NCBI RefSeq assembly: GCF_039831995.1
Contig: NZ_JBDOIO010000005.1
Location: 372,001-436,000 of the forward strand
Source of the DNA: Paenibacillus pabuli
GTDB lineage: Bacteria > Bacillota > Bacilli > Paenibacillales > Paenibacillaceae
DNA: 64,000 bases
Direction of reading: 5' to 3'
The number at the start of each line of letters is the position of its first letter. Position 1 is the stretch's first letter. This document shows, in pieces, positions 1 through 64,000 of this stretch. The notes beneath the pieces were generated by a model. That model had not been told where the DNA came from. It did not search any database and saw only the letters and a list, made by a program, of their open reading frames with translations. The position numbers and the translations under genes are program-made.

Positions 1-900
1 CTGCGCGGTCTGCGCGTCGCGGACCGTGTCTGCTGCATCGGCTGAAGCGGCAGAACGGGCCTCCATGGCGCCGAGCGACCAAGGCTCGGCCTCCGTGCGA
101 AGCCGCTCATGCGGTCTGAGCGACTGTTCCGCGGTATTCAGCGTGTATTTCCGCTGATATCCGCGCGGTGTGACCATGAGTCCTTCATACATCATGGTCG
201 AGGAGTTACCTATGATGACGGTCGTCAGCATGCCGATATCATGATTCAACATATCTTCCAGCGTGGTCATCACGACATCCTGACGTTCACGATAGGCACT
301 TTTTACAAGTCCCACCGGCGTCTGGGGACTGCGATATCGCAGCAGCATCTCCTGAGTCTCCACGATCTGCCGCGTCCGGCGTCCACTACGAGGGTTGTAC
401 AGAGCAATGACAAAATCAGCCGCTGCTGCTGCTTCCACTCGGCGAATGATTGTCTCCCAAGGCGTAAGGTGGTCACTCAGACTGATCGTACATGCATCAT
501 GCATCACAGGCGCACCCAGCAAGGAAGCGCAGGATTGAATGGCAGATACACCCGGAATAACCTCTACGCCGACGCCGCTTTCCGGCTTCCAGCCCTGCTC
601 CATCAGTACCTCATACACCAGTCCTGCCATGCCGTATACACCTGCATCTCCACTGGAGATTACCGCAACAATTTTGCCCATCTCCGCCTGTCTGACCGCT
701 TCCTGTGCCCGGCTTACTTCCTCGGTCATGCCTGTCCGCACAATCTCCTGTCCGTCCAGGAGTGGACGAATCAGGTCAACGTAGGTGTTATAACCAATAA
801 TGACCTCGCTCTCCCGAAGTGCCTCCAATGCCCGTGTGGTGATATGCTCCATGGCTCCCGGGCCAAAGCCGATAATCAGCAGCTTTCCTTGACTCTGCAT
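1..900 (-). CDS. cobJ: precorrin-3B C17-methyltransferase, C-terminus cut by window edge
   Basis: Read on the minus strand from an ATG at 900 behind a GGAGGAGAAG-type ribosome-binding site; the frame is open for all 300 codons to the window edge, so the C-terminus is missing. The N-terminus has the tetrapyrrole methylase glycine-rich pattern (IIGFGPGAMEHIT), then the SAM-binding SSGDAGVYGMA stretch and IPGVSAIQSCASLLGAP, followed by LYNPRSGRR typical of the CobJ/CbiH branch. The family methylates precorrin-3B (or the cobalt form) at C17 with ring contraction in corrin synthesis. The tail after about residue 245 is Ala/Glu-rich and may lead into an extension or fusion outside the window. It lies downstream of a B12 riboswitch and terminator, which fits B12-repressed synthesis. 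Confidence 0.88.
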   Translation of the reverse strand, partial: MQSQGKLLIIGFGPGAMEHITTRALEALRESEVIIGYNTYVDLIRPLLDGQEIVRTGMTEEVSRAQEAVRQAEMGKIVAVISSGDAGVYGMAGLVYEVLMEQGWKPESGVGVEVIPGVSAIQSCASLLGAPVMHDACTISLSDHLTPWETIIRRVEAAAAADFVIALYNPRSGRRTRQIVETQEMLLRYRSPQTPVGLVKSAYRERQDVVMTTLEDMLNHDIGMLTTVIIGNSSTMMYEGLMVTPRGYQRKYTLNTAEQSLRPHERLRTEAEPWSLGAMEARSAASADAADTVRDAQTAQ

Positions 901-1044
901 TGCTTCTCCTCCTCCATCTCCCTGCTCACCCTTAGCACGTCAGTAACATCTATATCACGCTTCTACAGCTATGGTTTGTGGTTGATCGTTTGATCATTGG
1001 CGCCACGCCGTTCGACCTTCTTATCCCTTGTAATCTAAAACAGT

Positions 1045-1073
1045 GAAGAAGGACGGCTTGACCGACCTTCTTC
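1045..1073 (-). other. imperfect hairpin in cobJ leader
   Basis: GAAGAAGG (1045-1052) pairs with CCTTCTTC (1066-1073) and an inner CGG pairs with CCG across single mismatches. On the minus strand it is followed only by ACTGTTTTAG, so it is at best a weak terminator. It sits between the riboswitch terminator and cobJ. It may be a second leader structure or an mRNA-stability hairpin. Confidence 0.4.
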
Positions 1074-1126
1074 TTCGCGGCATGTTCGATCCATTCCGAT
1101 TCCAGATTGATTCCCTGAAAATAAAC

Positions 1127-1157
1127 AAAAAAATCCCATCCTTATAACGGATGGGAT
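1127..1157 (-). terminator. intrinsic terminator, expression platform of the B12 riboswitch
   Basis: Perfect 9-bp stem ATCCCATCC/GGATGGGAT (1133-1141 with 1149-1157), a 7-nt loop and six T on the minus strand (1132-1127). It lies about 155 nt downstream of the B12 aptamer and upstream of cobJ, so it is most simply the ligand-controlled terminator. Confidence 0.85.
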
Positions 1158-1313
1158 ACGTATGTACGTACACTCAAGAAGACAGTCCACGGCCCTATAG
1201 TGGATAGACCTGTGGCTGCATGGCCGCAAAGGGCCTGCCAGGCGAACCGATGGTTCGCCCGTTTCCTGATTCTTCGTACACCACTCCTTTCCGCGAAGGG
1301 TTCGGTGACACAT

Positions 1314-1474
1314 GCAAGGTAGGTCTCCTGGCTCTGGATCATCAGCTTCCTTTTCTGTCTTCCCCGGATGGTCGAGTGACATGGATGAAAAGGGCTTCCC
1401 CATTACAGTGGCGGGACCGCTCGGGACTTGCACCCGATTCCCTGTTACCTCTTGCTCACGCAAGAGCACCTTGC
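1314..1474 (-). promoter_or_regulatory. cobalamin (B12) riboswitch aptamer
   Basis: On the minus strand the closing stem GCAAGG (1474-1469) pairs with CCTTGC (1319-1314). Between them are the conserved core elements: CAGGGAATCGGGTGCAAGTC, then GAGCGGTCCCGCCACTGTA, and the B12 box AGCCAGGAGACCTACC at 1333-1318. These are the signature blocks of the cobalamin riboswitch class. Downstream comes a perfect 8-bp hairpin GGCGAACC/GGTTCGCC (1241-1259) and then the terminator at 1127-1157. Binding of cobalamin is expected to terminate transcription before cobJ. Open frames reading through this region are not genes. Confidence 0.95.
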
Positions 1475-1571
1475 TTGTTTTCATGAATGATATTGGTTTC
1501 ATCATAACACCGCTCAGGAAAAAAAGTCCATGCTTATGATGCTTGTCCAATATTCTATTTTCAGACAAAAC

Positions 1572-1601
1572 AAAAAAATTCTGATCCAGAACGGATCAGA
1601 A
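1572..1601 (-). terminator. intrinsic terminator after hemD
   Basis: Perfect stem TTCTGATCC/GGATCAGAA (1579-1587 with 1593-1601) with a 5-nt loop, followed on the minus strand by seven T (1578-1572). It is about 80 nt past the hemD stop and separates hemD from the riboswitch leader. Confidence 0.88.
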
Positions 1602-1681
1602 CTTGAATGACGATATTCATATGCGAAACTCTCATAACGACTTACCGGATACTTTATAAGGCATATGTCCAGATCTGCGTG

Positions 1682-2506
1682 TCAGGATTTATTGGCATGT
1701 GCTGCAGCAATATATCGTCCCAGTTCAACGATGAGCGCTCCCATCTTTTCTTCCTCCGGAACAACCCGTGCTTCAATACCTTCTTCAAGCATGGCGTTCG
1801 CAGTCACCTTGCCTACAGATGCAGGAATTACAGCTTCCCGGAAAGCCTGCTGCATCTGTTCCAGCTTGCCTTGGGAAGCTGCATATGCTGACAAAAACCG
1901 TACTTGGGGGCCGCTGGTGAATGCTACAGCGTCGACCTCATGCTGCACGATTTCATTCAAAAGCAATTCGAGTTCGGCCTCTTCTGGCGGCACATGACGA
2001 TAAGGCAAAACCTGTCTTACCTGTGCACCCTGTTCCTCCAGCCAGTTGACCAGCTTCGGTGCAGTCTCCCCGTGAAGCTGGAGCATGACTTTTTTGCCTG
2101 CCAGATCATGTGGGGCGAACTCCCGGATCAGCCCATCCGTACTGCCATCATCATCCCGGACCAGCGGTGCGAGCTTGCGCTTACGAAGTGCATTCACCGT
2201 TTTGTATCCTCTTGCCGCAATCGAGGCTTCCGACAGGACATCCAGCAGTTGACCGGCAATGTCCATATCCTCTGCCATTTCAAATATGGCATCGAGCCCC
2301 ATCCCTGTAGTTAACACCGCCCAGTCGGGTGGATCAGAGATTAAAGAGACAAGACCATCGCGTATGCTCCGATCATCCAGGAATACCGTTCCCTGTGCTG
2401 GCCGCACGAGTGGAATACCACCCATTTTCTCAACCAACAAGGCCATTTCCTTGGATTTACGTGGTCCTGTCAGCGCTACACGTACACCTGCCAAATATTG
2501 AGCCAT
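1682..2506 (-). CDS. hemD: uroporphyrinogen-III synthase
   Basis: A 274-residue HEM4-family protein. The N-terminus LAGVRVALTGPRKSKEMALLVEKMGG and the C-terminal VDAVAFTSGPQVRFLSAYA and VIPASVGKVTANAMLEEGI segments are the usual two-domain signatures of the enzyme that closes hydroxymethylbilane to uroporphyrinogen III, the common precursor of heme, siroheme and corrins. Length fits the family (about 250-280). It stands alone with its own terminator and lies upstream of the B12 riboswitch, so the riboswitch should not control it. Catalytic residues are poorly conserved in this family, so the call rests on overall pattern. A dedicated siroheme or B12 role is possible but not shown. Confidence 0.85.
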   Translation of the reverse strand: MAQYLAGVRVALTGPRKSKEMALLVEKMGGIPLVRPAQGTVFLDDRSIRDGLVSLISDPPDWAVLTTGMGLDAIFEMAEDMDIAGQLLDVLSEASIAARGYKTVNALRKRKLAPLVRDDDGSTDGLIREFAPHDLAGKKVMLQLHGETAPKLVNWLEEQGAQVRQVLPYRHVPPEEAELELLLNEIVQHEVDAVAFTSGPQVRFLSAYAASQGKLEQMQQAFREAVIPASVGKVTANAMLEEGIEARVVPEEEKMGALIVELGRYIAAAHANKS

Positions 2507-2637
2507 TCATGTTTCCCCCCAGTTCGTTCGTCCGAACGTCATTCGTTTGACTACAGTATACAGGGTAGTCTCATGGAGGGAAACCTCGTTTCACGTCATT
2601 TGGCCTGTTCTTCTATAACGATTTTTTATGATTGGCA

Positions 2638-3843
2638 TTAGGAAGGCTGAAGCTCGCCCCCCTGCATGTCATCATGTCCTGTCTCGTCTTCCTGATCCGA
2701 ACCGTGTCTTTTTTCCCCCTGTTCATCCTGTTTTTTGCTTGTATCGCGATGCTTCTCTCCTTCGCGTGAGGAGTCCCTTTCCTTTTTACGTGGCCGAAGA
2801 AACACGAAAAGAATGATGGGAAAGAGCACTTCGAATAGAATGGCAATCCATGTCCACTCCCGCGTGAAGCGGAACAGCTGAATTGCATTCTTAAAAAACC
2901 AAAATGCACATACGAATCCAACAAGCGCAACTGGACCGGTCATGAGCTTCCCGGATACTTTGGGAATCATTCGCTTCAGTCCCCAGCATATAAAATACAG
3001 GTCAAATGCAATTTTTGTAATCATGGTAGGCAGGGTGGCCGCAGCCAGTGCCAGGTCGAACCGGTCCAGAAAGTCACTTACTTGCAGTTGTCTGGCAAGT
3101 TCATACGAAGGATATACCAGCCTTGATGCGATCGGCACACCAATGGAGGTAATGGTCTCGATCATAATCAGCATCATCAGCAAGGCAGCAATCGTTATTC
3201 CCCAAGTCACGGATTTGAACCGAAAGTCGCTTCCCTTGATGACAAAAGGCAATGCAACCATCTCACCAAAGAAAGAGAAGATATACCAGCTTCCTTTGCC
3301 GACACCTGCTGCATCAACATCAAAGTACGGCATCAGATTTTCCAGGTTCACTTGCTGAATCAACATGAACGGGACGACAACCGAGTTTAACAAGAACAGG
3401 GTGATGTAAAGCTCTGACATCCCGATTAAAGAACCCAGCCCTCCCCTTACGATAAACACAGCCATGACCAAGAGAGACAACACAACGATGGATATGGGCG
3501 TCGTCTCGAGCAAAGTAATACTTACGTAGTCACCGATCAGCCGGATGTCACGGGCAAACACAATAAGAAAAAACAAGATGTACATTAAGCCCGTCACCCG
3601 TCCCAAAAAGGGAAATCTTTCGACCAAAGACTCGAACAAGTCCTGATCGGGGAACCTCCCCTGGACACGATTTAACATCCACATGGATGCAAGCATGACC
3701 AGAAACACAGGGATATAGGATAGATAGGCATGCTGTTCGGCATAGAAAATGGCCTGAGCATGAGGTTGAATCAACGTACCCGTTATACTCAGCAGCAAGA
3801 CCAGCAGCGTAAGCTGCCGGTTAGTCACCCTCTGATTCATCAA
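2638..3843 (-). CDS. spore germinant receptor B subunit (GerAB/GerKB permease family)
   Basis: A 401-residue integral membrane protein with about ten hydrophobic segments between residues 10 and 350, of the amino-acid-permease-like GerAB family. In these receptors the B subunit binds the germinant in the inner membrane of the spore. The N-terminus (RVTNRQLTLLVLLLSITGTLIQ) and the GGLGSLIGMSELY loop are family-typical. It is the last gene of the operon, 49 nt after the small membrane gene. Unusual is a strongly charged tail of about 50 residues after the last membrane segment, rich in Lys, Glu, Asp, Gln and His, about 35-40 residues longer than typical B subunits. The specific germinant cannot be predicted. 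Confidence 0.9.
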   Translation of the reverse strand: MMNQRVTNRQLTLLVLLLSITGTLIQPHAQAIFYAEQHAYLSYIPVFLVMLASMWMLNRVQGRFPDQDLFESLVERFPFLGRVTGLMYILFFLIVFARDIRLIGDYVSITLLETTPISIVVLSLLVMAVFIVRGGLGSLIGMSELYITLFLLNSVVVPFMLIQQVNLENLMPYFDVDAAGVGKGSWYIFSFFGEMVALPFVIKGSDFRFKSVTWGITIAALLMMLIMIETITSIGVPIASRLVYPSYELARQLQVSDFLDRFDLALAAATLPTMITKIAFDLYFICWGLKRMIPKVSGKLMTGPVALVGFVCAFWFFKNAIQLFRFTREWTWIAILFEVLFPIILFVFLRPRKKERDSSREGEKHRDTSKKQDEQGEKRHGSDQEDETGHDDMQGGELQPS

Positions 3844-3892
3844 ATACCTCCTTTCTATCTGCTCATCCGAATCGGAAGATATGTCGATACAT

Positions 3893-4114
3893 CTATGGGA
3901 GGGGCAAGTACCGTTGAATCCAATGGGTCAGCCAAACCGTGATAAAGAAGGTTTTGTTCAGATGGGTAACATATAACCAAATCCCGATGCTGCATGCAAT
4001 CACCCCATAGGATAACCAACGGTTAATCGCTGCTGCCTGCCTCAAGTGCTTCAAGTCCATGATGACGACAGCGATGACCATGGCCAGATACGTAAACAAC
4101 AATGGCTTAATCAT
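3893..4114 (-). CDS. small two-TM protein of the ger operon (D-subunit-like)
   Basis: A 73-residue protein with two predicted membrane segments (about residues 4-20 and 33-51) and a short C-terminal tail rich in aromatic residues. Its ATG lies inside the last codons of the upstream C-subunit gene, an 8-nt overlap indicating translational coupling. Small two-TM proteins encoded in ger operons of Bacillus (called D subunits, for example GerKD and GerUD) modulate germinant-receptor function. The position and topology fit that class. Sequence similarity was not tested, so the functional assignment is inference. Confidence 0.7.
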   Translation of the reverse strand: MIKPLLFTYLAMVIAVVIMDLKHLRQAAAINRWLSYGVIACSIGIWLYVTHLNKTFFITVWLTHWIQRYLPLP

Positions 4115-5306
4115 GGACGATCTCCTCCTCGGTCAATCCAATCGGTTTATTGGTGATGCCTACATTCTCAATGATGATATGAGGCTCTACCACGACCTCC
4201 ATGTTCGGATAGATATCATACCAACGGTCCTTGATTTTATCCCATTCTTTCGGCATTTGCTGATGTATGGAACGGCCCAACCCCAGAATATCGGCATTAT
4301 ACTTTCGCTGGAGCAGCCTTACGCCTTCCTCAATATCATCTTTAACTTTTTTGTGGATCGCTTCGTTCAGACTCACAATTTCCCGTTCACGCAGGTCGCC
4401 ATAATCCGATTCGTTATCTACCAAGATCCCCTTGGCGTACAATTGAATGGTCACGCTTACTTTGTCATCGCGGATATGCGGTTGAAACGACGAATTGTTT
4501 TCGTTGAGCTTGATGAACAGGCTCCCTTCGCCCTTCGGAGCCTTGAGCAGCACTTCCGGGGTATTTGCTTCACCCATAGCCAAAATAAGTGCATCCGCGG
4601 GTGCCTTTTCAATCATGCCTACAAGCTTGTCTTTTTTGAAAATGGCCAATCCATCCAACTTGATGTTGGTTTTGACATCCTTCCAATCCTTCGGAACGTT
4701 TTCCGTAATGGAAGCGATCGGGAGAAAAGGATCTATCCCATCCGAAAGGATGGAATCGATAAAGAGTTTAAGCGAGCGCGGATTACGCATGTTCAGGAAA
4801 CACAATTCCCTTACCATTTCCGAGGGGAATTTTTCAATCGGTGCGTCCGCGTCGAGAACCTTAAACGCTTCACCCTTGGTGACTACAGGCATCGCAGACA
4901 GACGATTCAGTGGGTATCTGGTTAACAAGTCCAGCATGGGGGCAACCCCTTCCCTCGCCAAATCCTCTCCGATCAGCAGCGTACGCCGATGTGCATAATA
5001 AAGCCGCCGGGACAGAGCTTTTTGCCCTTCAAGCGAGGTACCGCGAAAGGTTTTGGCTGTCGTGGACAGCATGAACCAGGATTTATCCCCGCTTGTGCCT
5101 CCTCCGCCTCCTTCACTTCCAGCGGCACCAGACTGACCAGGCAGAGCAATTTGCAGACTTGTTCTGTAATCCTGCTTCTCCTTGTCGATGGCAATGCCAA
5201 TTACAAATGCAATATCATTAATTTCTTCACGATCCCAACAGCCAGACAACAAAAGGGTACACAGGAACAGCAGCACTATTGTGCGATACTTATGCATGAA
5301 ATGCAT
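4107..5306 (-). CDS. spore germinant receptor C subunit, lipoprotein (GerAC/GerKC family)
   Basis: A 399-residue lipoprotein starting at the ATG at 5306, 4 nt after the A-subunit stop, with GAGGGGTGG as ribosome-binding site; a longer reading from 5354 would overlap the A gene and spoil the signal peptide. Signal peptide with lipobox LLSGC (Cys23) followed by WDREEINDIAFVIGIAIDKE, the family N-terminus. C subunits sit on the outer face of the inner spore membrane and are needed for receptor function. A Gly/Ser-rich loop (SGAAGSEGGGGGTSGDKS, about residues 59-76) follows the first strand. The end overlaps the small D-like gene. Confidence 0.92.
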   Translation of the reverse strand: MHFMHKYRTIVLLFLCTLLLSGCWDREEINDIAFVIGIAIDKEKQDYRTSLQIALPGQSGAAGSEGGGGGTSGDKSWFMLSTTAKTFRGTSLEGQKALSRRLYYAHRRTLLIGEDLAREGVAPMLDLLTRYPLNRLSAMPVVTKGEAFKVLDADAPIEKFPSEMVRELCFLNMRNPRSLKLFIDSILSDGIDPFLPIASITENVPKDWKDVKTNIKLDGLAIFKKDKLVGMIEKAPADALILAMGEANTPEVLLKAPKGEGSLFIKLNENNSSFQPHIRDDKVSVTIQLYAKGILVDNESDYGDLREREIVSLNEAIHKKVKDDIEEGVRLLQRKYNADILGLGRSIHQQMPKEWDKIKDRWYDIYPNMEVVVEPHIIIENVGITNKPIGLTEEEIVHD

Positions 5307-5310
5307 GAGC

Positions 5311-6894
5311 TTACCACCCCTCTTCGGCTTCTGGCGAACCGTTGATTTTGGCATTCATACGCTTCTGATCCCGATGCACTGTGGAAGGACGACGGATCAT
5401 TTTCCACCATGGTGCACGAATCACAATATCCTTGGTATCTGTCTTGTTGTATGGACTCAGCCCCGACAGATACGGCACACCAAAGGAAGTCATCTGCGTC
5501 AGATGGACCGAGATCAGTACCAGTCCGATTACAATGCCGTACAATCCGAGCGCGCCGGCGAGAAGCATGATCGGAAACCGCAGCAAACGAACCGTAATGG
5601 CAAAGTTAAAGCGCGGGATGGTAAATGACGCAATACCCGTCATCGATACGATAATAACCATCGGCGCAGATACAATTCCGGCCTGAACCGCTGCTTGTCC
5701 GATCACGAGCGCCCCGAGAATACTAACGGCCTGGCCCACCGTTTTTGGCAACCTAACCCCGGCTTCACGCAAGGCCTCAAATGACAATTCCATAATAAGA
5801 GCTTCCACCACCGCCGGAAACGGGATGGCCTCCCTTGCCCCGGCGATACTCAGAATCAGCGTGGTTGGCAGCATGTCCTGATGGAAAGTTGTAATAGCGA
5901 TATACAGTGCTGGCAGAAACAGTGCGATAGCTACAAACAGAAACCGGATCCAGCGCACCAGATTGCTGATAAAGAACCGTTCATAATAATCCTCACTGGC
6001 CTGCAGCATCTGCCACATGGTAACCGGACCAATTAGGGCAAACGGGCTGCCATCCACAAGAATGGCAAAGCGGCCTTCCAGCAGATTACCAACCGTCGTA
6101 TCCGGACGTTCCGTATAATGCATCTGGGGGAACGGGGAATACGGATGATCTTCAATTAATTCCTCGATATATCCCGTTTCGAGAACACCATCGATTTTGA
6201 TCTTGTTCAGGCGGTTTTTGACATCCTTGATCAACTTGGGATCCGCAATATCATCCAAATACGTCAGCACGACATTGGTTTTGGTCTCTGTTCCGATGGT
6301 CATGCTCAACATTTTGAGCGAAGAGGTTTTTAACTTAAAACGAATCAGTGCCGTGTTTACACGCAATGTCTCCGTAAACCCTTCACGGGGACCTCGGATA
6401 ACGGATTCCGTTTGCGGCTCCTCTACTCCCCGGCGGACACCGCCTTTGACATTAAAGAGCCAGGCATCCCGGCTTCCATTAATCAGCAGCAGTGCCGAGG
6501 ATTCCAGTACACCATCTGCCGCTGCAGCCCAGGAGTCAACCTTTTTCACTTGAGTAAGCGCAATTCGGGTATCATCAATCGGGACATCAGGTTCATCAGT
6601 ACGCTGCTCGATCAGCCCTCGAATCAGTGGACGCAGCATATGGTCCTGAATATCCGCCGAATTCACAATCCCTTCGATATATACGAGAAGTCCTTGAACT
6701 TCAGGTGAAATCATGACATTGCGGAAAACCACATCCGAACTATCCGAGAAGATGTCCTCAAGCGCAAGCATATGGCTCTCATGTGTCAGTCCGATCGGTT
6801 GCTTTAGAATGGGCGGAGACGGCAGCCCCAAGGGTACATGTTTTTTTTCGGTTGAGTTTGGGGTAGCTTCTTTTCCAGTTTTCCTGTCGGCCAT
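5311..6894 (-). CDS. spore germinant receptor A subunit (GerAA/GerKA family)
   Basis: A 527-residue GerA-family protein: a soluble N-terminal half (to about residue 310), then four to five membrane segments and a basic C-terminus. Family signatures include SSDVVFRNVMIS, GVRRGVEEPQTESVIRGPREGFTE, DGSPFALIGPVTMWQ and EALIMELSFEALREAGVRLP. A subunits oligomerise in the spore inner membrane and are thought to form the ion channel opened by germinant. It is the first gene of the operon, with ribosome-binding site GGAGGG six nt before the ATG, and is followed by C, D-like and B genes. Confidence 0.93.
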   Translation of the reverse strand: MADRKTGKEATPNSTEKKHVPLGLPSPPILKQPIGLTHESHMLALEDIFSDSSDVVFRNVMISPEVQGLLVYIEGIVNSADIQDHMLRPLIRGLIEQRTDEPDVPIDDTRIALTQVKKVDSWAAAADGVLESSALLLINGSRDAWLFNVKGGVRRGVEEPQTESVIRGPREGFTETLRVNTALIRFKLKTSSLKMLSMTIGTETKTNVVLTYLDDIADPKLIKDVKNRLNKIKIDGVLETGYIEELIEDHPYSPFPQMHYTERPDTTVGNLLEGRFAILVDGSPFALIGPVTMWQMLQASEDYYERFFISNLVRWIRFLFVAIALFLPALYIAITTFHQDMLPTTLILSIAGAREAIPFPAVVEALIMELSFEALREAGVRLPKTVGQAVSILGALVIGQAAVQAGIVSAPMVIIVSMTGIASFTIPRFNFAITVRLLRFPIMLLAGALGLYGIVIGLVLISVHLTQMTSFGVPYLSGLSPYNKTDTKDIVIRAPWWKMIRRPSTVHRDQKRMNAKINGSPEAEEGW

Positions 6895-6946
6895 GTCCGT
6901 CCCTCCGCTCTTTTTTATACAAGGTAGCTTGTGCCAGATGTTCGGG

Positions 6947-6977
6947 AATTATGTGGACGATTTACAAAAATCCATGC
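6947..6977 (-). promoter_or_regulatory. candidate sigma-G-type forespore promoter of ger operon
   Basis: On the minus strand GCATG (6977-6973) and CATAATT (6953-6947) resemble the sigma-G/sigma-F elements GHATR and CATNHTA. The spacer is 19 nt, slightly longer than the usual 17-18. It lies about 50 nt upstream of the A-subunit ATG. ger operons are normally sigma-G-dependent, which is why the site was sought. Confidence 0.35.
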
Positions 6978-6997
6978 AGCTTTCCGGCTTCAGGTAA

Positions 6998-7031
6998 ACA
7001 AAAAAAGATCCCTGCGTTCGCAGAGATCTTT
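6998..7031 (-). terminator. intrinsic terminator after the siderophore-binding gene
   Basis: Stem AAAGATC-CTGCG pairing with CGCAG-GATCTTT (one mismatch) at 7004-7031, followed on the minus strand by a T-run. It ends the yclNOPQ-like operon and separates it from the ger operon. Confidence 0.85.
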
Positions 7032-7068
7032 CTTTCCCCATTCCAATATGTTGCGGTTCTTACTTCCG

Positions 7069-8055
7069 TTATTTGACGCTTGCATCCACTTCCTTGATCA
7101 TTTCCTGGATGGATTCCAGACCGCCACCAGACAAGTACCAGTAGTTCGGGTCAAGGTAAACAATATGTCCTTCTTTGTAAGCCGTCGTATTTTTGACCAG
7201 ATCATTCTCGATGACCTGCTTGGCCGGTGCAGCTTCCCCACTGCCTGCAACCACCGCACTGCGGTCTACCACAAACAGGTAATCCGGGTTCGTCTCCATC
7301 ACATATTCAAAAGAAACACTTTGTCCGTGAGTGGACACTTCAATATTGGCATCTGCTGGTGTAAAACCAAATACATCATGAATCACACCGAAACGCGAAC
7401 CTGCACCGTATGCACTCAGTTTGCCTTCATTGGTCAGTACGACCAGTGCATTTTTGCCTGCAGCCGTTACCTTGTCTTTCAATGCTTGGGCAGAGGCCTC
7501 GATGGAAGTCAATGCTTGCTCCGCTTCGGCTTCCTTGCCGAAAATCTCACCAAGTGTCTTCACGTTTTCCGTCAGGGAATTCATGTAATCTTCGGTGTCT
7601 ACCGCCATATAAATGGTAGGTGCAATCTTGCTCAATTCTTCATATGAATCCGACAGACGTCCCGAGATGATAATCAGGTCAGGACTCATGGCATTTACTT
7701 TTTCAAAATCAGCTTCTTTCAAACCACCGACGTTGGTATACTTGGCGTCTTTATACTTTTCCAGATATGGAGGAACGCCTTCTTGAGGAACACCGGCGAC
7801 TTCTACGCCCAACTGATCCAGGGTATCCAGCACACCATAGTCGAATACAACCACGTTTTGCGGATTCTTCTTCACTGTTGTCTCGCCTAGTTTATGTTTA
7901 ATGACGATTTCCTCACTGGACTGTTCTGCCCCAGCATTGGCCTCTGTACCTGTTCCTGTGCTTGCCCCCGTATTCTCCGCTGTTCTATTTCCCCCGCATG
8001 CTGCCAGCACCACAGACAATACTACGAGCAACGTAAACAACCAACCCTTTTTCAT
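7069..8055 (-). CDS. yclQ: siderophore ABC transporter substrate-binding lipoprotein, YclQ-like
   Basis: A 328-residue class III (PBP2/FepB-type) binding protein. Signal peptide with lipobox LAAC (Cys20), a Thr/Gly/Ala linker, then VVVFDYGVLDTLDQLGVEVAGVP, SPDLIIISGRLSDSYEELSKIAPTIYM and a C-terminal YWYLSGGGLESIQEMIKEV, typical of iron-siderophore receptors. The operon order (two permeases, ATPase, then binding protein) and the sequences match Bacillus subtilis yclNOPQ, a petrobactin importer. The exact siderophore is inferred only from that resemblance. It is 82 nt after the ATPase gene and ends at a terminator. Control by the upstream Fur box is expected. Confidence 0.85.
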   Translation of the reverse strand: MKKGWLFTLLVVLSVVLAACGGNRTAENTGASTGTGTEANAGAEQSSEEIVIKHKLGETTVKKNPQNVVVFDYGVLDTLDQLGVEVAGVPQEGVPPYLEKYKDAKYTNVGGLKEADFEKVNAMSPDLIIISGRLSDSYEELSKIAPTIYMAVDTEDYMNSLTENVKTLGEIFGKEAEAEQALTSIEASAQALKDKVTAAGKNALVVLTNEGKLSAYGAGSRFGVIHDVFGFTPADANIEVSTHGQSVSFEYVMETNPDYLFVVDRSAVVAGSGEAAPAKQVIENDLVKNTTAYKEGHIVYLDPNYWYLSGGGLESIQEMIKEVDASVK

Positions 8056-8137
8056 AAATAGACACCTCTCACTCTCTATATTGGTTTTAACTTTCTAATT
8101 GGAAAACGCTCTTCTTGGATTAATGCAATATGGCTAC

Positions 8138-8896
8138 TTACGCAAAGTACACACAGATCTTACGCCCATCGATCCACTGCACCGGAATATGCATGTCATA
8201 TACCTGCTGCAATACTTCCGTATCGATGATGTCCTCCGTCTTACCTTCCTGCACGACTCTGCCTTCCTTGAGGGCGACAATATAATCGGAGTAACACGAA
8301 GCAAAATTGATGTCATGAATAACAATAACAATCGTTTTGCCGAGCTCGTCTACCATCTTGCGCAGCACTTTCATAATCTGCACGGAATGTTTCATGTCCA
8401 GATTGTTCAGCGGTTCATCCAGCAGAATATATTCGGTGTTCTGCGCAATAACCATGGCGATATACGCCCGCTGCCGCTGTCCACCACTGAGCTCATCCAA
8501 ATACCTTTTACGGTACGGACCAAGCTCCATGTAATCGATGGCTTCTTGAATCCACTGGCGGTCTTCCGGTGTAAGCCGTCCTTGTGAATAAGGAAACCGC
8601 CCGAATGCCACCAGATCCTCCACCGTTAACCTGATGTTGATATGGTTGGATTGTTTGAGCACGGAAATCTTTTTGGACAACTCCTTGCTCTTCCAGCCTT
8701 CAATTTCCTTCCCTTCGATCAGGACCTGGCCCGTGTCTTTGCCGATGAGCCTGGTGATCATGGATAACAGCGTACTTTTGCCTGCACCATTGGGTCCGAT
8801 AAAGGAAGTGATTTTTCCTTTGGCAATATTGAGTGATACGTCATCCACTACCCGGACGCCGCCGTATTGTTTTGAGACATTTCTGACTTCTACCAC
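8138..8896 (-). CDS. yclP: siderophore ABC transporter ATPase, YclP-like
   Basis: A 252-residue FecE-type ATPase. Walker A GPNGAGKST (about 34-42), Q-loop in SVLKQSNH, signature LSGGQRQRAYIAM, Walker B YILLDEPLNNLD and the switch histidine in VIHDINFA are all intact. It energises the two adjacent permeases. Its start overlaps the end of the yclO-like gene by 7 nt, and the binding-protein gene follows, so the four genes form one operon. Confidence 0.9.
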   Translation of the reverse strand: MVEVRNVSKQYGGVRVVDDVSLNIAKGKITSFIGPNGAGKSTLLSMITRLIGKDTGQVLIEGKEIEGWKSKELSKKISVLKQSNHINIRLTVEDLVAFGRFPYSQGRLTPEDRQWIQEAIDYMELGPYRKRYLDELSGGQRQRAYIAMVIAQNTEYILLDEPLNNLDMKHSVQIMKVLRKMVDELGKTIVIVIHDINFASCYSDYIVALKEGRVVQEGKTEDIIDTEVLQQVYDMHIPVQWIDGRKICVYFA

Positions 8897-9858
8897 GACT
8901 TACTCTCCTTTAGCAGCAAATAGATGAAATACACACCGCCTATAAAGTTGATAATGACACTTACGGTTGTGGAGAAGGTGAATACCCGTTCCACGATCAG
9001 CTGTCCACCCACCAAGGCAACGACTGCTATGATGACGGAGCCCCAGATCAGTACGGTATGCCGGTGTGTCCGGAATACCTGATGGGCCAGATTCACGACC
9101 AACAATCCTAAGAACATGATCGGACCTATAAGTGCAGTGGAGATGGACACCAGCACCATGACAACGAGCAGCAGCCGTTTGACGATATAGTGGTAATTCA
9201 CACCCAGGTTCACTGCATGATCCTTCCCAAGCGCCAGAACATCGAGATACTTGGTGAATTTCCGTGCATACAGCAGGATCAGGAGGATGGAAGCCATCGA
9301 AATGATTAATAGATCGGTATTTACATTGTTGAAACTGGCAAACATTTTGCCTTGTAGGATGAGGAATTCATTGGGATCAATCAGGACCTCCATGAAGGAG
9401 GACAGGCTCTGAAAGAGCGTTCCCAGAATCAGACCCACCAGCAGCAGCAGATAGATATTGCGCCCTCGTTCCCGCCGGAACATGAATTGATGCAGCAGCA
9501 GCGCAAAGAGGGTCATCAGCAGGACAGACACTGCAAAGTTAAGATTTTTATTCACAAAGCTGATGTGACTGCTGCCAAACACAAACACTGCAAACGTCTG
9601 AAACAACATATACAGGGAGTCGAGTCCCATAATGCCGGGTGTAAGGATACGATTGTTGGTTATCGTTTGGAAAATGGCGGTTGAGTATGCGATACATGCT
9701 CCGGTAAGCACGATAGCCAGAATCTTTTTCCCCCGGCGCGGCAGGATATAATCCCAATTGCCCCCGGACTGAATGACCAGAAACACACCAATCAGAATGA
9801 GCGCTGCTGCGATCAAGATGCCAAACTTTAGAGTATTCGCTGAATATTTCATTCTCAT
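8890..9858 (-). CDS. yclO: siderophore ABC transporter permease, YclO-like
   Basis: A 322-residue FecCD-family permease with eight to nine hydrophobic segments. Typical motifs are ACIAYSTAIFQTITNNRILTPGIMGLDS near residue 60 and the cytoplasmic EAA-like loop with ALIGPIMFLGLLVVNLAHQVF. It forms the membrane channel with the neighbouring permease. It overlaps both neighbours (4 nt with the upstream permease, 7 nt with the ATPase), which indicates translational coupling. Confidence 0.88.
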   Translation of the reverse strand: MRMKYSANTLKFGILIAAALILIGVFLVIQSGGNWDYILPRRGKKILAIVLTGACIAYSTAIFQTITNNRILTPGIMGLDSLYMLFQTFAVFVFGSSHISFVNKNLNFAVSVLLMTLFALLLHQFMFRRERGRNIYLLLLVGLILGTLFQSLSSFMEVLIDPNEFLILQGKMFASFNNVNTDLLIISMASILLILLYARKFTKYLDVLALGKDHAVNLGVNYHYIVKRLLLVVMVLVSISTALIGPIMFLGLLVVNLAHQVFRTHRHTVLIWGSVIIAVVALVGGQLIVERVFTFSTTVSVIINFIGGVYFIYLLLKESKSW

Positions 9859-10808
9859 GATCCATATGCCTTTCTTCGAAGCAGTAAATACAGAAACAGC
9901 ACACTGCCTACGACTCCCACTGTCAAACTGATGGACAGCTGATACGGATAAATAATCAATTGACCCAGAATGTCACAGACCAGAACGAATATCGCCCCCA
10001 GCACTGCCGTATGAGGCAGCGTGTCACGCAAGTTATCGCCCTTATACAGCGTAACAATATTGGGCACGACCAGACCCAGAAAAGGAATGGTTCCTACGGT
10101 GATAATAACGACGGCGGAAACCATGGCTACCAATATCAATCCGAGGTTAACCACTCTTCGGTACGCCAGGCCCAGGTTGGTCGCAAAGTCTTCTCCCATC
10201 CCGGCCAGCGTGAAGCGGTTGGCGAAGAGATAGACGATGATCAGCAGCGGAATACTGATATAGATCAATTCGTATCGGCCCTTCATGATTGTGGAGAAGT
10301 CACCCTGCAGCCAGGAGGAAATGTTCTGGATCAGATCGTTTTTGTAGGCAAAAAAGGTCGTCACCGAACTAACGATGTTCCCGAACATCAAGCCCAGAAG
10401 GGCGATGTATATCGTATCCTTGAATTTGACCTTTTCGAGGATTCGCATAAAGATCAGCGTACCTGCCAGAGCAAAGGCGAAGGCAACCAGCATTTTTTGC
10501 AGAGAGGACGCACCGGGGAACCACATCAAGGTCACAAGAATGCCAAGTCTTGCTGAATCCATGGTGCCTGCCGTTGTAGGCGAAACAAACCGGTTGCGTG
10601 TCAGTTGCTGCATGATCAGACCAATAACGCTCATACTGATACCAGCAACAAGAATGCTGATCAGACGGGGAAAACGGCTAACTTGCAATACCTGCAGCTG
10701 CACTGGGGTCAAGTGGAATATATCCAAGGGCGAAATGTCCGAATTGCCGATAAATATGTATACGATAGACAGAACAGCCAGTGCGATTAACATATAACCT
10801 AACTTCAT
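9855..10808 (-). CDS. yclN: siderophore ABC transporter permease, YclN-like
   Basis: A 317-residue FecCD-family permease and first gene of the operon. The N-terminus (MKLGYMLIALAVLSIVYIFIGNSDISPLDIF) and the segment GLIMQQLTRNRFVSPTTAGTMDSARLG are typical, and TIPFLGLVVPNIV marks the ATPase-contact region. It overlaps the next permease by 4 nt (ATGA). A Fur-box sequence lies about 70 nt upstream, consistent with iron repression. Confidence 0.88.
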   Translation of the reverse strand: MKLGYMLIALAVLSIVYIFIGNSDISPLDIFHLTPVQLQVLQVSRFPRLISILVAGISMSVIGLIMQQLTRNRFVSPTTAGTMDSARLGILVTLMWFPGASSLQKMLVAFAFALAGTLIFMRILEKVKFKDTIYIALLGLMFGNIVSSVTTFFAYKNDLIQNISSWLQGDFSTIMKGRYELIYISIPLLIIVYLFANRFTLAGMGEDFATNLGLAYRRVVNLGLILVAMVSAVVIITVGTIPFLGLVVPNIVTLYKGDNLRDTLPHTAVLGAIFVLVCDILGQLIIYPYQLSISLTVGVVGSVLFLYLLLRRKAYGS

Positions 10809-10876
10809 CTCTCTACTAAACCCCTCACCGATAGCCTTAAGACAACGTAATTGTTCTATTTTTCAGCATATGATAT

Positions 10877-10891
10877 TGATATTCATTATCA
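10877..10891. promoter_or_regulatory. Fur box upstream of yclN
   Basis: TGATATTCATTATCA is a 7-1-7 inverted repeat matching the Bacillus Fur consensus TGATAATNATTATCA at all but one position. AT-rich flanks contain a further overlapping partial half-site. It is 69 nt upstream of the first permease ATG, where it would block transcription when iron is replete. Confidence 0.85.
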
Positions 10892-11002
10892 ATTGATATG
10901 AATTATATCTATATTAATTTCCAGATGTCAACCTCGTTTGACTTCGCAATTTTTGGGATTTCGTAAAACAACCTGAAAGACATCACATAAAATATGAAAT
11001 AG

Positions 11003-11036
11003 ATAAAAAGAAATAGGCCTTCCGGTATGGAAGACC
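11003..11036 (-). terminator. probable terminator after doxX
   Basis: GGCCTTCC (11016-11023) pairs with GGAAGACC (11029-11036) with one mismatch; on the minus strand a T-rich stretch (TATTTCTTTTTATC) follows. It would end the blaI-M56-doxX transcript. Confidence 0.6.
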
Positions 11037-11067
11037 CATGTTATCTCGCCGAAATCATCTTCAGGGC

Positions 11068-11481
11068 TTACGCACTGGCATTACGGCCAACCCTTCCTTG
11101 TCTGGCTATAAACTGATCCACCGCCAAGAAACGGCTGCCTGTGAACAGCAAGGTCAGGGAACCTGCCAGCATCAGGTAATCAAACTCAGTACCGCTAATA
11201 AATGGCTGACCTACTTTGGCCGTAAACAGAACCCCTGCCATCAAGACAATAAACAAAGCAGCAAACACACGTGTTCCCAGCCCCAGAATCATTGCTGCCC
11301 CACCAGCCAGCTCAATAATGGCTACCACCGATGCAAGGAAGCCGGGAATACCCATACTTTCAAAGAATCCTACCGCACCACTGATTCCACCTTCAAACTT
11401 GCTCCACCCATGCAATACAAAGATGAGACCGATCATGATTCTTAAGAAGAACAAACCAATCTCTACACTCCTACTATTCAT
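11068..11481 (-). CDS. DoxX family membrane protein
   Basis: A 137-residue protein with four membrane segments. LFFLRIMIGLIFVLHGWSKFEGG at the N-terminus and the FLASVVAIIELAGGAAMILGLGTRVFA segment are DoxX-family signatures. The start chosen is the second of two close ATGs because AAGGAGG lies 9 nt before it; the first ATG (11487) is too close. DoxX proteins are often linked to redox stress, but the biochemical role is unsettled. It begins 41 nt after the M56 peptidase stop on the same strand with no terminator between, so it is probably the third gene of the blaI operon. Confidence 0.82.
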   Translation of the reverse strand: MNSRSVEIGLFFLRIMIGLIFVLHGWSKFEGGISGAVGFFESMGIPGFLASVVAIIELAGGAAMILGLGTRVFAALFIVLMAGVLFTAKVGQPFISGTEFDYLMLAGSLTLLFTGSRFLAVDQFIARQGRVGRNASA

Positions 11482-11522
11482 GTTCATCTTCCTCCTTGGT
11501 ATATAAGTGTGTCGTATCCTAA

Positions 11523-12383
11523 TTATCCGATCGACCAAACAAACAAAACAGACATCAACAGAAACACGGTCGCAGACATTAATATCGCGAACCACGGTAG
11601 AGCCAGCTCAACATCTTGTTCCGGATCGAGCAGACGGGAGATGCGCACATTAACCGACGTATCGGCAAACGAGGATTGTACAGCCATTTCCCGTACCCGC
11701 CACGGCTCAGGACAAGCACGGATCAGTTTGAGCAAAGCACTGCCAATTCCTGCTGCATTTCCCGTACGCTCAATGGCTTCATTATCGGCCAAAATTTCTC
11801 TGACAATATGGTATTGCTTCGAAGTATGCTTCAAGACGGGAATATACGGCATCATCATGGCAAACACCGACAGCAGCGTTGTCTTAAGCGGATCACGGTG
11901 CCACAGATGATGGACTTCATGATAGACAACGGCTGTTTCCTCTTCAGTGTCAAGCATGTCCAGCAATCCCGTCGAGAGCACAATATAAGGTCTCCATAAA
12001 CCAATCGTAAAAGCAATCGGTGACCGCTTGTCCACGACGATGAATCCCGGTTGTTTGAGATGATGATACTTGACCTCAAGGGCTTTCGACATTGCTTGGT
12101 CTTCGATCGCATGGAGCTTGCGTACGGCTGCCCGCGTCTTCATCATTCGATGCATGAACAGCCAGCCTGTTCCTCCAAACGTCAGGACGACGAGAAACAT
12201 CAAAAAGTGGCCTACCGATAACCAACCCAACCGACTCATCCAATGATTGCACAGCCAGAGCAGATTAAAGGGAATATCCCAGCCAAACAGTTTGTACATG
12301 GCGTACATGAACATCTGAATGAACACAAGTAACGGAATGCCAAACCCGACAGTAAACAACAGCTTCGAGCGGGCCTTCCACAT
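11523..12383 (-). CDS. M56 family membrane metallopeptidase (BlaR1/MecR1-like antirepressor)
   Basis: A 286-residue membrane protein with N-terminal membrane segments, a cytosolic zinc-peptidase domain with HEVHH at 155-159 and a downstream REILADNEA helix that supplies the third ligand, and a C-terminal membrane segment. In BlaR1/MecR1 this domain leads to cleavage of the BlaI/MecI repressor after signal. The penicillin-binding sensor domain of BlaR1 is absent: the protein ends right after the last membrane segment, so the stimulus is unlikely to be a beta-lactam bound by this chain. Its ATG starts 1 nt after the blaI stop, a tightly coupled pair. Confidence 0.88.
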   Translation of the reverse strand: MWKARSKLLFTVGFGIPLLVFIQMFMYAMYKLFGWDIPFNLLWLCNHWMSRLGWLSVGHFLMFLVVLTFGGTGWLFMHRMMKTRAAVRKLHAIEDQAMSKALEVKYHHLKQPGFIVVDKRSPIAFTIGLWRPYIVLSTGLLDMLDTEEETAVVYHEVHHLWHRDPLKTTLLSVFAMMMPYIPVLKHTSKQYHIVREILADNEAIERTGNAAGIGSALLKLIRACPEPWRVREMAVQSSFADTSVNVRISRLLDPEQDVELALPWFAILMSATVFLLMSVLFVWSIG

Positions 12384-12384
12384 A

Positions 12385-12801
12385 TCAGTCGCTATCCTTT
12401 TTCCATTGTTTGATCTTCTGCTCCAGACGTTCGATCAACCCCGCATCGGCTTCATCCAGCGCATCCAGCATGTGGCTCACTGCCAGTGCACCGAACTCGT
12501 CTACCAGTTCATGCGACAGTTCCTTTGATTGGTCGTTCATAAACTCCTCCTTGCTCTGTACCGGGTGATACAGGGACGTCCGGCCCTTCTGTGTCTTGCG
12601 AAGCAGCCCCTTATCCACGAGCCGATTCATGACCGTCATGACGGTATTAAAATTAACATCTCTATCTTGTTCTAGTGCTGTTTGCACCTCACGGATGCTG
12701 CTGCCTGGACGCGCCCATAAGATATCCATAATCTTCGCTTCCAGCGGGCCAAAAAAACGATTCAGCCCACGCTCACCCACTTTAAAATTGTGTATTTTCA
12801 T
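12385..12801 (-). CDS. BlaI/MecI/CopY family transcriptional repressor
   Basis: A 138-residue protein with an N-terminal winged helix (LGPLEAKIMDILWARPGSSIREVQTAL-like, then NFNTVMTVMNRLVDKGLLRKTQKGRTSLYHPV) and a C-terminal helical dimerisation part, the standard BlaI/MecI architecture and length. The DTVYTTLxRL-like recognition helix and GR-x-YxY-like wing are present in family form. It is first in an operon with an M56 peptidase and DoxX. A perfect 6-5-6 palindrome lies 17 nt upstream of the ATG (12818-12834), consistent with autorepression. The same palindrome recurs before the DUF3105 gene near 56.7 kb. Confidence 0.9.
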   Translation of the reverse strand: MKIHNFKVGERGLNRFFGPLEAKIMDILWARPGSSIREVQTALEQDRDVNFNTVMTVMNRLVDKGLLRKTQKGRTSLYHPVQSKEEFMNDQSKELSHELVDEFGALAVSHMLDALDEADAGLIERLEQKIKQWKKDSD

Positions 12802-12817
12802 GTTCAGACACCCCTCA

Positions 12818-12834
12818 CACTACCCATTGTAGTG
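12818..12834. promoter_or_regulatory. predicted BlaI-family operator
   Basis: CACTAC-CCATT-GTAGTG is a perfect 6-bp inverted repeat with a 5-bp spacer. The family operator core is TACA-N3-TGTA, that is TAC and GTA separated by 5 bp, which this site keeps. It lies just upstream of the blaI start. Matching sites occur at 56724-56740 and 56633-56649. Confidence 0.75.
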
Positions 12835-12951
12835 CCAACAAACAAGAAGTCAACCTCTATGTCAGGTATTTATTGTAAATGATTTGTAAATTTGTTTTCC
12901 ATTTCAGAAATCATTAGGAGATAATATGAAGCCAGTTCGGCTGCAAAGAAA

Positions 12952-12996
12952 GCAAAAAGGCTGGAAAGTCTGCATTTCCCGCAGTCTGTCCAGCCT
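12952..12996 (-). terminator. intrinsic terminator after catalase gene
   Basis: A long hairpin in which AGGCTGGA pairs with TCCAGCCT and an inner CTGC pairs with GCAG, with small mismatches. On the minus strand it is followed by TTTTTGC. It lies 56 nt past the catalase stop. Confidence 0.88.
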
Positions 12997-13051
12997 CAGC
13001 ATTACCATTTTATATCCTAACACCATATAAAAATATATTAATAATGGGCTC

Positions 13052-14515
13052 TTATTTTTGGTCAGCCGATGGCATATATGCCGAGATATCTACACCAAGT
13101 CCACGAGCAAGACGTCCACCAAACTGTCCGTCAGCCTGGAAGAAGTGACATAGCGCACGCATCTGCGTCTGTGCCGGAACACCCTTCAGGTCATTAATCA
13201 GATTATCAAGCAGATTCTTCTGTTCTTCTGCCGTAAAGGAACGGAACAATTCCCCTGCCTGTGTGTAATCATCGGTTTTCTCGATTTTCTCCCGTGTAAC
13301 GTGGCCATGCAGCGGCATCTGACTGTCCCGGTATGCCGGATCTTCCTGTGGACTGCTGGAAGAACTGTTCGGCTCATAGTTCACTGGGGACGGATCCTGA
13401 TTCACATTCATAAGCCCATCGCGCTGATGGTTGCGAACCGGTGCATACGGGCAGTTCACCGGAATCTGCAGATAGTTTGGTCCAAGCCGGTGACGCTGGG
13501 TATCCGGGTAGGAGAACAGACGTCCTTGCAGCAGTTTATCCTCAGACGGCTCAATCCCAGGCACCAATGCACTTGGCGAAAAAGCGGCCTGTTCTACTTC
13601 GGCAAAGAAGTTTTGCGGATTGCGATTCAGGGTCATGGTTCCTACCGTTTGAAACGGAATGATATCTTCCGGCCAGGTTTTGGTCGGATCGAGCGGGTCA
13701 AATGAGAAATCATCCATCTGCTCCGGCTTCAGGAGCTGTACCTGCAGCTTCCACTGCGGATATTGGCCATTTTTGATATGGTCATACAGATCCCGGGTAG
13801 CGTGGTTGAAGTCCTGCCCTTGCACTTCAGACGCTTCCTGACGAGAGAACCCGCGCACTCCTTGTGCAGACTCCCACTTATACTTCACATAATGGATCTC
13901 GCCTTGAGCATTAATCCATTTGAACGCGTGCACGCCGAATCCATCCATCTCCCGGTAATTCGCAGGTGTACCCAGATCGGAGAACAACCAGGTCATCATA
14001 TGTGTGGACTCAGGTGAGAGGGTCATGAAATCCCAGTACCGCGCAGGATCTTGAATATTCGTATCTGGCGCAGGCTTCAGGGAATGCACCATATCCGGGA
14101 ATTTCATCGCATCACGGATGAAAAATACAGGCAAATGGTTGCCCACAATATCATAGTTGCCTTCCCGTGTGTATAGTTTGACTGCAAACCCGCGTGGATC
14201 ACGCGCAGTCTCTGGCGAACCCGTTCCATGAATAACCGTGGAGAACCGGACAAGTACAGGCGTTTCCGTTCCCGGATCCTGCAGGAAATCCGCTTTGGTG
14301 AACTCCTTCATGCTGTTCTCTAGGGTGAATACTCCATGTGCACCAGCACCTCTGGCATGCACTACCCGTTCTGGAATACGTTCACGGTCAAAATGGGCAA
14401 TCTTCTCGATCAGATGATAATCTTCAAGTAGAGTAGGCCCTCTTCTGCCTGCTGTGCGGGAATTTTGGTTGTCACCTACAGGCGCCCCCTGATTGGTTGT
14501 CATACGTTCTGTCAT
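13052..14515 (-). CDS. katA: heme catalase (clade 3, KatA type)
   Basis: A 487-residue monofunctional catalase of small-subunit length that disproportionates hydrogen peroxide in the cytoplasm. Catalytic His53 in RVVHARGAGAHG, distal Asn126 in GNHLPVFF, and proximal heme-ligand Tyr336 in RLFSYPDTQRHRLG are present. GAGGAGG lies 8 nt before the ATG. Two PerR-type inverted repeats lie 80-115 nt upstream, and a PerR-like gene is 1 kb away. It is monocistronic with its own terminator. Confidence 0.95.
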   Translation of the reverse strand: MTERMTTNQGAPVGDNQNSRTAGRRGPTLLEDYHLIEKIAHFDRERIPERVVHARGAGAHGVFTLENSMKEFTKADFLQDPGTETPVLVRFSTVIHGTGSPETARDPRGFAVKLYTREGNYDIVGNHLPVFFIRDAMKFPDMVHSLKPAPDTNIQDPARYWDFMTLSPESTHMMTWLFSDLGTPANYREMDGFGVHAFKWINAQGEIHYVKYKWESAQGVRGFSRQEASEVQGQDFNHATRDLYDHIKNGQYPQWKLQVQLLKPEQMDDFSFDPLDPTKTWPEDIIPFQTVGTMTLNRNPQNFFAEVEQAAFSPSALVPGIEPSEDKLLQGRLFSYPDTQRHRLGPNYLQIPVNCPYAPVRNHQRDGLMNVNQDPSPVNYEPNSSSSSPQEDPAYRDSQMPLHGHVTREKIEKTDDYTQAGELFRSFTAEEQKNLLDNLINDLKGVPAQTQMRALCHFFQADGQFGGRLARGLGVDISAYMPSADQK

Positions 14516-14595
14516 TTCTGCATCCTCCTCATGATGGCCTCATGCGTGCCTGCTGTATTATTTAAATCATATTCGTCATTACTTTAAATATACAT

Positions 14596-14610
14596 TTAGA
14601 CTTGATCTAA
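14596..14610. promoter_or_regulatory. PerR-type box 1 upstream of katA
   Basis: TTAGACTTGATCTAA is a 7-1-7 inverted repeat resembling the PerR consensus TTATAATNATTATAA. It differs from the box upstream of dps (46245-46259) at only one base, which argues for a shared regulator. Confidence 0.7.
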
Positions 14611-14613
14611 CTG

Positions 14614-14628
14614 TTAAATTGATTCTAA
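14614..14628. promoter_or_regulatory. PerR-type box 2 upstream of katA
   Basis: TTAAATTGATTCTAA, a second 7-1-7 repeat 18 bp from box 1 (start to start), close to the Bacillus PerR variant ending ATTCTAA. Tandem boxes suggest cooperative repression. Confidence 0.65.
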
Positions 14629-14736
14629 CATGTCCAATAGAGAGTCTGCATGAGCTTCGCATGAGGTTATCATGAGCATCCTGACCGTTTCATGAATGAA
14701 GGATGAATATATGCTTATGGCATAAAAGGCTGGAAA

Positions 14737-14759
14737 TAAAAAAAAGCGGACTAATCCGC
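14737..14759 (-). terminator. terminator overlapping the end of the OmpR-type regulator gene
   Basis: GCGGA-CTAA-TCCGC (14746-14759) forms a short stem; on the minus strand nine T follow (14745-14737). The gene's stop codon lies in the loop, so coding end and terminator share sequence. Confidence 0.8.
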
Positions 14760-15557
14760 CAGGCGGTAGCCCACTCCTCTTACGGTAACAATATATTGCG
14801 GGGAAGCCGCGTTATCCCCAAGCTTTTTACGCAAGCTTTTGATATGAACATCAACTACATTGCTTCCACCTGTAAAATCGGTCTCCCAAATATCGCTGAG
14901 CATCTCCTCACGGGAAATGACAGCTCCTTTGGCATCAATCAGCTTCAGCAGCAAATCGTATTCGGTCTTCGTCAGATGAATCCGGTCGTTATCCCGCTGA
15001 ACACTCATACGCTCACGGTCCAGCCATAAGTCTTTGAAACTGATCCGTTGCCCTTCCTCGGGCAAGAAGCCGCGCTTGGGCGTAACCGGACTATTGCCAA
15101 TCATGCGCTGCACCCGGTAGAGTGCTTCCTGTGGACGTGCCGGCCACACCAGCAGTTCTTCCTGAAGCATGGGTCCGCTCGCGCTGCCTATCATATTCTC
15201 GCCCACCAGATATAGGCATGGTGCCATATGCTCTGCCTCCCGGTTCAGACGGCTGCTAATGCCAGCGAACGCGTCAATCGTTCCAGCCACAGACAGATCA
15301 TAGATCAACAGATCAAATACCAGTCGTTCATGAAGATCCGGTTCCCAGCGATGAAACACCAATACATCGAAGCAGCTGTCCGTCAACGCTTTGACCAGTT
15401 CATGAACCTGGCCTGGCATCGGACTAATCAGAATGACGCGCCGCGTAACAGGACAAGCTTCCACGAAGGGAGCCGGATCAGCAAGAGCTGGCTTGACCCG
15501 CAGCGGCAAACGGCGATCAGACATCCTGATTTTTACTTGATCCGTTTGTTTTTGCAT
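14751..15557 (-). CDS. OmpR/PhoB-type winged-helix regulator with a degenerate receiver domain
   Basis: A 268-residue protein. Residues about 165-268 form a standard OmpR-type DNA-binding domain (RIHLTKTEYDLLLKLIDAKGAVISREEMLSDIW, then VDVHIKSLRKKLG and IVTVRGVGYRLAD). The N-terminal half looks like a receiver fold but lacks the acidic pair after the first strand (RRVILISPMPGQ) and the conserved KP lysine (VWPARPQ); an Asp remains in LIYDLSVAG. No kinase is adjacent. It overlaps the 3' end of the perR-like gene by 25 nt; an ATG at 15524, 8 nt after the perR stop, is an alternative start. Neither start has a strong ribosome-binding site, so translational coupling is likely. Targets unknown. 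Confidence 0.8.
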   Translation of the reverse strand: MQKQTDQVKIRMSDRRLPLRVKPALADPAPFVEACPVTRRVILISPMPGQVHELVKALTDSCFDVLVFHRWEPDLHERLVFDLLIYDLSVAGTIDAFAGISSRLNREAEHMAPCLYLVGENMIGSASGPMLQEELLVWPARPQEALYRVQRMIGNSPVTPKRGFLPEEGQRISFKDLWLDRERMSVQRDNDRIHLTKTEYDLLLKLIDAKGAVISREEMLSDIWETDFTGGSNVVDVHIKSLRKKLGDNAASPQYIVTVRGVGYRLAD

Positions 15558-15928
15558 TCCCCGCAGACACCTCCAAAGACCACATGAGCATGATCAATTG
15601 CATATCCGGTTTCCTCGGCCACCTGCTGCATCCACTCCGAAGGGACCTCTGTCATAACCTCATCCACTTTGCCACAGACTTCACACATAATATGCTGGTG
15701 GTCATCCATGCGGGCGTCGTACCGGCTGGCGGTCTCACCTAGCTTAAGCTCCCGGATCAATTCCTTATCGGTTAAATAACGCAGCGAATTATATACGGTG
15801 CCATAGGCCAGATTATAGCCTTGTTCAACCAGACGGTTCATTACATCAGCGGCAGTCGGATGGTCTTCCGAGTGACGAACAACATCATACACGGCTTGTC
15901 TTTGTATCGTCAGATTTAGAGTTCTCAC
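15533..15928 (-). CDS. perR: Fur-family regulator, PerR-like
   Basis: A 131-residue Fur-family repressor starting at GTG 15928, with AAGGAG 7 nt upstream; a longer ATG reading from 15973 has no ribosome-binding site. It has the winged helix (TVYNSLRYLTDKELIREL), the regulatory metal site residues matching Bacillus PerR His37 (HPTAADV), Asp85, His91 and His93 (YDARMDDHQH), and structural-zinc cysteines in CEVCG and CGEC. Aligned on CEVCGK, the position of PerR Asp104 is Glu. Asp at this position supports peroxide sensing and Glu is typical of Fur, so sensitivity may differ. Nearby katA and dps carry matching PerR-type boxes. Co-transcribed with the regulator downstream. Confidence 0.8.
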   Translation of the reverse strand: MRTLNLTIQRQAVYDVVRHSEDHPTAADVMNRLVEQGYNLAYGTVYNSLRYLTDKELIRELKLGETASRYDARMDDHQHIMCEVCGKVDEVMTEVPSEWMQQVAEETGYAIDHAHVVFGGVCGECKNKRIK

Positions 15929-16024
15929 GGCAATTCTCCTTATTAATCCATTCAAAAATATATACAATGACACAGCAATCCATCGATCGCTATGATACCC
16001 AGAAACGTTGAAACAAATTTTGAT

Positions 16025-16039
16025 TTAGATTAAGTATAA
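16025..16039. promoter_or_regulatory. weak PerR-type box upstream of perR
   Basis: TTAGATTAAGTATAA has the 7-1-7 layout but several mismatches to the consensus; a wider inverted repeat AGATT/AATCT spans it. It lies about 100 nt upstream of the perR GTG, where autoregulation would be expected. Confidence 0.45.
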
Positions 16040-16201
16040 ATCTTAATGTATAATGAAGTCAATACGAGTTCAATAACATATAACTTATATTAATAATAAA
16101 CCATTTCCAGCAATTCACTTACACCTTTGCTATAATATGGTTCGCTACTGTACTCTTTTTCAGATAAAATATAGTAATGTGCGTTTAAGGGGGGCTGTCC
16201 A

Positions 16202-17326
16202 TTGTTAAGCACGTTCTTTATTAATATCTGTGTCATGATCACATTCATGTACATATCCGGAATTATTGCCAAATACTATAATATCCGTGTCCCGTTTCCC
16301 TCACTGCGTGTGCAGATGATCGGCGGTCTCCTGTTTGGTATCTATGGCACTGTGCTGATGAACTACTCCTTCCCTCTAAATGAAAACACCATTGTGGATC
16401 TGCGCCATCTTGCGATTGTTACAGCCGCAGTGTATTTAGGAGGACTAGCATCGGTCATTTCTGGACTGGTCATCTCCATCCTGCGCATTGTCATGTTTGG
16501 TCTGTCGTCCGCAGCGATTGATGCTGTTTTCGTCATGACTCTCATCGGTCTGTCCGGTGTATATTTTGCATACGCTTCCTGGTCGAGGTTAACCAAAATC
16601 ATAACGATGAACCTGCTTGGCATAACCCTGATCTTTGTGATTCTGGTGTTGAATACCAGCAGTATGAATTCATTGATGAAAATATATCCGTTACAAATGA
16701 CGATTTCTTTTGTCGGTGGGATCTTTATTTATTTTATCGCAGAATTTATAAACAAATCGAATGAGATGTTATTTCTGCTGGAACGCAGAGCATCCACAGA
16801 CCATCTCACCAATCTCAGCAATCGTCGTCAATTTGAGAAATCACTGGAACTGCAGCTGGAGCGTGCCCGGGAAAATAAACAAAAGCTCTCCCTGCTCGTC
16901 ATTGATATCGACCGTTTCAAAAAGGTAAACGATACATATGGCCACAGCGCTGGAGACGCTGTTCTGAAGCAGCTTGGGCAATTGCTAATTGAACATTCGC
17001 GATCCGCTGACATTGTCTCACGTAACGGAGGCGAGGAATTTGCCATTTTGCTTCTGGATTGCGGCAATCATCAAGCCCTCGCAATCGCAGAATCCATCCG
17101 GCTGTCTGTCGAAAAGTATCTCTTTGCCCTACCGGACGGAACAACGATTCGTCTGACCATTTCCGTCGGGGTAGCCGTCTATCCGGATCATTGCGATGAG
17201 CGGGATGACGCTGACTTCTTCGAGCAGGCAGACCGTGCTCTATATGAAGCCAAAAATACAGGACGGAACCGGGTCTGTGCCATTCCGAAGCGGTCCAAGG
17301 TGCTTATCGGCAATCGTTTGCTCTGA
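16202..17326 (+). CDS. membrane diguanylate cyclase, 5TMR-LYT plus GGDEF (DgcK/YhcK-like)
   Basis: A 374-residue protein starting at TTG 16202 behind AAGGGGGG. Residues 1-185 hold five to six membrane segments with the NENTIVDLRHLAIVTAAVYLGG signature of LytS-YhcK sensor regions. Residues about 195-365 form the GGDEF domain: metal Asp in LLVIDIDRFKKVNDTYGH and an active GGEEF at 276-280. An inhibitory I-site RSAD (267-270) lies exactly five residues before it, so product inhibition by c-di-GMP is expected. It makes c-di-GMP from GTP in response to an unknown membrane signal. It stands alone, ending at a bidirectional terminator. Confidence 0.92.
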   Translation: MLSTFFINICVMITFMYISGIIAKYYNIRVPFPSLRVQMIGGLLFGIYGTVLMNYSFPLNENTIVDLRHLAIVTAAVYLGGLASVISGLVISILRIVMFGLSSAAIDAVFVMTLIGLSGVYFAYASWSRLTKIITMNLLGITLIFVILVLNTSSMNSLMKIYPLQMTISFVGGIFIYFIAEFINKSNEMLFLLERRASTDHLTNLSNRRQFEKSLELQLERARENKQKLSLLVIDIDRFKKVNDTYGHSAGDAVLKQLGQLLIEHSRSADIVSRNGGEEFAILLLDCGNHQALAIAESIRLSVEKYLFALPDGTTIRLTISVGVAVYPDHCDERDDADFFEQADRALYEAKNTGRNRVCAIPKRSKVLIGNRLL

Positions 17327-17341
17327 CATTAACCCCAAAAA

Positions 17342-17384
17342 GGGATACCCCGCGATGCCATCCTTTGGCTTTGCAGGGTATCCC
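17342..17384. terminator. bidirectional terminator between dgc and aldo/keto reductase
   Basis: Perfect 9-bp stem GGGATACCC (17342-17350) with GGGTATCCC (17376-17384). TCTTAT follows on the plus strand and TTTTTGGGG on the minus strand, serving both convergent genes. Confidence 0.8.
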
Positions 17385-17435
17385 TCTTATATTCCATTTA
17401 GTAAGTATGCCAGATTAACCTATGATTGCTCGGCA

Positions 17436-18374
17436 TTAAGACAGGATCTGCTCGATTTCCTCGATGATCGCAGTATCCAGTTTTACCCCTGAAGCAGCAG
17501 CATTCTCCTTCACCTGCTCCGGACGGCTTGCACCTACAAGTGCACTGGACACATTGTTCTGACGCAAAATCCATGCAAGTGCCAGCTGGCCTACCTTCAG
17601 ATCCAGCTTGTCTGCTATTTCAATCAGTTGACGCACTTTTCCGATTTTGTCGGCATTGATCTTTCCTTCATCCCAGCCCAGCTTCGCCGCACGGGAGTTC
17701 TCCGGAATATCTGAAACGGATGTGTACTTGCCGGTTAACAGACCTTGTGCAAGAGGAGAATAGACCACTTGTCCAATTCCCTTGCGCTCACCGAGTGGAA
17801 TAATCTCATTCTCAATATAGCGGTCGAACATGTTATAGACCGGCTGATTGACCACGATATGATCGAGCAGAAGACGATCAGCGGTACCCAAAGCAGCCTC
17901 CATCTGAGCGGCCGTCCATTGGCTTACGCCTACGTACAGCACTTTGCCCTGACGAACCAGGTCATCCAGTGCCCGCAGCGTTTCTTCGATCGGTGTTTCC
18001 GTATGATAACGATGGCAATAGTAGATGTCCACATATTCCACGCCTAAGCGCTTCAGACTGGCATCACATTGTTCCTTGATATGTTTGCGGGATAAGCCCT
18101 GGTCATTCGGACCGTCGCCCATTTTGCCGAACACTTTGGTAGCAAGAACATAGGAATCACGGGAATATGCTTTCAAAGTCTGCCCAAGCAGCTCTTCTGC
18201 CGCGCCGCGTTCGTATACGTTCGCTGTATCAAAAAAGTTGATACCTTCATCGAATGCGGTTTCAATCGACTTCACCGCATTTTCACGCTCCACATATCCT
18301 CCGTATGTCAGCCAGCTGCCCAAGCTGATCTCGCTTACTTTCAGTCCGCTTCCACCCAATCTGCGGTATTCCAT
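17436..18374 (-). CDS. aldo/keto reductase (Kv-beta-like subfamily)
   Basis: A 312-residue NADPH-dependent oxidoreductase with the AKR barrel. The catalytic tetrad is Asp49 and Tyr54 (FFDTANVYERGAAEE), Lys80 (LATKVFG) and His121 (YYCHRYH). The C-terminal ILRQNNVSSALVGASRPEQVKEN is the cofactor-binding end typical of the subfamily. The ATG at 18374 is chosen because AGAGGAGG lies 11 nt upstream; nine more N-terminal codons are possible. Substrate unknown; members reduce aldehydes and ketones. Monocistronic. Confidence 0.9.
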   Translation of the reverse strand: MEYRRLGGSGLKVSEISLGSWLTYGGYVERENAVKSIETAFDEGINFFDTANVYERGAAEELLGQTLKAYSRDSYVLATKVFGKMGDGPNDQGLSRKHIKEQCDASLKRLGVEYVDIYYCHRYHTETPIEETLRALDDLVRQGKVLYVGVSQWTAAQMEAALGTADRLLLDHIVVNQPVYNMFDRYIENEIIPLGERKGIGQVVYSPLAQGLLTGKYTSVSDIPENSRAAKLGWDEGKINADKIGKVRQLIEIADKLDLKVGQLALAWILRQNNVSSALVGASRPEQVKENAAASGVKLDTAIIEEIEQILS

Positions 18375-18520
18375 TGAATGCACATCCTCCTCTAGATTCA
18401 TTAGTATGATTCTTACTTTTCTATTGTAACGTAACCAACGTGGATGAAAAGCACTTTAACAAAAGAAAATAGGAAAAATGTACAGCCCGGATCTGAGGGG
18501 CCAGCTCTCTTTCCGTATGC

Positions 18521-18560
18521 AATAAAAGCGGCGTACCTCATCAGGTACGCCGCTTTTATT
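18521..18560 (-). terminator. long perfect hairpin terminator after the hybrid kinase
   Basis: An 18-bp perfect stem (18521-18538 with 18543-18560) with a 4-nt loop. The distal end is TTTTATT on both strands, so it may work in both directions. It ends 8 nt from the kinase stop codon. Confidence 0.85.
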
Positions 18561-18568
18561 GGGTATGC

Positions 18569-20206
18569 TCAGTGCACTGTCGCACTCAGTGCATTCAGCA
18601 GGTCCAACTGTCTAACCGGCTTGGTCAAGACAGCATTAACAGTCCTTGCCTCCTGAGGATCGATATGCATTCCGTATGGGACCAATATGATGATGGGCAG
18701 CTGTTTCGCCATTCCCTTTAATTCTTGAATAAACTTCATAGCTGTGCCTGACTCTAATCCCATATCAATGACCGCAATCTCAGGCTCAAGTCCCTCCTCC
18801 ATCCATTCATGTGCTTGGTTCGGGTTCGATGTCATATGCACATCCATCTGCCACCTGCGCATGAGGGAAGATACCCCCTGGAGAATATCGGGAGCTTTGA
18901 CCAGCAGCACCGTCGTACCTTTCAATCGTTCTTGAATGCCTGTAAGCTGCGGAAGTTCCCAGTGCCTCATTAGGGGCAGCCTGATCTGAAATTCTGTCTC
19001 CTCTTCCCCCAAGCTGCTCACCTCAATGCGGCCATGCATGAGAATGGCGAGATTTTGGCTGACAGCCAAACCGAGGTTGGTACCCACAAGCTTTTGAATG
19101 CTGACATTTCCGTCCAGTGTATTAAATGCCTGTAGTTTTTTATCCGATGTCAGCATCCGCCCCGTATATTTGATATGAAGCCGCAACGTACCCGCCCCAT
19201 CCACATTCTGGTCATCCACGTTTGCCGTAACAAGCACGGAACCTGCACGTGTTGAATCAATGGCATATTTCAGCACATTTGCGAGCAGTTGGCCGATCTT
19301 GACCTCGTCCCCCACGAACACCTGAGATACATTCATTTCAAGGTTCAAGCCTAGCTCGATCCCTTTCTCCATGGCCTGCCCTGCATGCAGGTAAACGGTA
19401 CTCTCAATGGTAGAAACCAGATCAAAGGGATCATCATGAACCACTGTTTCACCTGTTTCATTAATGTTGAAATTCATTATATTGTTTAGCAGAGACAACA
19501 GGATGTTGCCGCTCGTCTCAATCATGTCCACATATTCCACATGCTCTTCAGGCATATTCGGTGTGCGCATCAGATCGGTTAAACCCAGAATTCCGTTAAG
19601 CGGGTTCCGAATCTCATGACTCATCAACGCGATCATCTGCGCCTTCGTCATCGCTTCCGATTCTGCGCGTTCCTTCTCCAGCTGCAGCTGCTGCTTCAGC
19701 TGCTCCGTATCGTTCAGCTTCTGTTCCTGTACCAGCAAATTGCTCTCCAAATCAACGACATATCCGAGAAATACAGCCATGGCATTCAACGTTTTCATAT
19801 CCGTCTCACTGATTACATAGTCCGGGTTGTCCATTAGACAAATCGTCCCAAAGGTTTCACCCGATCGCCGCATAATGGGTATGCCCACAAAAAAACGGTT
19901 ACCGAGCGCCTTGGTTACATCCATTGAGCAAGTCAGCGGATGTGCTGCAGTATCCGTTATGGTCAGGTTGTCTATCTTATTCCGGAGTACCAAACTGCAG
20001 TAGGAAGAATCAAATGAAAGTTCACGGCCACTGATGACCAGTTCTTCGTCTCGATTAAAAGCTTCCAAAATCGTATTGGTAATCCCATCATTGGTGGCAA
20101 CGAAGATCGTATTGACCTTCAATATGTCACTTAACACGTCCACGATGTGGGACGCCGCTTCCTGTACATTTTCATAGAAGCCTCTCTTAATCCCTACCGT
20201 TCCCAT
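18569..20206 (-). CDS. hybrid sensor histidine kinase: GAF, HisKA, degenerate HATPase, receiver
   Basis: A 545-residue soluble protein. A GAF-like sensor (about 15-155) is followed by a Gln/Glu-rich coiled coil (155-195), an intact HisKA box (MSHEIRNPLNGILG, His197), an ATPase-like domain (about 255-412) and a C-terminal receiver with phosphoacceptor Asp481 (AVIDMGLESG) and Lys529 (LTKP). The ATPase is degenerate by eye: the N-box keeps Asn310 but its second Asn is Tyr314 (NVLKYAIDS), and the G1 Asp is Tyr347 (IKYTGRML). It may therefore be unable to autophosphorylate and act as a phosphatase, scaffold or phosphate acceptor. No response regulator is adjacent. Own terminator downstream. Confidence 0.85.
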   Translation of the reverse strand: MGTVGIKRGFYENVQEAASHIVDVLSDILKVNTIFVATNDGITNTILEAFNRDEELVISGRELSFDSSYCSLVLRNKIDNLTITDTAAHPLTCSMDVTKALGNRFFVGIPIMRRSGETFGTICLMDNPDYVISETDMKTLNAMAVFLGYVVDLESNLLVQEQKLNDTEQLKQQLQLEKERAESEAMTKAQMIALMSHEIRNPLNGILGLTDLMRTPNMPEEHVEYVDMIETSGNILLSLLNNIMNFNINETGETVVHDDPFDLVSTIESTVYLHAGQAMEKGIELGLNLEMNVSQVFVGDEVKIGQLLANVLKYAIDSTRAGSVLVTANVDDQNVDGAGTLRLHIKYTGRMLTSDKKLQAFNTLDGNVSIQKLVGTNLGLAVSQNLAILMHGRIEVSSLGEEETEFQIRLPLMRHWELPQLTGIQERLKGTTVLLVKAPDILQGVSSLMRRWQMDVHMTSNPNQAHEWMEEGLEPEIAVIDMGLESGTAMKFIQELKGMAKQLPIIILVPYGMHIDPQEARTVNAVLTKPVRQLDLLNALSATVH

Positions 20207-20468
20207 GATTTACCCCTCAGTTCTTAGCTGTATTTCTACATCTCTATCTCAAAATGAATCTGTCCTGTATATGAGGGTCAAATTTCATAAGTTAATTGTC
20301 ACAGCATGTACATATATGTTTACCACCGCAGAAGCCCAAGAGAATCACAGTGGTTGAAAACCACACTCATCCTTATTCCAGCGTAAATAGGAATTATACG
20401 CTTCCCTATTCACTTTGAAAACCTTTATCCATTCCCCCGCTGCAACTCCAGTCTGGAGACGGTTGCCG

Positions 20469-20484
20469 TGTGAGAATGATCACA
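20469..20484. promoter_or_regulatory. Fnr/CRP-family site upstream of nrdDG
   Basis: TGTGA-GAATGA-TCACA is a perfect palindrome (extended by one base pair each side) matching the Bacillus and Paenibacillus Fnr consensus TGTGA-N6-TCACA. Its centre, 20476.5, is 41.5 bp upstream of the start predicted from the -10 element at 20506-20511, the class II activator position. Confidence 0.82.
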
Positions 20485-20490
20485 CCCAAA

Positions 20491-20506
20491 AAACCACATA
20501 TAGTTT
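20491..20506. promoter_or_regulatory. NrdR box 1
   Basis: Core ACATATAGT; 12 of 16 positions agree with the NrdR consensus ACACWATATATWGTGT. It overlaps the core promoter. A second copy of the same 9-bp core lies 32 bp downstream. Confidence 0.7.
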
Positions 20507-20511
20507 ATAAA
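20506..20511 (+). promoter_or_regulatory. predicted -10 element of nrdDG
   Basis: TATAAA with no good -35 hexamer, as expected for an activator-dependent promoter. It predicts a start near 20518, which puts the Fnr site at -41.5. Confidence 0.5.
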
Positions 20512-20522
20512 TGGATAATGCG

Positions 20523-20538
20523 AATCTACATATAGTAT
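20523..20538. promoter_or_regulatory. NrdR box 2
   Basis: Second ACATATAGT core, 32 bp (three helical turns) from the first, the usual spacing of paired NrdR boxes; 12 of 16 positions match the consensus. It lies just downstream of the predicted start, suited to repression. Confidence 0.7.
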
Positions 20539-20586
20539 TTATTTGATTTAACCGATAACAAAATCAATATTTGGGAGGAATCTCAC

Positions 20587-22548
20587 GTGAACCTGCTTGA
20601 GCATGCCGCTCCACCGGCATCCGATCTATTAACCGACCTGGGAAGACGAATCATTGGCGCAGAAGACGCAGATACACTGAGGGAAAACGCCAACCTCAAT
20701 GGTGATTCGTTCAGCGGCAAAATGAGCAGGCTCGGCTCGGAGACGGCCAAGTGGCATGCTCTTCGTCATGTGCTGCCGGAAGAGCTTGCTGCGTCTGTGG
20801 AGAATGGAGATCTCTATGTGCATGATCTGGATCAGTATGCGCTTGGAACAACCAACTGTATCTTTATTCCGTTTGATCGACTGCTGGCTACCGGCTTCAA
20901 TACGGGTAACGGCTCCGTGCGTACGCCACAGACCATCATGTCTGCAATGGCGCTGGTCGCCATTATCTTTCAATCACAGCAAAACAGTCAGTACGGCGGG
21001 GTTTCCGCCAATAAAATGGACTGGGATCTGGCACCTTATGTACAGCGATCCTTCCGCAAACATTATCGTAAGGGACAGCGTCTGCTCGGGGAGCACACAC
21101 GGATTGACGACGAGTATCTGCACCTGGATAGCCCAGAGGCACGGGAAGCATGCCCACGTGCTTACGCTTTTGCCTGTGAAGAAACAGAACTGGAGACTGG
21201 ACAGGCCGCCGAATCCCTGATTCACAATCTGAATACCATGAGCAGCCGGGCAGGTGGGCAGATTCCTTTTACTTCGCTAAACTACGGACTATGCACCTCT
21301 GCCGAGGGAAGGCTTGTATCACGCTCCCTGTTGGAAGCAACCATACGTGGTCTGGGCAGCGGAGAAACCCCTGTGTTTCCACAGCATATCTTCCAGTGCA
21401 AGCAGGGAATCAACCAGGCTCAAGGGGAACCCAACTACGACTTGTTCCGTCTAGCCGTGACCTGCTCTTCCCGGCGCATGTACCCCAACTTTGTCAATGT
21501 GGATGCATCATTCAACCTGCCTTATTATCGTCCTGAAGATCCGGATACCATCATCGCCACCATGGGCTGTCGTACACGGACGCTGGCAGATCGTTTCGGG
21601 CGCAATCGGCAGAGCGGGAAAGGCAACCTGTCGTTCAACACCGTCAATCTGGTCAAACTCGGCATTCGCTATGGCATCTGTCAGGGTGCACGGGCCGTCG
21701 CCGACCGTACGGGATTCTATGAAGCACTCGAAATGGTTATGGACCGTGCCGCTTCCGGACTGCTGCACCGCTATCGTATTCAAACGGCACAGCCGGCCAA
21801 GGCATCTGATTTCATGATGCGGGAAGGTGTGTGGGAAGGCGGTGAGCAGCTCTCACCTGATGAACCGGTGGCAGAACTGTTGAAGCATGGCACACTGTCC
21901 ATTGGTTTCATTGGGCTTGCCGAATGCATGACCGCCATGTATGGCCGGCACCATGGACAGGATCCCCATATTCACCGTGAAGCGTTGAACGTGATTCGCA
22001 CCATGCGTGAATTCTGTGACCGAATGAGTGAACAGCATAACCTGAATGTTACGCTATTTGCCACGCCTGCCGAAGGGTTATCCGGCAAATTCACCAAGAT
22101 TGACCGCGAACGGTACGGCCTCATTGCAGGGATCAATGACCGGGAATACTATACAAATTCATTTCACATTCCAGTCTATTACACACTCCCAGCCTATCGT
22201 AAAATTGAGCTGGAAGCCCCCTTTCATACGTTATGTAATGCCGGAGCCATTTCGTATGTTGAACTGGATGGGAACGTACGGGCCAATACCAGTGCCTTCC
22301 AGCGTATTGTTCAATATGCACTCGCACAGGATATCGGATATTTCTCCATTAATCACCCTATTGACCGCTGTCCGGCATGCGGGTATGAAGGCGTCATCGG
22401 TGATGTGTGTCCTGAGTGTGAAGCACACGAGGACCATGTGCACTTTCAGCGATTGCGCCGGGTTACCGGTTATCTTACCGGGGACTACAAAGTGCGCTTC
22501 AATTCCGCCAAGCAAGCAGAAGTACGAGACCGGGTGAAACACAAGTGA
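20587..22548 (+). CDS. nrdD: anaerobic ribonucleoside-triphosphate reductase
   Basis: A 653-residue class III ribonucleotide reductase that reduces NTPs to dNTPs without oxygen using a glycyl radical. Gly628 in RRVTGYL matches the radical glycine of Escherichia coli NrdD (Gly681). The C-terminal zinc site is CPAC ... CPEC just before it. Substrate-site cysteines are in SLNYGLCTSAEG and FKVTC-like LAVTCSSRR regions. GGAGGAATCTCAC precedes the ATG. The gene overlaps nrdG by 4 nt. Fnr and NrdR sites upstream indicate induction without oxygen and repression when dNTP or ATP signals are high. Confidence 0.95.
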   Translation: MNLLEHAAPPASDLLTDLGRRIIGAEDADTLRENANLNGDSFSGKMSRLGSETAKWHALRHVLPEELAASVENGDLYVHDLDQYALGTTNCIFIPFDRLLATGFNTGNGSVRTPQTIMSAMALVAIIFQSQQNSQYGGVSANKMDWDLAPYVQRSFRKHYRKGQRLLGEHTRIDDEYLHLDSPEAREACPRAYAFACEETELETGQAAESLIHNLNTMSSRAGGQIPFTSLNYGLCTSAEGRLVSRSLLEATIRGLGSGETPVFPQHIFQCKQGINQAQGEPNYDLFRLAVTCSSRRMYPNFVNVDASFNLPYYRPEDPDTIIATMGCRTRTLADRFGRNRQSGKGNLSFNTVNLVKLGIRYGICQGARAVADRTGFYEALEMVMDRAASGLLHRYRIQTAQPAKASDFMMREGVWEGGEQLSPDEPVAELLKHGTLSIGFIGLAECMTAMYGRHHGQDPHIHREALNVIRTMREFCDRMSEQHNLNVTLFATPAEGLSGKFTKIDRERYGLIAGINDREYYTNSFHIPVYYTLPAYRKIELEAPFHTLCNAGAISYVELDGNVRANTSAFQRIVQYALAQDIGYFSINHPIDRCPACGYEGVIGDVCPECEAHEDHVHFQRLRRVTGYLTGDYKVRFNSAKQAEVRDRVKHK

Positions 22549-23054
22549 ATCTGTACGGTTATATTCCCGAATCCGTGAACGAGGGACCTGGTCTGCGCGC
22601 CGTTATCTTTCTCAGCGGGTGCCGCCATGCCTGCCCAGGATGCTTCAGTCCGGATTCGTGGAGCTTCCGGGCAGGAGAACAGTTCACCGAGGAGCGGCAG
22701 CAGCAGATTCTGCATGATGTAGCTACCCATCCCCTGCTGGATGGGGTTACCTTATGCGGAGGCGATCCCTTTTTCTCAGCAGAGGAATGCATTCCTTGGG
22801 TTCGCCGTTTCCGCGAAGCATGCCCTGACCGAACGGTGTGGGCCTATACGGGATTTGTCTATGAAGAACTTGTTGCTGATCCGATACGGGCAGAACTGGT
22901 CCTGCTGTGTGATGTCATTGTAGATGGCCCCTACGTGGCTGCTGAACGAGATGTGTCTTTACCTTTTCGGGGCAGCCGCAATCAGCGCTTGGTGGATGTG
23001 CAGGCAACGTTAAGAGGAGACAAAATCATTACCATGGAGCATAATCCGTTATAG
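22545..23054 (+). CDS. nrdG: anaerobic ribonucleotide reductase activase (radical SAM)
   Basis: A 169-residue radical SAM enzyme that installs the glycyl radical on NrdD. The 4Fe-4S motif CxxxCxxC is at Cys26, Cys30 and Cys33 (SGCRHACPGC), and GVTLCGGDPFF carries the SAM-binding GGDP stretch. It begins at GTG inside the nrdD stop (GTGA overlap), so the two proteins are translationally coupled. Length fits NrdG (about 155-170). Confidence 0.95.
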   Translation: MNLYGYIPESVNEGPGLRAVIFLSGCRHACPGCFSPDSWSFRAGEQFTEERQQQILHDVATHPLLDGVTLCGGDPFFSAEECIPWVRRFREACPDRTVWAYTGFVYEELVADPIRAELVLLCDVIVDGPYVAAERDVSLPFRGSRNQRLVDVQATLRGDKIITMEHNPL

Positions 23055-23119
23055 TGTCGTGCACACTTCCATCTTGTTATTGTTCACCTCATCTGCATTG
23101 TCCTAGCATGAATAAAATT

Positions 23120-23182
23120 AAATTCCCATCCAAATTCACGGAATCAGAGAATCGTGATTTTAGATGGGAATTTTTTCTTTTT
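23120..23182 (+). terminator. intrinsic terminator after nrdDG
   Basis: Long stem: AAATTCCCATC (23120-23130) pairs with GATGGGAATTT (23163-23173), with further inner pairing including TCACG/CGTGA, then a T-rich tract to 23182. Confidence 0.88.
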
Positions 23183-23408
23183 TACTGCTCGTTTCTGCAT
23201 GATATGTCGATATAATATAGGTGGTTACTAAAGTAAACCCTTGCACTTTTCTATATTCAGCATCTTACATCATTTGATTGAAATCACTCCCAGGTACAAT
23301 CGATAAACGAATAGCACCATTTCGATCTATCGATTGGAGAATGGAAGTCGCTTATTGGATTGATGCAACATGCTCATATTAAACAATTCAGGAGGTATTC
23401 ACTCAGTT

Positions 23409-24248
23409 ATGGATATTATTCAAGCACTCATCACCTGTATGTCGTTTTTCCGTGATACTATACGTCAGGATGTAACCCTTTCCATTATAGATCGGGAGAA
23501 GTTTCTTTACTTTTCTGCAGGGGAGTCCTTAAAACAATTGGAATTCAAAGCGGGAGACCCTTTGCTTGAACCCAATCGCAATTTTGCCGACCTGAAAGGC
23601 GGTACGGAGAAGCAATTTGATCATTACCCCAAGGAATTATTCGGTGTTCCATTTGATGTATCGTACTTGCCGATCAAAAACGAACAGGGTGAGGTCATTG
23701 CCATATTCAATCTGCTCTACAGCATGGATGATCAGGCTCAGTTGCAACAACTCATGGAGGCGACGGAGCATCTGACCAACCAGCTTATCGATAGCGTCCA
23801 GCATGTGGCTGCACACTCCGAGGAACTAAGCGCCACTACAGAAGAAATTCGAAATAACTCCAAACAGGCTGTTCAGAAATCAGGAAACGTGACTCAGGTT
23901 GCGAGCTTCATTCGAGAGATTTCCGAACAAACCAATCTGCTCGGGTTGAACGCAGCCATTGAGGCTGCCCGTGTAGGTGAAGCTGGTGCAGGCTTCGGCG
24001 TTGTTGCCAAAGAAATCCGCAAACTGTCGGTAGACACCAAGCAAGCTACTACCCAGATTGAGGAATCCCTCCTCGCTGTCCGGCAGTCGATTCATATGAT
24101 GGAAAATGAGCTTGGAGAGATTACCGCCAGCTCGCAGGAACAGGCGGAACTGGTCAACAATTTCATGAGTACCATTGAACAGCTGAATGAAACCAGCCAG
24201 CAGCTCAAACAATTCGTGAACAAACTCATTACGTTTGACGGCAGATAA
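23409..24248 (+). CDS. soluble methyl-accepting-type chemoreceptor (YfmS-like)
   Basis: A 279-residue protein without membrane segments. The N-terminal half (about 1-115) is a small PAS/GAF-like sensor of unknown ligand ([15 protein letters not shown], then [19 protein letters not shown]). The C-terminal half is a short MCP signalling helical hairpin whose tip [31 protein letters not shown] is intact for CheA/CheW contact. Size and layout resemble Bacillus YfmS. The ATG at 23409 follows AGGAGG by 13 nt; an upstream ATG at 23370 has no ribosome-binding site. Own promoter region and terminator. Confidence 0.85.
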
Positions 24249-24270
24249 TTTACATATAAGTGATCAAGTC

Positions 24271-24303
24271 AAAAAGCCCCCGAATCTATTCGGAGGCTTT
24301 CTT
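24271..24303. terminator. bidirectional terminator between chemoreceptor and GH3 genes
   Basis: AAAGCC-CCGAAT pairs with ATTCGG-GGCTTT (24273-24300) around a short loop. TTTCTTCT follows on the plus strand and TTTTTGAC on the minus strand. Confidence 0.82.
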
Positions 24304-24340
24304 CTATTTAATATATTTTAAGCTTATTCTATCCGTTCGT

Positions 24341-27160
24341 TTAGCGAATTTCAAAATGGCTTACACGGACACCCGCAGACAATAAAATATAGATGTCTCG
24401 TTGGCCTGCTGCGCCTTGAAGGTCAGCTTTCACCGTAGACCATTGCTGTGCTCCACTTTGTGCAATATCGACACGTCCTGCCAGCGTACCATCCGCTGCG
24501 TCCAGACGAACTTCCAGCACCGCACCTGGCTGTTCTGATGATACACGCGCTTCAATGGCTGCTGCATGATCGCCCAAATCGGCGTCTTTGAAGGCAATCC
24601 ATCCTTGTTCACCTGTCACACGGACAGAAGTTCCACCTTCCTTGCTCTCATCCAGATCCACACCAAAGTAGGCATCATAATTCTCAGCACGTGTCGCCAC
24701 GCTCAGATTACGGGCAGGGATGGTTTCCCCATCAACCGTCAGATCGGCAACAAGCTGAATATCGGATGACGATTTGCCGACCATGATGGAATACGTTCCT
24801 GCTTCAACCACATAACGATCCCGGGTTACATCCCAGATAGCCAGTTCCTGTACGGGTAAGTTGAAGCTCACTTTCACTGTTGCTCCAGCTTCCACATGGA
24901 GACGACGGAATCCTTTTAACGTTTTAAGTGGACGTTTCACCCGGGATTTGCCGGCACGTACATATAGCTGTACCACTTCATCACTGGGAATGGTTCCGGT
25001 GTTCGTTACGTCGACGGTTACTTTAACCGTTCCTTCTGTTCCCGCTTGGTCAGGATTCAGCTCCAGGTTGCTGTACTTGAACGCAGCATAGGTTAATCCA
25101 TGTCCGAATGGATACAATACATTGCCTTCAAAATACTGATACGTACGTCCCGATTGAATGATGTCGTAGTCCTTGATATCCGTTAACTGATCTGCGGATT
25201 GCACCCACGTCATGTTCAGACGGCCTGCTGGCGCGTAATCTCCGTAGAGCACATCAGCCACAGCCGTACCCAATTCCTGTCCCGCATGGGAAGTGTACAA
25301 TACAGCCGGGATGTTCTCTTGAACCCAATTGGATGTGAACGGATAACTGCCCACAATAACCACAATGGTGTTCGGATTTGCCGCATATACGGCTTCAACC
25401 AGACGCTGCTGGGATTCAGCCAGATCCAGACTTGGACGGTCGATCTCTTCCTTCCCGTTCACAAGCGGATTATTACCGACAAATACAATGGCCGTTTCAG
25501 CTTCCTTGGCTGCTGCTACGGCTTCATCCAGCCCGTTCACAACGATGTCCTTCTTAAATGTCTCGGTGGCACCAAAAGACTTCAGCTCTTCCGAAACGGC
25601 AAATGCGTCATTTCCGCCATTTGGCGCGGTAACCGTTTTGCCATTCCATGTCGTCAGGCCAACACTGCCATCTTCCTGCGGAAGCAAGTGGAATACTTCT
25701 TTCACGAACCAGCCGTACACTTCATCTGCTGAAGCTGTCACTGTTTCTTCGTCCGTGGTCAGATATTTTCCGTTGCTTTCCGCCTGCAGGGTGAGGCTTC
25801 CGAATCCCCAATCCGTGAGCGTAAACGTCTCAGCTTCTCCCGATGCAATGACAGGTGATTTCTCGCCTTCAGCTAGCCCGATTGCTTTTCCATTCGCTAC
25901 CGAAGTCAATGTAATCCGGTCATTTCCATCCTTGAACGTAACCTTGTCGCTGCCTACCTTGCCGCTGATCGCCTCAAGCGGAGATACGCTGTAAGGCATG
26001 GTGCCAGCATACCAGTCACGGTAAACGGTGCCGCCCAGCTGACCAATGACAGCTACTTTGCCTGATTTCGTTTTATTTAGCGGAAGGGTGGCTTTATCGT
26101 TTTTGAGCAATACCACCTGTTCTCTTGCCGCTCTTAGCGACAGGGCCTTCGCCTTCTCTGTCATCATCGCTTCTTCGCCAATGGATGCATACGGGTTGCC
26201 TTCAGCCGGATCGAACTCACCCAGGCGGAAACGCACACGGAATGTATTAAACAATGCCAGATCAATATCTTCCATCGTCAGCGTTCCTTGTTCCAGCCCT
26301 TCGCGCAGCGCTTGCTTGGACAGATCCGCATCATCCGTAATGCTGTCAATTCCAGCTTTTACGGATTCCACGGTGCCCGGTGTATGGGAGTCATAGTACT
26401 TATGATCGTTCTTGATTCCCATCACATCACCTGCATCGCTGACGATGAAACCATCCATTCCCCACTCGCCTTTGACAATTTCGTTCACAAAAGGATGAAG
26501 CAGCGCCGGCGTACCGTTAATAGAGTTATACGCGGTCATCATCGACTGCGCGCCGCCTTCCTTGAACGGCTTCTCGAATGCCTTCAGATAATATTCACGC
26601 ATATTGCGCGGATCAATGCTGGATGAGCCGCTTCCGCGATCCACTTCATTATTGTTGGCAAGGAAGTGCTTGAGCGTTGCAACAGCCTTGTAATACTTTG
26701 GATGATCTCCCTGAATTCCCTTAACCAGTGCTGTGGTAAGCTCAGCAGTGAGTTCCGGATCCTCGCCATAGGCCTCTTCATTACGGCCCCAACGCGGGTC
26801 TCGTTCCATATCTACTGTAGGTGCCCACAGGGTGAGACCGTTCACAGCCGGATTGCGTTTGTAGAACACGCGAGCCTCGTCACCAATGACGGAACCGATT
26901 TCCTTCATAAGTTCGGCATCCCATGTGCAGGCCAGTCCTACAGGCTGCGGGAAGGATGTAGCTTCTCCAAGCCACGCCAGTCCGTGAGCGGCTTCTGTTC
27001 CGTGTTTATAAGCAGCAATACCCAGGCGTTCTACCGCTGGCTGATATTGCAGCATGGATTCGATTTTTTCATCTTCCGTCAGACGGGATACCAGGTCTTT
27101 AACCCTTGCGTCCAGTTCGAGCGTTGTATCCTGAAATGGATATTTGGTTTGATTAGTCAT
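24341..27160 (-). CDS. glycoside hydrolase family 3 enzyme with fascin-like insert and C-terminal CBM6-like domain
   Basis: A 939-residue protein starting at ATG 27160 behind AAGGAG. Residues about 15-310 are the GH3 barrel with nucleophile Asp242 in GFIVSDAGDVMG. Residues about 340-400 begin the second GH3 domain. A beta-trefoil (fascin-like) segment of about 115 residues (412-525, ITLTSVANGKAIGLA ... LTLQAESNGKYLTT) is inserted in it. A fibronectin-III-like GH3 domain follows (about 690-800), then a carbohydrate-binding beta-sandwich like CBM6 (about 815-939). No signal peptide is seen, which is odd for a CBM-bearing enzyme. Probable beta-glucosidase or beta-xylosidase; the sugar cannot be fixed from sequence. 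Confidence 0.85.
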   Translation of the reverse strand: MTNQTKYPFQDTTLELDARVKDLVSRLTEDEKIESMLQYQPAVERLGIAAYKHGTEAAHGLAWLGEATSFPQPVGLACTWDAELMKEIGSVIGDEARVFYKRNPAVNGLTLWAPTVDMERDPRWGRNEEAYGEDPELTAELTTALVKGIQGDHPKYYKAVATLKHFLANNNEVDRGSGSSSIDPRNMREYYLKAFEKPFKEGGAQSMMTAYNSINGTPALLHPFVNEIVKGEWGMDGFIVSDAGDVMGIKNDHKYYDSHTPGTVESVKAGIDSITDDADLSKQALREGLEQGTLTMEDIDLALFNTFRVRFRLGEFDPAEGNPYASIGEEAMMTEKAKALSLRAAREQVVLLKNDKATLPLNKTKSGKVAVIGQLGGTVYRDWYAGTMPYSVSPLEAISGKVGSDKVTFKDGNDRITLTSVANGKAIGLAEGEKSPVIASGEAETFTLTDWGFGSLTLQAESNGKYLTTDEETVTASADEVYGWFVKEVFHLLPQEDGSVGLTTWNGKTVTAPNGGNDAFAVSEELKSFGATETFKKDIVVNGLDEAVAAAKEAETAIVFVGNNPLVNGKEEIDRPSLDLAESQQRLVEAVYAANPNTIVVIVGSYPFTSNWVQENIPAVLYTSHAGQELGTAVADVLYGDYAPAGRLNMTWVQSADQLTDIKDYDIIQSGRTYQYFEGNVLYPFGHGLTYAAFKYSNLELNPDQAGTEGTVKVTVDVTNTGTIPSDEVVQLYVRAGKSRVKRPLKTLKGFRRLHVEAGATVKVSFNLPVQELAIWDVTRDRYVVEAGTYSIMVGKSSSDIQLVADLTVDGETIPARNLSVATRAENYDAYFGVDLDESKEGGTSVRVTGEQGWIAFKDADLGDHAAAIEARVSSEQPGAVLEVRLDAADGTLAGRVDIAQSGAQQWSTVKADLQGAAGQRDIYILLSAGVRVSHFEIR

Positions 27161-27543
27161 GGGTTGAAATCTCCTTTGCACTTCAGATCGTTTATTTAAT
27201 AATGATAGCGAATACATCTAATGTAATGAACACGGTGTACTTCGATGAATCCTCGACTCGCTTTATATAGGTAAAAACATTGTTAAATCAGCATTTACCG
27301 AATTGTATCCTTCGTTAGTTTTCATTTACTAAAACGGTTTCGGTAACCCTATCATAATGCATGTTTGGCAAAAATAACAGGGGTCCTCTCCAGGAAAATG
27401 TGAACAATGATTTGTAAAGTCTCTGCTGCATCGTTTTATTCAGTCAGAGTGTGGCAATCATGAATAGGAGTACATCCCATTCGCGCTTGCCTGGGATACG
27501 AATCATGGATTCAACCTGAAGAAAGATCAAGGAGGACAATCGA
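27161..27543. other. 383-nt divergent intergenic region between GH3 and FAD-Rieske genes
   Basis: Holds the promoters of both divergent genes. The only repeat noticed is the imperfect palindrome GGTTTCGGTAACC near 27336, upstream of the GH3 gene, which could be a sugar-repressor site; no good CcpA cre match was seen. No RNA gene or ORF with a ribosome-binding site is evident. Confidence 0.4.
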
Positions 27544-29088
27544 ATGAGCAACAATCAACAGCCCCCGACGGGCCTACCCCCTGTTCCGGAATCGATCTGG
27601 AGGGCTACTCATGAATTTAACGCCTATCCGAAGCTAACGGAAGACATTACTGCAGATGTAGCCATTATTGGTGCAGGAATTGCAGGAATCACGACAGCCT
27701 ACTTGCTTGCCCAATCAGGTATGCGTGTCGTGGTGCTGGAAGCCGGGAAAGTTCTGGATGGTACAACCGGACATACGACAGCTAAGGTTTCTGCCCAGCA
27801 TGGGGTGATTTTCGATGAACTGCTCCACCACTTCGGAGAAGAACAGGCACGAATGTATTATGAAGGCAATGCCGGTGCTGCCAACTGGATGCGCAATCTG
27901 GTGAAGGAAAAACAGATCGATTGCCAGTGGGCAGAGGAAGATGCCTATGTGTATATACAATCTGAAGATAACCTGAAAAAGCTGGAGATCGAGCTCACCG
28001 CTTACGGCAAGCTGAATATTCCAGGTCAGTGGGTCGATCCACTACCGATACCAGTTCCGTCCAGGGCAGGCATCAAAATGCCCGGTCAAGCTCGCTTTGA
28101 TCCGCTGGCCTATTTGCATCATTTGCTCGATTCAGCCGTTAAGCAGGGGGTCCAGATTTACGAACACACAACGGTAACCGACGTGGAAGAAGAGGCTTCA
28201 CTTCGTGTACGAACCTATGGAGAGGGTCCATCCGTGACAGCAGAACATGTGGTTGTGGCTTCTCACTTCCCCGTGTATGATCCGGGTTTTTATTTCACTA
28301 GATTGCACGCCGAGCGGTCTTATGCCGTTGCAGTAGAACCTCAGAAGCCATACACCGGCGGCATGTATATCTCTGATGATGAACCGTCCCGATCCCTGCG
28401 TAAGGTCCTTCATGACGGAAAGGAACTGATTCTTTTCGGCGGAGAAAACCATAAAACCGGACAAGGAATCTGCACCTATGGTCATTATGAACGCCTCGAG
28501 CGCTTCGCAGAGGAAACATACGGCATTCGCAGCATTCCGTTCCGCTGGTCTGCCCAGGATCTGATATCCATTGATAAGGTGCCTTATATTGGACCGATTA
28601 CCGGAAGGCATGAGCGAGTCTATGTCGCTACCGGATTTGCCAAGTGGGGCATGACCACTGGAACGATGGCCGGACATATCCTGGCAGATCGGATTACCGG
28701 TCGTGAGAATCCACATGCTGCTGTCTTCGACCCGGCCCGATTCAAGACAGATCCCGGTGTGAAAAACTTCATTATAGAAAACGCGAATGTAGCAAAAGAG
28801 CTGATCTCCGGAAAAGTGGGCATTGTCCATAAGGACGTCAGGGAGATTGGCAATGACGAAGGTGCCGTTGTTCGTCATAACGGCAAACGGGCCGGTGCCT
28901 ACAAGGACACCAGCGGCAAACTGTTTTTGGTCGATACAACCTGCACCCATCTGGGGTGCGAAGTGGAATGGAATGAAGGAGAACGCTCATGGGATTGCCC
29001 TTGCCACGGTTCCCGCTTCAACTTTGCCGGCAAAGTGATTGAAGGACCTGCTGTCAAAGATCTCAAACTGCTAGAAGCTACGGAATAA
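27544..29088 (+). CDS. FAD-dependent oxidoreductase with C-terminal Rieske domain (YhfW-like)
   Basis: A 514-residue fusion. The N-terminal DAO-type flavoprotein carries the dinucleotide motif VAIIGAGIAGITTAYLL (about 39-55) and a C-terminal FAD-contact GFAKWGMTTGTMAG. Residues about 425-514 are a Rieske 2Fe-2S domain with ligands Cys467, His469 (CTHLGC), Cys485 and His488 (CPCHGS) and the extra cysteines Cys472 and Cys487 that form the Rieske disulfide. The architecture equals Bacillus YhfW. Substrate is unknown; the cluster presumably passes electrons to or from FAD. Monocistronic. Confidence 0.9.
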   Translation: MSNNQQPPTGLPPVPESIWRATHEFNAYPKLTEDITADVAIIGAGIAGITTAYLLAQSGMRVVVLEAGKVLDGTTGHTTAKVSAQHGVIFDELLHHFGEEQARMYYEGNAGAANWMRNLVKEKQIDCQWAEEDAYVYIQSEDNLKKLEIELTAYGKLNIPGQWVDPLPIPVPSRAGIKMPGQARFDPLAYLHHLLDSAVKQGVQIYEHTTVTDVEEEASLRVRTYGEGPSVTAEHVVVASHFPVYDPGFYFTRLHAERSYAVAVEPQKPYTGGMYISDDEPSRSLRKVLHDGKELILFGGENHKTGQGICTYGHYERLERFAEETYGIRSIPFRWSAQDLISIDKVPYIGPITGRHERVYVATGFAKWGMTTGTMAGHILADRITGRENPHAAVFDPARFKTDPGVKNFIIENANVAKELISGKVGIVHKDVREIGNDEGAVVRHNGKRAGAYKDTSGKLFLVDTTCTHLGCEVEWNEGERSWDCPCHGSRFNFAGKVIEGPAVKDLKLLEATE

Positions 29089-29110
29089 ACAGAACAGATT
29101 CAGTTTACAG

Positions 29111-29158
29111 ACCCGGGTAGGATTCCGTCTTCGGACGGAGGTATCTTATCCGGGTTTT
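29111..29158 (+). terminator. terminator after FAD-Rieske gene
   Basis: ACCCGG (29111-29116) pairs with CCGGGT (29150-29155), with an inner CCGTC-TTCG-GACGG hairpin, followed by TTTTGC. Confidence 0.75.
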
Positions 29159-29328
29159 GCGTATGCTGTTCTTATGTGAAGTCAGTCGTGGTGTACAGGA
29201 GCACAATCATGACAAGGAACTATTTTAAAATCACTACCTTGCAATATACAGTACCGGATGCTATTATGATTTTATAACTACTGATCAATACACACTAGTG
29301 ATCGAAGAAGGATTAAGGAGGAACCTGT

Positions 29329-29658
29329 GTGAACGTGAATATCCAGTTCAAAAAGGGAGTGCTGGAGCTATGTGTCCTGGTGCTGATTAACCGCCAGGAT
29401 CGGTATGGCTACGAACTGGCTCAGGCGGTTTCCAAACATATTGAAGTTGCCGAAGGCGCATTGTACCCATTGCTGCGCAGACTTGTTCAAGACGGGTACT
29501 GCACCACCTATTTACAGGAATCAAGCGAGGGTCCGCCCCGTAAATATTATAAGCTGTCCGATACAGGTCGTGACTACATGCAGGCACTGACTACGGAATG
29601 GAATGAATTTGTGCGCAATGTCGCAAATCTTATTGAGGAAGGAACCCATAATGAATAG
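29329..29658 (+). CDS. PadR family transcriptional regulator
   Basis: A 109-residue PadR regulator starting at GTG behind AAGGAGG. The winged helix is typical: LELCVLVLINRQDRYGYELAQAV, then VAEGALYPLLRRLVQDGYCTTYLQ and the wing RKYYKLSDTGRDYM. It is first of three overlapping genes with DUF1700 and DUF4097 products, a recurrent Firmicute envelope-stress arrangement. It overlaps the next start by 8 nt, so it probably autoregulates the operon. The effector is unknown. Confidence 0.92.
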   Translation: MNVNIQFKKGVLELCVLVLINRQDRYGYELAQAVSKHIEVAEGALYPLLRRLVQDGYCTTYLQESSEGPPRKYYKLSDTGRDYMQALTTEWNEFVRNVANLIEEGTHNE

Positions 29659-30244
29659 ACAACAATTTATGCAGGCCATGGAAATACATCTGCGGCCGAT
29701 GGAACCTCAGGAACGGGCAGAGTTGCTCGCAGACTATGATCAGCACTTCGAGCTCGGACTGCAGGAAGGCAGACCTGAAGAGGAGATTGCCCGCGAGTTG
29801 GGCCGTCCGGAAGAGATTGCACGGGAAGCACTCGGTGATCGCTACGACGTGAACATGCCGGGTTCCGATCCCTTCTACGCCCCCACTTATGGTGAAATGC
29901 GGCCGCCGAAGAACAGCAACCGGGCAGCTCGCAACTTTTTTACGGCTACTGGCCTGATCTTTCTGAACTTGATTCTTGGGATTCCTCTTGGGCTGACACT
30001 CTGGTCGGTATGGCTAGTCATTGCCAGTCTGTCCTTGCTGGTAGTGGCCCCAGTCGCAGCTGCGGTGGACTTCCTGTTTCTCAATCATTTTGATAAGGCA
30101 GAGCTGTTCGTGGCTATCGGGGCATTTGGTGTGGGGATTCTGTTCTTCATCGCGGCGAAGCGGGTATTCAAGGCCTTTAAGTCAGTCACGCTAAAATATC
30201 TTAATTGGAATAAGAGGACGATGAGAGGAGACGTTTCCGCATGA
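29651..30244 (+). CDS. DUF1700 family membrane protein (HAAS domain)
   Basis: A 197-residue protein starting at the ATG that overlaps the padR stop (ATGAATAG). The N-terminal helical signature MNRQQFMQAMEIHLRPMEPQER...DYDQHFELGLQEGRPEEEIARELGRPEEIARE is the HAAS/DUF1700 domain; three to four membrane segments follow (about 95-175) with a basic tail. It probably works with the PadR and DUF4097 partners as a membrane signalling component. Biochemical role unknown. Confidence 0.88.
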   Translation: MNRQQFMQAMEIHLRPMEPQERAELLADYDQHFELGLQEGRPEEEIARELGRPEEIAREALGDRYDVNMPGSDPFYAPTYGEMRPPKNSNRAARNFFTATGLIFLNLILGIPLGLTLWSVWLVIASLSLLVVAPVAAAVDFLFLNHFDKAELFVAIGAFGVGILFFIAAKRVFKAFKSVTLKYLNWNKRTMRGDVSA

Positions 30245-31140
30245 GTACAAAAAAATGGTTAGCTTTAGCGGTCATATGTATCGGCATAGGCTTGCTTGGA
30301 ACATCCATCTATGGAGTTCAGTTCGGAGACAAGCGAGAAGCCTATTCCAAGCGATGGGATTTCAAAAGTGATGAGTTGCAAGATGTTATCATGAAAGCTA
30401 ACTTTAGCGCAGATATTGAATTTATAGCCAGCCCGAGTTCGGATGGTTATATCGAGGTAGACGGGAAATGGGACCCAGCCGTAATCAAAAGCTTTGAACA
30501 GGCCTCTTTGAAGGATGGAACATTCAAACTATCGCAAACCGAACGGGAGCAATTGCAGTTTTTCACCCTGTATTGGAATGATCGGGATTCCAAAATCACC
30601 ATTGCCCTGCCCGAAGGGCACCAACTCAACGAGGTTAAGCTCGATTCATCATCTAGTGACTGGTCTTTGACTGGTTTGAACGCGAATCTGCTTGAACTGA
30701 ACAATACCTCAGGATCCGTTCGTTTGGAAGATATCTCAGCTCCGCATGTTGAACTGGATCTAACTTCAGGAGACATTCAGGCTTCATCCATTCATGGTGA
30801 CATGACAGTAAATCAATCCTCTGGAAGCTTCACTGCAGATCAGGTAGCCGGCAATGTGAACAGCGAAATAACATCAGGAGATGTTAAAATCACACAGCTA
30901 GACGGAGCTGCCACTATCCGTTTCACTTCTGGCAGTATTCGTATTGAACAGTCGCATTCCGCCCCAGTGGATGTATCGGGACAATCGGGAGATATCTTCA
31001 TTCAAGCCGCACCAGACTTTGAGGGAGTTTATGACGCTCGTGCCACTTCCGGAGATGTAAATGTACCGGAATCTCCGATGATCAGCAAGGAAGTTATCAA
31101 GGCCCGTACCACCTCAGGCAGCATCCGAATCACCAAGTAG
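30241..31140 (+). CDS. DUF4097 family beta-helix-like repeat protein
   Basis: A 299-residue protein with one N-terminal membrane anchor (residues 7-24) and an extracytoplasmic region built of short repeats. From about residue 150 the motif TSG(D/S)(I/V) recurs about every 20 residues (NTSGSVRLEDI, LTSGDIQAS, QSSGSFTADQV, ITSGDVKITQL, FTSGSIRIEQ, QSGDIFIQA, TSGDVNVPE, TTSGSIRITK), predicting a right-handed beta-helix. The family is also called putative adhesin and is linked to envelope stress. Its start overlaps the DUF1700 stop by 4 nt (ATGA). Confidence 0.88.
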   Translation: MSTKKWLALAVICIGIGLLGTSIYGVQFGDKREAYSKRWDFKSDELQDVIMKANFSADIEFIASPSSDGYIEVDGKWDPAVIKSFEQASLKDGTFKLSQTEREQLQFFTLYWNDRDSKITIALPEGHQLNEVKLDSSSSDWSLTGLNANLLELNNTSGSVRLEDISAPHVELDLTSGDIQASSIHGDMTVNQSSGSFTADQVAGNVNSEITSGDVKITQLDGAATIRFTSGSIRIEQSHSAPVDVSGQSGDIFIQAAPDFEGVYDARATSGDVNVPESPMISKEVIKARTTSGSIRITK

Positions 31141-31218
31141 TGATGAAGCAAATATTCGAACTGTGGGTAATATAGTATAATCAACTGCCAGTCCAACTTA
31201 TAAGGAGGAATTACCCAC

Positions 31219-31938
31219 ATGGAACTTAAAAATAAAACGGCTGTCATTACAGGCGCCGGTAAAGGTATTGGCCGCGCCATTGCAGGAGCACTTGCCAAGG
31301 AAGGTGTACATCTCGGCTTGATCGCACGTACCGCCTCCGACCTGGAGGCCCTTCAGCAATCGTTGAGCCAGGAATATGGCATTAAAGTCACAAGTGCTGT
31401 GGCTGACATCTCTGATCGTACACAGGCTGAAGCAGCGGTTGCTGCCATTGAGATGGAACTTGGTGCGGTCGACATCCTCATCAATAATGCAGGTATTGCC
31501 AGCTTCGGCACCTTAATCGACATGGAGCCGGAAGAGTGGGAGCGCATCCTGCACGTTAACGTTATGGGTACATACTATGTAACACGTGCCGTGCTGCCAA
31601 GTATGATTAAGGAAAGCAGCGGCAGTATCATCAACATCGCGTCTACAGCAGGCGAGCGTGGATTCGCCACAGGTTCGGCATACTGCGCATCCAAATTCGC
31701 CCTGCTTGGGATGACCGAGTCCCTGATGCAGGAAGTACGCAAATCCAACATTCGTGTAACGGCATTAACCCCAAGTACGGTCAATACAGAGCTCGCTACC
31801 AATGCTGGATTGAAAATCGGAGACGAAGATCGCATGATGCAAGCGGAGGATGTAGCCGAGCTTGCTCTGGCAACGCTCAAGCTCTCCGATCGTGTGTTTG
31901 TCAAGGCTGCTGGAATCTGGACAACCAATCCGCAGTAA
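31219..31938 (+). CDS. short-chain dehydrogenase/reductase, 3-oxoacyl-ACP reductase type
   Basis: A 239-residue classical SDR. Nucleotide-binding TGAGKGIG (11-18), NNAG (89-92) and the catalytic Ser142, Tyr155 and Lys159 (INIASTAGERGFATGSAYCASK) are in place. The sequence is closest in pattern to FabG-like 3-ketoacyl-ACP reductases, but no fatty-acid genes are near, so the true substrate is open. AAGGAGGAATTACCCAC precedes the ATG. It is 78 nt after the DUF4097 gene with no terminator between, so read-through is possible. Confidence 0.88.
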   Translation: MELKNKTAVITGAGKGIGRAIAGALAKEGVHLGLIARTASDLEALQQSLSQEYGIKVTSAVADISDRTQAEAAVAAIEMELGAVDILINNAGIASFGTLIDMEPEEWERILHVNVMGTYYVTRAVLPSMIKESSGSIINIASTAGERGFATGSAYCASKFALLGMTESLMQEVRKSNIRVTALTPSTVNTELATNAGLKIGDEDRMMQAEDVAELALATLKLSDRVFVKAAGIWTTNPQ

Positions 31939-31959
31939 ACCATGAACTAGGATTCATTA

Positions 31960-31990
31960 GACCGCTCGAGAAACTCTCGGCGGTCTTTTT
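31960..31990 (+). terminator. terminator after SDR gene
   Basis: GACCGC-CGAG pairs with CTCG-GCGGTC around AAA (31960-31985), then five T. Confidence 0.85.
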
Positions 31991-32021
31991 GCATACTTAC
32001 CAGCACCAACCTGCCATCTGC

Positions 32022-32570
32022 TTAATTGTTCCACAAGCGGTCCAGATCCAGCTCTTTGGACACCGCAATTAACACAACCGCTGTCTCATCTCCTATATTC
32101 GTTACCTTATGGGGAACAATGGCATTCCAGCTAAACGAATCTCCAACCTCCAGCACCTCTACATCCTCGGACTGCTCTGCGCGAATCCTACCCTGGAGGA
32201 CAAGGTGACTCTCTTCACCTGCATGCTTGCTGACTCCTGTGGAGACACCCGGCGGCAGCTCTACAATGGACATGCGCATTGCCCCTTTTGCCGTCAGATG
32301 CTGTACCTTGATCGACCCGCCCCCCGCAGTCGTTTCCTCACGCTCATCCTTGCGTACCACATTCATACGCTGCTCTGGTGTAAGCAGCAGGTAAGGCAGG
32401 GGAACCTCCAGATAATCCGCTATACTTTCAAGTGTAGCGATGGAAGGGGATGTTTTATTATTTTCCACATTGCTTATAAAGCCTTTCGATAATCCCGTTC
32501 CCTCGCACATTTGCATGATCGTAATCTGTTTCTGCTTCCGGATCGTACGAATAGCCAAACCGATATCCAT
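32022..32570 (-). CDS. XRE-family regulator with C-terminal cupin domain
   Basis: A 182-residue protein. Residues 5-62 form a lambda-repressor-type HTH (IRTIRKQKQITIMQMCEGTGLSKGFISNVENNKTSPSIATLESIADYLEVPL). Residues about 100-175 are a cupin barrel (MRMSIVELPPGVSTGVSKHAGEESHLVLQGRI ... VGDSFSWNAIVPHKVTNIGD), probably the small-ligand sensor. This layout is common among regulators of amine, amino-acid or antibiotic-response genes. It follows the VOC gene by 8 nt on the same strand, forming a two-gene operon. Confidence 0.88.
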   Translation of the reverse strand: MDIGLAIRTIRKQKQITIMQMCEGTGLSKGFISNVENNKTSPSIATLESIADYLEVPLPYLLLTPEQRMNVVRKDEREETTAGGGSIKVQHLTAKGAMRMSIVELPPGVSTGVSKHAGEESHLVLQGRIRAEQSEDVEVLEVGDSFSWNAIVPHKVTNIGDETAVVLIAVSKELDLDRLWNN

Positions 32571-32578
32571 CTCTTTCC

Positions 32579-32974
32579 CTACCCTTCTCCAGCTAAATCC
32601 TCAGTCTGTCTCTTGTTGAGAGACTCATAATAAATAATCCGGTTGCCAAACGGATCCGTCACGGTCATCTCCCTTAATCCCCAAGGCGTATCCTCAATAC
32701 CCGGCCTGGAATGTTTATATTCTTTCTGATTAAGTCTGACGCGCAGTACACTCAGATCATCTGTCTCTATTCGCAGCGCAGCTCCCGGAGTACAATCGCC
32801 GTGATGCTCAGACAGGTGAAGAACAATGGAATCAAGCGATATCTGTATATATAAGGGCATCCCCTCTTCAAATCGATGTTCCCAATCCACGACAAACCCC
32901 AGATAGTCGACATAAAACTCCTTGGCCTTGCCCTCATCAAATATTCTCAAAATAGGCACGATCCCTTGCAACAT
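32579..32974 (-). CDS. VOC superfamily protein (glyoxalase/bleomycin-resistance-like)
   Basis: A 131-residue protein with the paired beta-alpha-beta-beta-beta fold typical of vicinal-oxygen-chelate proteins: VPILRIFDEGKAKEFYVDYLGFVVDWEHRF at the N-terminus and REMTVTDPFGNRIIYYE at the C-terminus. It resembles the single-domain glyoxalase-like bleomycin-binding group. The ATG at 32974 is preferred; GTG at 32983 is an alternative. It is upstream of and co-transcribed with the XRE-cupin regulator. Substrate unknown. Confidence 0.85.
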   Translation of the reverse strand: MLQGIVPILRIFDEGKAKEFYVDYLGFVVDWEHRFEEGMPLYIQISLDSIVLHLSEHHGDCTPGAALRIETDDLSVLRVRLNQKEYKHSRPGIEDTPWGLREMTVTDPFGNRIIYYESLNKRQTEDLAGEG

Positions 32975-33181
32975 CCTGATCACATCCTCGGGAATAATAG
33001 GTTCATTTCCATCAGCAAGCTATCTTACATTTCGAGACTGCTTATACGCAACATATTTTCATAATACAAAAAAAATATTGACCCTACAATGGATCCATGA
33101 TAAATTTTGTTCATAAATAGGAATATTTATTTCATATAAGTGAACTAACATCATATAAACTTATTTCAGGCGGTGATTTCA

Positions 33182-33856
33182 ATGAATAAATCATTTACTT
33201 ATGAAGTTCGAGTGCCTTCGGATTACAATACGGATCAGCAATATCCCGTTATCTTCGCCCTCCATGGCATGGGTTCGGATGAACAGGACATGCTTCGTTT
33301 AATGGAGCCCCTGCAATCCGATTTTATTATCGTGGCTGTTCGTGGACCTATTGTTCAGGGTAACGGTTATGCCTATTTTCAAATTAAAAGCATTGGCAAC
33401 CCTGTTCGTGAGCTGTTTGACAACTCCGTACAGGGTTTGCAGCAGCTGATTAAGGACCTGTCCGCTGAATATGCCATTGACCCGGCTCGACGTTACATCA
33501 TCGGTTTCAGCCAAGGTGCCATTATGGCAATGACGCTCTCCCTGGTCATGGGCGATTCCATCAAAGGAATCGTAGCCATGAGCGGATATATTCCGCAATT
33601 TGTAAAAGACGAATATCCAATAGAGCCCGGAACAGCGTTATCCGTATTCATCTCCCATGGAGACCAGGATCACATTTTCCCGCTGCAACTGGGTGAAGGC
33701 AATGCCGATTATTTCCGTGAACACATTAGCAATGTAACTTACGTTCCTTATCCTGGCGGACATCACGTCACAGCCCAGCTCTACGATCAATTCCAATTCT
33801 GGCTTCGCAGCGATGCTGAACTCGCTGCCGGCCATTTGAAAGGACTGAATGCATAA
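33182..33856 (+). CDS. alpha/beta hydrolase, carboxylesterase/phospholipase family
   Basis: A 224-residue hydrolase. LHGMGSDEQDM forms the oxyanion region, GFSQGAIMA carries the nucleophile serine (Ser in G-x-S-x-G), SHGDQDHIFP the acid and GGHHVTAQ the histidine. The family hydrolyses short esters and related compounds. Its stop codon overlaps the start of the extradiol-dioxygenase gene by 1 nt (TAATG), so the two act in the same response, as in quinone or aromatic-compound detoxification pairs. The start at 33182 has only a weak ribosome-binding site; GTG 33173 is possible. Confidence 0.82.
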   Translation: MNKSFTYEVRVPSDYNTDQQYPVIFALHGMGSDEQDMLRLMEPLQSDFIIVAVRGPIVQGNGYAYFQIKSIGNPVRELFDNSVQGLQQLIKDLSAEYAIDPARRYIIGFSQGAIMAMTLSLVMGDSIKGIVAMSGYIPQFVKDEYPIEPGTALSVFISHGDQDHIFPLQLGEGNADYFREHISNVTYVPYPGGHHVTAQLYDQFQFWLRSDAELAAGHLKGLNA

Positions 33857-34626
33857 TGATGCCATCGCTTTTTATCGCACATGGTGCGCCTTCACTTGCA
33901 CTGGAAGAGAATGTTTATACCGAATTCCTGCAAAAACTCGGACAGGAGCTGCCCAAACCGCGGGCCATCGTCTTATTCTCTGCACATTGGGAGTCCACGA
34001 CTCAACTCGTATCTTCCACAGCCCAATATGAGACAATCTATGATTTTGGCGGCTTCCAGCCAGAACTGTATCAGATCAAATATCCGGCTCAAGGGCATGC
34101 TGAAACCACCGCAGATGTTCTTCGTCTGTTTAAGGAAGCGGGTATTCCCGCTGAGGCAGATTCTGTTCGCGGGCTGGATCACGGTGCCTGGGTTGTTCTT
34201 CGCCTGCTCTACCCGGATGCGCATATTCCGGTCATTGCACTGTCCGTTAATCGGTATCTGACGAATGAACAGCAGTACCAAGTCGGTCAAGCACTTGCTG
34301 CACTTCGCGAACAGGATATCCTTGTGATTGGCAGCGGCGGTACAGTACACAATTTGCGTCAGTTGAACTGGGAAAGTAACGGCGTGGATCCCTGGGCCTT
34401 GGAGTTCGACCAATGGCTGGAGGACAAGCTTGTCCAATGGGATACGGAAGCCCTCTTCGCTTATGACAAGATGGCACCATCCGCTCGTGCCGCAGTACCC
34501 ACACCAGAACATTTTGTCCCCCTGCTGCTGGCCATGGGAGCTGGTGATCGGACCAAGAAGGCATCCCTGCTGTTCAAAGCCTATCAATACGGCAATCTAA
34601 GCTTGTCCTGCTGGAAGTTTGATTAA
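33856..34626 (+). CDS. LigB-type extradiol ring-cleavage dioxygenase family protein (YgiD/DODA-like)
   Basis: A 256-residue class III extradiol dioxygenase-like protein. Metal-ligand histidines are visible in SLFIAHGAPSL, LFSAHWES and RGLDHGAWVVL. YgiD-type members bind zinc or iron and act on catechol-like substrates. It is translationally coupled to the esterase upstream and ends at a strong terminator. Biological substrate unknown. Confidence 0.88.
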   Translation: MMPSLFIAHGAPSLALEENVYTEFLQKLGQELPKPRAIVLFSAHWESTTQLVSSTAQYETIYDFGGFQPELYQIKYPAQGHAETTADVLRLFKEAGIPAEADSVRGLDHGAWVVLRLLYPDAHIPVIALSVNRYLTNEQQYQVGQALAALREQDILVIGSGGTVHNLRQLNWESNGVDPWALEFDQWLEDKLVQWDTEALFAYDKMAPSARAAVPTPEHFVPLLLAMGAGDRTKKASLLFKAYQYGNLSLSCWKFD

Positions 34627-34672
34627 GTTTAAGCAGCAATATTCATCACTGAACGCACTGAACACATCCATT

Positions 34673-34697
34673 GGCACTCTCTAAGAGTGCCTTTTTG
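34673..34697 (+). terminator. terminator after dioxygenase gene
   Basis: Perfect stem GGCACTCT-CTA-AGAGTGCC (34673-34691) followed by TTTTTGC. Confidence 0.9.
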
Positions 34698-34899
34698 CTT
34701 GCCTTTTGTGTTTTAATCCATTATCTATGAGCCACCCCTATTCAATATCATGAATTTTGTCCATATTATAATATGGCCTTTTTTGCATAATGCTGGGATA
34801 TGTAAAGCGGGTTATAATAACATTTAGTGGTAATGCACAAGATGTAACTAAGAATCTTGAATTTTACACCTATCAAATCTTCTGGGAGGAACAATCAAC

Positions 34900-35901
34900 G
34901 TGGCTGATCAAGCAAAGTCTGAGAGCTTTATGTCTCTAGTCAAAAAGGGAAACACATCCTCGGCCGTAGCTATGGCGGGTAATGCCGTACTTGCATTGTG
35001 CAAAGGAGGAGCCTTTCTATTCAGTGGCAGTGGGGCCATGTTTGCCTCAGCCATGCACTCGCTCGCCGATGCCATCAATCAGGGATTCGTCTTTGTCGGA
35101 AGTGTGTTATCCGAGAAAAAACCGACACGCCGCTTCCCGACCGGATTTGGACGGGTCATCAACATCTTCTGTATGATTGCCGTCATCGTGGTTACGATTA
35201 TGGCCTACGAAACCATCCATGAAGGAATTCACCTGCTGCAGCATCCTGTCGGTCATTCAGGCGGCCTCTGGATCAACATTGGCGTGCTCATCTTGAATAT
35301 TGTGATTGATGGCGCCATTCTGATCAAAGCGATGAAGGAGATCCTGGTGGAAGCGCGTGCGCCCAAGGCATCTGGTTTCTCCCTTGTTCCTGCAGCAATC
35401 AAAAACGTGGGTCGTGCTGCACCGCCGACTCGTCTGGTGTTCTACGAAGATGTGGTAGCTGTACTCGGGGCAACGCTCGCCTTGATCTCTGTCGTTGTCA
35501 TTGCGTTGACCAACTTCGCATTACTGGATGGCATTGTGACCACTGTGATCGGCTGTCTGATGATAGCCGTAGCCTTCCGGGTCGGATATGACAATATGAT
35601 TGGACTCATCGGTGTTGCTGCACCACAGGATATCGAGGACAAAGTGTCCCAGACCATCCTGGCTGACTCCCATGTGGCCGATATCCAGATGATGCGCATT
35701 ATCCAGGAAGGTCGTTATTACCATGTTGAAGGACTGATTGAATTGACCAAAGGCCTGTCTCTGGCCGATGCCGACGATATCAAGTTCCGTATTCAGGAGA
35801 AATTGATGACCAATCCGGACATCGCCGATGCAGCTATTTCCATTATCGAAGATGATGGTGTAAAAAGCTGGGGCAAGAAACATTCGGATGTCGTAAAATA
35901 A
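34900..35901 (+). CDS. cation diffusion facilitator transporter, ZnT9-like branch
   Basis: A 333-residue CDF transporter starting at GTG behind GGGAGGAAC. Six membrane segments lie between residues about 20 and 230, with a cytoplasmic C-terminal domain (DIEDKVSQTILADSHVADI ... HVEGLIELTKG). The second segment keeps the HxxxD metal pair (MHSLADAINQ). The fifth has YEDVVAVLGA instead of HxxxD, a feature of the SLC30A9/ZnT9-like branch rather than classical zinc exporters. Metal specificity is therefore uncertain. Monocistronic. Confidence 0.9.
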   Translation: MADQAKSESFMSLVKKGNTSSAVAMAGNAVLALCKGGAFLFSGSGAMFASAMHSLADAINQGFVFVGSVLSEKKPTRRFPTGFGRVINIFCMIAVIVVTIMAYETIHEGIHLLQHPVGHSGGLWINIGVLILNIVIDGAILIKAMKEILVEARAPKASGFSLVPAAIKNVGRAAPPTRLVFYEDVVAVLGATLALISVVVIALTNFALLDGIVTTVIGCLMIAVAFRVGYDNMIGLIGVAAPQDIEDKVSQTILADSHVADIQMMRIIQEGRYYHVEGLIELTKGLSLADADDIKFRIQEKLMTNPDIADAAISIIEDDGVKSWGKKHSDVVK

Positions 35902-35924
35902 CGTACTTTCACATATCAACACCA

Positions 35925-35956
35925 ACCAAGCCCACTCCGGGAGGAGTGGGCTTGGT
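35925..35956 (+). terminator. hairpin after CDF gene
   Basis: A perfect 14-bp stem ACCAAGCCCACTCC with GGAGTGGGCTTGGT and a GGGA loop. There is no T-run on either side, so it may be a weak terminator or transcript-end stabiliser. Confidence 0.65.
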
Positions 35957-36042
35957 GCATGTTTAACACTATCTTCAAGCATTAACTTTGGATTCAGAAC
36001 TTTAATTTAGAGTTAGTGCCTATCGCTGGGATGGGTACACCA

Positions 36043-36630
36043 TCATCTCTTTCCCTGTTTGCTCCCCATTTCCTCGATTTTCCCCAGCCATTTCAGCCGG
36101 AATGCTTCGGTAGATCCCTTGATGGGACTGATCTCCGTAACGCGGACCGGAGATACACCGGAAAATTTCAAAATATTTGAACTCATGACTCGGTGCCCGG
36201 CTTGCCTGTACATCAAACGATAATACCAGCGGGGTGTATCCATCGTTACGATGAGCTGTGCGGACTTCCCTTTTAATAATTTGTCCCACAGGGGCGAGCC
36301 TTTCCGGTATCTCATGGCAAACCCCGGCAGGAATACACGGTCGAAAAACCCTTTCAGAACAGCTGGCATCGTCCCCCACCACAAAGGATAAACAAACACC
36401 AAATGATCGGCTTGACGGATCAATTCCTGGGCTTTTACCAGATCCTCCTCAAGTTCCGTCCGCTTACGATAACCGTATTTAAGGTTCGGATTAAACTCCA
36501 TTTGGCTCAAATCAAGCAAATTCACGTCACTTCCGGATTTCCGTGCGCCTTGGATATAAGCATCGGATAATGCTCTACAATAACTCTCGGGATCAGGATG
36601 GCCGTTAATCACCAAAATATTGGATTTCAT
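36043..36630 (-). CDS. NAD(P)H dehydrogenase (quinone)/flavodoxin-fold oxidoreductase
   Basis: A 195-residue protein of the DT-diaphorase/KefF-type family. The FMN-binding elements are ILVINGHPDPESYCRALSDAY at the N-terminus and VFVYPLWWGTMPAVLKGFFDRVF in the middle. Members reduce quinones or nitro compounds by two electrons, protecting against semiquinone stress. It is divergent from an AraC regulator with 129 nt between starts, suggesting that regulator controls it. Confidence 0.87.
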   Translation of the reverse strand: MKSNILVINGHPDPESYCRALSDAYIQGARKSGSDVNLLDLSQMEFNPNLKYGYRKRTELEEDLVKAQELIRQADHLVFVYPLWWGTMPAVLKGFFDRVFLPGFAMRYRKGSPLWDKLLKGKSAQLIVTMDTPRWYYRLMYRQAGHRVMSSNILKFSGVSPVRVTEISPIKGSTEAFRLKWLGKIEEMGSKQGKR

Positions 36631-36759
36631 ACTTCAGTTCCTCCTGTATAATAAATGAAAGCCGAAGAAGCAGGCGTATCCCTATCATAAGGTGACTTTA
36701 CATCTAAACAAATGATCGAGGGCGCCGAAAATGTTGCTAATTCGCGCAAATGGAGGTAC

Positions 36760-37779
36760 ATGAACAACCACAAAATCGGAGTATCTATTTCCTTGCTGTA
36801 TCCCATCATGAAAACTCTTGTTCACAAAGGGTTTGATGCTGAAGAATTTTTCAAATATGCCGATTTCGATTCGGCCATCCTGCAGCATGCCGAGGCTCGA
36901 ATTCCGGTCGAAGAACTGGAACGAATACTGCAGCAAGCTTCTGCATATTCAAATGATTTGTATTTTGGCCTTAATCAGGGTCTGCTGCTCGACTTCGCGG
37001 ATCTGGGCCTTCCCGGTTACGTGATGATGCATTCCCAAACGATTGGTGATGCCCTCGCCGCATATCAGCGGTATAACATCATTCTGTACAGTGGATTCAA
37101 TCTGGATTGGGAGATCCAGGGGCAGGATGTGGTCCTCCGCCTGTTTTTGCAGTCGCCGCAGCAGATGTCCCGTCATTGTGTCGAAGACATGACCGTATCC
37201 GTCCTGTATCTGATCCGCAAACTGGCGAATCGTCCGTTGCAGTTAAAAGAGGTTCGTTTTAGCCATGAAGCTCCGGATAATACAGGAAACCTCAAGCCAT
37301 ACGTTGACATGTTCGGAGTAGCTCCCCAATTCGGGGATAACCAAAATCTGCTGCGTCTGCACAAAGACATTCTCAGTCAGCCCGTTCTCTATTCGGATGC
37401 CAAGATGCTGCAGGTGTTTGAAGCGATGGCCGAGAAAAGCAAGGATCTGCTGCAACCTTCTCATACGTTCTCTGGCAAAGTCAGCCGCTGGCTGGTCGAT
37501 AGCCTTCCTGCCTCCTTTCCCACATTACAACACACCGCAGAGCATCTGGGCGTGAGCATTCGCACACTTCAAAGCCGGTTGCGTGAAGAAGGTACGACGT
37601 ACCATGAAATCTCCGTTCAGGTACGCAAGGAGCTTGCGTTGAATTATTTGCGGGAAGGACAGTATTCTGTCGGTGAAATTGCCTATGCCCTTCATTTTTC
37701 CGAGCAAAGTGCATTTCAGAATGCTTTCAAAAAGTGGACCGGACAGACGCCAGGGCAATACCGGGCGGGGCTGGCCTGA
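36760..37779 (+). CDS. AraC family transcriptional regulator
   Basis: A 339-residue regulator with an N-terminal effector domain of the arabinose-binding AraC_N type (about 1-185: ISLLYPIMKTLVHKGFDAEEFF ... FGLNQGLLLDFADLGLPGYVMMHSQTIGDALAAYQRY) and a C-terminal double HTH (about 245-335: LQHTAEHLGVSIRTLQSRLREEG ... IAYALHFSEQSAFQNAFKKWTGQTPGQYR). The ATG at 36760 has GGAGG close by (3 nt). An ATG at 36712 lacks a ribosome-binding site. Probably controls the divergent quinone reductase. Confidence 0.88.
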   Translation: MNNHKIGVSISLLYPIMKTLVHKGFDAEEFFKYADFDSAILQHAEARIPVEELERILQQASAYSNDLYFGLNQGLLLDFADLGLPGYVMMHSQTIGDALAAYQRYNIILYSGFNLDWEIQGQDVVLRLFLQSPQQMSRHCVEDMTVSVLYLIRKLANRPLQLKEVRFSHEAPDNTGNLKPYVDMFGVAPQFGDNQNLLRLHKDILSQPVLYSDAKMLQVFEAMAEKSKDLLQPSHTFSGKVSRWLVDSLPASFPTLQHTAEHLGVSIRTLQSRLREEGTTYHEISVQVRKELALNYLREGQYSVGEIAYALHFSEQSAFQNAFKKWTGQTPGQYRAGLA

Positions 37780-37852
37780 CTCTCCAATAGGCCGTCTGCT
37801 CAGGAAAAATTAGCGGCTTACAGCCTGCTGACGAGAGGATTATGGGGTACCT

Positions 37853-37872
37853 ACCTAGACTTAAGTCTAGGT
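37853..37872. promoter_or_regulatory. perfect 20-bp palindrome, candidate operator
   Basis: ACCTAGACTTAAGTCTAGGT is fully self-complementary with no loop, which suits a dimeric regulator better than a terminator. It is 123 nt upstream of the membrane protein gene at 37995 and 74 nt after the AraC gene. Confidence 0.6.
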
Positions 37873-37994
37873 TCGTTTTAACGCCAAAGACCGAGGATGA
37901 ATAATTCCAGTTCATGGTATGCTGTGTGTAACGAGAAAAAGACTTCATGTCTGTTCGGAACGATGCTAATGAAACGATGAAAAGGAGAGATATC

Positions 37995-38495
37995 ATGGCT
38001 AAACGTACGATCCTGGCGCCTGTGCTCATTTTGCTGGGCGTGTACCTGATTCTGAACCAGGGAGGTTCACTCGGTCCGGGTACGATCTTTGCCAACTTCT
38101 GGCCCACACTATTCGTGATCCCACTCGGCCTGTTCTTCCACTGGCTGTACTTCTCCATGATTGGCAGAGGGGTTGGCTTGCTTGTACCGGGTGGTATTTT
38201 GCTGACTGCGGGCGTGATTAGCCAGATCGCCATGCTCTTTGGTAACTGGAGCACCATGTGGCCTGGCTTTATTCTCGCGGTCGCTGTAGGTTTATTTGAA
38301 TTGTACTGGTTCGGTGGACGAAACAAGTGGCTGCTCATCCCCATTAACATCCTGACAGTGATCTCGCTGCTGTTCTTCACGGTTATGTCCATCGGTTCGA
38401 TGCTGAACAGCATGTCCTTCATTCAGCCGTTTGTGGCAATTGTGCTGATTATGGGCGGGGCATGGTTAATTGTGGGTCGCAAAAGAAACATGTAG
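37995..38495 (+). CDS. multi-pass membrane protein, LiaF/LiaI-like transmembrane type
   Basis: A 166-residue protein starting at ATG 37995 with AAAAGGAG 8 nt upstream. Five to six membrane segments fill it, ending in WLIVGRKRNM. The pattern (LAPVLILLGVYLILNQGGSLGPGTIFANFWPTLFVIPLGLFF) is that of the membrane half of LiaF-type or related small-domain proteins of Firmicute envelope-stress systems. No cytosolic or extracellular domain remains. Function unknown. The perfect palindrome at 37853 may regulate it. Confidence 0.75.
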   Translation: MAKRTILAPVLILLGVYLILNQGGSLGPGTIFANFWPTLFVIPLGLFFHWLYFSMIGRGVGLLVPGGILLTAGVISQIAMLFGNWSTMWPGFILAVAVGLFELYWFGGRNKWLLIPINILTVISLLFFTVMSIGSMLNSMSFIQPFVAIVLIMGGAWLIVGRKRNM

Positions 38496-38524
38496 GCCAA
38501 ATATCGTTTACACTAAACCACTCC

Positions 38525-38676
38525 GAGGACAGACAACTTCCGATCGCTGTTATTCCCGGATTTCCTTGATTCCCCCCTTGACAGGGAGAAATCCGGGAAT
38601 AGCTTATGCTTCCGAAGTAGCTTTCTTTCAGAAAGCTTTTAGGCGCACGCTTCGCTTCTACAGTTTGTCTGTCCTC
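38525..38676. repeat. structured palindromic element, copy A
   Basis: 152 bp in the convergent gap between the membrane protein and potD. Outer 12-bp perfect stem GAGGACAGACAA (38525-38536) with TTGTCTGTCCTC (38665-38676). Inside: conserved CGATCGCTGTTAT (38541-38553), which runs into a perfect 13-bp stem (38551-38563 with 38589-38601) capped by a smaller CCCT/AGGG hairpin, a bulge holding CTTGAT, an extra 8-bp hairpin (38619-38637), and the conserved block ACGCTTCGCTTCTACAG (38647-38663). Copy B at 52378-52489 keeps the unpaired blocks but has different, still complementary, stems. Orientation and function unknown. Confidence 0.8.
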
Positions 38677-38751
38677 TCCGTTCCGTGTGATCCTAAAGTT
38701 CATCTTATATACCAATGCAAGTACATTTTGCTCTAAAGGTAAGGATAAGAG

Positions 38752-38789
38752 AAAACCCCGATAATCCTGAAATGGATCATCGGGGTTTT
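38752..38789. terminator. bidirectional terminator between membrane protein and potD
   Basis: AAAACCCCGAT (38752-38762) pairs with ATCGGGGTTTT (38779-38789) with inner ATCC/GGAT. T-rich on both strands; the minus reading ends the pot operon. Confidence 0.88.
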
Positions 38790-38847
38790 GAATTTATACA
38801 CATATTCAAGTATGCAGCTCCTGCTGCATCTGTTATGCCCATCAGTG

Positions 38848-39921
38848 TTATTTGCTGTGCATTTTAAACTCAAGGAACAAGTCATTATAATGCGAAAGCA
38901 TTTTTTTACCCAGATTATCGTACACTTCCAGCTTACTTGTCAGTGAATCATCCGGATAGAAACGCTCATCACTGGAAATATCCTCTGGCAGCAGTTTAAG
39001 CGCCTCGGCGTTCGGTGTGGAGTATCCGACATATTCGGCATTACGTGCGGCATGATCAGGGTCCAGCATAAAGTTGATAAACTGATGCGCTCCTTCAATG
39101 TTGCTTGCCGTCTTCGGAATGACCATGTTATCGAACCAGAGGTTCGATCCTTCCTCAGGCACCACGTAATCCAGTTTATCGTTCTCATCCATAATCTCCG
39201 AAGCATCTCCGGACCATACGAGTCCAACTGCCGCTTCCTCGTTGGCCAGCAGCATTTTGATCTCATCACCGACGATGGCTCTGACGTTCGGCGTCAGGGT
39301 AGACAGTTTCGCCAGCGCCTCCTGCAGATGGTCTTCATTGGTGTCATTCAGGGAATAATGCAGACTGTTCAGTCCCATCCCAATGACTTCACGGGCACCA
39401 TCCAGCAGCAGGATCTGATTTTTCAGACGCGGGTCCCATAGGTCATTCCAGCTCTCAAACGTCAATCCGTCAACCAGCTCAGGATTGTAGACAATCCCCA
39501 CCGTTCCCCAGAAGTACGGAATGGAGTACTGATTGCCTTCGTCAAAGGACAAGTTCAGAAAATCAGGATCAATATTGTGCAAATTGGTTAATTTGCTGTG
39601 ATCGAGTGGAACGAGCAGGTTCTCTTCTTTCATTTTGCTAATCGCATATTCGGAAGGAATCGCTACGTCAAAGGTTGTTCCTCCCTGCTCAATCTTGGTG
39701 AGCATCGCTTCATTGGAGTCAAACGTCTGGTAGATGACCTTAATGCCAGTCTCCTCCTCAAACTCCGTCAGCAGATCCGGGTCGATGTAATCGCCCCAGT
39801 TGTAGATGGTCAGCGTGTTTCCGCCCGAGTATCCCTGACTCTTGTTGAGATAGGAAGCCAGAATCATCAGGGCAAAGGCTGCCACAAATACAATTGCAAA
39901 CGTCCGTACCAGTTGCTTCAT
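38848..39921 (-). CDS. potD: spermidine/putrescine ABC transporter substrate-binding protein
   Basis: A 357-residue periplasmic-type binding protein anchored by an N-terminal hydrophobic segment (7-23). TLTIYNWGDYIDPDLLTEFEEETGIKVIYQTFDSNEAMLTKIEQGG is the PotD signature, and YSIPYFWGTVGIVYN and LVWSGDASEIM line the polyamine site. Last of the potABCD operon, it overlaps potC by 4 nt and is followed by a terminator. Confidence 0.93.
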   Translation of the reverse strand: MKQLVRTFAIVFVAAFALMILASYLNKSQGYSGGNTLTIYNWGDYIDPDLLTEFEEETGIKVIYQTFDSNEAMLTKIEQGGTTFDVAIPSEYAISKMKEENLLVPLDHSKLTNLHNIDPDFLNLSFDEGNQYSIPYFWGTVGIVYNPELVDGLTFESWNDLWDPRLKNQILLLDGAREVIGMGLNSLHYSLNDTNEDHLQEALAKLSTLTPNVRAIVGDEIKMLLANEEAAVGLVWSGDASEIMDENDKLDYVVPEEGSNLWFDNMVIPKTASNIEGAHQFINFMLDPDHAARNAEYVGYSTPNAEALKLLPEDISSDERFYPDDSLTSKLEVYDNLGKKMLSHYNDLFLEFKMHSK

Positions 39922-40724
39922 GGACGCAGCCCCCTTCCGGCAGGTGTCCGCGAGGCGCGGCGGTTAATGAAGTAATATCCAATAACCAGCAGCACCGTCA
40001 GCAGGAAGAGCAGCGTTGACAGTGCATTAATGGACAACGACACACCCTGTCTCGCCCGGGAATAGATCTCTACCGAGAGCGTGGAGTACCCATTCCCCGT
40101 AACAAAGAAGGTAACCGCGAAATCATCCAGGGAGTACGTCAGTGCCATGAAGAAGCCGGCAAAAATACCCGGTTTGACGTATGGCAGCACCACACGTGTC
40201 AGGATCTGCCATGAGCCTGCTCCCAGATCCCGTGCCGCATCCATCAATGTTGGGCTCATTTCCTGCAATTTCGGCAGTACCATGATAACGACAATCGGCA
40301 CGCTGAACGCGATATGGGACAGCAGAACCGAAGTGAAGCCCAGTTTGATCCCAATCATGGTGAACAAAATCAGGAAGGATGCACCAATGATGACATCCGG
40401 GCTTACGATCAGGACGTTATTGAGAGATAACAACGTATTCTTGGTCCGTTTACGCCGCACATGATAGATCGCGAGCGCTCCTGCCACGCCAAGGATCGTC
40501 GAAATGGCCGAAGACAGCAGCGCGATAATAAATGTATTAAGTACAATGATCAGCAGCCGGGTGTCGGCAAATACTTCCCTGTACCATTCCAGTGTGAATC
40601 CTTCGAAATTACGCATGTGACCGCCGCTGTTGAAGGAATAGAAAATCAGGTACGCAATGGGTGCGTACAGGATCGCAAAGACGACAGCCAGATAGATGTT
40701 AGACAGCTTTCCGTTTCTTCCCAT
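39918..40724 (-). CDS. potC: spermidine/putrescine ABC transporter permease
   Basis: A 268-residue permease with six membrane segments and the EAA loop (MDAARDLGAGSWQILTRVVLPYVKPGI). It pairs with PotB to form the channel. AAGGAGGTGCGTA precedes the ATG, which lies inside the end of potB (26-nt overlap). It overlaps potD by 4 nt. Confidence 0.92.
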   Translation of the reverse strand: MGRNGKLSNIYLAVVFAILYAPIAYLIFYSFNSGGHMRNFEGFTLEWYREVFADTRLLIIVLNTFIIALLSSAISTILGVAGALAIYHVRRKRTKNTLLSLNNVLIVSPDVIIGASFLILFTMIGIKLGFTSVLLSHIAFSVPIVVIMVLPKLQEMSPTLMDAARDLGAGSWQILTRVVLPYVKPGIFAGFFMALTYSLDDFAVTFFVTGNGYSTLSVEIYSRARQGVSLSINALSTLLFLLTVLLVIGYYFINRRASRTPAGRGLRP

Positions 40725-41532
40725 TACGCACCTCCTTCTTCCCTGATCCGGTCAGAAACATAATGATCGCCATCGCAATAATCAAAAAGACGGCAATCGT
40801 CGACCCCATCCCCCAGTCCTGGGTGACGAGGAAATGCTGTTCAATGGCTGTACCCAGCGTAATAACCCGGTTTCCCGCAATAAGGCGGGTAATCATGAAC
40901 AGGGACAACGCGGGGATAAATACAGCCTGACATCCCGATTTAACCCCAGTGAGCGTCAGCGGAAAAATGACCCGGCGAAACGTCAGCCAGGGCGAAGCCC
41001 CGAGATCCCGAGCCGCATAGATCAACGAAGGATTCATCTCTTCCAGCGCGTTGAAGATCGGCAAAATCATGAACGGGATGAAGATATACACGGATACGAA
41101 GATAAAGCTGAAATCGGTGAACAAGATCTGCTGTGATCCAATGCCAATCACTTCAAGCAAGGAATTGGTCAGGCCGTATGTTCCGAACAGGCCGATGAAG
41201 GCATACGCTTTTAACAACAGATTGATCCAGCTTGGCAAAATGATAAGCAGCAGCCACAGCTGCTTGTGCTTCGTCCGGGTCAGCAAATATGCTGTCGGAT
41301 ACGAAACTAACAGGGCAAACACCGTAATCAACAGCGCATACCAGAATGAACTCAGTGTCATCTGCATATATACGGGCGTGAAAAACCGGGCATAGTTGCT
41401 AAACGTGAAGTTGCCCTCCACATCAAAGAACGAATAATAGACAACCAGCAGTACCGGAGCGACAACGAACAGCACCATCCATAATACATATGGAATCAGA
41501 TACGCATTGCGTGTACTCGCCTTACTCTGCAT
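40699..41532 (-). CDS. potB: spermidine/putrescine ABC transporter permease
   Basis: A 277-residue permease starting at ATG 41532, which overlaps the potA stop by 11 nt; the open frame extends upstream into potA but that part is not coding. Six membrane segments and an EAA loop ([27 protein letters not shown]) are present. It ends inside potC. Confidence 0.92.
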
Positions 41533-42631
41533 GGACGGCCTCTTGATAGGCTTCAAGTCGTTTGTCGAATTCTTCCTCGGTCTCATTGAAGCGCATGACG
41601 TGAATGGCTTCCGGATCAAAATACAGCCCAATACGTTCGCCCACAACTGCTTTCTTCGTGGAATGTACCAGCCATTCGTTGCCTGCATCGTCATAACTGG
41701 AAATCTCGTAATGCACCCCACGGAACAGCTGGGAGTCGACATTGACCTTCAGCTTGCCTTGATCCACGGTCGTAATCTCTAGATCCTCCGGCCGAATTAC
41801 AATCTCCACCGGCTCGTTCGGCTGCAATCCCTGGTCGACACATTCATATTGTGCGCCAGCGAATTCCACCACGAAATCCTGTTTCATCTTGCCCGATACG
41901 ATGTTTGATTCCCCAATAAAGTCCGCCACAAACCGGTTAATCGGTTCATCATAGATGTCATTCGGCGTACCGCTCTGCTGAATCACACCACCGTTCAGGA
42001 CGAAAATTTCATCCGACATCGCCAGCGCTTCCTCCTGATCGTGCGTGACGAAAATAAACGTAATGCCCAGACGCTGCTGCAGCTCACGCAGCTCATACTG
42101 CATTTCGGTTCGGAGCTTCAGATCGAGTGCAGACAATGGCTCGTCCAGCAGCAGGATCTCAGGTTCATTGACAATCGCACGTGCGATGGCGACCCGCTGG
42201 CGCTGTCCACCGGACATTTCGCCAATCTCGCGGTTTTCATACCCGGACAGGTTGACGAATTTGAGGGCTTCCAATACTTTGCTGCGTATTTCAGCCGTTT
42301 TCATCTTTTTGATCCGCAAGCCGAAAGCCACGTTCTCGAATACATTCAAATGCGGAAATAACGCGTAATCCTGAAATACGGTATTGACCTGGCGCTGGTG
42401 GGCAGGAACACGGTTGATCAGTGCTCCGTTAAAATAAATACTGCCCTGTGTCGGCTCCGCAAAGCCGGCGATCAGCCGCAATATCGTCGTTTTGCCGCAG
42501 CCCGAAGGGCCAAGCAGCGTATAAAATTTACCCCGCTCAATCTCGAAGCTGACTTCCTTCAATACGGCTTCATCCTGATCGTATTGCTGGGTCACCCGGT
42601 CGAACCGGATAATTGGTTGTTGATCTGACAT
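41522..42631 (-). CDS. potA: spermidine/putrescine ABC transporter ATPase
   Basis: A 369-residue ATPase. Walker [10 protein letters not shown] (41-49), signature [14 protein letters not shown], Walker [13 protein letters not shown] and switch HDQEEAL are intact; a C-terminal TOBE regulatory domain (about 275-350) follows ([12 protein letters not shown] ... [10 protein letters not shown]). First gene of the pot operon, which imports polyamines. Confidence 0.93.
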
Positions 42632-42890
42632 GTTTCATCTCGCCCCCTTAAACTTGAGGTACAACTTACCCTGTACACTGTCAATAAATACATCGTTAAT
42701 ACAAATCCCATCTATTATATATGATTCAGCTATATCCGCAATGGTTTTGATGTAAACGCAGTGTGTCTTTTCTTCTTATTTTCACAAATCCTGCATACAT
42801 TACGTTTATATGTCGATATCTACGCATACCTATAGGCGATTGGAAGGATTCTTATGCTCACCTGAGTCCGTAGGAAAGGAGTCTTCGAAC

Positions 42891-44246
42891 GTGGACATTC
42901 GCCGTAACCTGCCTTTGTTGATGATCATTTGTTTTCTTAGTCAGATGGGCGGCTTCATGATCCTTCCTCTGTTTCCTTTGTTTATTGAGGAATTTGGCCT
43001 GTCCGGCTGGATGATGGGTGTTATTTTTGCACTCTTTTATGTTGGAAAAGTCATTGGAGGGGTTCCGGCTGCGGCACTCTACCGCAAACTCGGAGGTCAA
43101 CGGGCGCTGATCGTCATGCTGCTCATTCTCGCGGTCTGTATGGGTGGCTTCGCAGTCTCTTCTGCTGCCCTTCTGTTCGGTTTGCTGCGGCTGCTGCAGG
43201 GACTCGCTTCTACCGGACTTACGGTCATTGTGCGCTCCATCATCGGGGATGGGGGCAATATTGACAACCGTGGTCTGTACAATGGATATATCAGCAGCAG
43301 TGAAGGTGGAGGTATGGTTCTTGGTCCGGTGATTAGCGGCTGGCTTGCGCTGCACTGGCCGCTGTCGGTTCCTTTTTTGCTCGTTACACTATGCTGCCTG
43401 ATAGCCATGGGAACTGCTATGGGAATGAAGACTAGGCCTGAATCTGAACAGATGTTTAAAAGCGACGAGCGAGAGCAGATGCCAGATCTGGACTCCGGGG
43501 CAGAATCAGACATTCCGATTAATCATGCCCATGAGAATAAACGGCTCCCTTCGGCATCTAACGATACCGCCATTAACGATATTACTGTGGACGATATCGC
43601 TGCTGCTTCTCCAACATCCGCTGCTCCAAAATCCAGTGCTCCCGCTCACATCATTGCAGGCACTTCGGCAGGTCTAACCCCGCGACACCAGTTAATCGGT
43701 TACGGTACGGTACATTTTCTCGAGATGAGCGCCTATGCGGTATTTCTGACATACTTCGCCCTCTATGCTGCCCATATAATGCACTGGGACCCGTTTGCAA
43801 CCAGCCTGGCTTTTACCGTGGCTGGAATCTCCACACTGGCTGCCGCACCAGTAGCCGGTTATCTATCCGACCGCATGGGTGATCGACTGCTGCTCTGCAT
43901 GCTCGGCATGTTGATGATCGGCATTGAAGTGGTTGTTTTTCTGAGTACCGCTTCTTATGCATGGGTTTACGTTGGCATGCTGATTGGCGGGGTGGGCGGT
44001 GCCTGTTACATGGATTCATTCTTTGCGCATATCGGGGACCACATCCCTGATGCAGGTCGAAGCGAGGTCATTGGCAAAATCGTCTCTGCGGCTGAGATTG
44101 GTTCCATCGTTTCTCCTCTGATTGCTGCGCTGCTTGTAGAGTACGTTTCGCTTTACGCCGTATTTGTGTTCAATCTGGTCCTGATCGCTGCTGCTATCGC
44201 TGTTCAAGCCGTAATGCGAAGCAGGTACAGATCGAAACAGGGGTAA
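42891..44246 (+). CDS. major facilitator superfamily transporter
   Basis: A 451-residue transporter starting at GTG 42891 with AAAGGAG 9 nt upstream; a longer ATG reading from 42810 lacks a ribosome-binding site. Twelve membrane segments in two halves. The two halves are joined by a long hydrophilic, Ser/Ala/Asp-rich linker of about 75 residues (about 180-255), longer than usual. GGQRALIVML and GYLSDRMGDRLLL are the loop-2/3 and loop-8/9 motifs. Drug or metabolite efflux is likely; substrate unknown. Confidence 0.88.
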   Translation: MDIRRNLPLLMIICFLSQMGGFMILPLFPLFIEEFGLSGWMMGVIFALFYVGKVIGGVPAAALYRKLGGQRALIVMLLILAVCMGGFAVSSAALLFGLLRLLQGLASTGLTVIVRSIIGDGGNIDNRGLYNGYISSSEGGGMVLGPVISGWLALHWPLSVPFLLVTLCCLIAMGTAMGMKTRPESEQMFKSDEREQMPDLDSGAESDIPINHAHENKRLPSASNDTAINDITVDDIAAASPTSAAPKSSAPAHIIAGTSAGLTPRHQLIGYGTVHFLEMSAYAVFLTYFALYAAHIMHWDPFATSLAFTVAGISTLAAAPVAGYLSDRMGDRLLLCMLGMLMIGIEVVVFLSTASYAWVYVGMLIGGVGGACYMDSFFAHIGDHIPDAGRSEVIGKIVSAAEIGSIVSPLIAALLVEYVSLYAVFVFNLVLIAAAIAVQAVMRSRYRSKQG

Positions 44247-44252
44247 CGTACA

Positions 44253-44286
44253 AGACCGCTCACACAAGTGGGCGGTCTAGCCTTTT
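44253..44286 (+). terminator. terminator after MFS gene
   Basis: AGACCGC (44253-44259) pairs with GCGGTCT (44272-44278), extended inward, then AGCCTTTT. Confidence 0.75.
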
Positions 44287-44328
44287 AATTTCTTCCTATT
44301 AAAGAGATGACATGTTGTGCAAATAGGC

Positions 44329-44366
44329 AAAAAACAACCCGCTCGCACATCTAATGTGCAAACGGG
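44329..44366 (-). terminator. terminator overlapping the 3' end of nos
   Basis: CCCG-GCACAT pairs with TGTGC-CGGG across small mismatches (44338-44366). On the minus strand GTTGTTTTTTG follows. The last codons of nos (CPFAH and stop) form part of the stem. Confidence 0.75.
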
Positions 44367-45559
44367 CATCTCAAGGATGAATCTCCGGCCTCTGGCTGAT
44401 GATGATTTACATCCGTATTCTGTTTTTCAACATTATATTGTTCAGCTCCAGATGACTCTCCATCCAGTCTATACGCTGGATCCTGACGGAAAAAGTTCGG
44501 TCTCACGATTTCATTGCGATAGGAGCTGTGGAAAATATGGGTCGTTGCCGGAGAAACGGGTGGAATCAGCCAGACCCAATCCCCAGTTAGCTCGCGTCCC
44601 GCCACTTCCTCCCTCTGCTCAAACAAAGCAAATTGCGCTGCCGCTGTATGGTGATCCACAATGCTGACGCCTGCTTTCTTGAAGGAATGCAGTACAGCTA
44701 CATTCAATTCAACGAGTGCGCGGTCCTTCCATAGCGTCGTTTCGCTTGATGTATTCAGTCCAAGTGCTGCTGCCACTGCAGGTAGTTTATTGTACCGGAA
44801 TGTGTCCGCCAGATTACGTGCACCAATTTCGGTCTCCATATACCAGCCGTTAAACGGCGCAGCCGGATAAGAGATGCCACCGATCTCAAGCCGCATGTCC
44901 GCAATCATCGGTACACCGTACCAACGCATGCCGAGTTCGGCAATTTCAGATCGTTCGGGGTGTTCAATTTCCACTTCCACAATGTCCTCATGAGGTACAG
45001 CATACCATTCGGGAGCTTGACCTTGTGCCTGAATCATGAGCGGCAATACATCGTGATCTCCCCCTGCCCCTTGCCAGCCAAGTGACATAGCCGCCTTCGT
45101 CAATTCCACGGATGCAGGATCTCCAATGATACCTTGATCCGTCTCATATCCGGCATAACGGATGAGCTGGTGATTCCAGATCCGTACAGGAGCTCCGCTT
45201 GGCCCACTCGGCGGAAGAATTGTAATCATGGGGATAATCTTGCCGCCATTGGACGCCACGCGGATGTGATTCAACACGGCTTCTGCAGCCGTTCCGGCTG
45301 TGTCTGCATGACGCGCATCCACAATCCGCAGCTTGTCCCAGAACAATCGTCCGATACAGCGGTTGCTGTTCCGCCATGCCATTTTGCAGCCCTGCTCCAA
45401 TTCTTCGGTGGTATGCACATAAGTGCCCGTATCATCAATCTCCTGATGAACAGCAATAAGCCGGGCCTCCGCGTCTTCTCGCGAATGGCCCAGCTCTTCA
45501 TAACATGTATATATAAACCGTTCAGCTTCTCCCTGCAGTTGATCCAGGTCTGTCCGCAT
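44351..45559 (-). CDS. nos: nitric oxide synthase oxygenase
   Basis: A 402-residue bacterial NOS oxygenase domain that makes nitric oxide from arginine with electrons from a separate reductase. Heme ligand Cys68 is in KMAWRNSNRCIGR, and the substrate Glu lies in FNGWYMETEIGARNL. The C-terminal WVWLIPPVSPATTHIFHSSYRNEIVRPNFF is conserved. Compared with Bacillus NOS (about 360 residues) it has some 35-40 extra hydrophilic C-terminal residues ending RCPFAH; the last few are encoded by the terminator stem. A promoter with TATAAT and TTACAA lies upstream. NO is known to protect Bacillus against oxidative stress; dps and katA are nearby. Confidence 0.95.
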   Translation of the reverse strand: MRTDLDQLQGEAERFIYTCYEELGHSREDAEARLIAVHQEIDDTGTYVHTTEELEQGCKMAWRNSNRCIGRLFWDKLRIVDARHADTAGTAAEAVLNHIRVASNGGKIIPMITILPPSGPSGAPVRIWNHQLIRYAGYETDQGIIGDPASVELTKAAMSLGWQGAGGDHDVLPLMIQAQGQAPEWYAVPHEDIVEVEIEHPERSEIAELGMRWYGVPMIADMRLEIGGISYPAAPFNGWYMETEIGARNLADTFRYNKLPAVAAALGLNTSSETTLWKDRALVELNVAVLHSFKKAGVSIVDHHTAAAQFALFEQREEVAGRELTGDWVWLIPPVSPATTHIFHSSYRNEIVRPNFFRQDPAYRLDGESSGAEQYNVEKQNTDVNHHQPEAGDSSLRCPFAH

Positions 45560-45596
45560 CGTTCATTCCACCAATCTGTACATCTTGAATGCCATT

Positions 45597-45625
45597 ATTA
45601 TACGGCAAGCACACCGGATTTGTAA
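45597..45625 (-). promoter_or_regulatory. sigma-A-type promoter of nos
   Basis: On the minus strand -35 TTACAA (45625-45620), a 17-nt spacer and a perfect -10 TATAAT (45602-45597), 38 nt before the nos ATG. It indicates that nos has its own transcript although dps is just upstream. Confidence 0.75.
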
Positions 45626-45686
45626 GCGAACGGGGACTTTGTTCACGGACTCTACATATCGTTGTCAGGATGCGGGTTATCTTAGC

Positions 45687-46166
45687 TTATTTGCCCAGAA
45701 ATGCGTTTAACATCCAGATTTCTTTATCCAATGCCGCTGTGAATCCAATCAGCATATCCTCAGTAGCGTTATCCTCTGCTTCTCCTGCTGCATGGATGCC
45801 TTGCTCAATCACTTCCACCATGGTGCGCAGATCGGCAACCACCGACTCTACCATACGTTCAGCAGACAGCTGTCCCTGTGCCTCATCAATTGGAGATAAA
45901 CGAAGCTGTTCGGACATCGTAGCTACCGGACGTCCACCAATAGCAAGCAAGCGTTCTGCGACTTCATCCATGTTCGCAGTAGCCAGGTTATACAGTTCTT
46001 CGAATTTGGCGTGCAGTGTAAAGAAATGTGGTCCTTGAACATACCAGTGGAAATGATGCAGCTTCGTATACAATACGGACCAGCCTGCAATCTGGCGGTT
46101 CAGGACGTCTTGCAATGCTGCGGCGTGGTTTGCAAAAGTGTTCGTTGTGGTTTGAATTGTGCTCAT
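45687..46166 (-). CDS. dps: Dps family ferritin-like DNA-protection protein
   Basis: A 159-residue Dps/MrgA-type protein. The inter-subunit ferroxidase ligands are visible in KLHHFHWYVQGPHFFTLHAKFEELYN and NMDEVAERL. It oxidises Fe(II) with peroxide and stores iron as a dodecamer. A PerR-type box lies 79 nt upstream, the classic control of mrgA. No terminator was found before nos. Confidence 0.93.
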   Translation of the reverse strand: MSTIQTTTNTFANHAAALQDVLNRQIAGWSVLYTKLHHFHWYVQGPHFFTLHAKFEELYNLATANMDEVAERLLAIGGRPVATMSEQLRLSPIDEAQGQLSAERMVESVVADLRTMVEVIEQGIHAAGEAEDNATEDMLIGFTAALDKEIWMLNAFLGK

Positions 46167-46244
46167 GGATATATTCCCCTCTCGTATACCAATATTATTT
46201 GATTTAAGGTCATGTAATTCTGATTCAATTTCTTTTCCTTTAAT

Positions 46245-46259
46245 TTAGACTTAATCTAA
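46245..46259. promoter_or_regulatory. PerR-type box upstream of dps
   Basis: TTAGACTTAATCTAA, a 7-1-7 inverted repeat one base different from katA box 1. It sits at the expected operator distance from the dps start. Confidence 0.75.
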
Positions 46260-46457
46260 ATCTTGTTTTAATTATAACACCACCCTTCTACTTTGTGAAG
46301 GCTTTAGCCTACTCTTCCAGATGAAGATTCCATGAAGCTCCACTTCATCTTCCGATAGAAGTGAGATCTTGCCTCTTACCAGAATACACACAGCATTTAT
46401 ACCTCGAATTCACTCGATGTGCAGCGATCATCCTCACATTTTTCACAACCCAAAGAT

Positions 46458-46478
46458 CCCTGTTACAAGGTAACAGGG
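46458..46478 (-). terminator. hairpin after HAD hydrolase gene
   Basis: Perfect 9-bp stem CCCTGTTAC-AAG-GTAACAGGG. Little T follows on the minus strand, so termination is uncertain. Confidence 0.5.
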
Positions 46479-46502
46479 CTGCATCAACACACATATCACT
46501 CT

Positions 46503-47243
46503 TTATTGTAGAACAAGCTCGGATGTAAGAATGCGAGTTATTTCATTATAATCTCGCGCCACATGATGGGGCTGATGGTTCGATTCCGGCAGAGCATCCC
46601 GATGGTTGAACCAGATGACATTCCATCCGGCATTTACCGCACCTACCACATCATTACGCCATGAGTCCCCGATATAGTAACTGGAGCGAGCATCCGTGCC
46701 TGTCTGTCTACTCACATGTTCGAACAATTGCCGGTCGGGCTTGGCATACCCGATGGTACCTGAGATGAAGATTCTCTCCTCGGGAACGAGGTCAAACACA
46801 TTCAGTGCTTCGAGCTTGCGTCTCTGATGTCTTCCCTCCCCATTCGTGATGAGTCCTACAACGTGTCCGTCTGCCATAAGACTCCTTATCAGATCATAAG
46901 CACCTACAAATGGCTGAATCTGAAACTGTCTGCTCAGATACTGCGCTTGCAGTGCTTCAGCCTGCCCCTCTATTAAAGGTACGCCGAACTCCTTCATCGT
47001 CAGTTCAAATCTGCGTCTGCGCATCCGTTCCACGGCTTCTGCCTCCGGAACGGCAGAGAGCCCCTCCTGATCGGACAACCAGTCGCTGTAGTAGCGGAAC
47101 CGGTGATAAACCTCGGCATAAGGAACATCATTGGCTAGACCAAGAACCTCCTGCAATGCTCCTCTAAGGGGCTGCAAGTGGTCATACAATGTATCATCCA
47201 CATCAAAAAATATGGCTTGATGAGTTTGGTCTTTGGATAACAT
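46503..47243 (-). CDS. HAD-superfamily hydrolase (subfamily IA)
   Basis: A 246-residue phosphatase-type HAD protein. Motif I FFDVDDTLYD (Asp14 and Asp16), motif II LITNGEG, motif III lysine in GYAKPDRQLF and motif IV GDSWRNDVVGA are present, with a C1 helical cap between motifs I and II. Subfamily members dephosphorylate small phosphometabolites, including nucleotides in YjjG-type proteins. Substrate unknown. Monocistronic. Confidence 0.9.
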   Translation of the reverse strand: MLSKDQTHQAIFFDVDDTLYDHLQPLRGALQEVLGLANDVPYAEVYHRFRYYSDWLSDQEGLSAVPEAEAVERMRRRRFELTMKEFGVPLIEGQAEALQAQYLSRQFQIQPFVGAYDLIRSLMADGHVVGLITNGEGRHQRRKLEALNVFDLVPEERIFISGTIGYAKPDRQLFEHVSRQTGTDARSSYYIGDSWRNDVVGAVNAGWNVIWFNHRDALPESNHQPHHVARDYNEITRILTSELVLQ

Positions 47244-47385
47244 ATTGGACCTCCTTCTCTATCTTCAATGAAGTGAGTTATATTTCACTTATAAAATTAA
47301 TAAGCGATTTGAATATTATGGGAATAAACTTTAATAAATGATACAATAACTTTTTAACGAATTTGCAAGGAGGCAGCCAAACTGC

Positions 47386-47610
47386 ATGACATTCTCCACA
47401 TACCCGAAAGAAAAGAAACAACAAAATATCTATAGCTTAGTCCTAAATCTCATTCTTTTCGTGGTTGCTGCATTTGTACTAGTTTACGCCTATTATACTT
47501 ACGATGCCAAACCCTCTTCCAGCTATCTGTTAATCGTAATCCCGATGACGGGGTGTGCAATAAGGTCAGTGTACCACGCAGTAATGCTCATAAAAATGAA
47601 GAAGCAGTAA
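47386..47610 (+). CDS. small two-TM membrane protein
   Basis: A 74-residue protein with AAGGAGG 12 nt before the ATG. Two hydrophobic segments (about 18-38 and 47-65) lie between basic ends (YPKEKKQQN and KMKKQ). No family recognised. Plus-strand gene between two minus-strand genes, so it has its own promoter. Confidence 0.65.
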   Translation: MTFSTYPKEKKQQNIYSLVLNLILFVVAAFVLVYAYYTYDAKPSSSYLLIVIPMTGCAIRSVYHAVMLIKMKKQ

Positions 47611-47668
47611 AAATGAACATTGAACGTGGAAAAGAAAGATCTATGTTTATCTCGCCTTAAACCAACTG

Positions 47669-47713
47669 CAAAAAAGGTAGATATACTGCACTCTTTCTAC
47701 AGTATACCTACCT
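47669..47713 (-). terminator. terminator after adeC
   Basis: AGGTAG-ATACTG pairs with CAGTAT-CTACCT across small mismatches (47675-47713); TTTTTTGC follows on the minus strand. It ends the transporter-adeC operon. Confidence 0.82.
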
Positions 47714-47745
47714 ATTCATGTTCTTCAATTGAATGAACTATCCTT

Positions 47746-49485
47746 TCATTCTGCAACCAACAGTACAACCTTGCCTGCATTGACATCAATCAAACCGTGA
47801 TCCGTAATTTTCAGCGCAGGGCTCACTGCAAGGGAGTGGGTGCTGATCGACATGATCGGATTGTAGTGCACATAGCCAAGAGACAGCATGGCTGCACGCA
47901 ACTCCTTCACTTGATGAGACACAACCGCGAGCGGTTCTTCTGTCAGAATGCCTCCTACAGGGAGTTCCAGGTGAGACAGCACTTTGCCATCCTCTACCAC
48001 ACAGAATCCGCCCTGGCTCGAAATAACCGTGTTAGCCGCCAGAATCATATCTTCACGGTTGCGGCCAACGACCAGAAGATTGTGGTTATCATGGGAATAT
48101 GTCGTGGCGATGGCTCCCCGTTTAATCGTATCTCCACCGATCAAACCATGTGCCCGATTGCCGTTCACACCATACCGTTCAAAGGTAGCAATCTGTCCAT
48201 ATCCACTATCTTCCCACTGAAGTTCGCCACTCGCTGCCTGAACCTCTGCGATATGCTCTTCCACAAAGGTCGAGCCGTCCTTCACCATCATCACGCGGCA
48301 GTTGAATGAACCTTTATCCGCATGAGCAGCGGTACCCATAACTTTGGGATCGCTCAAGGAAATCGTGAAGTCCTCGGCTGTCAGCTTATCCAATTGTACA
48401 CTTTTATAAAAATGGGACGGAAACTGCCCCGTCATCCGTTCCTGCTTATACGGTTCGTAGTCGTCATAAGCTTTTCGGCCATTTTTGTACACTTGATCAA
48501 TCGCCAATGTCTCCAGATTGGATACCAGAACATAATCGGCCACTTTACCTGGGGCGATGCTGCCCCGATCTGTCATTTTCATTCGCGATGCAGGCGTAGA
48601 CGTTGCTGCGTAAATGGCATCTTCCGGGCGCATGCCCATGCGAATGGCCTTACGCACAATATGATCCAGATGACCTCGTTCCACGAGAGAGTCCGGCATA
48701 ACGTCATCCGTCACGAAGCAGAAATGCTGAGCCACATCATGCCGAATCAGGTAATCCATAACCTCAGGGGTCATTGATTTCTCCTGGATCTCAATGAACA
48801 TGCCTGCTGCAATCCGCGCCTGAAGTCCTTCAATGCTCTGATGGGTATGATCCGAGTCCACACCCGCATAGATCAGTCGGTGCAGATCCAGCCCTAGCAA
48901 CTTCGGTGTATGACCTTCGATCACGAGATCCGGATAATTTTCGCGAATATGCTGGAGAATCTGGTTGGTCTTGCATTCCGGGTCGCGGATGACATCTACG
49001 TAGTTCATGATTTCACCCAGACAGATGATCTCTCCGGTTGCCAGAAGCACATCCATATCTTCGATCTCAATGGACCCGCCCGTTGTTTCCATCGGCGTTG
49101 CCGGAACGGAGCTCGGGATGGCATAGAACATGTTGACCGTAGTCTCACGACTCGCAGCCATCATCTCCTGCACACCTTCCAGCCCAAACACATTCGCCAT
49201 CTCATGCGGTTCCGCTACAATGGACGTTACTCCACAGCGGATCAGGCCATGGGAAAAAGTCGCCGGTGTTACCATTGTACTCTCAATGTGCAGGTGAATA
49301 TCGATCAGGCCAGGAATCATGTATCTTCCCCGGGCATCGATCACTTCGTCTGCCTGGATCAGCTCAGGTCCGCCTGGTCCGACATACATGAATCTGCCAT
49401 CAAGTACAGCGACGTTGTTCAATTCAAACCGTTTATAATAACTGTTATACACATTTACATTCACAATCAGTTGATCTGCGCGCAT
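47746..49485 (-). CDS. adeC: adenine deaminase
   Basis: A 579-residue amidohydrolase starting at ATG 49485, nine nt after AAGGAG; nine more codons upstream are possible. The metal-site motif HLHIESTM, VAEPHEMANVFG, EGHTPKL and FVTDDV are adenine-deaminase signatures, as is the C-terminal half with SHDNHNLLVVG. It converts adenine to hypoxanthine. It ends an operon whose other genes encode a PotABCD-type transporter and a nucleoside hydrolase, giving a consistent purine-salvage path. A 12-bp hairpin lies just before its ribosome-binding site. Confidence 0.93.
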   Translation of the reverse strand: MRADQLIVNVNVYNSYYKRFELNNVAVLDGRFMYVGPGGPELIQADEVIDARGRYMIPGLIDIHLHIESTMVTPATFSHGLIRCGVTSIVAEPHEMANVFGLEGVQEMMAASRETTVNMFYAIPSSVPATPMETTGGSIEIEDMDVLLATGEIICLGEIMNYVDVIRDPECKTNQILQHIRENYPDLVIEGHTPKLLGLDLHRLIYAGVDSDHTHQSIEGLQARIAAGMFIEIQEKSMTPEVMDYLIRHDVAQHFCFVTDDVMPDSLVERGHLDHIVRKAIRMGMRPEDAIYAATSTPASRMKMTDRGSIAPGKVADYVLVSNLETLAIDQVYKNGRKAYDDYEPYKQERMTGQFPSHFYKSVQLDKLTAEDFTISLSDPKVMGTAAHADKGSFNCRVMMVKDGSTFVEEHIAEVQAASGELQWEDSGYGQIATFERYGVNGNRAHGLIGGDTIKRGAIATTYSHDNHNLLVVGRNREDMILAANTVISSQGGFCVVEDGKVLSHLELPVGGILTEEPLAVVSHQVKELRAAMLSLGYVHYNPIMSISTHSLAVSPALKITDHGLIDVNAGKVVLLVAE

Positions 49486-49508
49486 GAGCATAATCTCCTT
49501 CTCCATGA

Positions 49509-49540
49509 GCATTTTGCATCAAATAAACGATGCAAAATGC
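49509..49540 (-). promoter_or_regulatory. 12-bp perfect inverted repeat before adeC
   Basis: GCATTTTGCATC and GATGCAAAATGC separated by 8 nt, between the ABC ATPase stop and the adeC ribosome-binding site. No T-run follows. It may be an operator, an RNA processing site or a stabiliser that sets adeC expression apart from the transporter genes. Confidence 0.55.
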
Positions 49541-49579
49541 CTCTGTTGCTGCTTCCTGCTGCTATTCACTACATTACTG

Positions 49580-50638
49580 CTATTCAACGAGGACAAGCTT
49601 GTCCTGCGGGAAAATCAGGCTGACACGCTGCCCGCTGAGGTACGGTGTCTCCATCTCCTGGTTTGCCGTAAAATCACCCAGCTCTGTCTCGATGACATAC
49701 TGATAGCTGCGTCCCAAATACGTGCTTACCTTCACGATGCCTGGCAACGCATTGGCCAGATCAGCTGACGTATCCCCGCTAACGATCAGATCATCCGGGC
49801 GGATCGCACCTTTGCGAGCCCCGGGACGTGCCGTTCCGGGATGAGCTGTCGCCGTAAACAAACGGCCTCCCGCTTTCAGCGAGATCCGGTCTCCTGCATC
49901 GCTCCGTTCAGCAAACTCAATAAAGTTATGGAATCCAATAAATTGGGCTACAAATTCCGTTGCCGGATATTTGAAAATGGTCTCCGGGCGGTCGAGCTGC
50001 TCGACCACGCCTTTGTTCATGATGGCCACCTGATCCGAGATGGAGAAGCACTCTTCCTGGTCATGGGAGACATACAGCGTCGTAATACCAAGCTCCTGTT
50101 GAATCCGGCGAATCTCCACCCGCATGTTAAGTCGCAGGTTGGCATCCAGGTTACTGAGCGGTTCGTCAAACAGCAGCAGATCCGGTTCAATTACGAGTGC
50201 GCGGGCTATCGCCACACGCTGACGCTGTCCACCGGACAGCTCCTGCGGGAAACGTTTCTCAAAACCGTTCAGGTTTACCACTTCCAGAATACGCATAACG
50301 CGTGCAGAGATATCCTTGTCTTTTACCTTGCGCATCCGCAGGCCGAAGGCCACGTTGTCATAGACAGACAGATGCGGGAAAAGCGCGTAACTCTGAAATA
50401 CAAATCCGAAATTCCGCTTGTTTACCGGAACCTTCGTATAGTCCTTGCCGCCGAACATAAACTTGCCCTGTGTTGCTTCCAGGAATCCGGCGATGAGGCG
50501 CAGCGTAGTTGTTTTGCCGCAACCGCTCGGCCCGAGCAGGGAGAGCAGCTTACCTTTTTCCAGCTCCAATTGAAAATCCTTCAGGATCGTCTGGTTATCG
50601 TAAGCCACCGATACGCGATCCAATGTCAGCAATGCCAT
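49580..50638 (-). CDS. ABC transporter ATPase, PotA/FbpC-like, of the purine-salvage operon
   Basis: A 352-residue ATPase starting at ATG 50638 behind TTGGAGG. Walker [10 protein letters not shown] (36-44), signature [16 protein letters not shown], Walker B LLLFDEPLSNLD and SHDQEECFS are intact, with a C-terminal TOBE-type domain. It belongs to the same family as PotA in this window but sits with nucleoside hydrolase and adeC. Confidence 0.9.
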   Translation of the reverse strand: MALLTLDRVSVAYDNQTILKDFQLELEKGKLLSLLGPSGCGKTTTLRLIAGFLEATQGKFMFGGKDYTKVPVNKRNFGFVFQSYALFPHLSVYDNVAFGLRMRKVKDKDISARVMRILEVVNLNGFEKRFPQELSGGQRQRVAIARALVIEPDLLLFDEPLSNLDANLRLNMRVEIRRIQQELGITTLYVSHDQEECFSISDQVAIMNKGVVEQLDRPETIFKYPATEFVAQFIGFHNFIEFAERSDAGDRISLKAGGRLFTATAHPGTARPGARKGAIRPDDLIVSGDTSADLANALPGIVKVSTYLGRSYQYVIETELGDFTANQEMETPYLSGQRVSLIFPQDKLVLVE

Positions 50639-50656
50639 AGCGTTCTGCGCCTCCAA

Positions 50657-51448
50657 TTAACGTTTAGTAAAGTATGAAAATCCGCCCATGATCCGTTCGA
50701 TCACGAACATTAAAAGTCCGGTCAGTACCATCAGCAGCACGGAAATGGCTGCAATTGTCGGGTCAAAATAGTTCTCAACGTACGTCAGCATCTGAATCGG
50801 CAGTGTACTTACCCCTGGTCCGGTCATAAACACGGAGATATCCACGTTGTTGAACGACTCCAAAAAGGCAATCAGCACGGCCGCAAGAATCCCCGATCGA
50901 ATGTTGGGCAGCACGATCTGGAAGAACGTTCTTACCCGTCCTGCGCCGAGACTCAGTGCAGCTTCTTCCACCGCAAAGTCAAAGCTCGACAGACTGGATG
51001 CAATGACGCGAATGATAAATGGAAGCATGATAATCGTATGACCGATCAACAGACCCAGATACATCGGCAGGTGGTAGATGACGATCAGGTATTTCATCAA
51101 TGTAAAGCCAAGCACGATTCCCGGAATGAGCACCGGAGACAGGAACAGTGCATTCAGCACGGATTTGCCTTTGAAATCGTAACGACTAAGTGCATACGCA
51201 GCCGGAACTCCGAGAAGCAGCGCCAGCAAGTTCCCCAGCAGGGAAATGATGATGGACGTCTGGAACGTGCGGAGGAAACCGCCTGTGTTAAAAATATTTT
51301 CGTACCAGCGGAAGGAGAAGCCCTCCGGTGGAAATTTGAGTACCGTTCCCGGTTCAAACGAAGTGACCGAAATGATCAGAAGCGGGCCCAGCAGAAAGAT
51401 AAAGACCAGCAGACTGAACAGGCCCAGCCCGATATGTTTCTCCCGCAT
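50657..51448 (-). CDS. ABC transporter permease, PotC-like
   Basis: A 263-residue permease with six membrane segments and the EAA loop VEEAALSLGAGRVRTFFQIVLPNIRSGI. AAGGGG precedes the ATG. It is 6 nt after the partner permease and 18 nt before the ATPase start. It probably forms the channel of the nucleobase/nucleoside importer inferred from context. Confidence 0.9.
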   Translation of the reverse strand: MREKHIGLGLFSLLVFIFLLGPLLIISVTSFEPGTVLKFPPEGFSFRWYENIFNTGGFLRTFQTSIIISLLGNLLALLLGVPAAYALSRYDFKGKSVLNALFLSPVLIPGIVLGFTLMKYLIVIYHLPMYLGLLIGHTIIMLPFIIRVIASSLSSFDFAVEEAALSLGAGRVRTFFQIVLPNIRSGILAAVLIAFLESFNNVDISVFMTGPGVSTLPIQMLTYVENYFDPTIAAISVLLMVLTGLLMFVIERIMGGFSYFTKR

Positions 51449-51454
51449 ATGTGT

Positions 51455-52276
51455 CTACCCCTTCGGATTTAAAGTTTTGGCCATTTTGTTCATGACACCG
51501 ACCACGACAAACGTAATGACAATCATAATCGCGGCAACGACCGAGGCCAGATACCAGTCGTTGAGGGTCATGGCGTTTTGATACAGGAACGTGGCGATAA
51601 CGCGCTGCTTGCCTCCAAGAAGCGCAGGTGTCGTATACGCCGTAAGGCTTCCGACAAAAACAAGCACGGCTCCGATGACAAGCCCTGGCACAGCCAGTGG
51701 GAATACGACCCGGCGGAATGCCGTAATACGGGAAGCTCCCAGACTTTGTGCCGCTTTGAGCAGATCATTGTCGATGTTCTCAAGCACACCGACCAGAGAA
51801 ATGATCATGAGTGGCAGGAACAGGTGAGTCAGACCGATCATCATGGCTGCCGGTGTGTACAGGATATCCAGCGGCTTGTCCACGATCCCCAGGCCAACCA
51901 GTGCATTATTGATCAGACCTTTGCGTCCAAGAATGATCATCCAGCTAAACGAGCGCACAACCGGGCTTGTCAGCAATGGGAAAATGGCCAGTGCCAGCAG
52001 GATTCCTTTGCGGCGCGGCGCTTTCTGCGAAATATAATAAGCTGTCGGGAATCCGAGCACCACACAGACAAGGGTGGTGACCACGCTGACCTGCAGCGTC
52101 GTAAGCAATATTTTCAAAAAGTAAGGGTCTCTGAAAAAATGCATGTATCCTTCAAACGTGAAGGAGTTTTCCTGGAAAAACGTTGATCCGATCGTCAGGA
52201 CAATCGGAATGATCATAAATGCCGCCAAAAACACGAACCCTGGCAGCAATAGCCAGTAGATTACTGATTTCTTCAT
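51455..52276 (-). CDS. ABC transporter permease, PotB-like
   Basis: A 273-residue permease with six membrane segments; EAA loop LLKAAQSLGASRITAFRRVVFPLAVPGL. First gene after the structured element B; the preceding gene is the nucleoside hydrolase. Partner of the PotC-like permease 6 nt downstream. Confidence 0.9.
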   Translation of the reverse strand: MKKSVIYWLLLPGFVFLAAFMIIPIVLTIGSTFFQENSFTFEGYMHFFRDPYFLKILLTTLQVSVVTTLVCVVLGFPTAYYISQKAPRRKGILLALAIFPLLTSPVVRSFSWMIILGRKGLINNALVGLGIVDKPLDILYTPAAMMIGLTHLFLPLMIISLVGVLENIDNDLLKAAQSLGASRITAFRRVVFPLAVPGLVIGAVLVFVGSLTAYTTPALLGGKQRVIATFLYQNAMTLNDWYLASVVAAIMIVITFVVVGVMNKMAKTLNPKG

Positions 52277-52377
52277 CGCGGTACTCCTGACTTATAAAGT
52301 GGTTGTATTCCTACGTTCCATTTAGTCACATTTCAAAAATATAGTACTCTACGTTAATCGCACCAGCCGTTCCGGTT

Positions 52378-52489
52378 ACGAATCGTTCTTTCGATCGCTG
52401 TTATCCTTGGATTTTCTTGATCTCCTTCTTATAGAAGGAAAAATCCAAGGATAAAGGCGAACGCTTCGCTTCTACAGAATCGATTTCGT
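52378..52489. repeat. structured palindromic element, copy B
   Basis: 112 bp in the 283-nt gap between permease and nucleoside hydrolase genes. Shares CGATCGCTGTTAT (52392-52404), bulge CTTGAT (52416-52421) and ACGCTTCGCTTCTACAG (52461-52477) with copy A. Its main stem (52401-52415 with 52440-52454) is a perfect 15 bp but differs from copy A (CCTTGG/CCAAGG here, CCCGG/CCGGG there). An apical 7-bp TCCTTCT/AGAAGGA hairpin caps it. The outer stem ACGAA-TCG-TTCT with AGAA-CGA-TTCGT has two single-base bulges. Within a presumed operon it could be an internal regulatory or processing site. Confidence 0.8.
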
Positions 52490-52559
52490 CCCCTCCACTA
52501 GCAGCGAAATACGTAAGGACTGATTTTTAGACTGAACCCAAATTCCGTAAAGATCATAG

Positions 52560-53498
52560 CTACGCATTTAACGCGCCTATAAAAAGTTCAAGGAACGCTT
52601 CCGCGTCCACCGTTTCACAGACAAGCGTGTTGGGCTGCTGGCCCAAACGGTTTTGAAAGTCACATACCATCTGGCCATCGCACAGGCGGCTGGCCGTTTC
52701 GACATCCACGTAATACGATTTGCGTCCTACCAGTTCCGGTGCAAGGGCAACGCCTACTGCCAGCGGATCATGCAAAGCGCAAGCCCGGATGCCGTTCATT
52801 TCCTCATAACGCTTGATATAAATCTCTGTGCTCTGAGCTACATAAGCACGCAATACGGGATCGGTCAATCGGCTGATCGCTTCTTCATTAAGCAGCGTCT
52901 GACGCGTGACATCCAGACCGACCTGCGTAAGCTTCTCAATGCCGGCATGCATTACGATGCGTGCCGCCTCGGGGTCAGCGTACGTATTGTACTCTGCCGT
53001 CGGTGTGATATTGCCATGTCCACGTACAACCCCACCCATGAAGATGACTTCCTTCAATAAAGAAGGCAGTTCTGGACACTTCAGCAAAGCAAGTGCCAGA
53101 TTTGTTAATGGCGCAGTCTTAATCAGCGTAAGTTCACCCGGATACAGCTTGGCTTGCTCCACAATAAAGTCCGGCGCAAAGCCCTCATCCGCTTGCTTGG
53201 ACACTGCCGGATCAGGCAGCGCACCACCTAATCCATCCTGTCCATGTACCCGATGTTCATAATGTGATTTGCGGGTGAGCGGACCAGCCGCTCCGGCAAT
53301 CACCGGAATTTCAGACGCATCTGCCAGTTCCAGAATCTTGCATGTATTATCCGTTGCCTGCTGGAGCGATACGTTCCCGCAGACCGTGGTAATGCCGAGA
53401 ATGTCCAGCTTCTGGCTCTTGACGGCCAGCAAAATGGCCAGCGCATCATCAATACCCGTGTCCACATCCAGGATGATGCGTTGTAACGCCTTAATCAT
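52560..53498 (-). CDS. inosine-uridine preferring nucleoside hydrolase
   Basis: A 312-residue nucleoside hydrolase. The calcium and catalytic motif DVDTGIDDA (Asp11, Asp13, Asp17, Asp18), the LIKTAPLTNLALAL loop, GGVVRGHGNITPTAEYNTYADPEAA and the late Asp in ALHDPLAVGVAL are all intact, so it should cleave ribonucleosides to base and ribose. It lies between the solute-binding gene and the permeases of a transporter operon, suggesting it acts on the imported nucleoside. Confidence 0.93.
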   Translation of the reverse strand: MIKALQRIILDVDTGIDDALAILLAVKSQKLDILGITTVCGNVSLQQATDNTCKILELADASEIPVIAGAAGPLTRKSHYEHRVHGQDGLGGALPDPAVSKQADEGFAPDFIVEQAKLYPGELTLIKTAPLTNLALALLKCPELPSLLKEVIFMGGVVRGHGNITPTAEYNTYADPEAARIVMHAGIEKLTQVGLDVTRQTLLNEEAISRLTDPVLRAYVAQSTEIYIKRYEEMNGIRACALHDPLAVGVALAPELVGRKSYYVDVETASRLCDGQMVCDFQNRLGQQPNTLVCETVDAEAFLELFIGALNA

Positions 53499-53599
53499 AC
53501 GTTCTCCACTCCCCTACCATTTATCGTGCTTGCTGCAAATGTTGTTTCCCGATAAGTCGTTTGGGCTGTCGTTCTGATCAAGCTCTATCCCATTATTTC

Positions 53600-54673
53600 T
53601 TATTGTGCAATTTCACGGTTCCAACGATCTGTCCATGCTTTCGCTTGTTGATTCACGAATTCCATATCCAGCTTGTTCAGCTTCTCAACCACGTCAGCAC
53701 CATACGTTACGCCTTCCGCTTCTTCAGCAGTCAGTTCAACCTTGGTGTTTACCGGGGAATCGACTTTGGCTTTGGCGGATTTCGCTTGTACATCCTGGCT
53801 CAGCTGCCAGTTGATGAACTCTTCGGCGAGCTCTTTGTTTTTGCTGTCTTTAACCACGTTGATTGTATTCATGACAGCATATGCGCCTTCGCTAGGTGCA
53901 ACAAACTTCGCATTTGGCACGGCTGCTTTCAGATCTTTGAAATACATTTCCATGATCGGTCCGCCTGCAATCTCTTCTTGCGAGAACATGTTCACGAATT
54001 CGGACGTTTGGCTGTAGAATTTCACGACATTGCCGCTCAATTCTTTCAATTTTGTAAATGCTGCATCTTCGTTAAATGTATCGTTTCCGGCTACGCGGGA
54101 AGCTGCATCCACGACCATTGGGCCTGCTGTTGCCGTAATATTCGGGATCGTCAGGTTATTCTCGAATGCCGGGTCCCACAGATCACTCCATGAAGTCACT
54201 TCTTTGGAAACGAGGTCCGGATTGTAGGCAATACCGAGCTGTCCAATCGTGTAAGCCGGGCCATAATCTTCGCCAAGCGGTGCTTTGGCAATATCGTAAA
54301 TATCATTAATATTCGGAATTTTGGAACGGTCAATTTTCTCAAACAGACCTTCATCAATGCCTTGTTGTGCATAGTAGTCGGACAAGTAGATGACATCCAC
54401 ATTCGAAGTACCTTGACGGATTTTGTTCAGACGCTCAGCGTTGTTGCCGACTTCAAGCACGATATCCACATTATGTTCTTTTTCGAATGGACCAAATACT
54501 TCTTCATTGAAGAAATCTTCGGAGAAGCCCCAAGTCGAGATCACCAATTTGTTAGCTGCTGTTCCCCCGCTGTCTGATCCGCCAGTCGCATCATCCGTAC
54601 TGCTGCCGCAACCCGCAAGTAATACCGATGTCATTGCCACTGCTGCCAAACCGCTAATCCACTTTTTCATCAT
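53600..54673 (-). CDS. ABC transporter solute-binding lipoprotein, PotD-like
   Basis: A 357-residue lipoprotein. ATG 54673 follows AGGAGG by 11 nt; the signal peptide has lipobox LLAGC (Cys22), then KLVISTWGFSEDFFNEEVFGPFEKEHNVDIVLEVGN, a type-II binding-protein start related to PotD. The open frame upstream of 54673 runs through the terminator and is not coding. It is the first gene of the operon with nucleoside hydrolase, two permeases, ATPase and adeC. The ligand is inferred from neighbours to be a nucleoside or nucleobase; polyamine is not excluded. Confidence 0.88.
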   Translation of the reverse strand: MMKKWISGLAAVAMTSVLLAGCGSSTDDATGGSDSGGTAANKLVISTWGFSEDFFNEEVFGPFEKEHNVDIVLEVGNNAERLNKIRQGTSNVDVIYLSDYYAQQGIDEGLFEKIDRSKIPNINDIYDIAKAPLGEDYGPAYTIGQLGIAYNPDLVSKEVTSWSDLWDPAFENNLTIPNITATAGPMVVDAASRVAGNDTFNEDAAFTKLKELSGNVVKFYSQTSEFVNMFSQEEIAGGPIMEMYFKDLKAAVPNAKFVAPSEGAYAVMNTINVVKDSKNKELAEEFINWQLSQDVQAKSAKAKVDSPVNTKVELTAEEAEGVTYGADVVEKLNKLDMEFVNQQAKAWTDRWNREIAQ

Positions 54674-54708
54674 GATCCTGAATTCCTCCTGAAATGTGTG
54701 ATGTGTAC

Positions 54709-54761
54709 TAAAAAAAAAACAAAAAGAAAAGCATTCTTGTAAGAACAAGAACACTTTTCTT
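54709..54761 (-). terminator. strong terminator in the leader of the solute-binding operon
   Basis: AAGAAAAG-TTCTTG pairs with CAAGAA-CTTTTCTT (54724-54761); on the minus strand a run of T broken by one G follows. The run ends about 36 nt before the binding-protein ATG, too short for a downstream promoter, so transcription of the operon must either pass it or start inside it. It may also end the DUF2294 transcript. Confidence 0.75.
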
Positions 54762-54910
54762 CGTAAACAAAGGAAAGCGACACCCGCTGCCGGTACATCA
54801 TTGGTTTCTGCTTCAGAATCAATCCGAAGACTAGACGCCATCATATGAAATTGTCAGGGACGATATAAACGAAACGCGAGCATGACCCGAATCGAACCAG
54901 TCGATCCACG

Positions 54911-55255
54911 TTATGCCTGTTCCAGAATGATATTCGTAATGGCCCACTGCGTGGACGCATCGTAATCCCTTAGTACAGCTTCAATTGGCAAACCCATGTG
55001 CTGCTCGAGCTTCTCCCGGAATTTCTTCTTATATAAGACAGACATGCGGAAGTCCACTTCCAGCTTTAAGCCGGGGGCCTCCCCTTCCAGGGCGTCAGAG
55101 CGTGGCGAACGTCGGTGCTTGGCAAAGAAGGTCACAATATTCTGATCCACGGTCACTCTCAGGAGAGTGGTACCGAAGCCGAATAGTTCCTTCGAAATTT
55201 CGTTGTAATACTGGCACATCTTTTTCTTGCTTTCATTACTGTCCAGCAGTTCCAT
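54911..55255 (-). CDS. DUF2294 family protein
   Basis: A 114-residue protein with the DUF2294 pattern: YYNEISKELFGFGTTLLRVTVDQNIVTFFAKHRRSPRSDALEG, LEVDFRMSVLYKKKFREKLEQHMGLPIEAVLRDYD and a WAITNIILE C-terminus. Soluble; function not established. GAAGGTGAATTC precedes the ATG. A perfect 14-bp palindrome lies 35 nt upstream. Confidence 0.75.
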   Translation of the reverse strand: MELLDSNESKKKMCQYYNEISKELFGFGTTLLRVTVDQNIVTFFAKHRRSPRSDALEGEAPGLKLEVDFRMSVLYKKKFREKLEQHMGLPIEAVLRDYDASTQWAITNIILEQA

Positions 55256-55614
55256 GAATTCACCTTCATAATTTACTACCGTACATTCGACGTGTTAACA
55301 CGTTTGATTATACATAAATATGAGGTGAGAGGCAACCCAAAAGATATACTTAACATGCAAATAACACATAAAAGCGAACGATGGCCAAAAAAACACTGAA
55401 ATTCATATGCCAATTCTGCTGTATACGAAAACTCTCTACCTCATGACTTCCTATAATATTGTTGCTTAATAACTCATTTTTGATACACAAGTCACTCCAT
55501 TTGGGAAATTACGGTTATTAATTTGGCTGTAAACATAGACAAAGTTCGGCACCAGCCGTTAAAATGAGACAAAATGTATGTGTTACTTAATATATGAAAT
55601 TGGAGGCTCATCCC
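55256..55614. other. 359-nt divergent intergenic region
   Basis: Between the DUF2294 gene and the zinc-ribbon membrane protein gene. Apart from the palindrome at 55290-55303 it is AT-rich with no repeats, RNA structure or ORF with a ribosome-binding site that I can support; it presumably carries both promoters. Confidence 0.4.
55290..55303. promoter_or_regulatory. perfect 14-bp palindrome, candidate operator
   Basis: ACGTGTTAACACGT is fully self-complementary and lies 35 nt upstream of the DUF2294 ATG. The form (GTGTTAACAC core) resembles operators of dimeric TetR/MarR-type repressors; no such regulator is adjacent. Confidence 0.5.
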
Positions 55615-56529
55615 ATGAAATGCCCAGTATGTAATCATGAAAATGGAAGTGCACATTACTGCGAGAGGTGTGGTACAGATCTGACTCAGTCCTCATCTTC
55701 CTCGACAGCTCCCCGTGACCACGAATCAGCAGCTGCTGCCGAATCGGAATATACACGTTGGTCCAGTACCCAAGCATCATCTTCTCCATCCGTCTCATCC
55801 CATACTCCATCGGCTCCAACACCTACTGAACAGGGATATGACACTTCACGCCCAAATAACCATTCGTCTGCTGGAGACAGTAACACGAACCAGTGGAATA
55901 ATGTCATGCAAAATGAGAAAGTTCAGCAAGCCAAAGAAGTCAGTAAACAGTACTTATCCTATTTTCTTAGCATCCTAGCCCGTCCTTATCAGGCCATGAA
56001 AACCGTTGGCGAACAACATGCGCTGAACGGGTTGATTACGATGGCTCTCATCGCAATCCTGTCCTCTACATACTTTTTGCTTACCTTCAGCCGATTGGAT
56101 ATGGGAGGTTTATTCGTAGCCGGATTCATTCGCCCGCTGCTGTTTACCGTCATAATCCTGATTGTGGCCGTCGTACTGATCTACGCTGTATTGAAAATAG
56201 AGAAAGTCACGTTCCGTCCGAAAACGCTTGTGGCGCAGTATGGTACCCTACTCGTTCCGTCCGTTGCAGCCCTCGTACTCGCGAACCTGTTTATCTTTAT
56301 TTCATATCCAATTGCGATCTTCCTTCTGGTTGTTTCTTATGTCATTGTTTTTGCAGGCTTGAATGCAGTGCTGTTCCAATATCCGCTTAATCGTACCAAG
56401 TCAGCCCTCGACAGCATGTATACAGTACTTATTGCCAACGTTGTTTTGCTCTATATTTTGTACCGTTTGCTCGCAGGCTCCATTATTGGAATTCTGGGCA
56501 TGATGCTTTCGCCTTTTGGTCGTCTGTAA
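55615..56529 (+). CDS. zinc-ribbon plus Yip1-like membrane protein
   Basis: A 304-residue protein starting at ATG 55615, 8 nt after GGAGG. A zinc ribbon at the N-terminus (Cys3, Cys6, Cys16, Cys19: CPVC ... CERC) is followed by a long Ser/Thr/Pro/Asn-rich disordered region (about 25-105), a short basic helix, and five to six membrane segments (about 135-300). The layout resembles the zinc-ribbon membrane proteins of Bacillus (YvbJ-like) and Yip1-domain proteins. Function unknown. Confidence 0.75.
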   Translation: MKCPVCNHENGSAHYCERCGTDLTQSSSSSTAPRDHESAAAAESEYTRWSSTQASSSPSVSSHTPSAPTPTEQGYDTSRPNNHSSAGDSNTNQWNNVMQNEKVQQAKEVSKQYLSYFLSILARPYQAMKTVGEQHALNGLITMALIAILSSTYFLLTFSRLDMGGLFVAGFIRPLLFTVIILIVAVVLIYAVLKIEKVTFRPKTLVAQYGTLLVPSVAALVLANLFIFISYPIAIFLLVVSYVIVFAGLNAVLFQYPLNRTKSALDSMYTVLIANVVLLYILYRLLAGSIIGILGMMLSPFGRL

Positions 56530-56559
56530 GCAGCACTTTATATTGAATTGACATTTCGG

Positions 56560-56596
56560 AAAGACTCCTCTGCATCGTTCAGAAGAGTCTTTTTTC
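56560..56596 (+). terminator. terminator after zinc-ribbon protein gene
   Basis: AAAGACTC (56560-56567) pairs with GAGTCTTT (56585-56592), then a T-run and TTC. Confidence 0.85.
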
Positions 56597-56632
56597 GTTT
56601 CCCGATCCAGGATTGCACTGGCATCTTCGATA

Positions 56633-56649
56633 CACTATAATGTGTAGTG
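56633..56649. promoter_or_regulatory. imperfect BlaI-type operator upstream of DUF3105 gene
   Basis: CACTAT-AATGT-GTAGTG has the same 6-5-6 layout as the blaI operator with one mismatched base pair. It is 91 bp upstream of the perfect copy. Confidence 0.55.
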
Positions 56650-56723
56650 CAAACCTTATGTTTGTATTTACGTACCGATGCACTTCACTATCTTCCTGAT
56701 GACGGGTTCTTGGCGCAGCCTAA

Positions 56724-56740
56724 CACTACGTATTGTAGTG
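56724..56740. promoter_or_regulatory. BlaI-type operator upstream of DUF3105 gene
   Basis: CACTAC-GTATT-GTAGTG: half-sites and spacer length identical to the operator before blaI at 12818-12834, with ATT of the spacer also shared. It is 47 nt upstream of the DUF3105 ATG. Confidence 0.72.
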
Positions 56741-56787
56741 AAATTAATGCTATTTCCATTTTAGAAAAGAAAGAAGAGGGTCAACCG

Positions 56788-57531
56788 ATGAATCACGATA
56801 TGAATCACATGCAAATGAACCACGAGGCAGGAACATCTTATCTGTGGCTCATTGTAGGGGCAGTCCTGCTGCTGCTATCCATCGTAGCTTATATCCTTGC
56901 TTCACGTACACAAGGCAAGGTACTAAGTCATATGAAGAAAGAGGAACGAGCCACCATCAAGAAGAAAAGCCGATCCATCCGGCTGGCTGCACACGCATTA
57001 CTCGGTGTCTCCGTCATAATCCTTATTCTTTTCTTCACACAAGGCGCATTCGACAAATATGACGTGGCTGATCTTAACGCTAACGCCAACATTGAAGTCA
57101 CGGATGACCCTTACTATGGTGCAGAGCATACGGAAGAGCCTATCGATTACGACATGGCCATTCCTACTTCAGGTCCCCATAATCCACATGATATCAAGTT
57201 TGGCTTTTACACCGATTTCCCGGGGTATCCTTATCTTGTTCACAATCTGGAGCATGGCGATATCATCATCTATTATCGTGAGAATGCCAGTGACGAGTTG
57301 AAGGAACACCTGAAATATCTGACCAAGTTCCGTGAGGCTGGATCCGGCATTCTTGCTGTACCCAACAAGGATATTCCAGAGGGCAGTGAAGTCGTCGTGA
57401 CTGCCTGGACAAAAACGATGAAGCTGGACACCTTCGACGATGCCAAAGTCGGTACATTTATTAACCGGTATATTAACCAGGGACCCGAGAAAATCCCTCC
57501 TTCCATCCGCCAGGGTGGCGGCACCATGTAA
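56788..57531 (+). CDS. DUF3105 membrane protein with Met/His-rich N-terminus
   Basis: A 247-residue protein starting at ATG 56788 behind GAAGAGGG. The N-terminus MNHDMNHMQMNHE is rich in Met and His, as in copper-binding tails. Two membrane segments follow (about 18-40 and 70-90), then the DUF3105 domain (about 120-240: SGPHNPHDIKFGFYTDFPGYPYLVHNLEHGDIIIYYR ... VVVTAWTKTMKLDTFDDAKVGTFINRYINQGPE). DUF3105 has no settled function; its conserved His residues (PHNPHD, HNLEHG) suggest metal binding. Two BlaI-type operators precede it, so the BlaI/M56 pair may control it. Confidence 0.82.
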   Translation: MNHDMNHMQMNHEAGTSYLWLIVGAVLLLLSIVAYILASRTQGKVLSHMKKEERATIKKKSRSIRLAAHALLGVSVIILILFFTQGAFDKYDVADLNANANIEVTDDPYYGAEHTEEPIDYDMAIPTSGPHNPHDIKFGFYTDFPGYPYLVHNLEHGDIIIYYRENASDELKEHLKYLTKFREAGSGILAVPNKDIPEGSEVVVTAWTKTMKLDTFDDAKVGTFINRYINQGPEKIPPSIRQGGGTM

Positions 57532-57616
57532 TCCTTGATGCTCCATTACCTTGCCAATCCAGTAATCACCGCATTACGCTATGGCATGCAGATACATTTT
57601 TTAAGACTGAATATAA

Positions 57617-57675
57617 CAAAAAGCCGCACGGCAGAAACCCGGAGAAATCCCGGGCCATCTGCCTGCGGCTTTTTA
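57617..57675. terminator. bidirectional terminator between DUF3105 and nucleoside hydrolase genes
   Basis: AAAAAGCCGCA pairs with TGCGGCTTTTT, with inner GGCAG/CTGCC-like and CCCGG/CCGGG pairs. T-runs on both strands serve the convergent genes. Confidence 0.9.
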
Positions 57676-57715
57676 CGATCCTTTTATATAGAAGACAACG
57701 ATCTGGTTGTCTGGA

Positions 57716-58669
57716 TTAGTAGCGCTGCGGAGCAGCCTTTTTACCCAGATCGGTCATATACGTGAAGAATGCATCCGGATCCGTATCGTACACCAGTTGT
57801 ACTGGACGTCCGTCTGCTTGCTCTACCGTACGTCCTTGGCTAGGACCATCCGGAATTACGATGCAATTCACGGTTTTCTTCTTCACGATATCTTCGCGCC
57901 CAACGGAAGCCGTTGTCAGCACGTCCCACAGATAATACGTGGAATTCGTTTCGCTATACACCAGTGGCGGGCATCCTGCATAACAGTTTCCGAGGAAATC
58001 CACACCTTCGAAGCGGCGCTCTGCTGCCCAGCGATTACGAACAGCAGGTGTAAGAGGTACTTTGTTCGTGCTTTCCAGTGCAACCAGGTCAATCTGGATG
58101 CCGCTCTCCCATACGCGATAAGCTGCTTCCGGATCCCAGAAGACGTTCCATTCGGCTGTACCGTCATGCTCAGGCTCTTCCACGTTTCCTTTTTCAAACG
58201 TACCGCCCATCCATACCAGCTTGTCGATTTTCTCTTCAATGTCTGGTGCTTCGTCAAGTGCACGTGCGAGGTCTGTAAGTGGGCCGGTAAACAGAAGAAG
58301 TGTTTTGCCTTCTGTGTTACGAACCTTCTCAATCAGGTGCTGGTGAGCCGGAACAGCTGACAATGGAGCTTCCATTTTGCCAGATTCGTTCAATATAGGC
58401 AGTGCATCTACATAAAAGGAGTGCAATCTCCACGCTGCAGGAAATGGATTCTTGCCTCTGGAATTGGATTTCGATACTTCTACGGAATATGTACCGAAGC
58501 GATCAATAATTTTACGGCTGGCATCTGTCGCTGGCTCCAGATATCCGTCTGCCGGAATAACCGATACACCTGTCACTTTTACATTGTCCATCTGCAGAAG
58601 CATAAACAGCGATACGAGGTCATCCACGCCGCCGTCATGGTTAAAATACACGTTAAGTTGGTTCGTCAT
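57716..58669 (-). CDS. nucleoside hydrolase family protein with altered first Asp
   Basis: A 317-residue member of the inosine-uridine hydrolase family. The N-terminal motif reads FNHDGGVDDLVSL: Asp12, Asp16 and Asp17 match the usual DxDxxxDD, but the first Asp (general base and calcium ligand in studied enzymes) is Asn10. LLLFTGPLTDLARAL, WMGGTFEKGNVEEPEHDGTAEWNVFWDPEAA and LTTASVG are recognisable. It could have altered chemistry or substrate, or be inactive. It is monocistronic and separate from the purine operon. Confidence 0.82.
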   Translation of the reverse strand: MTNQLNVYFNHDGGVDDLVSLFMLLQMDNVKVTGVSVIPADGYLEPATDASRKIIDRFGTYSVEVSKSNSRGKNPFPAAWRLHSFYVDALPILNESGKMEAPLSAVPAHQHLIEKVRNTEGKTLLLFTGPLTDLARALDEAPDIEEKIDKLVWMGGTFEKGNVEEPEHDGTAEWNVFWDPEAAYRVWESGIQIDLVALESTNKVPLTPAVRNRWAAERRFEGVDFLGNCYAGCPPLVYSETNSTYYLWDVLTTASVGREDIVKKKTVNCIVIPDGPSQGRTVEQADGRPVQLVYDTDPDAFFTYMTDLGKKAAPQRY

Positions 58670-58797
58670 TGCTTACTTTCATCCTTCCCCTGGTTGTCCC
58701 ATTGATGTTCTTCCCATCCGTCAGCCCTCTGGACCAACGTTCCTTCTATTATGTCCCAAAACCCTGTTATACGTAAACCGTCCCCTCATAGTTGGCA

Positions 58798-58837
58798 TAA
58801 AAATGCGGACAGTGCTTGTTGTCGCACTGCCCGCATC
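58798..58837 (-). terminator. terminator after MMPL transporter gene
   Basis: ATGCGG-CAGTGC pairs with GCACTG-CCGCAT around an 8-nt loop (58804-58837); TTTTTATG follows on the minus strand. Confidence 0.85.
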
Positions 58838-58903
58838 TTCCAAGTCCATGCCCTGCTCATCGAGCCTAGCATGAATGAATACATCCTGATTCTCAACTTC
58901 AGA

Positions 58904-61135
58904 TTACATGGAGGACGTTTGCTTCTCGCCTGCTTCCTCGGCGACAGGCTTGTATTTGCCAGGCCAAAATGCCCATTTACCCAACAAGGCTGTAATGGCA
59001 GGCACCATGAACGGGCGAACAAGGAAAGTATCCAGCAGCACACCCGCTGCCGTAATAATCCCGAACTGCACCAGTACCTGAATAGGCAGTGTTGCCAGTA
59101 CGGCAAATGTTCCTGCGAGTATCAGTCCGGCCGATGTAATGACCGATCCCGTTTCACCTACACCTTCCTTGATCGCTTGGCGAAGTGGCATCGTTTTGCG
59201 TTTCTGCCAGATGCTTGAGATCATGAAGATGTTATAGTCCTCACCCAGTGCGACCAGGAATACGAAGGAATACAGCGGAATCGCACCCTGAATTGCATCT
59301 GCACCAAGCCCATAATGGATGATGAGCCATCCAAGTCCAAGTGCCGAGAAGTAGGAGAGCACCACGGTGGCGATCAGATACACCGTAGCGACCACAGAGC
59401 GCAAGTATAACAAGAGCAGCAGCGTGATCATCCCAATGACAACCGGAATAATAATGCTTGCATCCCGTTCTCCGGCTACCTCGATGTCATATTGCTCTGC
59501 AGTCTGACCATCAATCCAGACATGACTGTCCACGCCCGTGATTCCTGCATCGGTCAATGCCTGCTCAGCTGTTGCCCGCAGGTCCGGAATATGCTGCATG
59601 GCCTCCATCGAGTATGGATTCAAGTTAAACTCGACATCATAGGCGGTGATGTTGGCATTATCAGCACCCTGCTGAGCTTCACCCACCTTGCTTACGTAAT
59701 CCAATGCTTCGAGACGCTGCTTCAGATCGGTTTCCTTGCCCTCTGCATCAATAATGATCTTGGCTGGGGCCAATTCGCCTTCGGAGAACTGTTCCCCAAT
59801 GACCGTAAACCCTTCACGAGAAGGTACATCTTCCGGGAAGGAAGACAGCAGGTCATACGTGAATTTGATCTGGCTGGAGAAGGCAGCAAGTCCACCGAGC
59901 AGTACCAGCGTAATGGCCAGTACAGTCCATGGCTTGGTGATGACGGTGCGGCCAATCCAGCTTTCCTTGATTTTGCGCGGAGCCGGAGCCGGTTTGCCTT
60001 TTTTCTTGGCGCGCTCCACTTCCATATCATGCGTACGCGGTACGAACGGGTAGAATGAACCCCGACCGAAGATTGCAAGCAGTGCCGGAACCAGCGTCAG
60101 GCTGGCAATAAACATGATGAAGATGGACAAACTGAATGGAACGGCAAAACGATGATATGCACCGTACTCAGCCAGCAGCAGCACCAGCAAGGCTGCAACG
60201 ACTGTGAATCCACTCATGGCGATCGCACCGGATGATCCGGTAATGGCCTGGAACAATGCTTTCTTTTTATCCGGCTCATGGTACAGAATCTGACGGAATC
60301 TGGAGATCATAAACAGGCAGTAGTCCGTTCCTGCTCCGAACAATAATACGGTCATGATGGAGATGGACTGTGCATCAACCGTTATCCAGCCCTGATCCGC
60401 CATAAATCCAAGAATTGGACTTGTGACCATGTAGGCGAAGCCAACCGCAATAATGGGGATGATCGCCAGTACCGGGGAACGGTAGATCAGCAGCAGCAGT
60501 ACCAAAACGAGAACCACTGTTGCAATCAACAGGGATACGTCTGCCGATGAGAAAAGTCCGCTTGCATCAATGGATATACCTACAGGTCCGGTGACCCGTG
60601 CGCTTAAGGTGTTGGCATCATCAATGGCTACGTCAAACGGGTTGGAGCCGAAAATGTCCTCCGTTTTCTGTTCAACTGCCTCTATGCCTTCCTGCAGCTG
60701 TTCAGAGTCTGCACCTTCATTGAAGAAAAGCGGCATAACCAGCGTACTTCCGTCTTCCGACAACTGGCCTTGAATTGCCTGTGGCGGTAATTGGTACAGC
60801 GGCACAACCGCTTGCTGCTGCTCTACCGGATCCTGATCCAACCGCTCGGTCAGCGCCTGAATCTGTTCAATCTGCTGATCCGTCAGCCCGCCGGCTTGAT
60901 GCCATACAATTAATGCCGGGAGGCCTTCCCCGCCTGGAAATTCCCTCTGGGCAATCGCAGCTGCCTGTACCGATGGTTTGGAATCACTCAGGTCTTGTGC
61001 GTTATTTGTCTCGCGCTCGCCTACAGCTGGCCACAACACGCCGAGTACAACCGCAATAATAATCCATACTAACAGTGTAATCCATTTGGTTCGTTTGCCC
61101 GCAACCCAGCGGCCGTAGCCCGATCCTTCTTGCAT
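58904..61135 (-). CDS. MMPL-family RND-type exporter
   Basis: A 743-residue transporter starting at ATG 61135 (AGGAGA 10 nt upstream). Two repeats, each one membrane segment, an extracytoplasmic domain and five more segments: first domain about 40-180, second about 410-540. The proton-relay region is seen in LFGAGTDYCLFMISRFRQ and its counterpart LVALGEDYNIFMISSIWQ. MMPL/YdfJ-type proteins export lipids, siderophores or drugs. It is divergent from a TetR gene that probably represses it. Substrate unknown. Confidence 0.92.
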   Translation of the reverse strand: MQEGSGYGRWVAGKRTKWITLLVWIIIAVVLGVLWPAVGERETNNAQDLSDSKPSVQAAAIAQREFPGGEGLPALIVWHQAGGLTDQQIEQIQALTERLDQDPVEQQQAVVPLYQLPPQAIQGQLSEDGSTLVMPLFFNEGADSEQLQEGIEAVEQKTEDIFGSNPFDVAIDDANTLSARVTGPVGISIDASGLFSSADVSLLIATVVLVLVLLLLIYRSPVLAIIPIIAVGFAYMVTSPILGFMADQGWITVDAQSISIMTVLLFGAGTDYCLFMISRFRQILYHEPDKKKALFQAITGSSGAIAMSGFTVVAALLVLLLAEYGAYHRFAVPFSLSIFIMFIASLTLVPALLAIFGRGSFYPFVPRTHDMEVERAKKKGKPAPAPRKIKESWIGRTVITKPWTVLAITLVLLGGLAAFSSQIKFTYDLLSSFPEDVPSREGFTVIGEQFSEGELAPAKIIIDAEGKETDLKQRLEALDYVSKVGEAQQGADNANITAYDVEFNLNPYSMEAMQHIPDLRATAEQALTDAGITGVDSHVWIDGQTAEQYDIEVAGERDASIIIPVVIGMITLLLLLYLRSVVATVYLIATVVLSYFSALGLGWLIIHYGLGADAIQGAIPLYSFVFLVALGEDYNIFMISSIWQKRKTMPLRQAIKEGVGETGSVITSAGLILAGTFAVLATLPIQVLVQFGIITAAGVLLDTFLVRPFMVPAITALLGKWAFWPGKYKPVAEEAGEKQTSSM

Positions 61136-61228
61136 CGTTTCTTCATCTCCTGTTCTGTTTCTATGAAACCGTATTGTATATGAATTGTAGAAATGAACCA
61201 CGGGTCATAGTATAATCGAGTTAATTAT

Positions 61229-61246
61229 ATATACCGTAAGGTTAAT
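61229..61246. promoter_or_regulatory. candidate TetR operator between MMPL and tetR genes
   Basis: ATATACC-GTAA-GGTTAAT is an imperfect inverted repeat (5 of 7 pairs, ACC/GGT core exact) in the 175-nt divergent gap, where the regulator would be expected to act on both promoters. Confidence 0.35.
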
Positions 61247-61310
61247 ATTGCAATACTAATTTTTTGAACACTTTATGCCAAGATAATTTTTATGTAAAGA
61301 GGTATGCCCC

Positions 61311-61934
61311 ATGACTAAAAAAACGACGCCTTCCCGGTCACCAGGAAGACCGAAAGCAGGTACCGATCAGACATCGGTCCAGTCCAAAATACTGATGACT
61401 GCTTCGCAGTTATTCATGGAATACGGTTATGAACCCGTCTCCCTTCAGCAGATTGCCTCACTATGCCAAGTGACCAAGGCGTCCATCTATTACCACTTTT
61501 CCAGCAAACCCGAGCTCTTCACTGTTGCCATAACACGGATGATGGCCATGGGCAGGCAGCAGACGGCTCTACTTTTGGAAGAGCCCGGATCATTGCAGCA
61601 GCGGCTGGAGAATGTCGCTGCAGCCAAAATGCAGCAGTCTCATGTGGATACGGAGACAATGATGCGTGAAGCCGAATCCTATCTGAGTGCCGACCAGCTT
61701 GCTCAGATCCGTGAAGCCGAGACCCAGATCTTCGATGTTCTCGCTGCACATTTCAAACAGGAGATGGATAACGGTCATTTTCGGACTGCGAACCCTATGC
61801 TGCTCGCCCAGGCGTTTACATCCCTGCTCATGCTGGCGAACCGCGAGGATGTGCGCACGATGCATGGAAGCATTGGAGAGCTGGCGCATGAGCTGGTTGC
61901 TTTGTTTTTGAATGGGGCCGTTCAGCGAAAGTGA
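61311..61934 (+). CDS. TetR/AcrR family transcriptional regulator
   Basis: A 207-residue regulator with a basic N-terminal arm (RSPGRPKAG) and a TetR HTH (about 25-72: ILMTASQLFMEYGYEPVSLQQIASLCQVTKASIYYHFSSKPELF). The C-terminal ligand domain is variable as usual. Divergent from the MMPL exporter, so a local efflux repressor is likely. Inducer unknown. Confidence 0.9.
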   Translation: MTKKTTPSRSPGRPKAGTDQTSVQSKILMTASQLFMEYGYEPVSLQQIASLCQVTKASIYYHFSSKPELFTVAITRMMAMGRQQTALLLEEPGSLQQRLENVAAAKMQQSHVDTETMMREAESYLSADQLAQIREAETQIFDVLAAHFKQEMDNGHFRTANPMLLAQAFTSLLMLANREDVRTMHGSIGELAHELVALFLNGAVQRK

Positions 61935-62048
61935 AGTATAATTAACTGAGAGATACTCATGTTCGTATCCATTAATTCGTACAGTCCATTTATAATGGCA
62001 GACCCTTTGTCATGCCCGAGGTTATGACTTTTTTAGGAGGTATCACTT

Positions 62049-62651
62049 ATGTCCCAACCTACATCATCCCCGCGTGTTCCCCGTCTGCTGGAGACAGAAC
62101 GCATCTATCTTCGTCCCTTCGAGACGACGGATGTCGATGACTACTTTCCTGGTCTGTTTGACCCTGAGATGCGTAGACTTACAGGAACACAGAACAGCTT
62201 TACCCGCACACAAGTGGAACGCTTTGTTGAGAACGCAGGTCAGGATGATTCGCGACTCATGCTGCTCATTGCCTTACAGGAAAATGACCAGCTCATCGGC
62301 GAGGTTGTCCTCATGGACATGCATGCCAAGAACCGCAGCGCACACCTGCGAATAGGAATCGATCGTGCAGAGCACCAAGGCAAGGGCTATGGCAGCGAGG
62401 CGCTGCTGTTGATGCTAGATTATGGTTTTGGCATCTGTAATCTGCACCGAATTGAGCTTGAAGTGTACGCCTTCAACGAGCGGGCCATTCAAACCTACGA
62501 GAAGCTGGGCTTCCGGCGCGAAGGGACACGAAGAGATGTATTGTATTACAATCATCAATATCACGATGCCATTCTGATGAGCATGCTGGAACATGAATTC
62601 CGTGAACGGCATACCACTAGTCAGATGACAAGCCCTACGGAGCAAGGTTGA
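62049..62651 (+). CDS. GNAT acetyltransferase (RimJ/RimL-like)
   Basis: A 200-residue N-acetyltransferase with TERIYLRPFETTDVDDY at the start, the acetyl-CoA loop EHQGKGYGSEALLLMLDYGF and LEVYAFNERAIQTYEKLGFRREGTRRDVLY. This is the RimJ/RimL or spermidine-acetyltransferase-like branch. AGGAGGTATCACTT precedes the ATG. Substrate (protein N-terminus or small amine) is not predictable. Monocistronic, convergent with the kinase gene. Confidence 0.9.
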   Translation: MSQPTSSPRVPRLLETERIYLRPFETTDVDDYFPGLFDPEMRRLTGTQNSFTRTQVERFVENAGQDDSRLMLLIALQENDQLIGEVVLMDMHAKNRSAHLRIGIDRAEHQGKGYGSEALLLMLDYGFGICNLHRIELEVYAFNERAIQTYEKLGFRREGTRRDVLYYNHQYHDAILMSMLEHEFRERHTTSQMTSPTEQG

Positions 62652-62660
62652 ATGTTCAAG

Positions 62661-62701
62661 AAAAAAAGAAACCGGAGACGTGCTTAGTACACATCCCCGG
62701 T
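62661..62701 (-). terminator. terminator overlapping the end of the lipid kinase gene
   Basis: ACCGG-GA-GTG pairs with CAC-TC-CCGGT across small mismatches (62671-62701); TTTCTTTTTTT follows on the minus strand. The kinase stop codon lies in the loop. Confidence 0.82.
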
Positions 62702-63580
62702 CAAAAAAGTCAGATGACCCGCCAGCACCGACAGCTCGGCGGGTGTCTTCATGTACAATTCGCCATCCGTATCAGCAGGCATAGGAGCATCCGTCTCCAG
62801 AAACAGGGTTGATGCCTTGAAGTAACTGATACTTTCATTCTGAGGCTGCCACTCTCCCTCCGGTTTGTGGGACAAAATCTCTCGCAGCAGCGGGATACCC
62901 GTCTCATGAATAACGAGGATGTCCAGTTCACCGTCTTGCAGCGCATCTGGGGCAAAGGGCAGTGAATTCGTTCCAAGAAACCGTCCGTTAGCCGCATAGA
63001 TCATGACGGCTTCGCCTTCCATCGTTTTGCCGTCCGCCTCCATCCGGTAATGAAAAGGCTCCGTATTGTTAATGGTCTGCAGCGTACTGATGAAATAACT
63101 CAGCTTGCCCAGCGTACCCTTCAGGTTGGAGTTAATATTCTGCGATGTATCACTGATTAATCCGATGCCAAAAAAGTTCGTGAATACCCGATCATTGGCC
63201 CGTCCCATGTCGATTGAAACAGCGTGACCTTCAAGCAGCTGACGTGCCGCAGTCTCCACATCCGGTGACAGTCCGAGTGAACGCGCAAAATCATTACACG
63301 TACCACCGGGCAAAATCGCAATCAGCGGCGGGTTCTGCAGACTCGCCAGTCCGTTCACGCATTCATGCACCGTACCGTCTCCACCCAAAATAAAAACGAC
63401 ATCGAACTGCTCCCCGCGTTCTCGGCACAAGGCTTCCCCCTCTCCGGGTTCATCCGTACGTACAACAACAAGCTCACGAACGGCAGGCGCAAGTACCCCG
63501 GTTGCAGTACCTACAGCATCCACACGACTCGCTTTTCCGGCATGATTGTGATGAATTAACAACGCTTTGTTAAATGTCAT
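62684..63580 (-). CDS. diacylglycerol kinase-family lipid kinase (DagK/YegS-like)
   Basis: A 298-residue kinase starting at ATG 63580, 7 nt after GGAGG; 15 more codons upstream are possible. The nucleotide-binding GGDGT is at 66-70 (VVFILGGDGTVHECVNGL), followed by LPGGTCNDFARSLGL. The C-terminal beta-sandwich carries GELDILV and the DGE-like late motif DTDGELYMKTPAELSVL. It phosphorylates diacylglycerol or a related lipid at the membrane. Monocistronic. Confidence 0.88.
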   Translation of the reverse strand: MTFNKALLIHHNHAGKASRVDAVGTATGVLAPAVRELVVVRTDEPGEGEALCRERGEQFDVVFILGGDGTVHECVNGLASLQNPPLIAILPGGTCNDFARSLGLSPDVETAARQLLEGHAVSIDMGRANDRVFTNFFGIGLISDTSQNINSNLKGTLGKLSYFISTLQTINNTEPFHYRMEADGKTMEGEAVMIYAANGRFLGTNSLPFAPDALQDGELDILVIHETGIPLLREILSHKPEGEWQPQNESISYFKASTLFLETDAPMPADTDGELYMKTPAELSVLAGHLTFLTGDVY

Positions 63581-63929
63581 CGCTCTCTTCCTCCATTCTA
63601 ATGCTTGTTTACCCTTTAGCCGCAAAGGTTGAAGCAGTAACGATACCTTTCGATGAGACGATTACTGAACAACTTGTAATGAACAGCCAACATACACACC
63701 ATAATAACAGGTGTAAATATAACCGTGCCTGCATCGTAATCCCCTCACATCCGTAATAACTAGAAGACGTTCACGTTCATGGCAAACAGGTAATTCCCTT
63801 TTTTTACTAAACGCAAGAAAGAGAGAAAAGGTTACCCCATACGATATATTCCGCTCCACTGGAGAACGAGCCATTCAAAAGGAGCTAAATTGGTTATATC
63901 TTTACCATATACGAATGGAGGGATTCCCT
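63581..63929. other. 349-nt divergent intergenic region
   Basis: Between the lipid kinase and the gene at the right edge. The only structure noticed is ACACC/GGTGT near 63695-63715, a short hairpin without a T-run. Short open frames here have no ribosome-binding site. Confidence 0.35.
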
Positions 63930-64000
63930 ATGATTCCGGCAACGTTGGAACAATTGGAGCAAGTCCGCAAGGAATGCCGCACTATGGTGCGCAAGAGAGC
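63930..64000 (+). CDS. start of a gene cut by the window edge, perhaps DUF697-like
   Basis: ATG at 63930 with GGAGGG 7 nt upstream opens a frame to the window edge (MIPATLEQLEQVRKECRTMVRKR). The QVRKECRTMVRKRA-type start recalls a group of DUF697-containing membrane proteins, but 23 residues are too few to be sure. Confidence 0.5.
   Translation, partial: MIPATLEQLEQVRKECRTMVRKR

Follow-up and report, generated by a model that had tools for sequence, protein, structure and literature searches.

Two loci in a 64,000-nt stretch of the Paenibacillus pabuli contig NZ_JBDOIO010000005.1 (the window) are members of what is very probably a dispersed, at least formerly mobile repeat family. With moderate confidence, we take this family to consist of non-autonomous, apparently mobile palindromic elements of the Paenibacillaceae that resemble MITEs, ERIC and bcr1; on the best reading, they are often found after a stop codon and ahead of a ribosome-binding site. 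The family is apparently undescribed and would be a new, Paenibacillaceae-wide representative of the MITE/ERIC/bcr class, with the unusual features of a strand-specific GNA architecture, arms that vary in step, a conserved site at which the subtype can differ and, possibly, an ability to insert into palindromes. The two copies, their parts and the neighbouring genes are as follows, with the strand given where one is assigned.

37947..38495, plus strand: open frame before copy 1, membrane protein gene (by eye)
38508..38691, minus strand (presumed folding strand; plus in the earlier note): copy 1, covariance model R1, 69.8 bits
38529..38536: copy 1 outer arm ACAGACAA, pairs with 38665-38672 (sequence, fold)
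38551..38601: copy 1 main hairpin, arms 38551-38564 and 38588-38601 (sequence, folds)
38602..38640: copy 1 insert module, ~38 bases (alignment A1; presence or absence at the same sites)
38649..38663, minus strand: copy 1 conserved block GCTTCGCTTCTACAG, read as CTGTAGAA-GCGAAGC on the minus strand
38665..38672: copy 1 outer arm TTGTCTGT, pairs with 38529-38536 (sequence, fold)
51455..52276, minus strand: open frame downstream of copy 2, ABC-transporter permease gene (function by eye)
52357..52509, minus strand: copy 2, subtype II-like, covariance model R1, 130.3 bits
52401..52454: copy 2 main hairpin, arms 52401-52415 and 52440-52454
52463..52477, minus strand: copy 2 conserved block, GC-GAA-GC mini-hairpin on the minus strand
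52560..53498, minus strand: open frame upstream of copy 2, nucleoside hydrolase-like gene (function by eye)

An earlier note on this DNA had matched 38525-38676 with 52378-52489 as two like copies of one element. The two are homologous and extend further than was given, yet they belong to different subtypes: copy 1 is of subtype I and carries an additional module of ~38 bases, which forms a hairpin of its own with a GAA loop on the minus strand. The shared blocks read in the sequence as had been described, with GATCGCTGTTAT exact at both loci and GCTTCGCTTCTACAG giving two window matches at up to two mismatches against 0.19 expected; when two mismatches were allowed, GATCGCTGTTAT did no better in the window than chance would have it (9 matches against 5.7 expected). 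Both main stems do pair perfectly, TATTCCCGGATTTC/GAAATCCGGGAATA (38551-38564/38588-38601) over 14 bp, a correction of the length reported for copy 1, and TTATCCTTGGATTTT/AAAATCCAAGGATAA (52401-52415/52440-52454) over 15 bp. On the minus strand, the copy 1 block at 38649..38663 supplies one side of a GNA/GNA loop together with the GC-GAA-GC mini-hairpin. Both loci fold far better than shuffled sequences on either strand (z-scores on the originally reported strand of -5.2 and -6.0 as RNA and -6.0 and -6.6 as DNA for copies 1 and 2), and neither contains an open frame of at least 90 amino acids. Comparison of the same sites showed the insert module to be present or absent between related copies; it looks in itself like a small mobile or deletable unit.

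Rather than the pair of loci first proposed, the two copies represent a high-copy, MITE/ERIC-like family. The pattern GATCGCTGTTNT occurs exactly at 43 places in the window's genome (G000, 6.95 Mb) and nowhere when read backwards; 3 of the 43 were judged chance matches without an element and 1 a short form. Covariance model R1, which was built from copies of this genome on the originally reported strand, returned 109 rows there, of which we count 75 as separate copies (69 long and 6 short) and the other 34 as hits to the opposite strand of these. Elements measure about 150-230 bp. One member, G000:C3:3688836-3688982, is odd in that it has a different main stem (CCCCGGTGGC/GCCACCGGG) and, on its two sides, the halves of a separate inverted repeat (CCTCCTACACCTC/GAGGTGTAGGAGG).

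Beyond this genome, R1 matched in all 75 genomes of a Paenibacillus sample, with a minimum of one row and at least 41 rows in 53 of them. The element was present in 162 of 197 genomes and 13 of 19 genera of a Paenibacillaceae sample, and twelve genomes from 10 other genera yielded 5 to 116 rows each, opposite-strand rows included. In a phylum sample of 199 genomes, the four that matched were all Paenibacillaceae, with no match outside that family. Scanning named genomes by pattern gave at least 119 stretches, all from Paenibacillus among the matches listed. Phage records held no match, and two P. cellulosilyticus records of a plasmid collection matched weakly. Thirty stretches of viral-called IMG/VR contigs (L220-L249) carry the pattern and were used in flank comparisons only; several of these elements lie at about the same distance from the contig end, perhaps in the host flanks of prophages.

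For the comparisons below, 69 distinct rows were counted of the 75 from the window's genome; of 160 rows from named loci, 150 entered alignment A3 and 98 distinct rows of at least 120 bases were counted. Alignments A3, A4, A6 and A7 were fitted to R1, and A2 holds 33 insert-free copies from the window's genome.

The compensatory stem changes inferred from the first two copies proved real and general, and stems stayed complementary in the further copies recovered with the covariance model. In A2, two-sided changes affected 23 of 35 pairs, in 110 cells against 33 in shuffles, a signal that was lost when partners were slid; 34 copies from other genera showed them in 31 of 35 pairs (229 cells against 61 shuffled), with 94.2% paired. 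Among 30 orthologues of the copy 1 site the signal was weaker, with 41 double-change cells against 16 in shuffles and eight covarying pairs, a number reached by 17 of 500 shuffles; further pair types at this site were not above shuffles. The outer stems had been described as different in sequence and still complementary, and this is borne out across copies: the 30-base flanks of an element in the window's genome score 8.12 in complementarity to each other against 5.82 when exchanged between copies (a difference inflated by the mixing of subtypes among exchanged flanks), a level reached in 0 of 300 permutations here and in 0 of 300 in each of three other sets. Thirty bases further out, the window's genome and the copy 1 site have lost the complementarity (87 and 42 of 300), the named loci show it slightly (7 of 300), and the other genera retain it (0 of 300). 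Complementarity thus extends, with copy-specific sequence, past the conserved region.

Most of the evidence from consensus fold, conserved motifs and gene direction favours the strand opposite to that originally reported, and we consider it likely that this reverse complement (the gene strand) is the one that folds. RNAalifold gave -29.7 kcal/mol on the gene strand and -14.5 kcal/mol on the other for 33 copies of the window's genome, and -40.4 against -31.6 kcal/mol for the 34 copies of other genera. Counted on the structure of the model, G-U pairs possible on the gene strand alone outnumbered those possible on the reported strand alone in three sets (101, 120 and 28 cells against 27, 30 and 5), also after removal of the commonest columns (two, two and one per set; 50 against 24, 56 against 29 and 17 against 5), and this although the model had been built on the opposite strand. 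Both symmetric internal loops read GNA/GNA on the gene strand; in A2, the T-N-C positions behind them on the other strand show either no variation or conservation of at least 90%. The conserved sequence CGCTTCGCTTCT, seemingly unpaired on the reported strand, becomes a GC-GNA-GC mini-hairpin on the gene strand. This hairpin was found in 133 of 146 elements readable by pattern (21 of 167 being unreadable and excluded, and 39 of 167 in a related count) against 7.9% of shuffles, and, by a looser pattern, in 32 of 34 elements of other genera. Its stem varies in step (GC/GC, AC/GT, AT/AT, GT/AC), with double changes in both of its pairs, though in three cells only. In most copies the insert module, too, presents a GAA, GCA, GGA, GTA or GCAA hairpin loop on the gene strand, as read by eye. 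Three observations run contrary: the RNA z-scores of the window copies are slightly better on the reported strand (-5.2 and -6.0 against -4.5 and -5.2), the free RNAalifold fold of the other genera has more G-U pairs there (5.4% against 3.9%), and the copy 1 orthologues lack the wobble asymmetry (10 against 10).

Folded on the gene strand, the element is a long rod composed of the main hairpin, the GC-GNA-GC mini-hairpin, two GNA/GNA loops and a copy-specific outer stem. Its GC-GAA-GC mini-hairpin is presumably the same as the solved GCGAAGC hairpin, and the GNA/GNA internal loop is, we assume, a known motif. GCGAAGC is listed among solved single-stranded DNA hairpins (1KR8, 1PQT) in a passage of PMC5430850; according to passages of PMC10527192, a 2-bp stem can suffice for a melting temperature of 76.5 degrees in DNA or RNA mini-hairpins.

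The gene strand is also the one on which the neighbouring genes tend to lie. A Shine-Dalgarno-led frame starting 15-120 nt past the gene-strand 3′ end only, as opposed to the other end only, was seen for 37 against 3 copies in the window's genome (65 tested), 29 against 6 in the named loci (1 with both; 77 tested) and 13 against 0 in the other genera (32 tested), so that 79 of 88 informative copies have the start on their gene-strand 3′ side; 25 of 65, 41 of 77 and 19 of 32 copies had such a start on neither side. Distinct long elements entered the test where they were not too near the end of their locus (65 of 69, 77 of 98 and 32 of 34), and the counts are not independent because many copies are orthologous or in tandem. 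Tandem gene contexts scored with a crude ORF caller numbered 47 against 6, 38 against 15 and 19 against 8 in the three sets, counts that are approximate since the caller took an antisense frame at copy 1, where the actual gene is on the plus strand; by this caller, 33 of the 47 copies of the window's genome sit 25-85 nt before a start codon. Orientation agrees likewise with the local GC skew (63 of 75 copies), on account of which transcription and replication are inseparable as its cause. Following genes and GC skew alike, orientation does not decide between RNA and DNA.

Copy 2 is 50 nt from the stop codon of the nucleoside hydrolase-like gene and 80 nt from the start codon of the ABC permease gene. 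Copy 1 lies 12 nt past the stop codon of the plus-strand gene 37947..38495 with a convergent gene beyond, and antisense and 3′-UTR placements occur in the family. The genes downstream of 52 of the 75 copies, identified by eye from their N-termini, include those for enolase, EF-P, PheT, LigA, PcrA, UvrC, ArgJ, ArgB, CarA, FabZ, RimM and PurC as well as transport genes, and show no functional theme; a riboswitch-type regulon was rejected on this ground.

Filled and empty sites at three loci, with flanks 85-97% identical, together with a nested copy and four forms at the copy 2 site, indicate mobility and turnover. At one site, P. taichungensis (L174) is empty where Paenibacillus sp. OK003 and P. 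xylanexedens are filled (flanks ~96% and ~89%), the empty site being, by eye, an 18-nt gap from a stop codon to the next start codon. At a second, P. taichungensis is filled and others are empty (flanks 91-95%), and the empty site resembles a small palindrome. The third, at window positions ~54700-54717, is empty in the window's genome and in P. illinoisensis (L104) and holds a degenerate copy in P. xylanexedens DSM 21292 (L192; flanks 85-90%). Possible target duplications are TTA at one site and TGATCA at another, with nothing clear at the third. At the rlmI site, a subtype I element stands in L186, by eye, in place of the hairpin of a subtype II element, nested within it; the same site has one copy in the window's genome and three in tandem in P. 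xylanexedens DE0301 (L110). Insertion into palindromes is thus possible, on two cases read by eye. Arrays of three elements were noted at L110 1235-1749, L145 2193-2785 and L130 7218-7861, with near-constant spacings of ~182, 222 and 245 bp. Exchange is also seen at C3:3788097, which carries subtype II in the window's genome and subtype I in two other species, and one short form of the window's genome corresponds to a full-length element in L109.

Persistence at both window sites is unlike that of a freely moving element. The copy 1 site is occupied in all 30 genomes fetched, down to 79% identity, with 26 more distant matches outside these 30. At the copy 2 site, an element is present in 40 of the 50 genomes fetched, namely all 40 with an identity of at least 89%; two at 85% have only a remnant-like hairpin, and all eight outgroup genomes fetched, at 76-78% identity, lack it, one of them having 27 nt between the genes by eye. 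A further 15 matching genomes lie outside the 50. The 40 elements fall into forms i (14), ii (5), iii (12) and iv (9), assigned by short patterns with form ii as the remainder class; within i, ii and iv, copies with and without the insert module occur. Form i has a core that diverges less than its flanks (0.048 against 0.219 and 0.211; coding 0.062), as do, less clearly, forms iii (0.045 against 0.143 and 0.070; coding 0.039) and iv (0.076 against 0.083 and 0.110; coding 0.052).

The earlier note had recognised no named family, and no Rfam family fits. Rfam 15 gave no match to the element in the window at gathering thresholds or in 16 loci at lax thresholds; the sole overlap was mir-4716 in L160 (E 0.43; 25.6 bits, the cut-off being 76), and a known Rfam RNA was rejected as no family reached its gathering score. 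The window's only Rfam match at gathering thresholds is a Cobalamin riboswitch (RF00174, 118.9 bits) at 1301-1488 on the minus strand. Identity with an existing REP or MITE family, the alternative named at the outset, holds in kind and not by name. The element is palindromic and extragenic like REP/REPIN sequences and has beside its hairpin a G(T/G/A)AG sequence that may answer to their tag; copies share CTG[T/G/A]AG on the gene strand, but its variable base is the N of a GNA/GNA loop. The core may resemble that of REP. The element is, however, much longer than the RAYT-associated REP/REPIN sequences. Y1_Tnp had no match in the window's genome at E≤0.001 and occurred in 42 of 75 genus genomes, the element being in all 75; R1 (E≤0.01) found nothing within ~1.5 kb on each side of 30 Y1_Tnp loci. 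Mobilisation by RAYT/IS200 as defined was rejected on these grounds, and the search for a mobilising protein, which covered Y1_Tnp, found none.

With MITEs the element shares its non-coding nature (it is too short for a transposase), its insertion polymorphism and perhaps, in part of subtype I, inverted ends (TATATAAGTTGAAC); by a loose test, TATA stands near both ends in 15 of 59 subtype I elements of the window's genome, 25 of 82 of the named loci and 1 of 33 of subtype II. It differs in its outer arms, copy-specific yet complementary, and has no parent transposon in the Y1_Tnp search. ERIC- or bcr1-like structured repeats have in common with it a long stem-loop and an extragenic position beside or between genes. 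ERIC has internal insertion variants, and we know of no GC-GNA-GC mini-hairpin in it. Passages of PMC2267715 portray ERIC/IRU as a long single stem-loop of ~127 bp, intergenic in enterobacteria and vibrios, and said in Yersinia to regulate neighbouring genes via RNA folding; compared by description only, it is likewise a long intergenic stem-loop, found in other bacteria. The bcr1-bcr18 repeats of the Bacillus cereus group, to which the title of the cited work calls bcr repeats specific, are described in passages of PMC3446304 as interspersed, non-coding, partly MITE-like and located in UTRs and intercistronic regions, with 51% and 40% transcribed in two strains and a correlation of bcr3 with mRNA half-life. 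They too are interspersed non-coding repeats of Bacillales, again by description only. Titles and the opening parts of abstracts of non-subscription papers mentioned no such Paenibacillus repeat, which is weak evidence of novelty; the word 'repeat' has 0 occurrences in the available text of a P. riograndensis transcriptome paper (PMC5670726).

On the preferred reading of a mobile, MITE/ERIC/bcr1-like family, an enzyme would recognise the fold of one strand, most simply as single-stranded DNA, and would insert copies into short intergenic gaps and existing palindromes. New insertions would nest in or replace older copies, and where the sense strand carries the rod, after a stop codon and ahead of the following ribosome-binding site, they would be tolerated or kept. 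There, the rod would join the operon mRNA and may serve as a spacer or as a stability or processing structure. Against this reading stand copy 1, which follows the stop codon of a plus-strand gene and precedes no start codon, the search for a mobilising protein, which covered Y1_Tnp and found none, and the unclear target-site duplication.

As to why the fold is kept, no single reason receives from us more than tentative credence, short of an even chance. The earlier note had seen in the covarying stems the mark of selection on an RNA or single-strand structure; the covariation stands, and selection on RNA in particular does not follow from it. On the gene strand, wobbles make up 3.9% of paired cells in both element sets against 12.1% in a control of 21 distinct SAM riboswitches from the same genus that were treated in the same way, and there are more double than single changes in the element (200 against 39) and not in the control (28 against 33). 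Such figures suggest that the pairing is maintained as DNA or through arm-to-arm correction, in addition to RNA selection or in its place; we regard maintenance as DNA as at least as likely as maintenance as RNA.

That the rod is selected as RNA, stabilising, processing or insulating neighbouring mRNAs from a position between cistrons before the ribosome-binding site while mobility merely supplies copies, is a tentative possibility. It would account for the sense-strand orientation in the start-codon test, the short distance to start codons found by the crude caller in most tandem contexts, the retention of the element at orthologous sites and a form i core more than four times less divergent than its flanks, and the transcription of bcr repeats and the bcr3-half-life correlation (in the same passages of PMC3446304) accord with it. 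The lack of a theme among the 52 downstream genes speaks against it, as do the scarcity of wobbles, the four-base loops of the mini-hairpin, of which 3 of 12 fit GNRA, and the cores of forms iii and iv, hardly better conserved than their flanks.

Rather doubtful, as a joint claim, is a structure-coded mobile element, a folded single DNA strand that a non-Y1 enzyme would know by fixed GNA motifs: the GC-GNA-GC mini-hairpin and the two GNA/GNA loops would be recognised rather than a long sequence, the arms would be free to change provided that they remain paired, and insertion would be into palindromes, own older copies included. If this were true, the need for one particular strand would tie orientation to transcription or replication.

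Complementarity might also arise without selection, by arm-to-arm copying through template switching at a quasi-palindrome during replication. The excess of double over single changes, pair swaps with few intermediates, and copy-specific complementarity that reaches the non-conserved flanks, among one-site orthologues too, are what such copying would leave. The mismatches of the GNA/GNA loops are conserved rather than corrected and G and A persist in the loop of the mini-hairpin, however, and we hold this explanation to be unlikely. That the element is a cis-regulatory RNA governing a regulon of its own, be it a riboswitch or a protein-bound leader, is very improbable: despite strong covariation and the short distance to start codons, the downstream genes lack a theme, subtypes differ at the same site, and antisense and 3′-UTR placements exist.

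A repeat that is present in most sampled Paenibacillaceae, absent from Rfam and situated between genes, many housekeeping genes among them, matters for annotation, for operon expression and for the way genomes evolve in a group used in industry and agriculture. Nested and exchanged copies of it suggest a putative mobilising enzyme, and its strand-specific, wobble-poor covariation offers a test case in which RNA selection, selection on single-stranded DNA and correction between arms might be distinguished.
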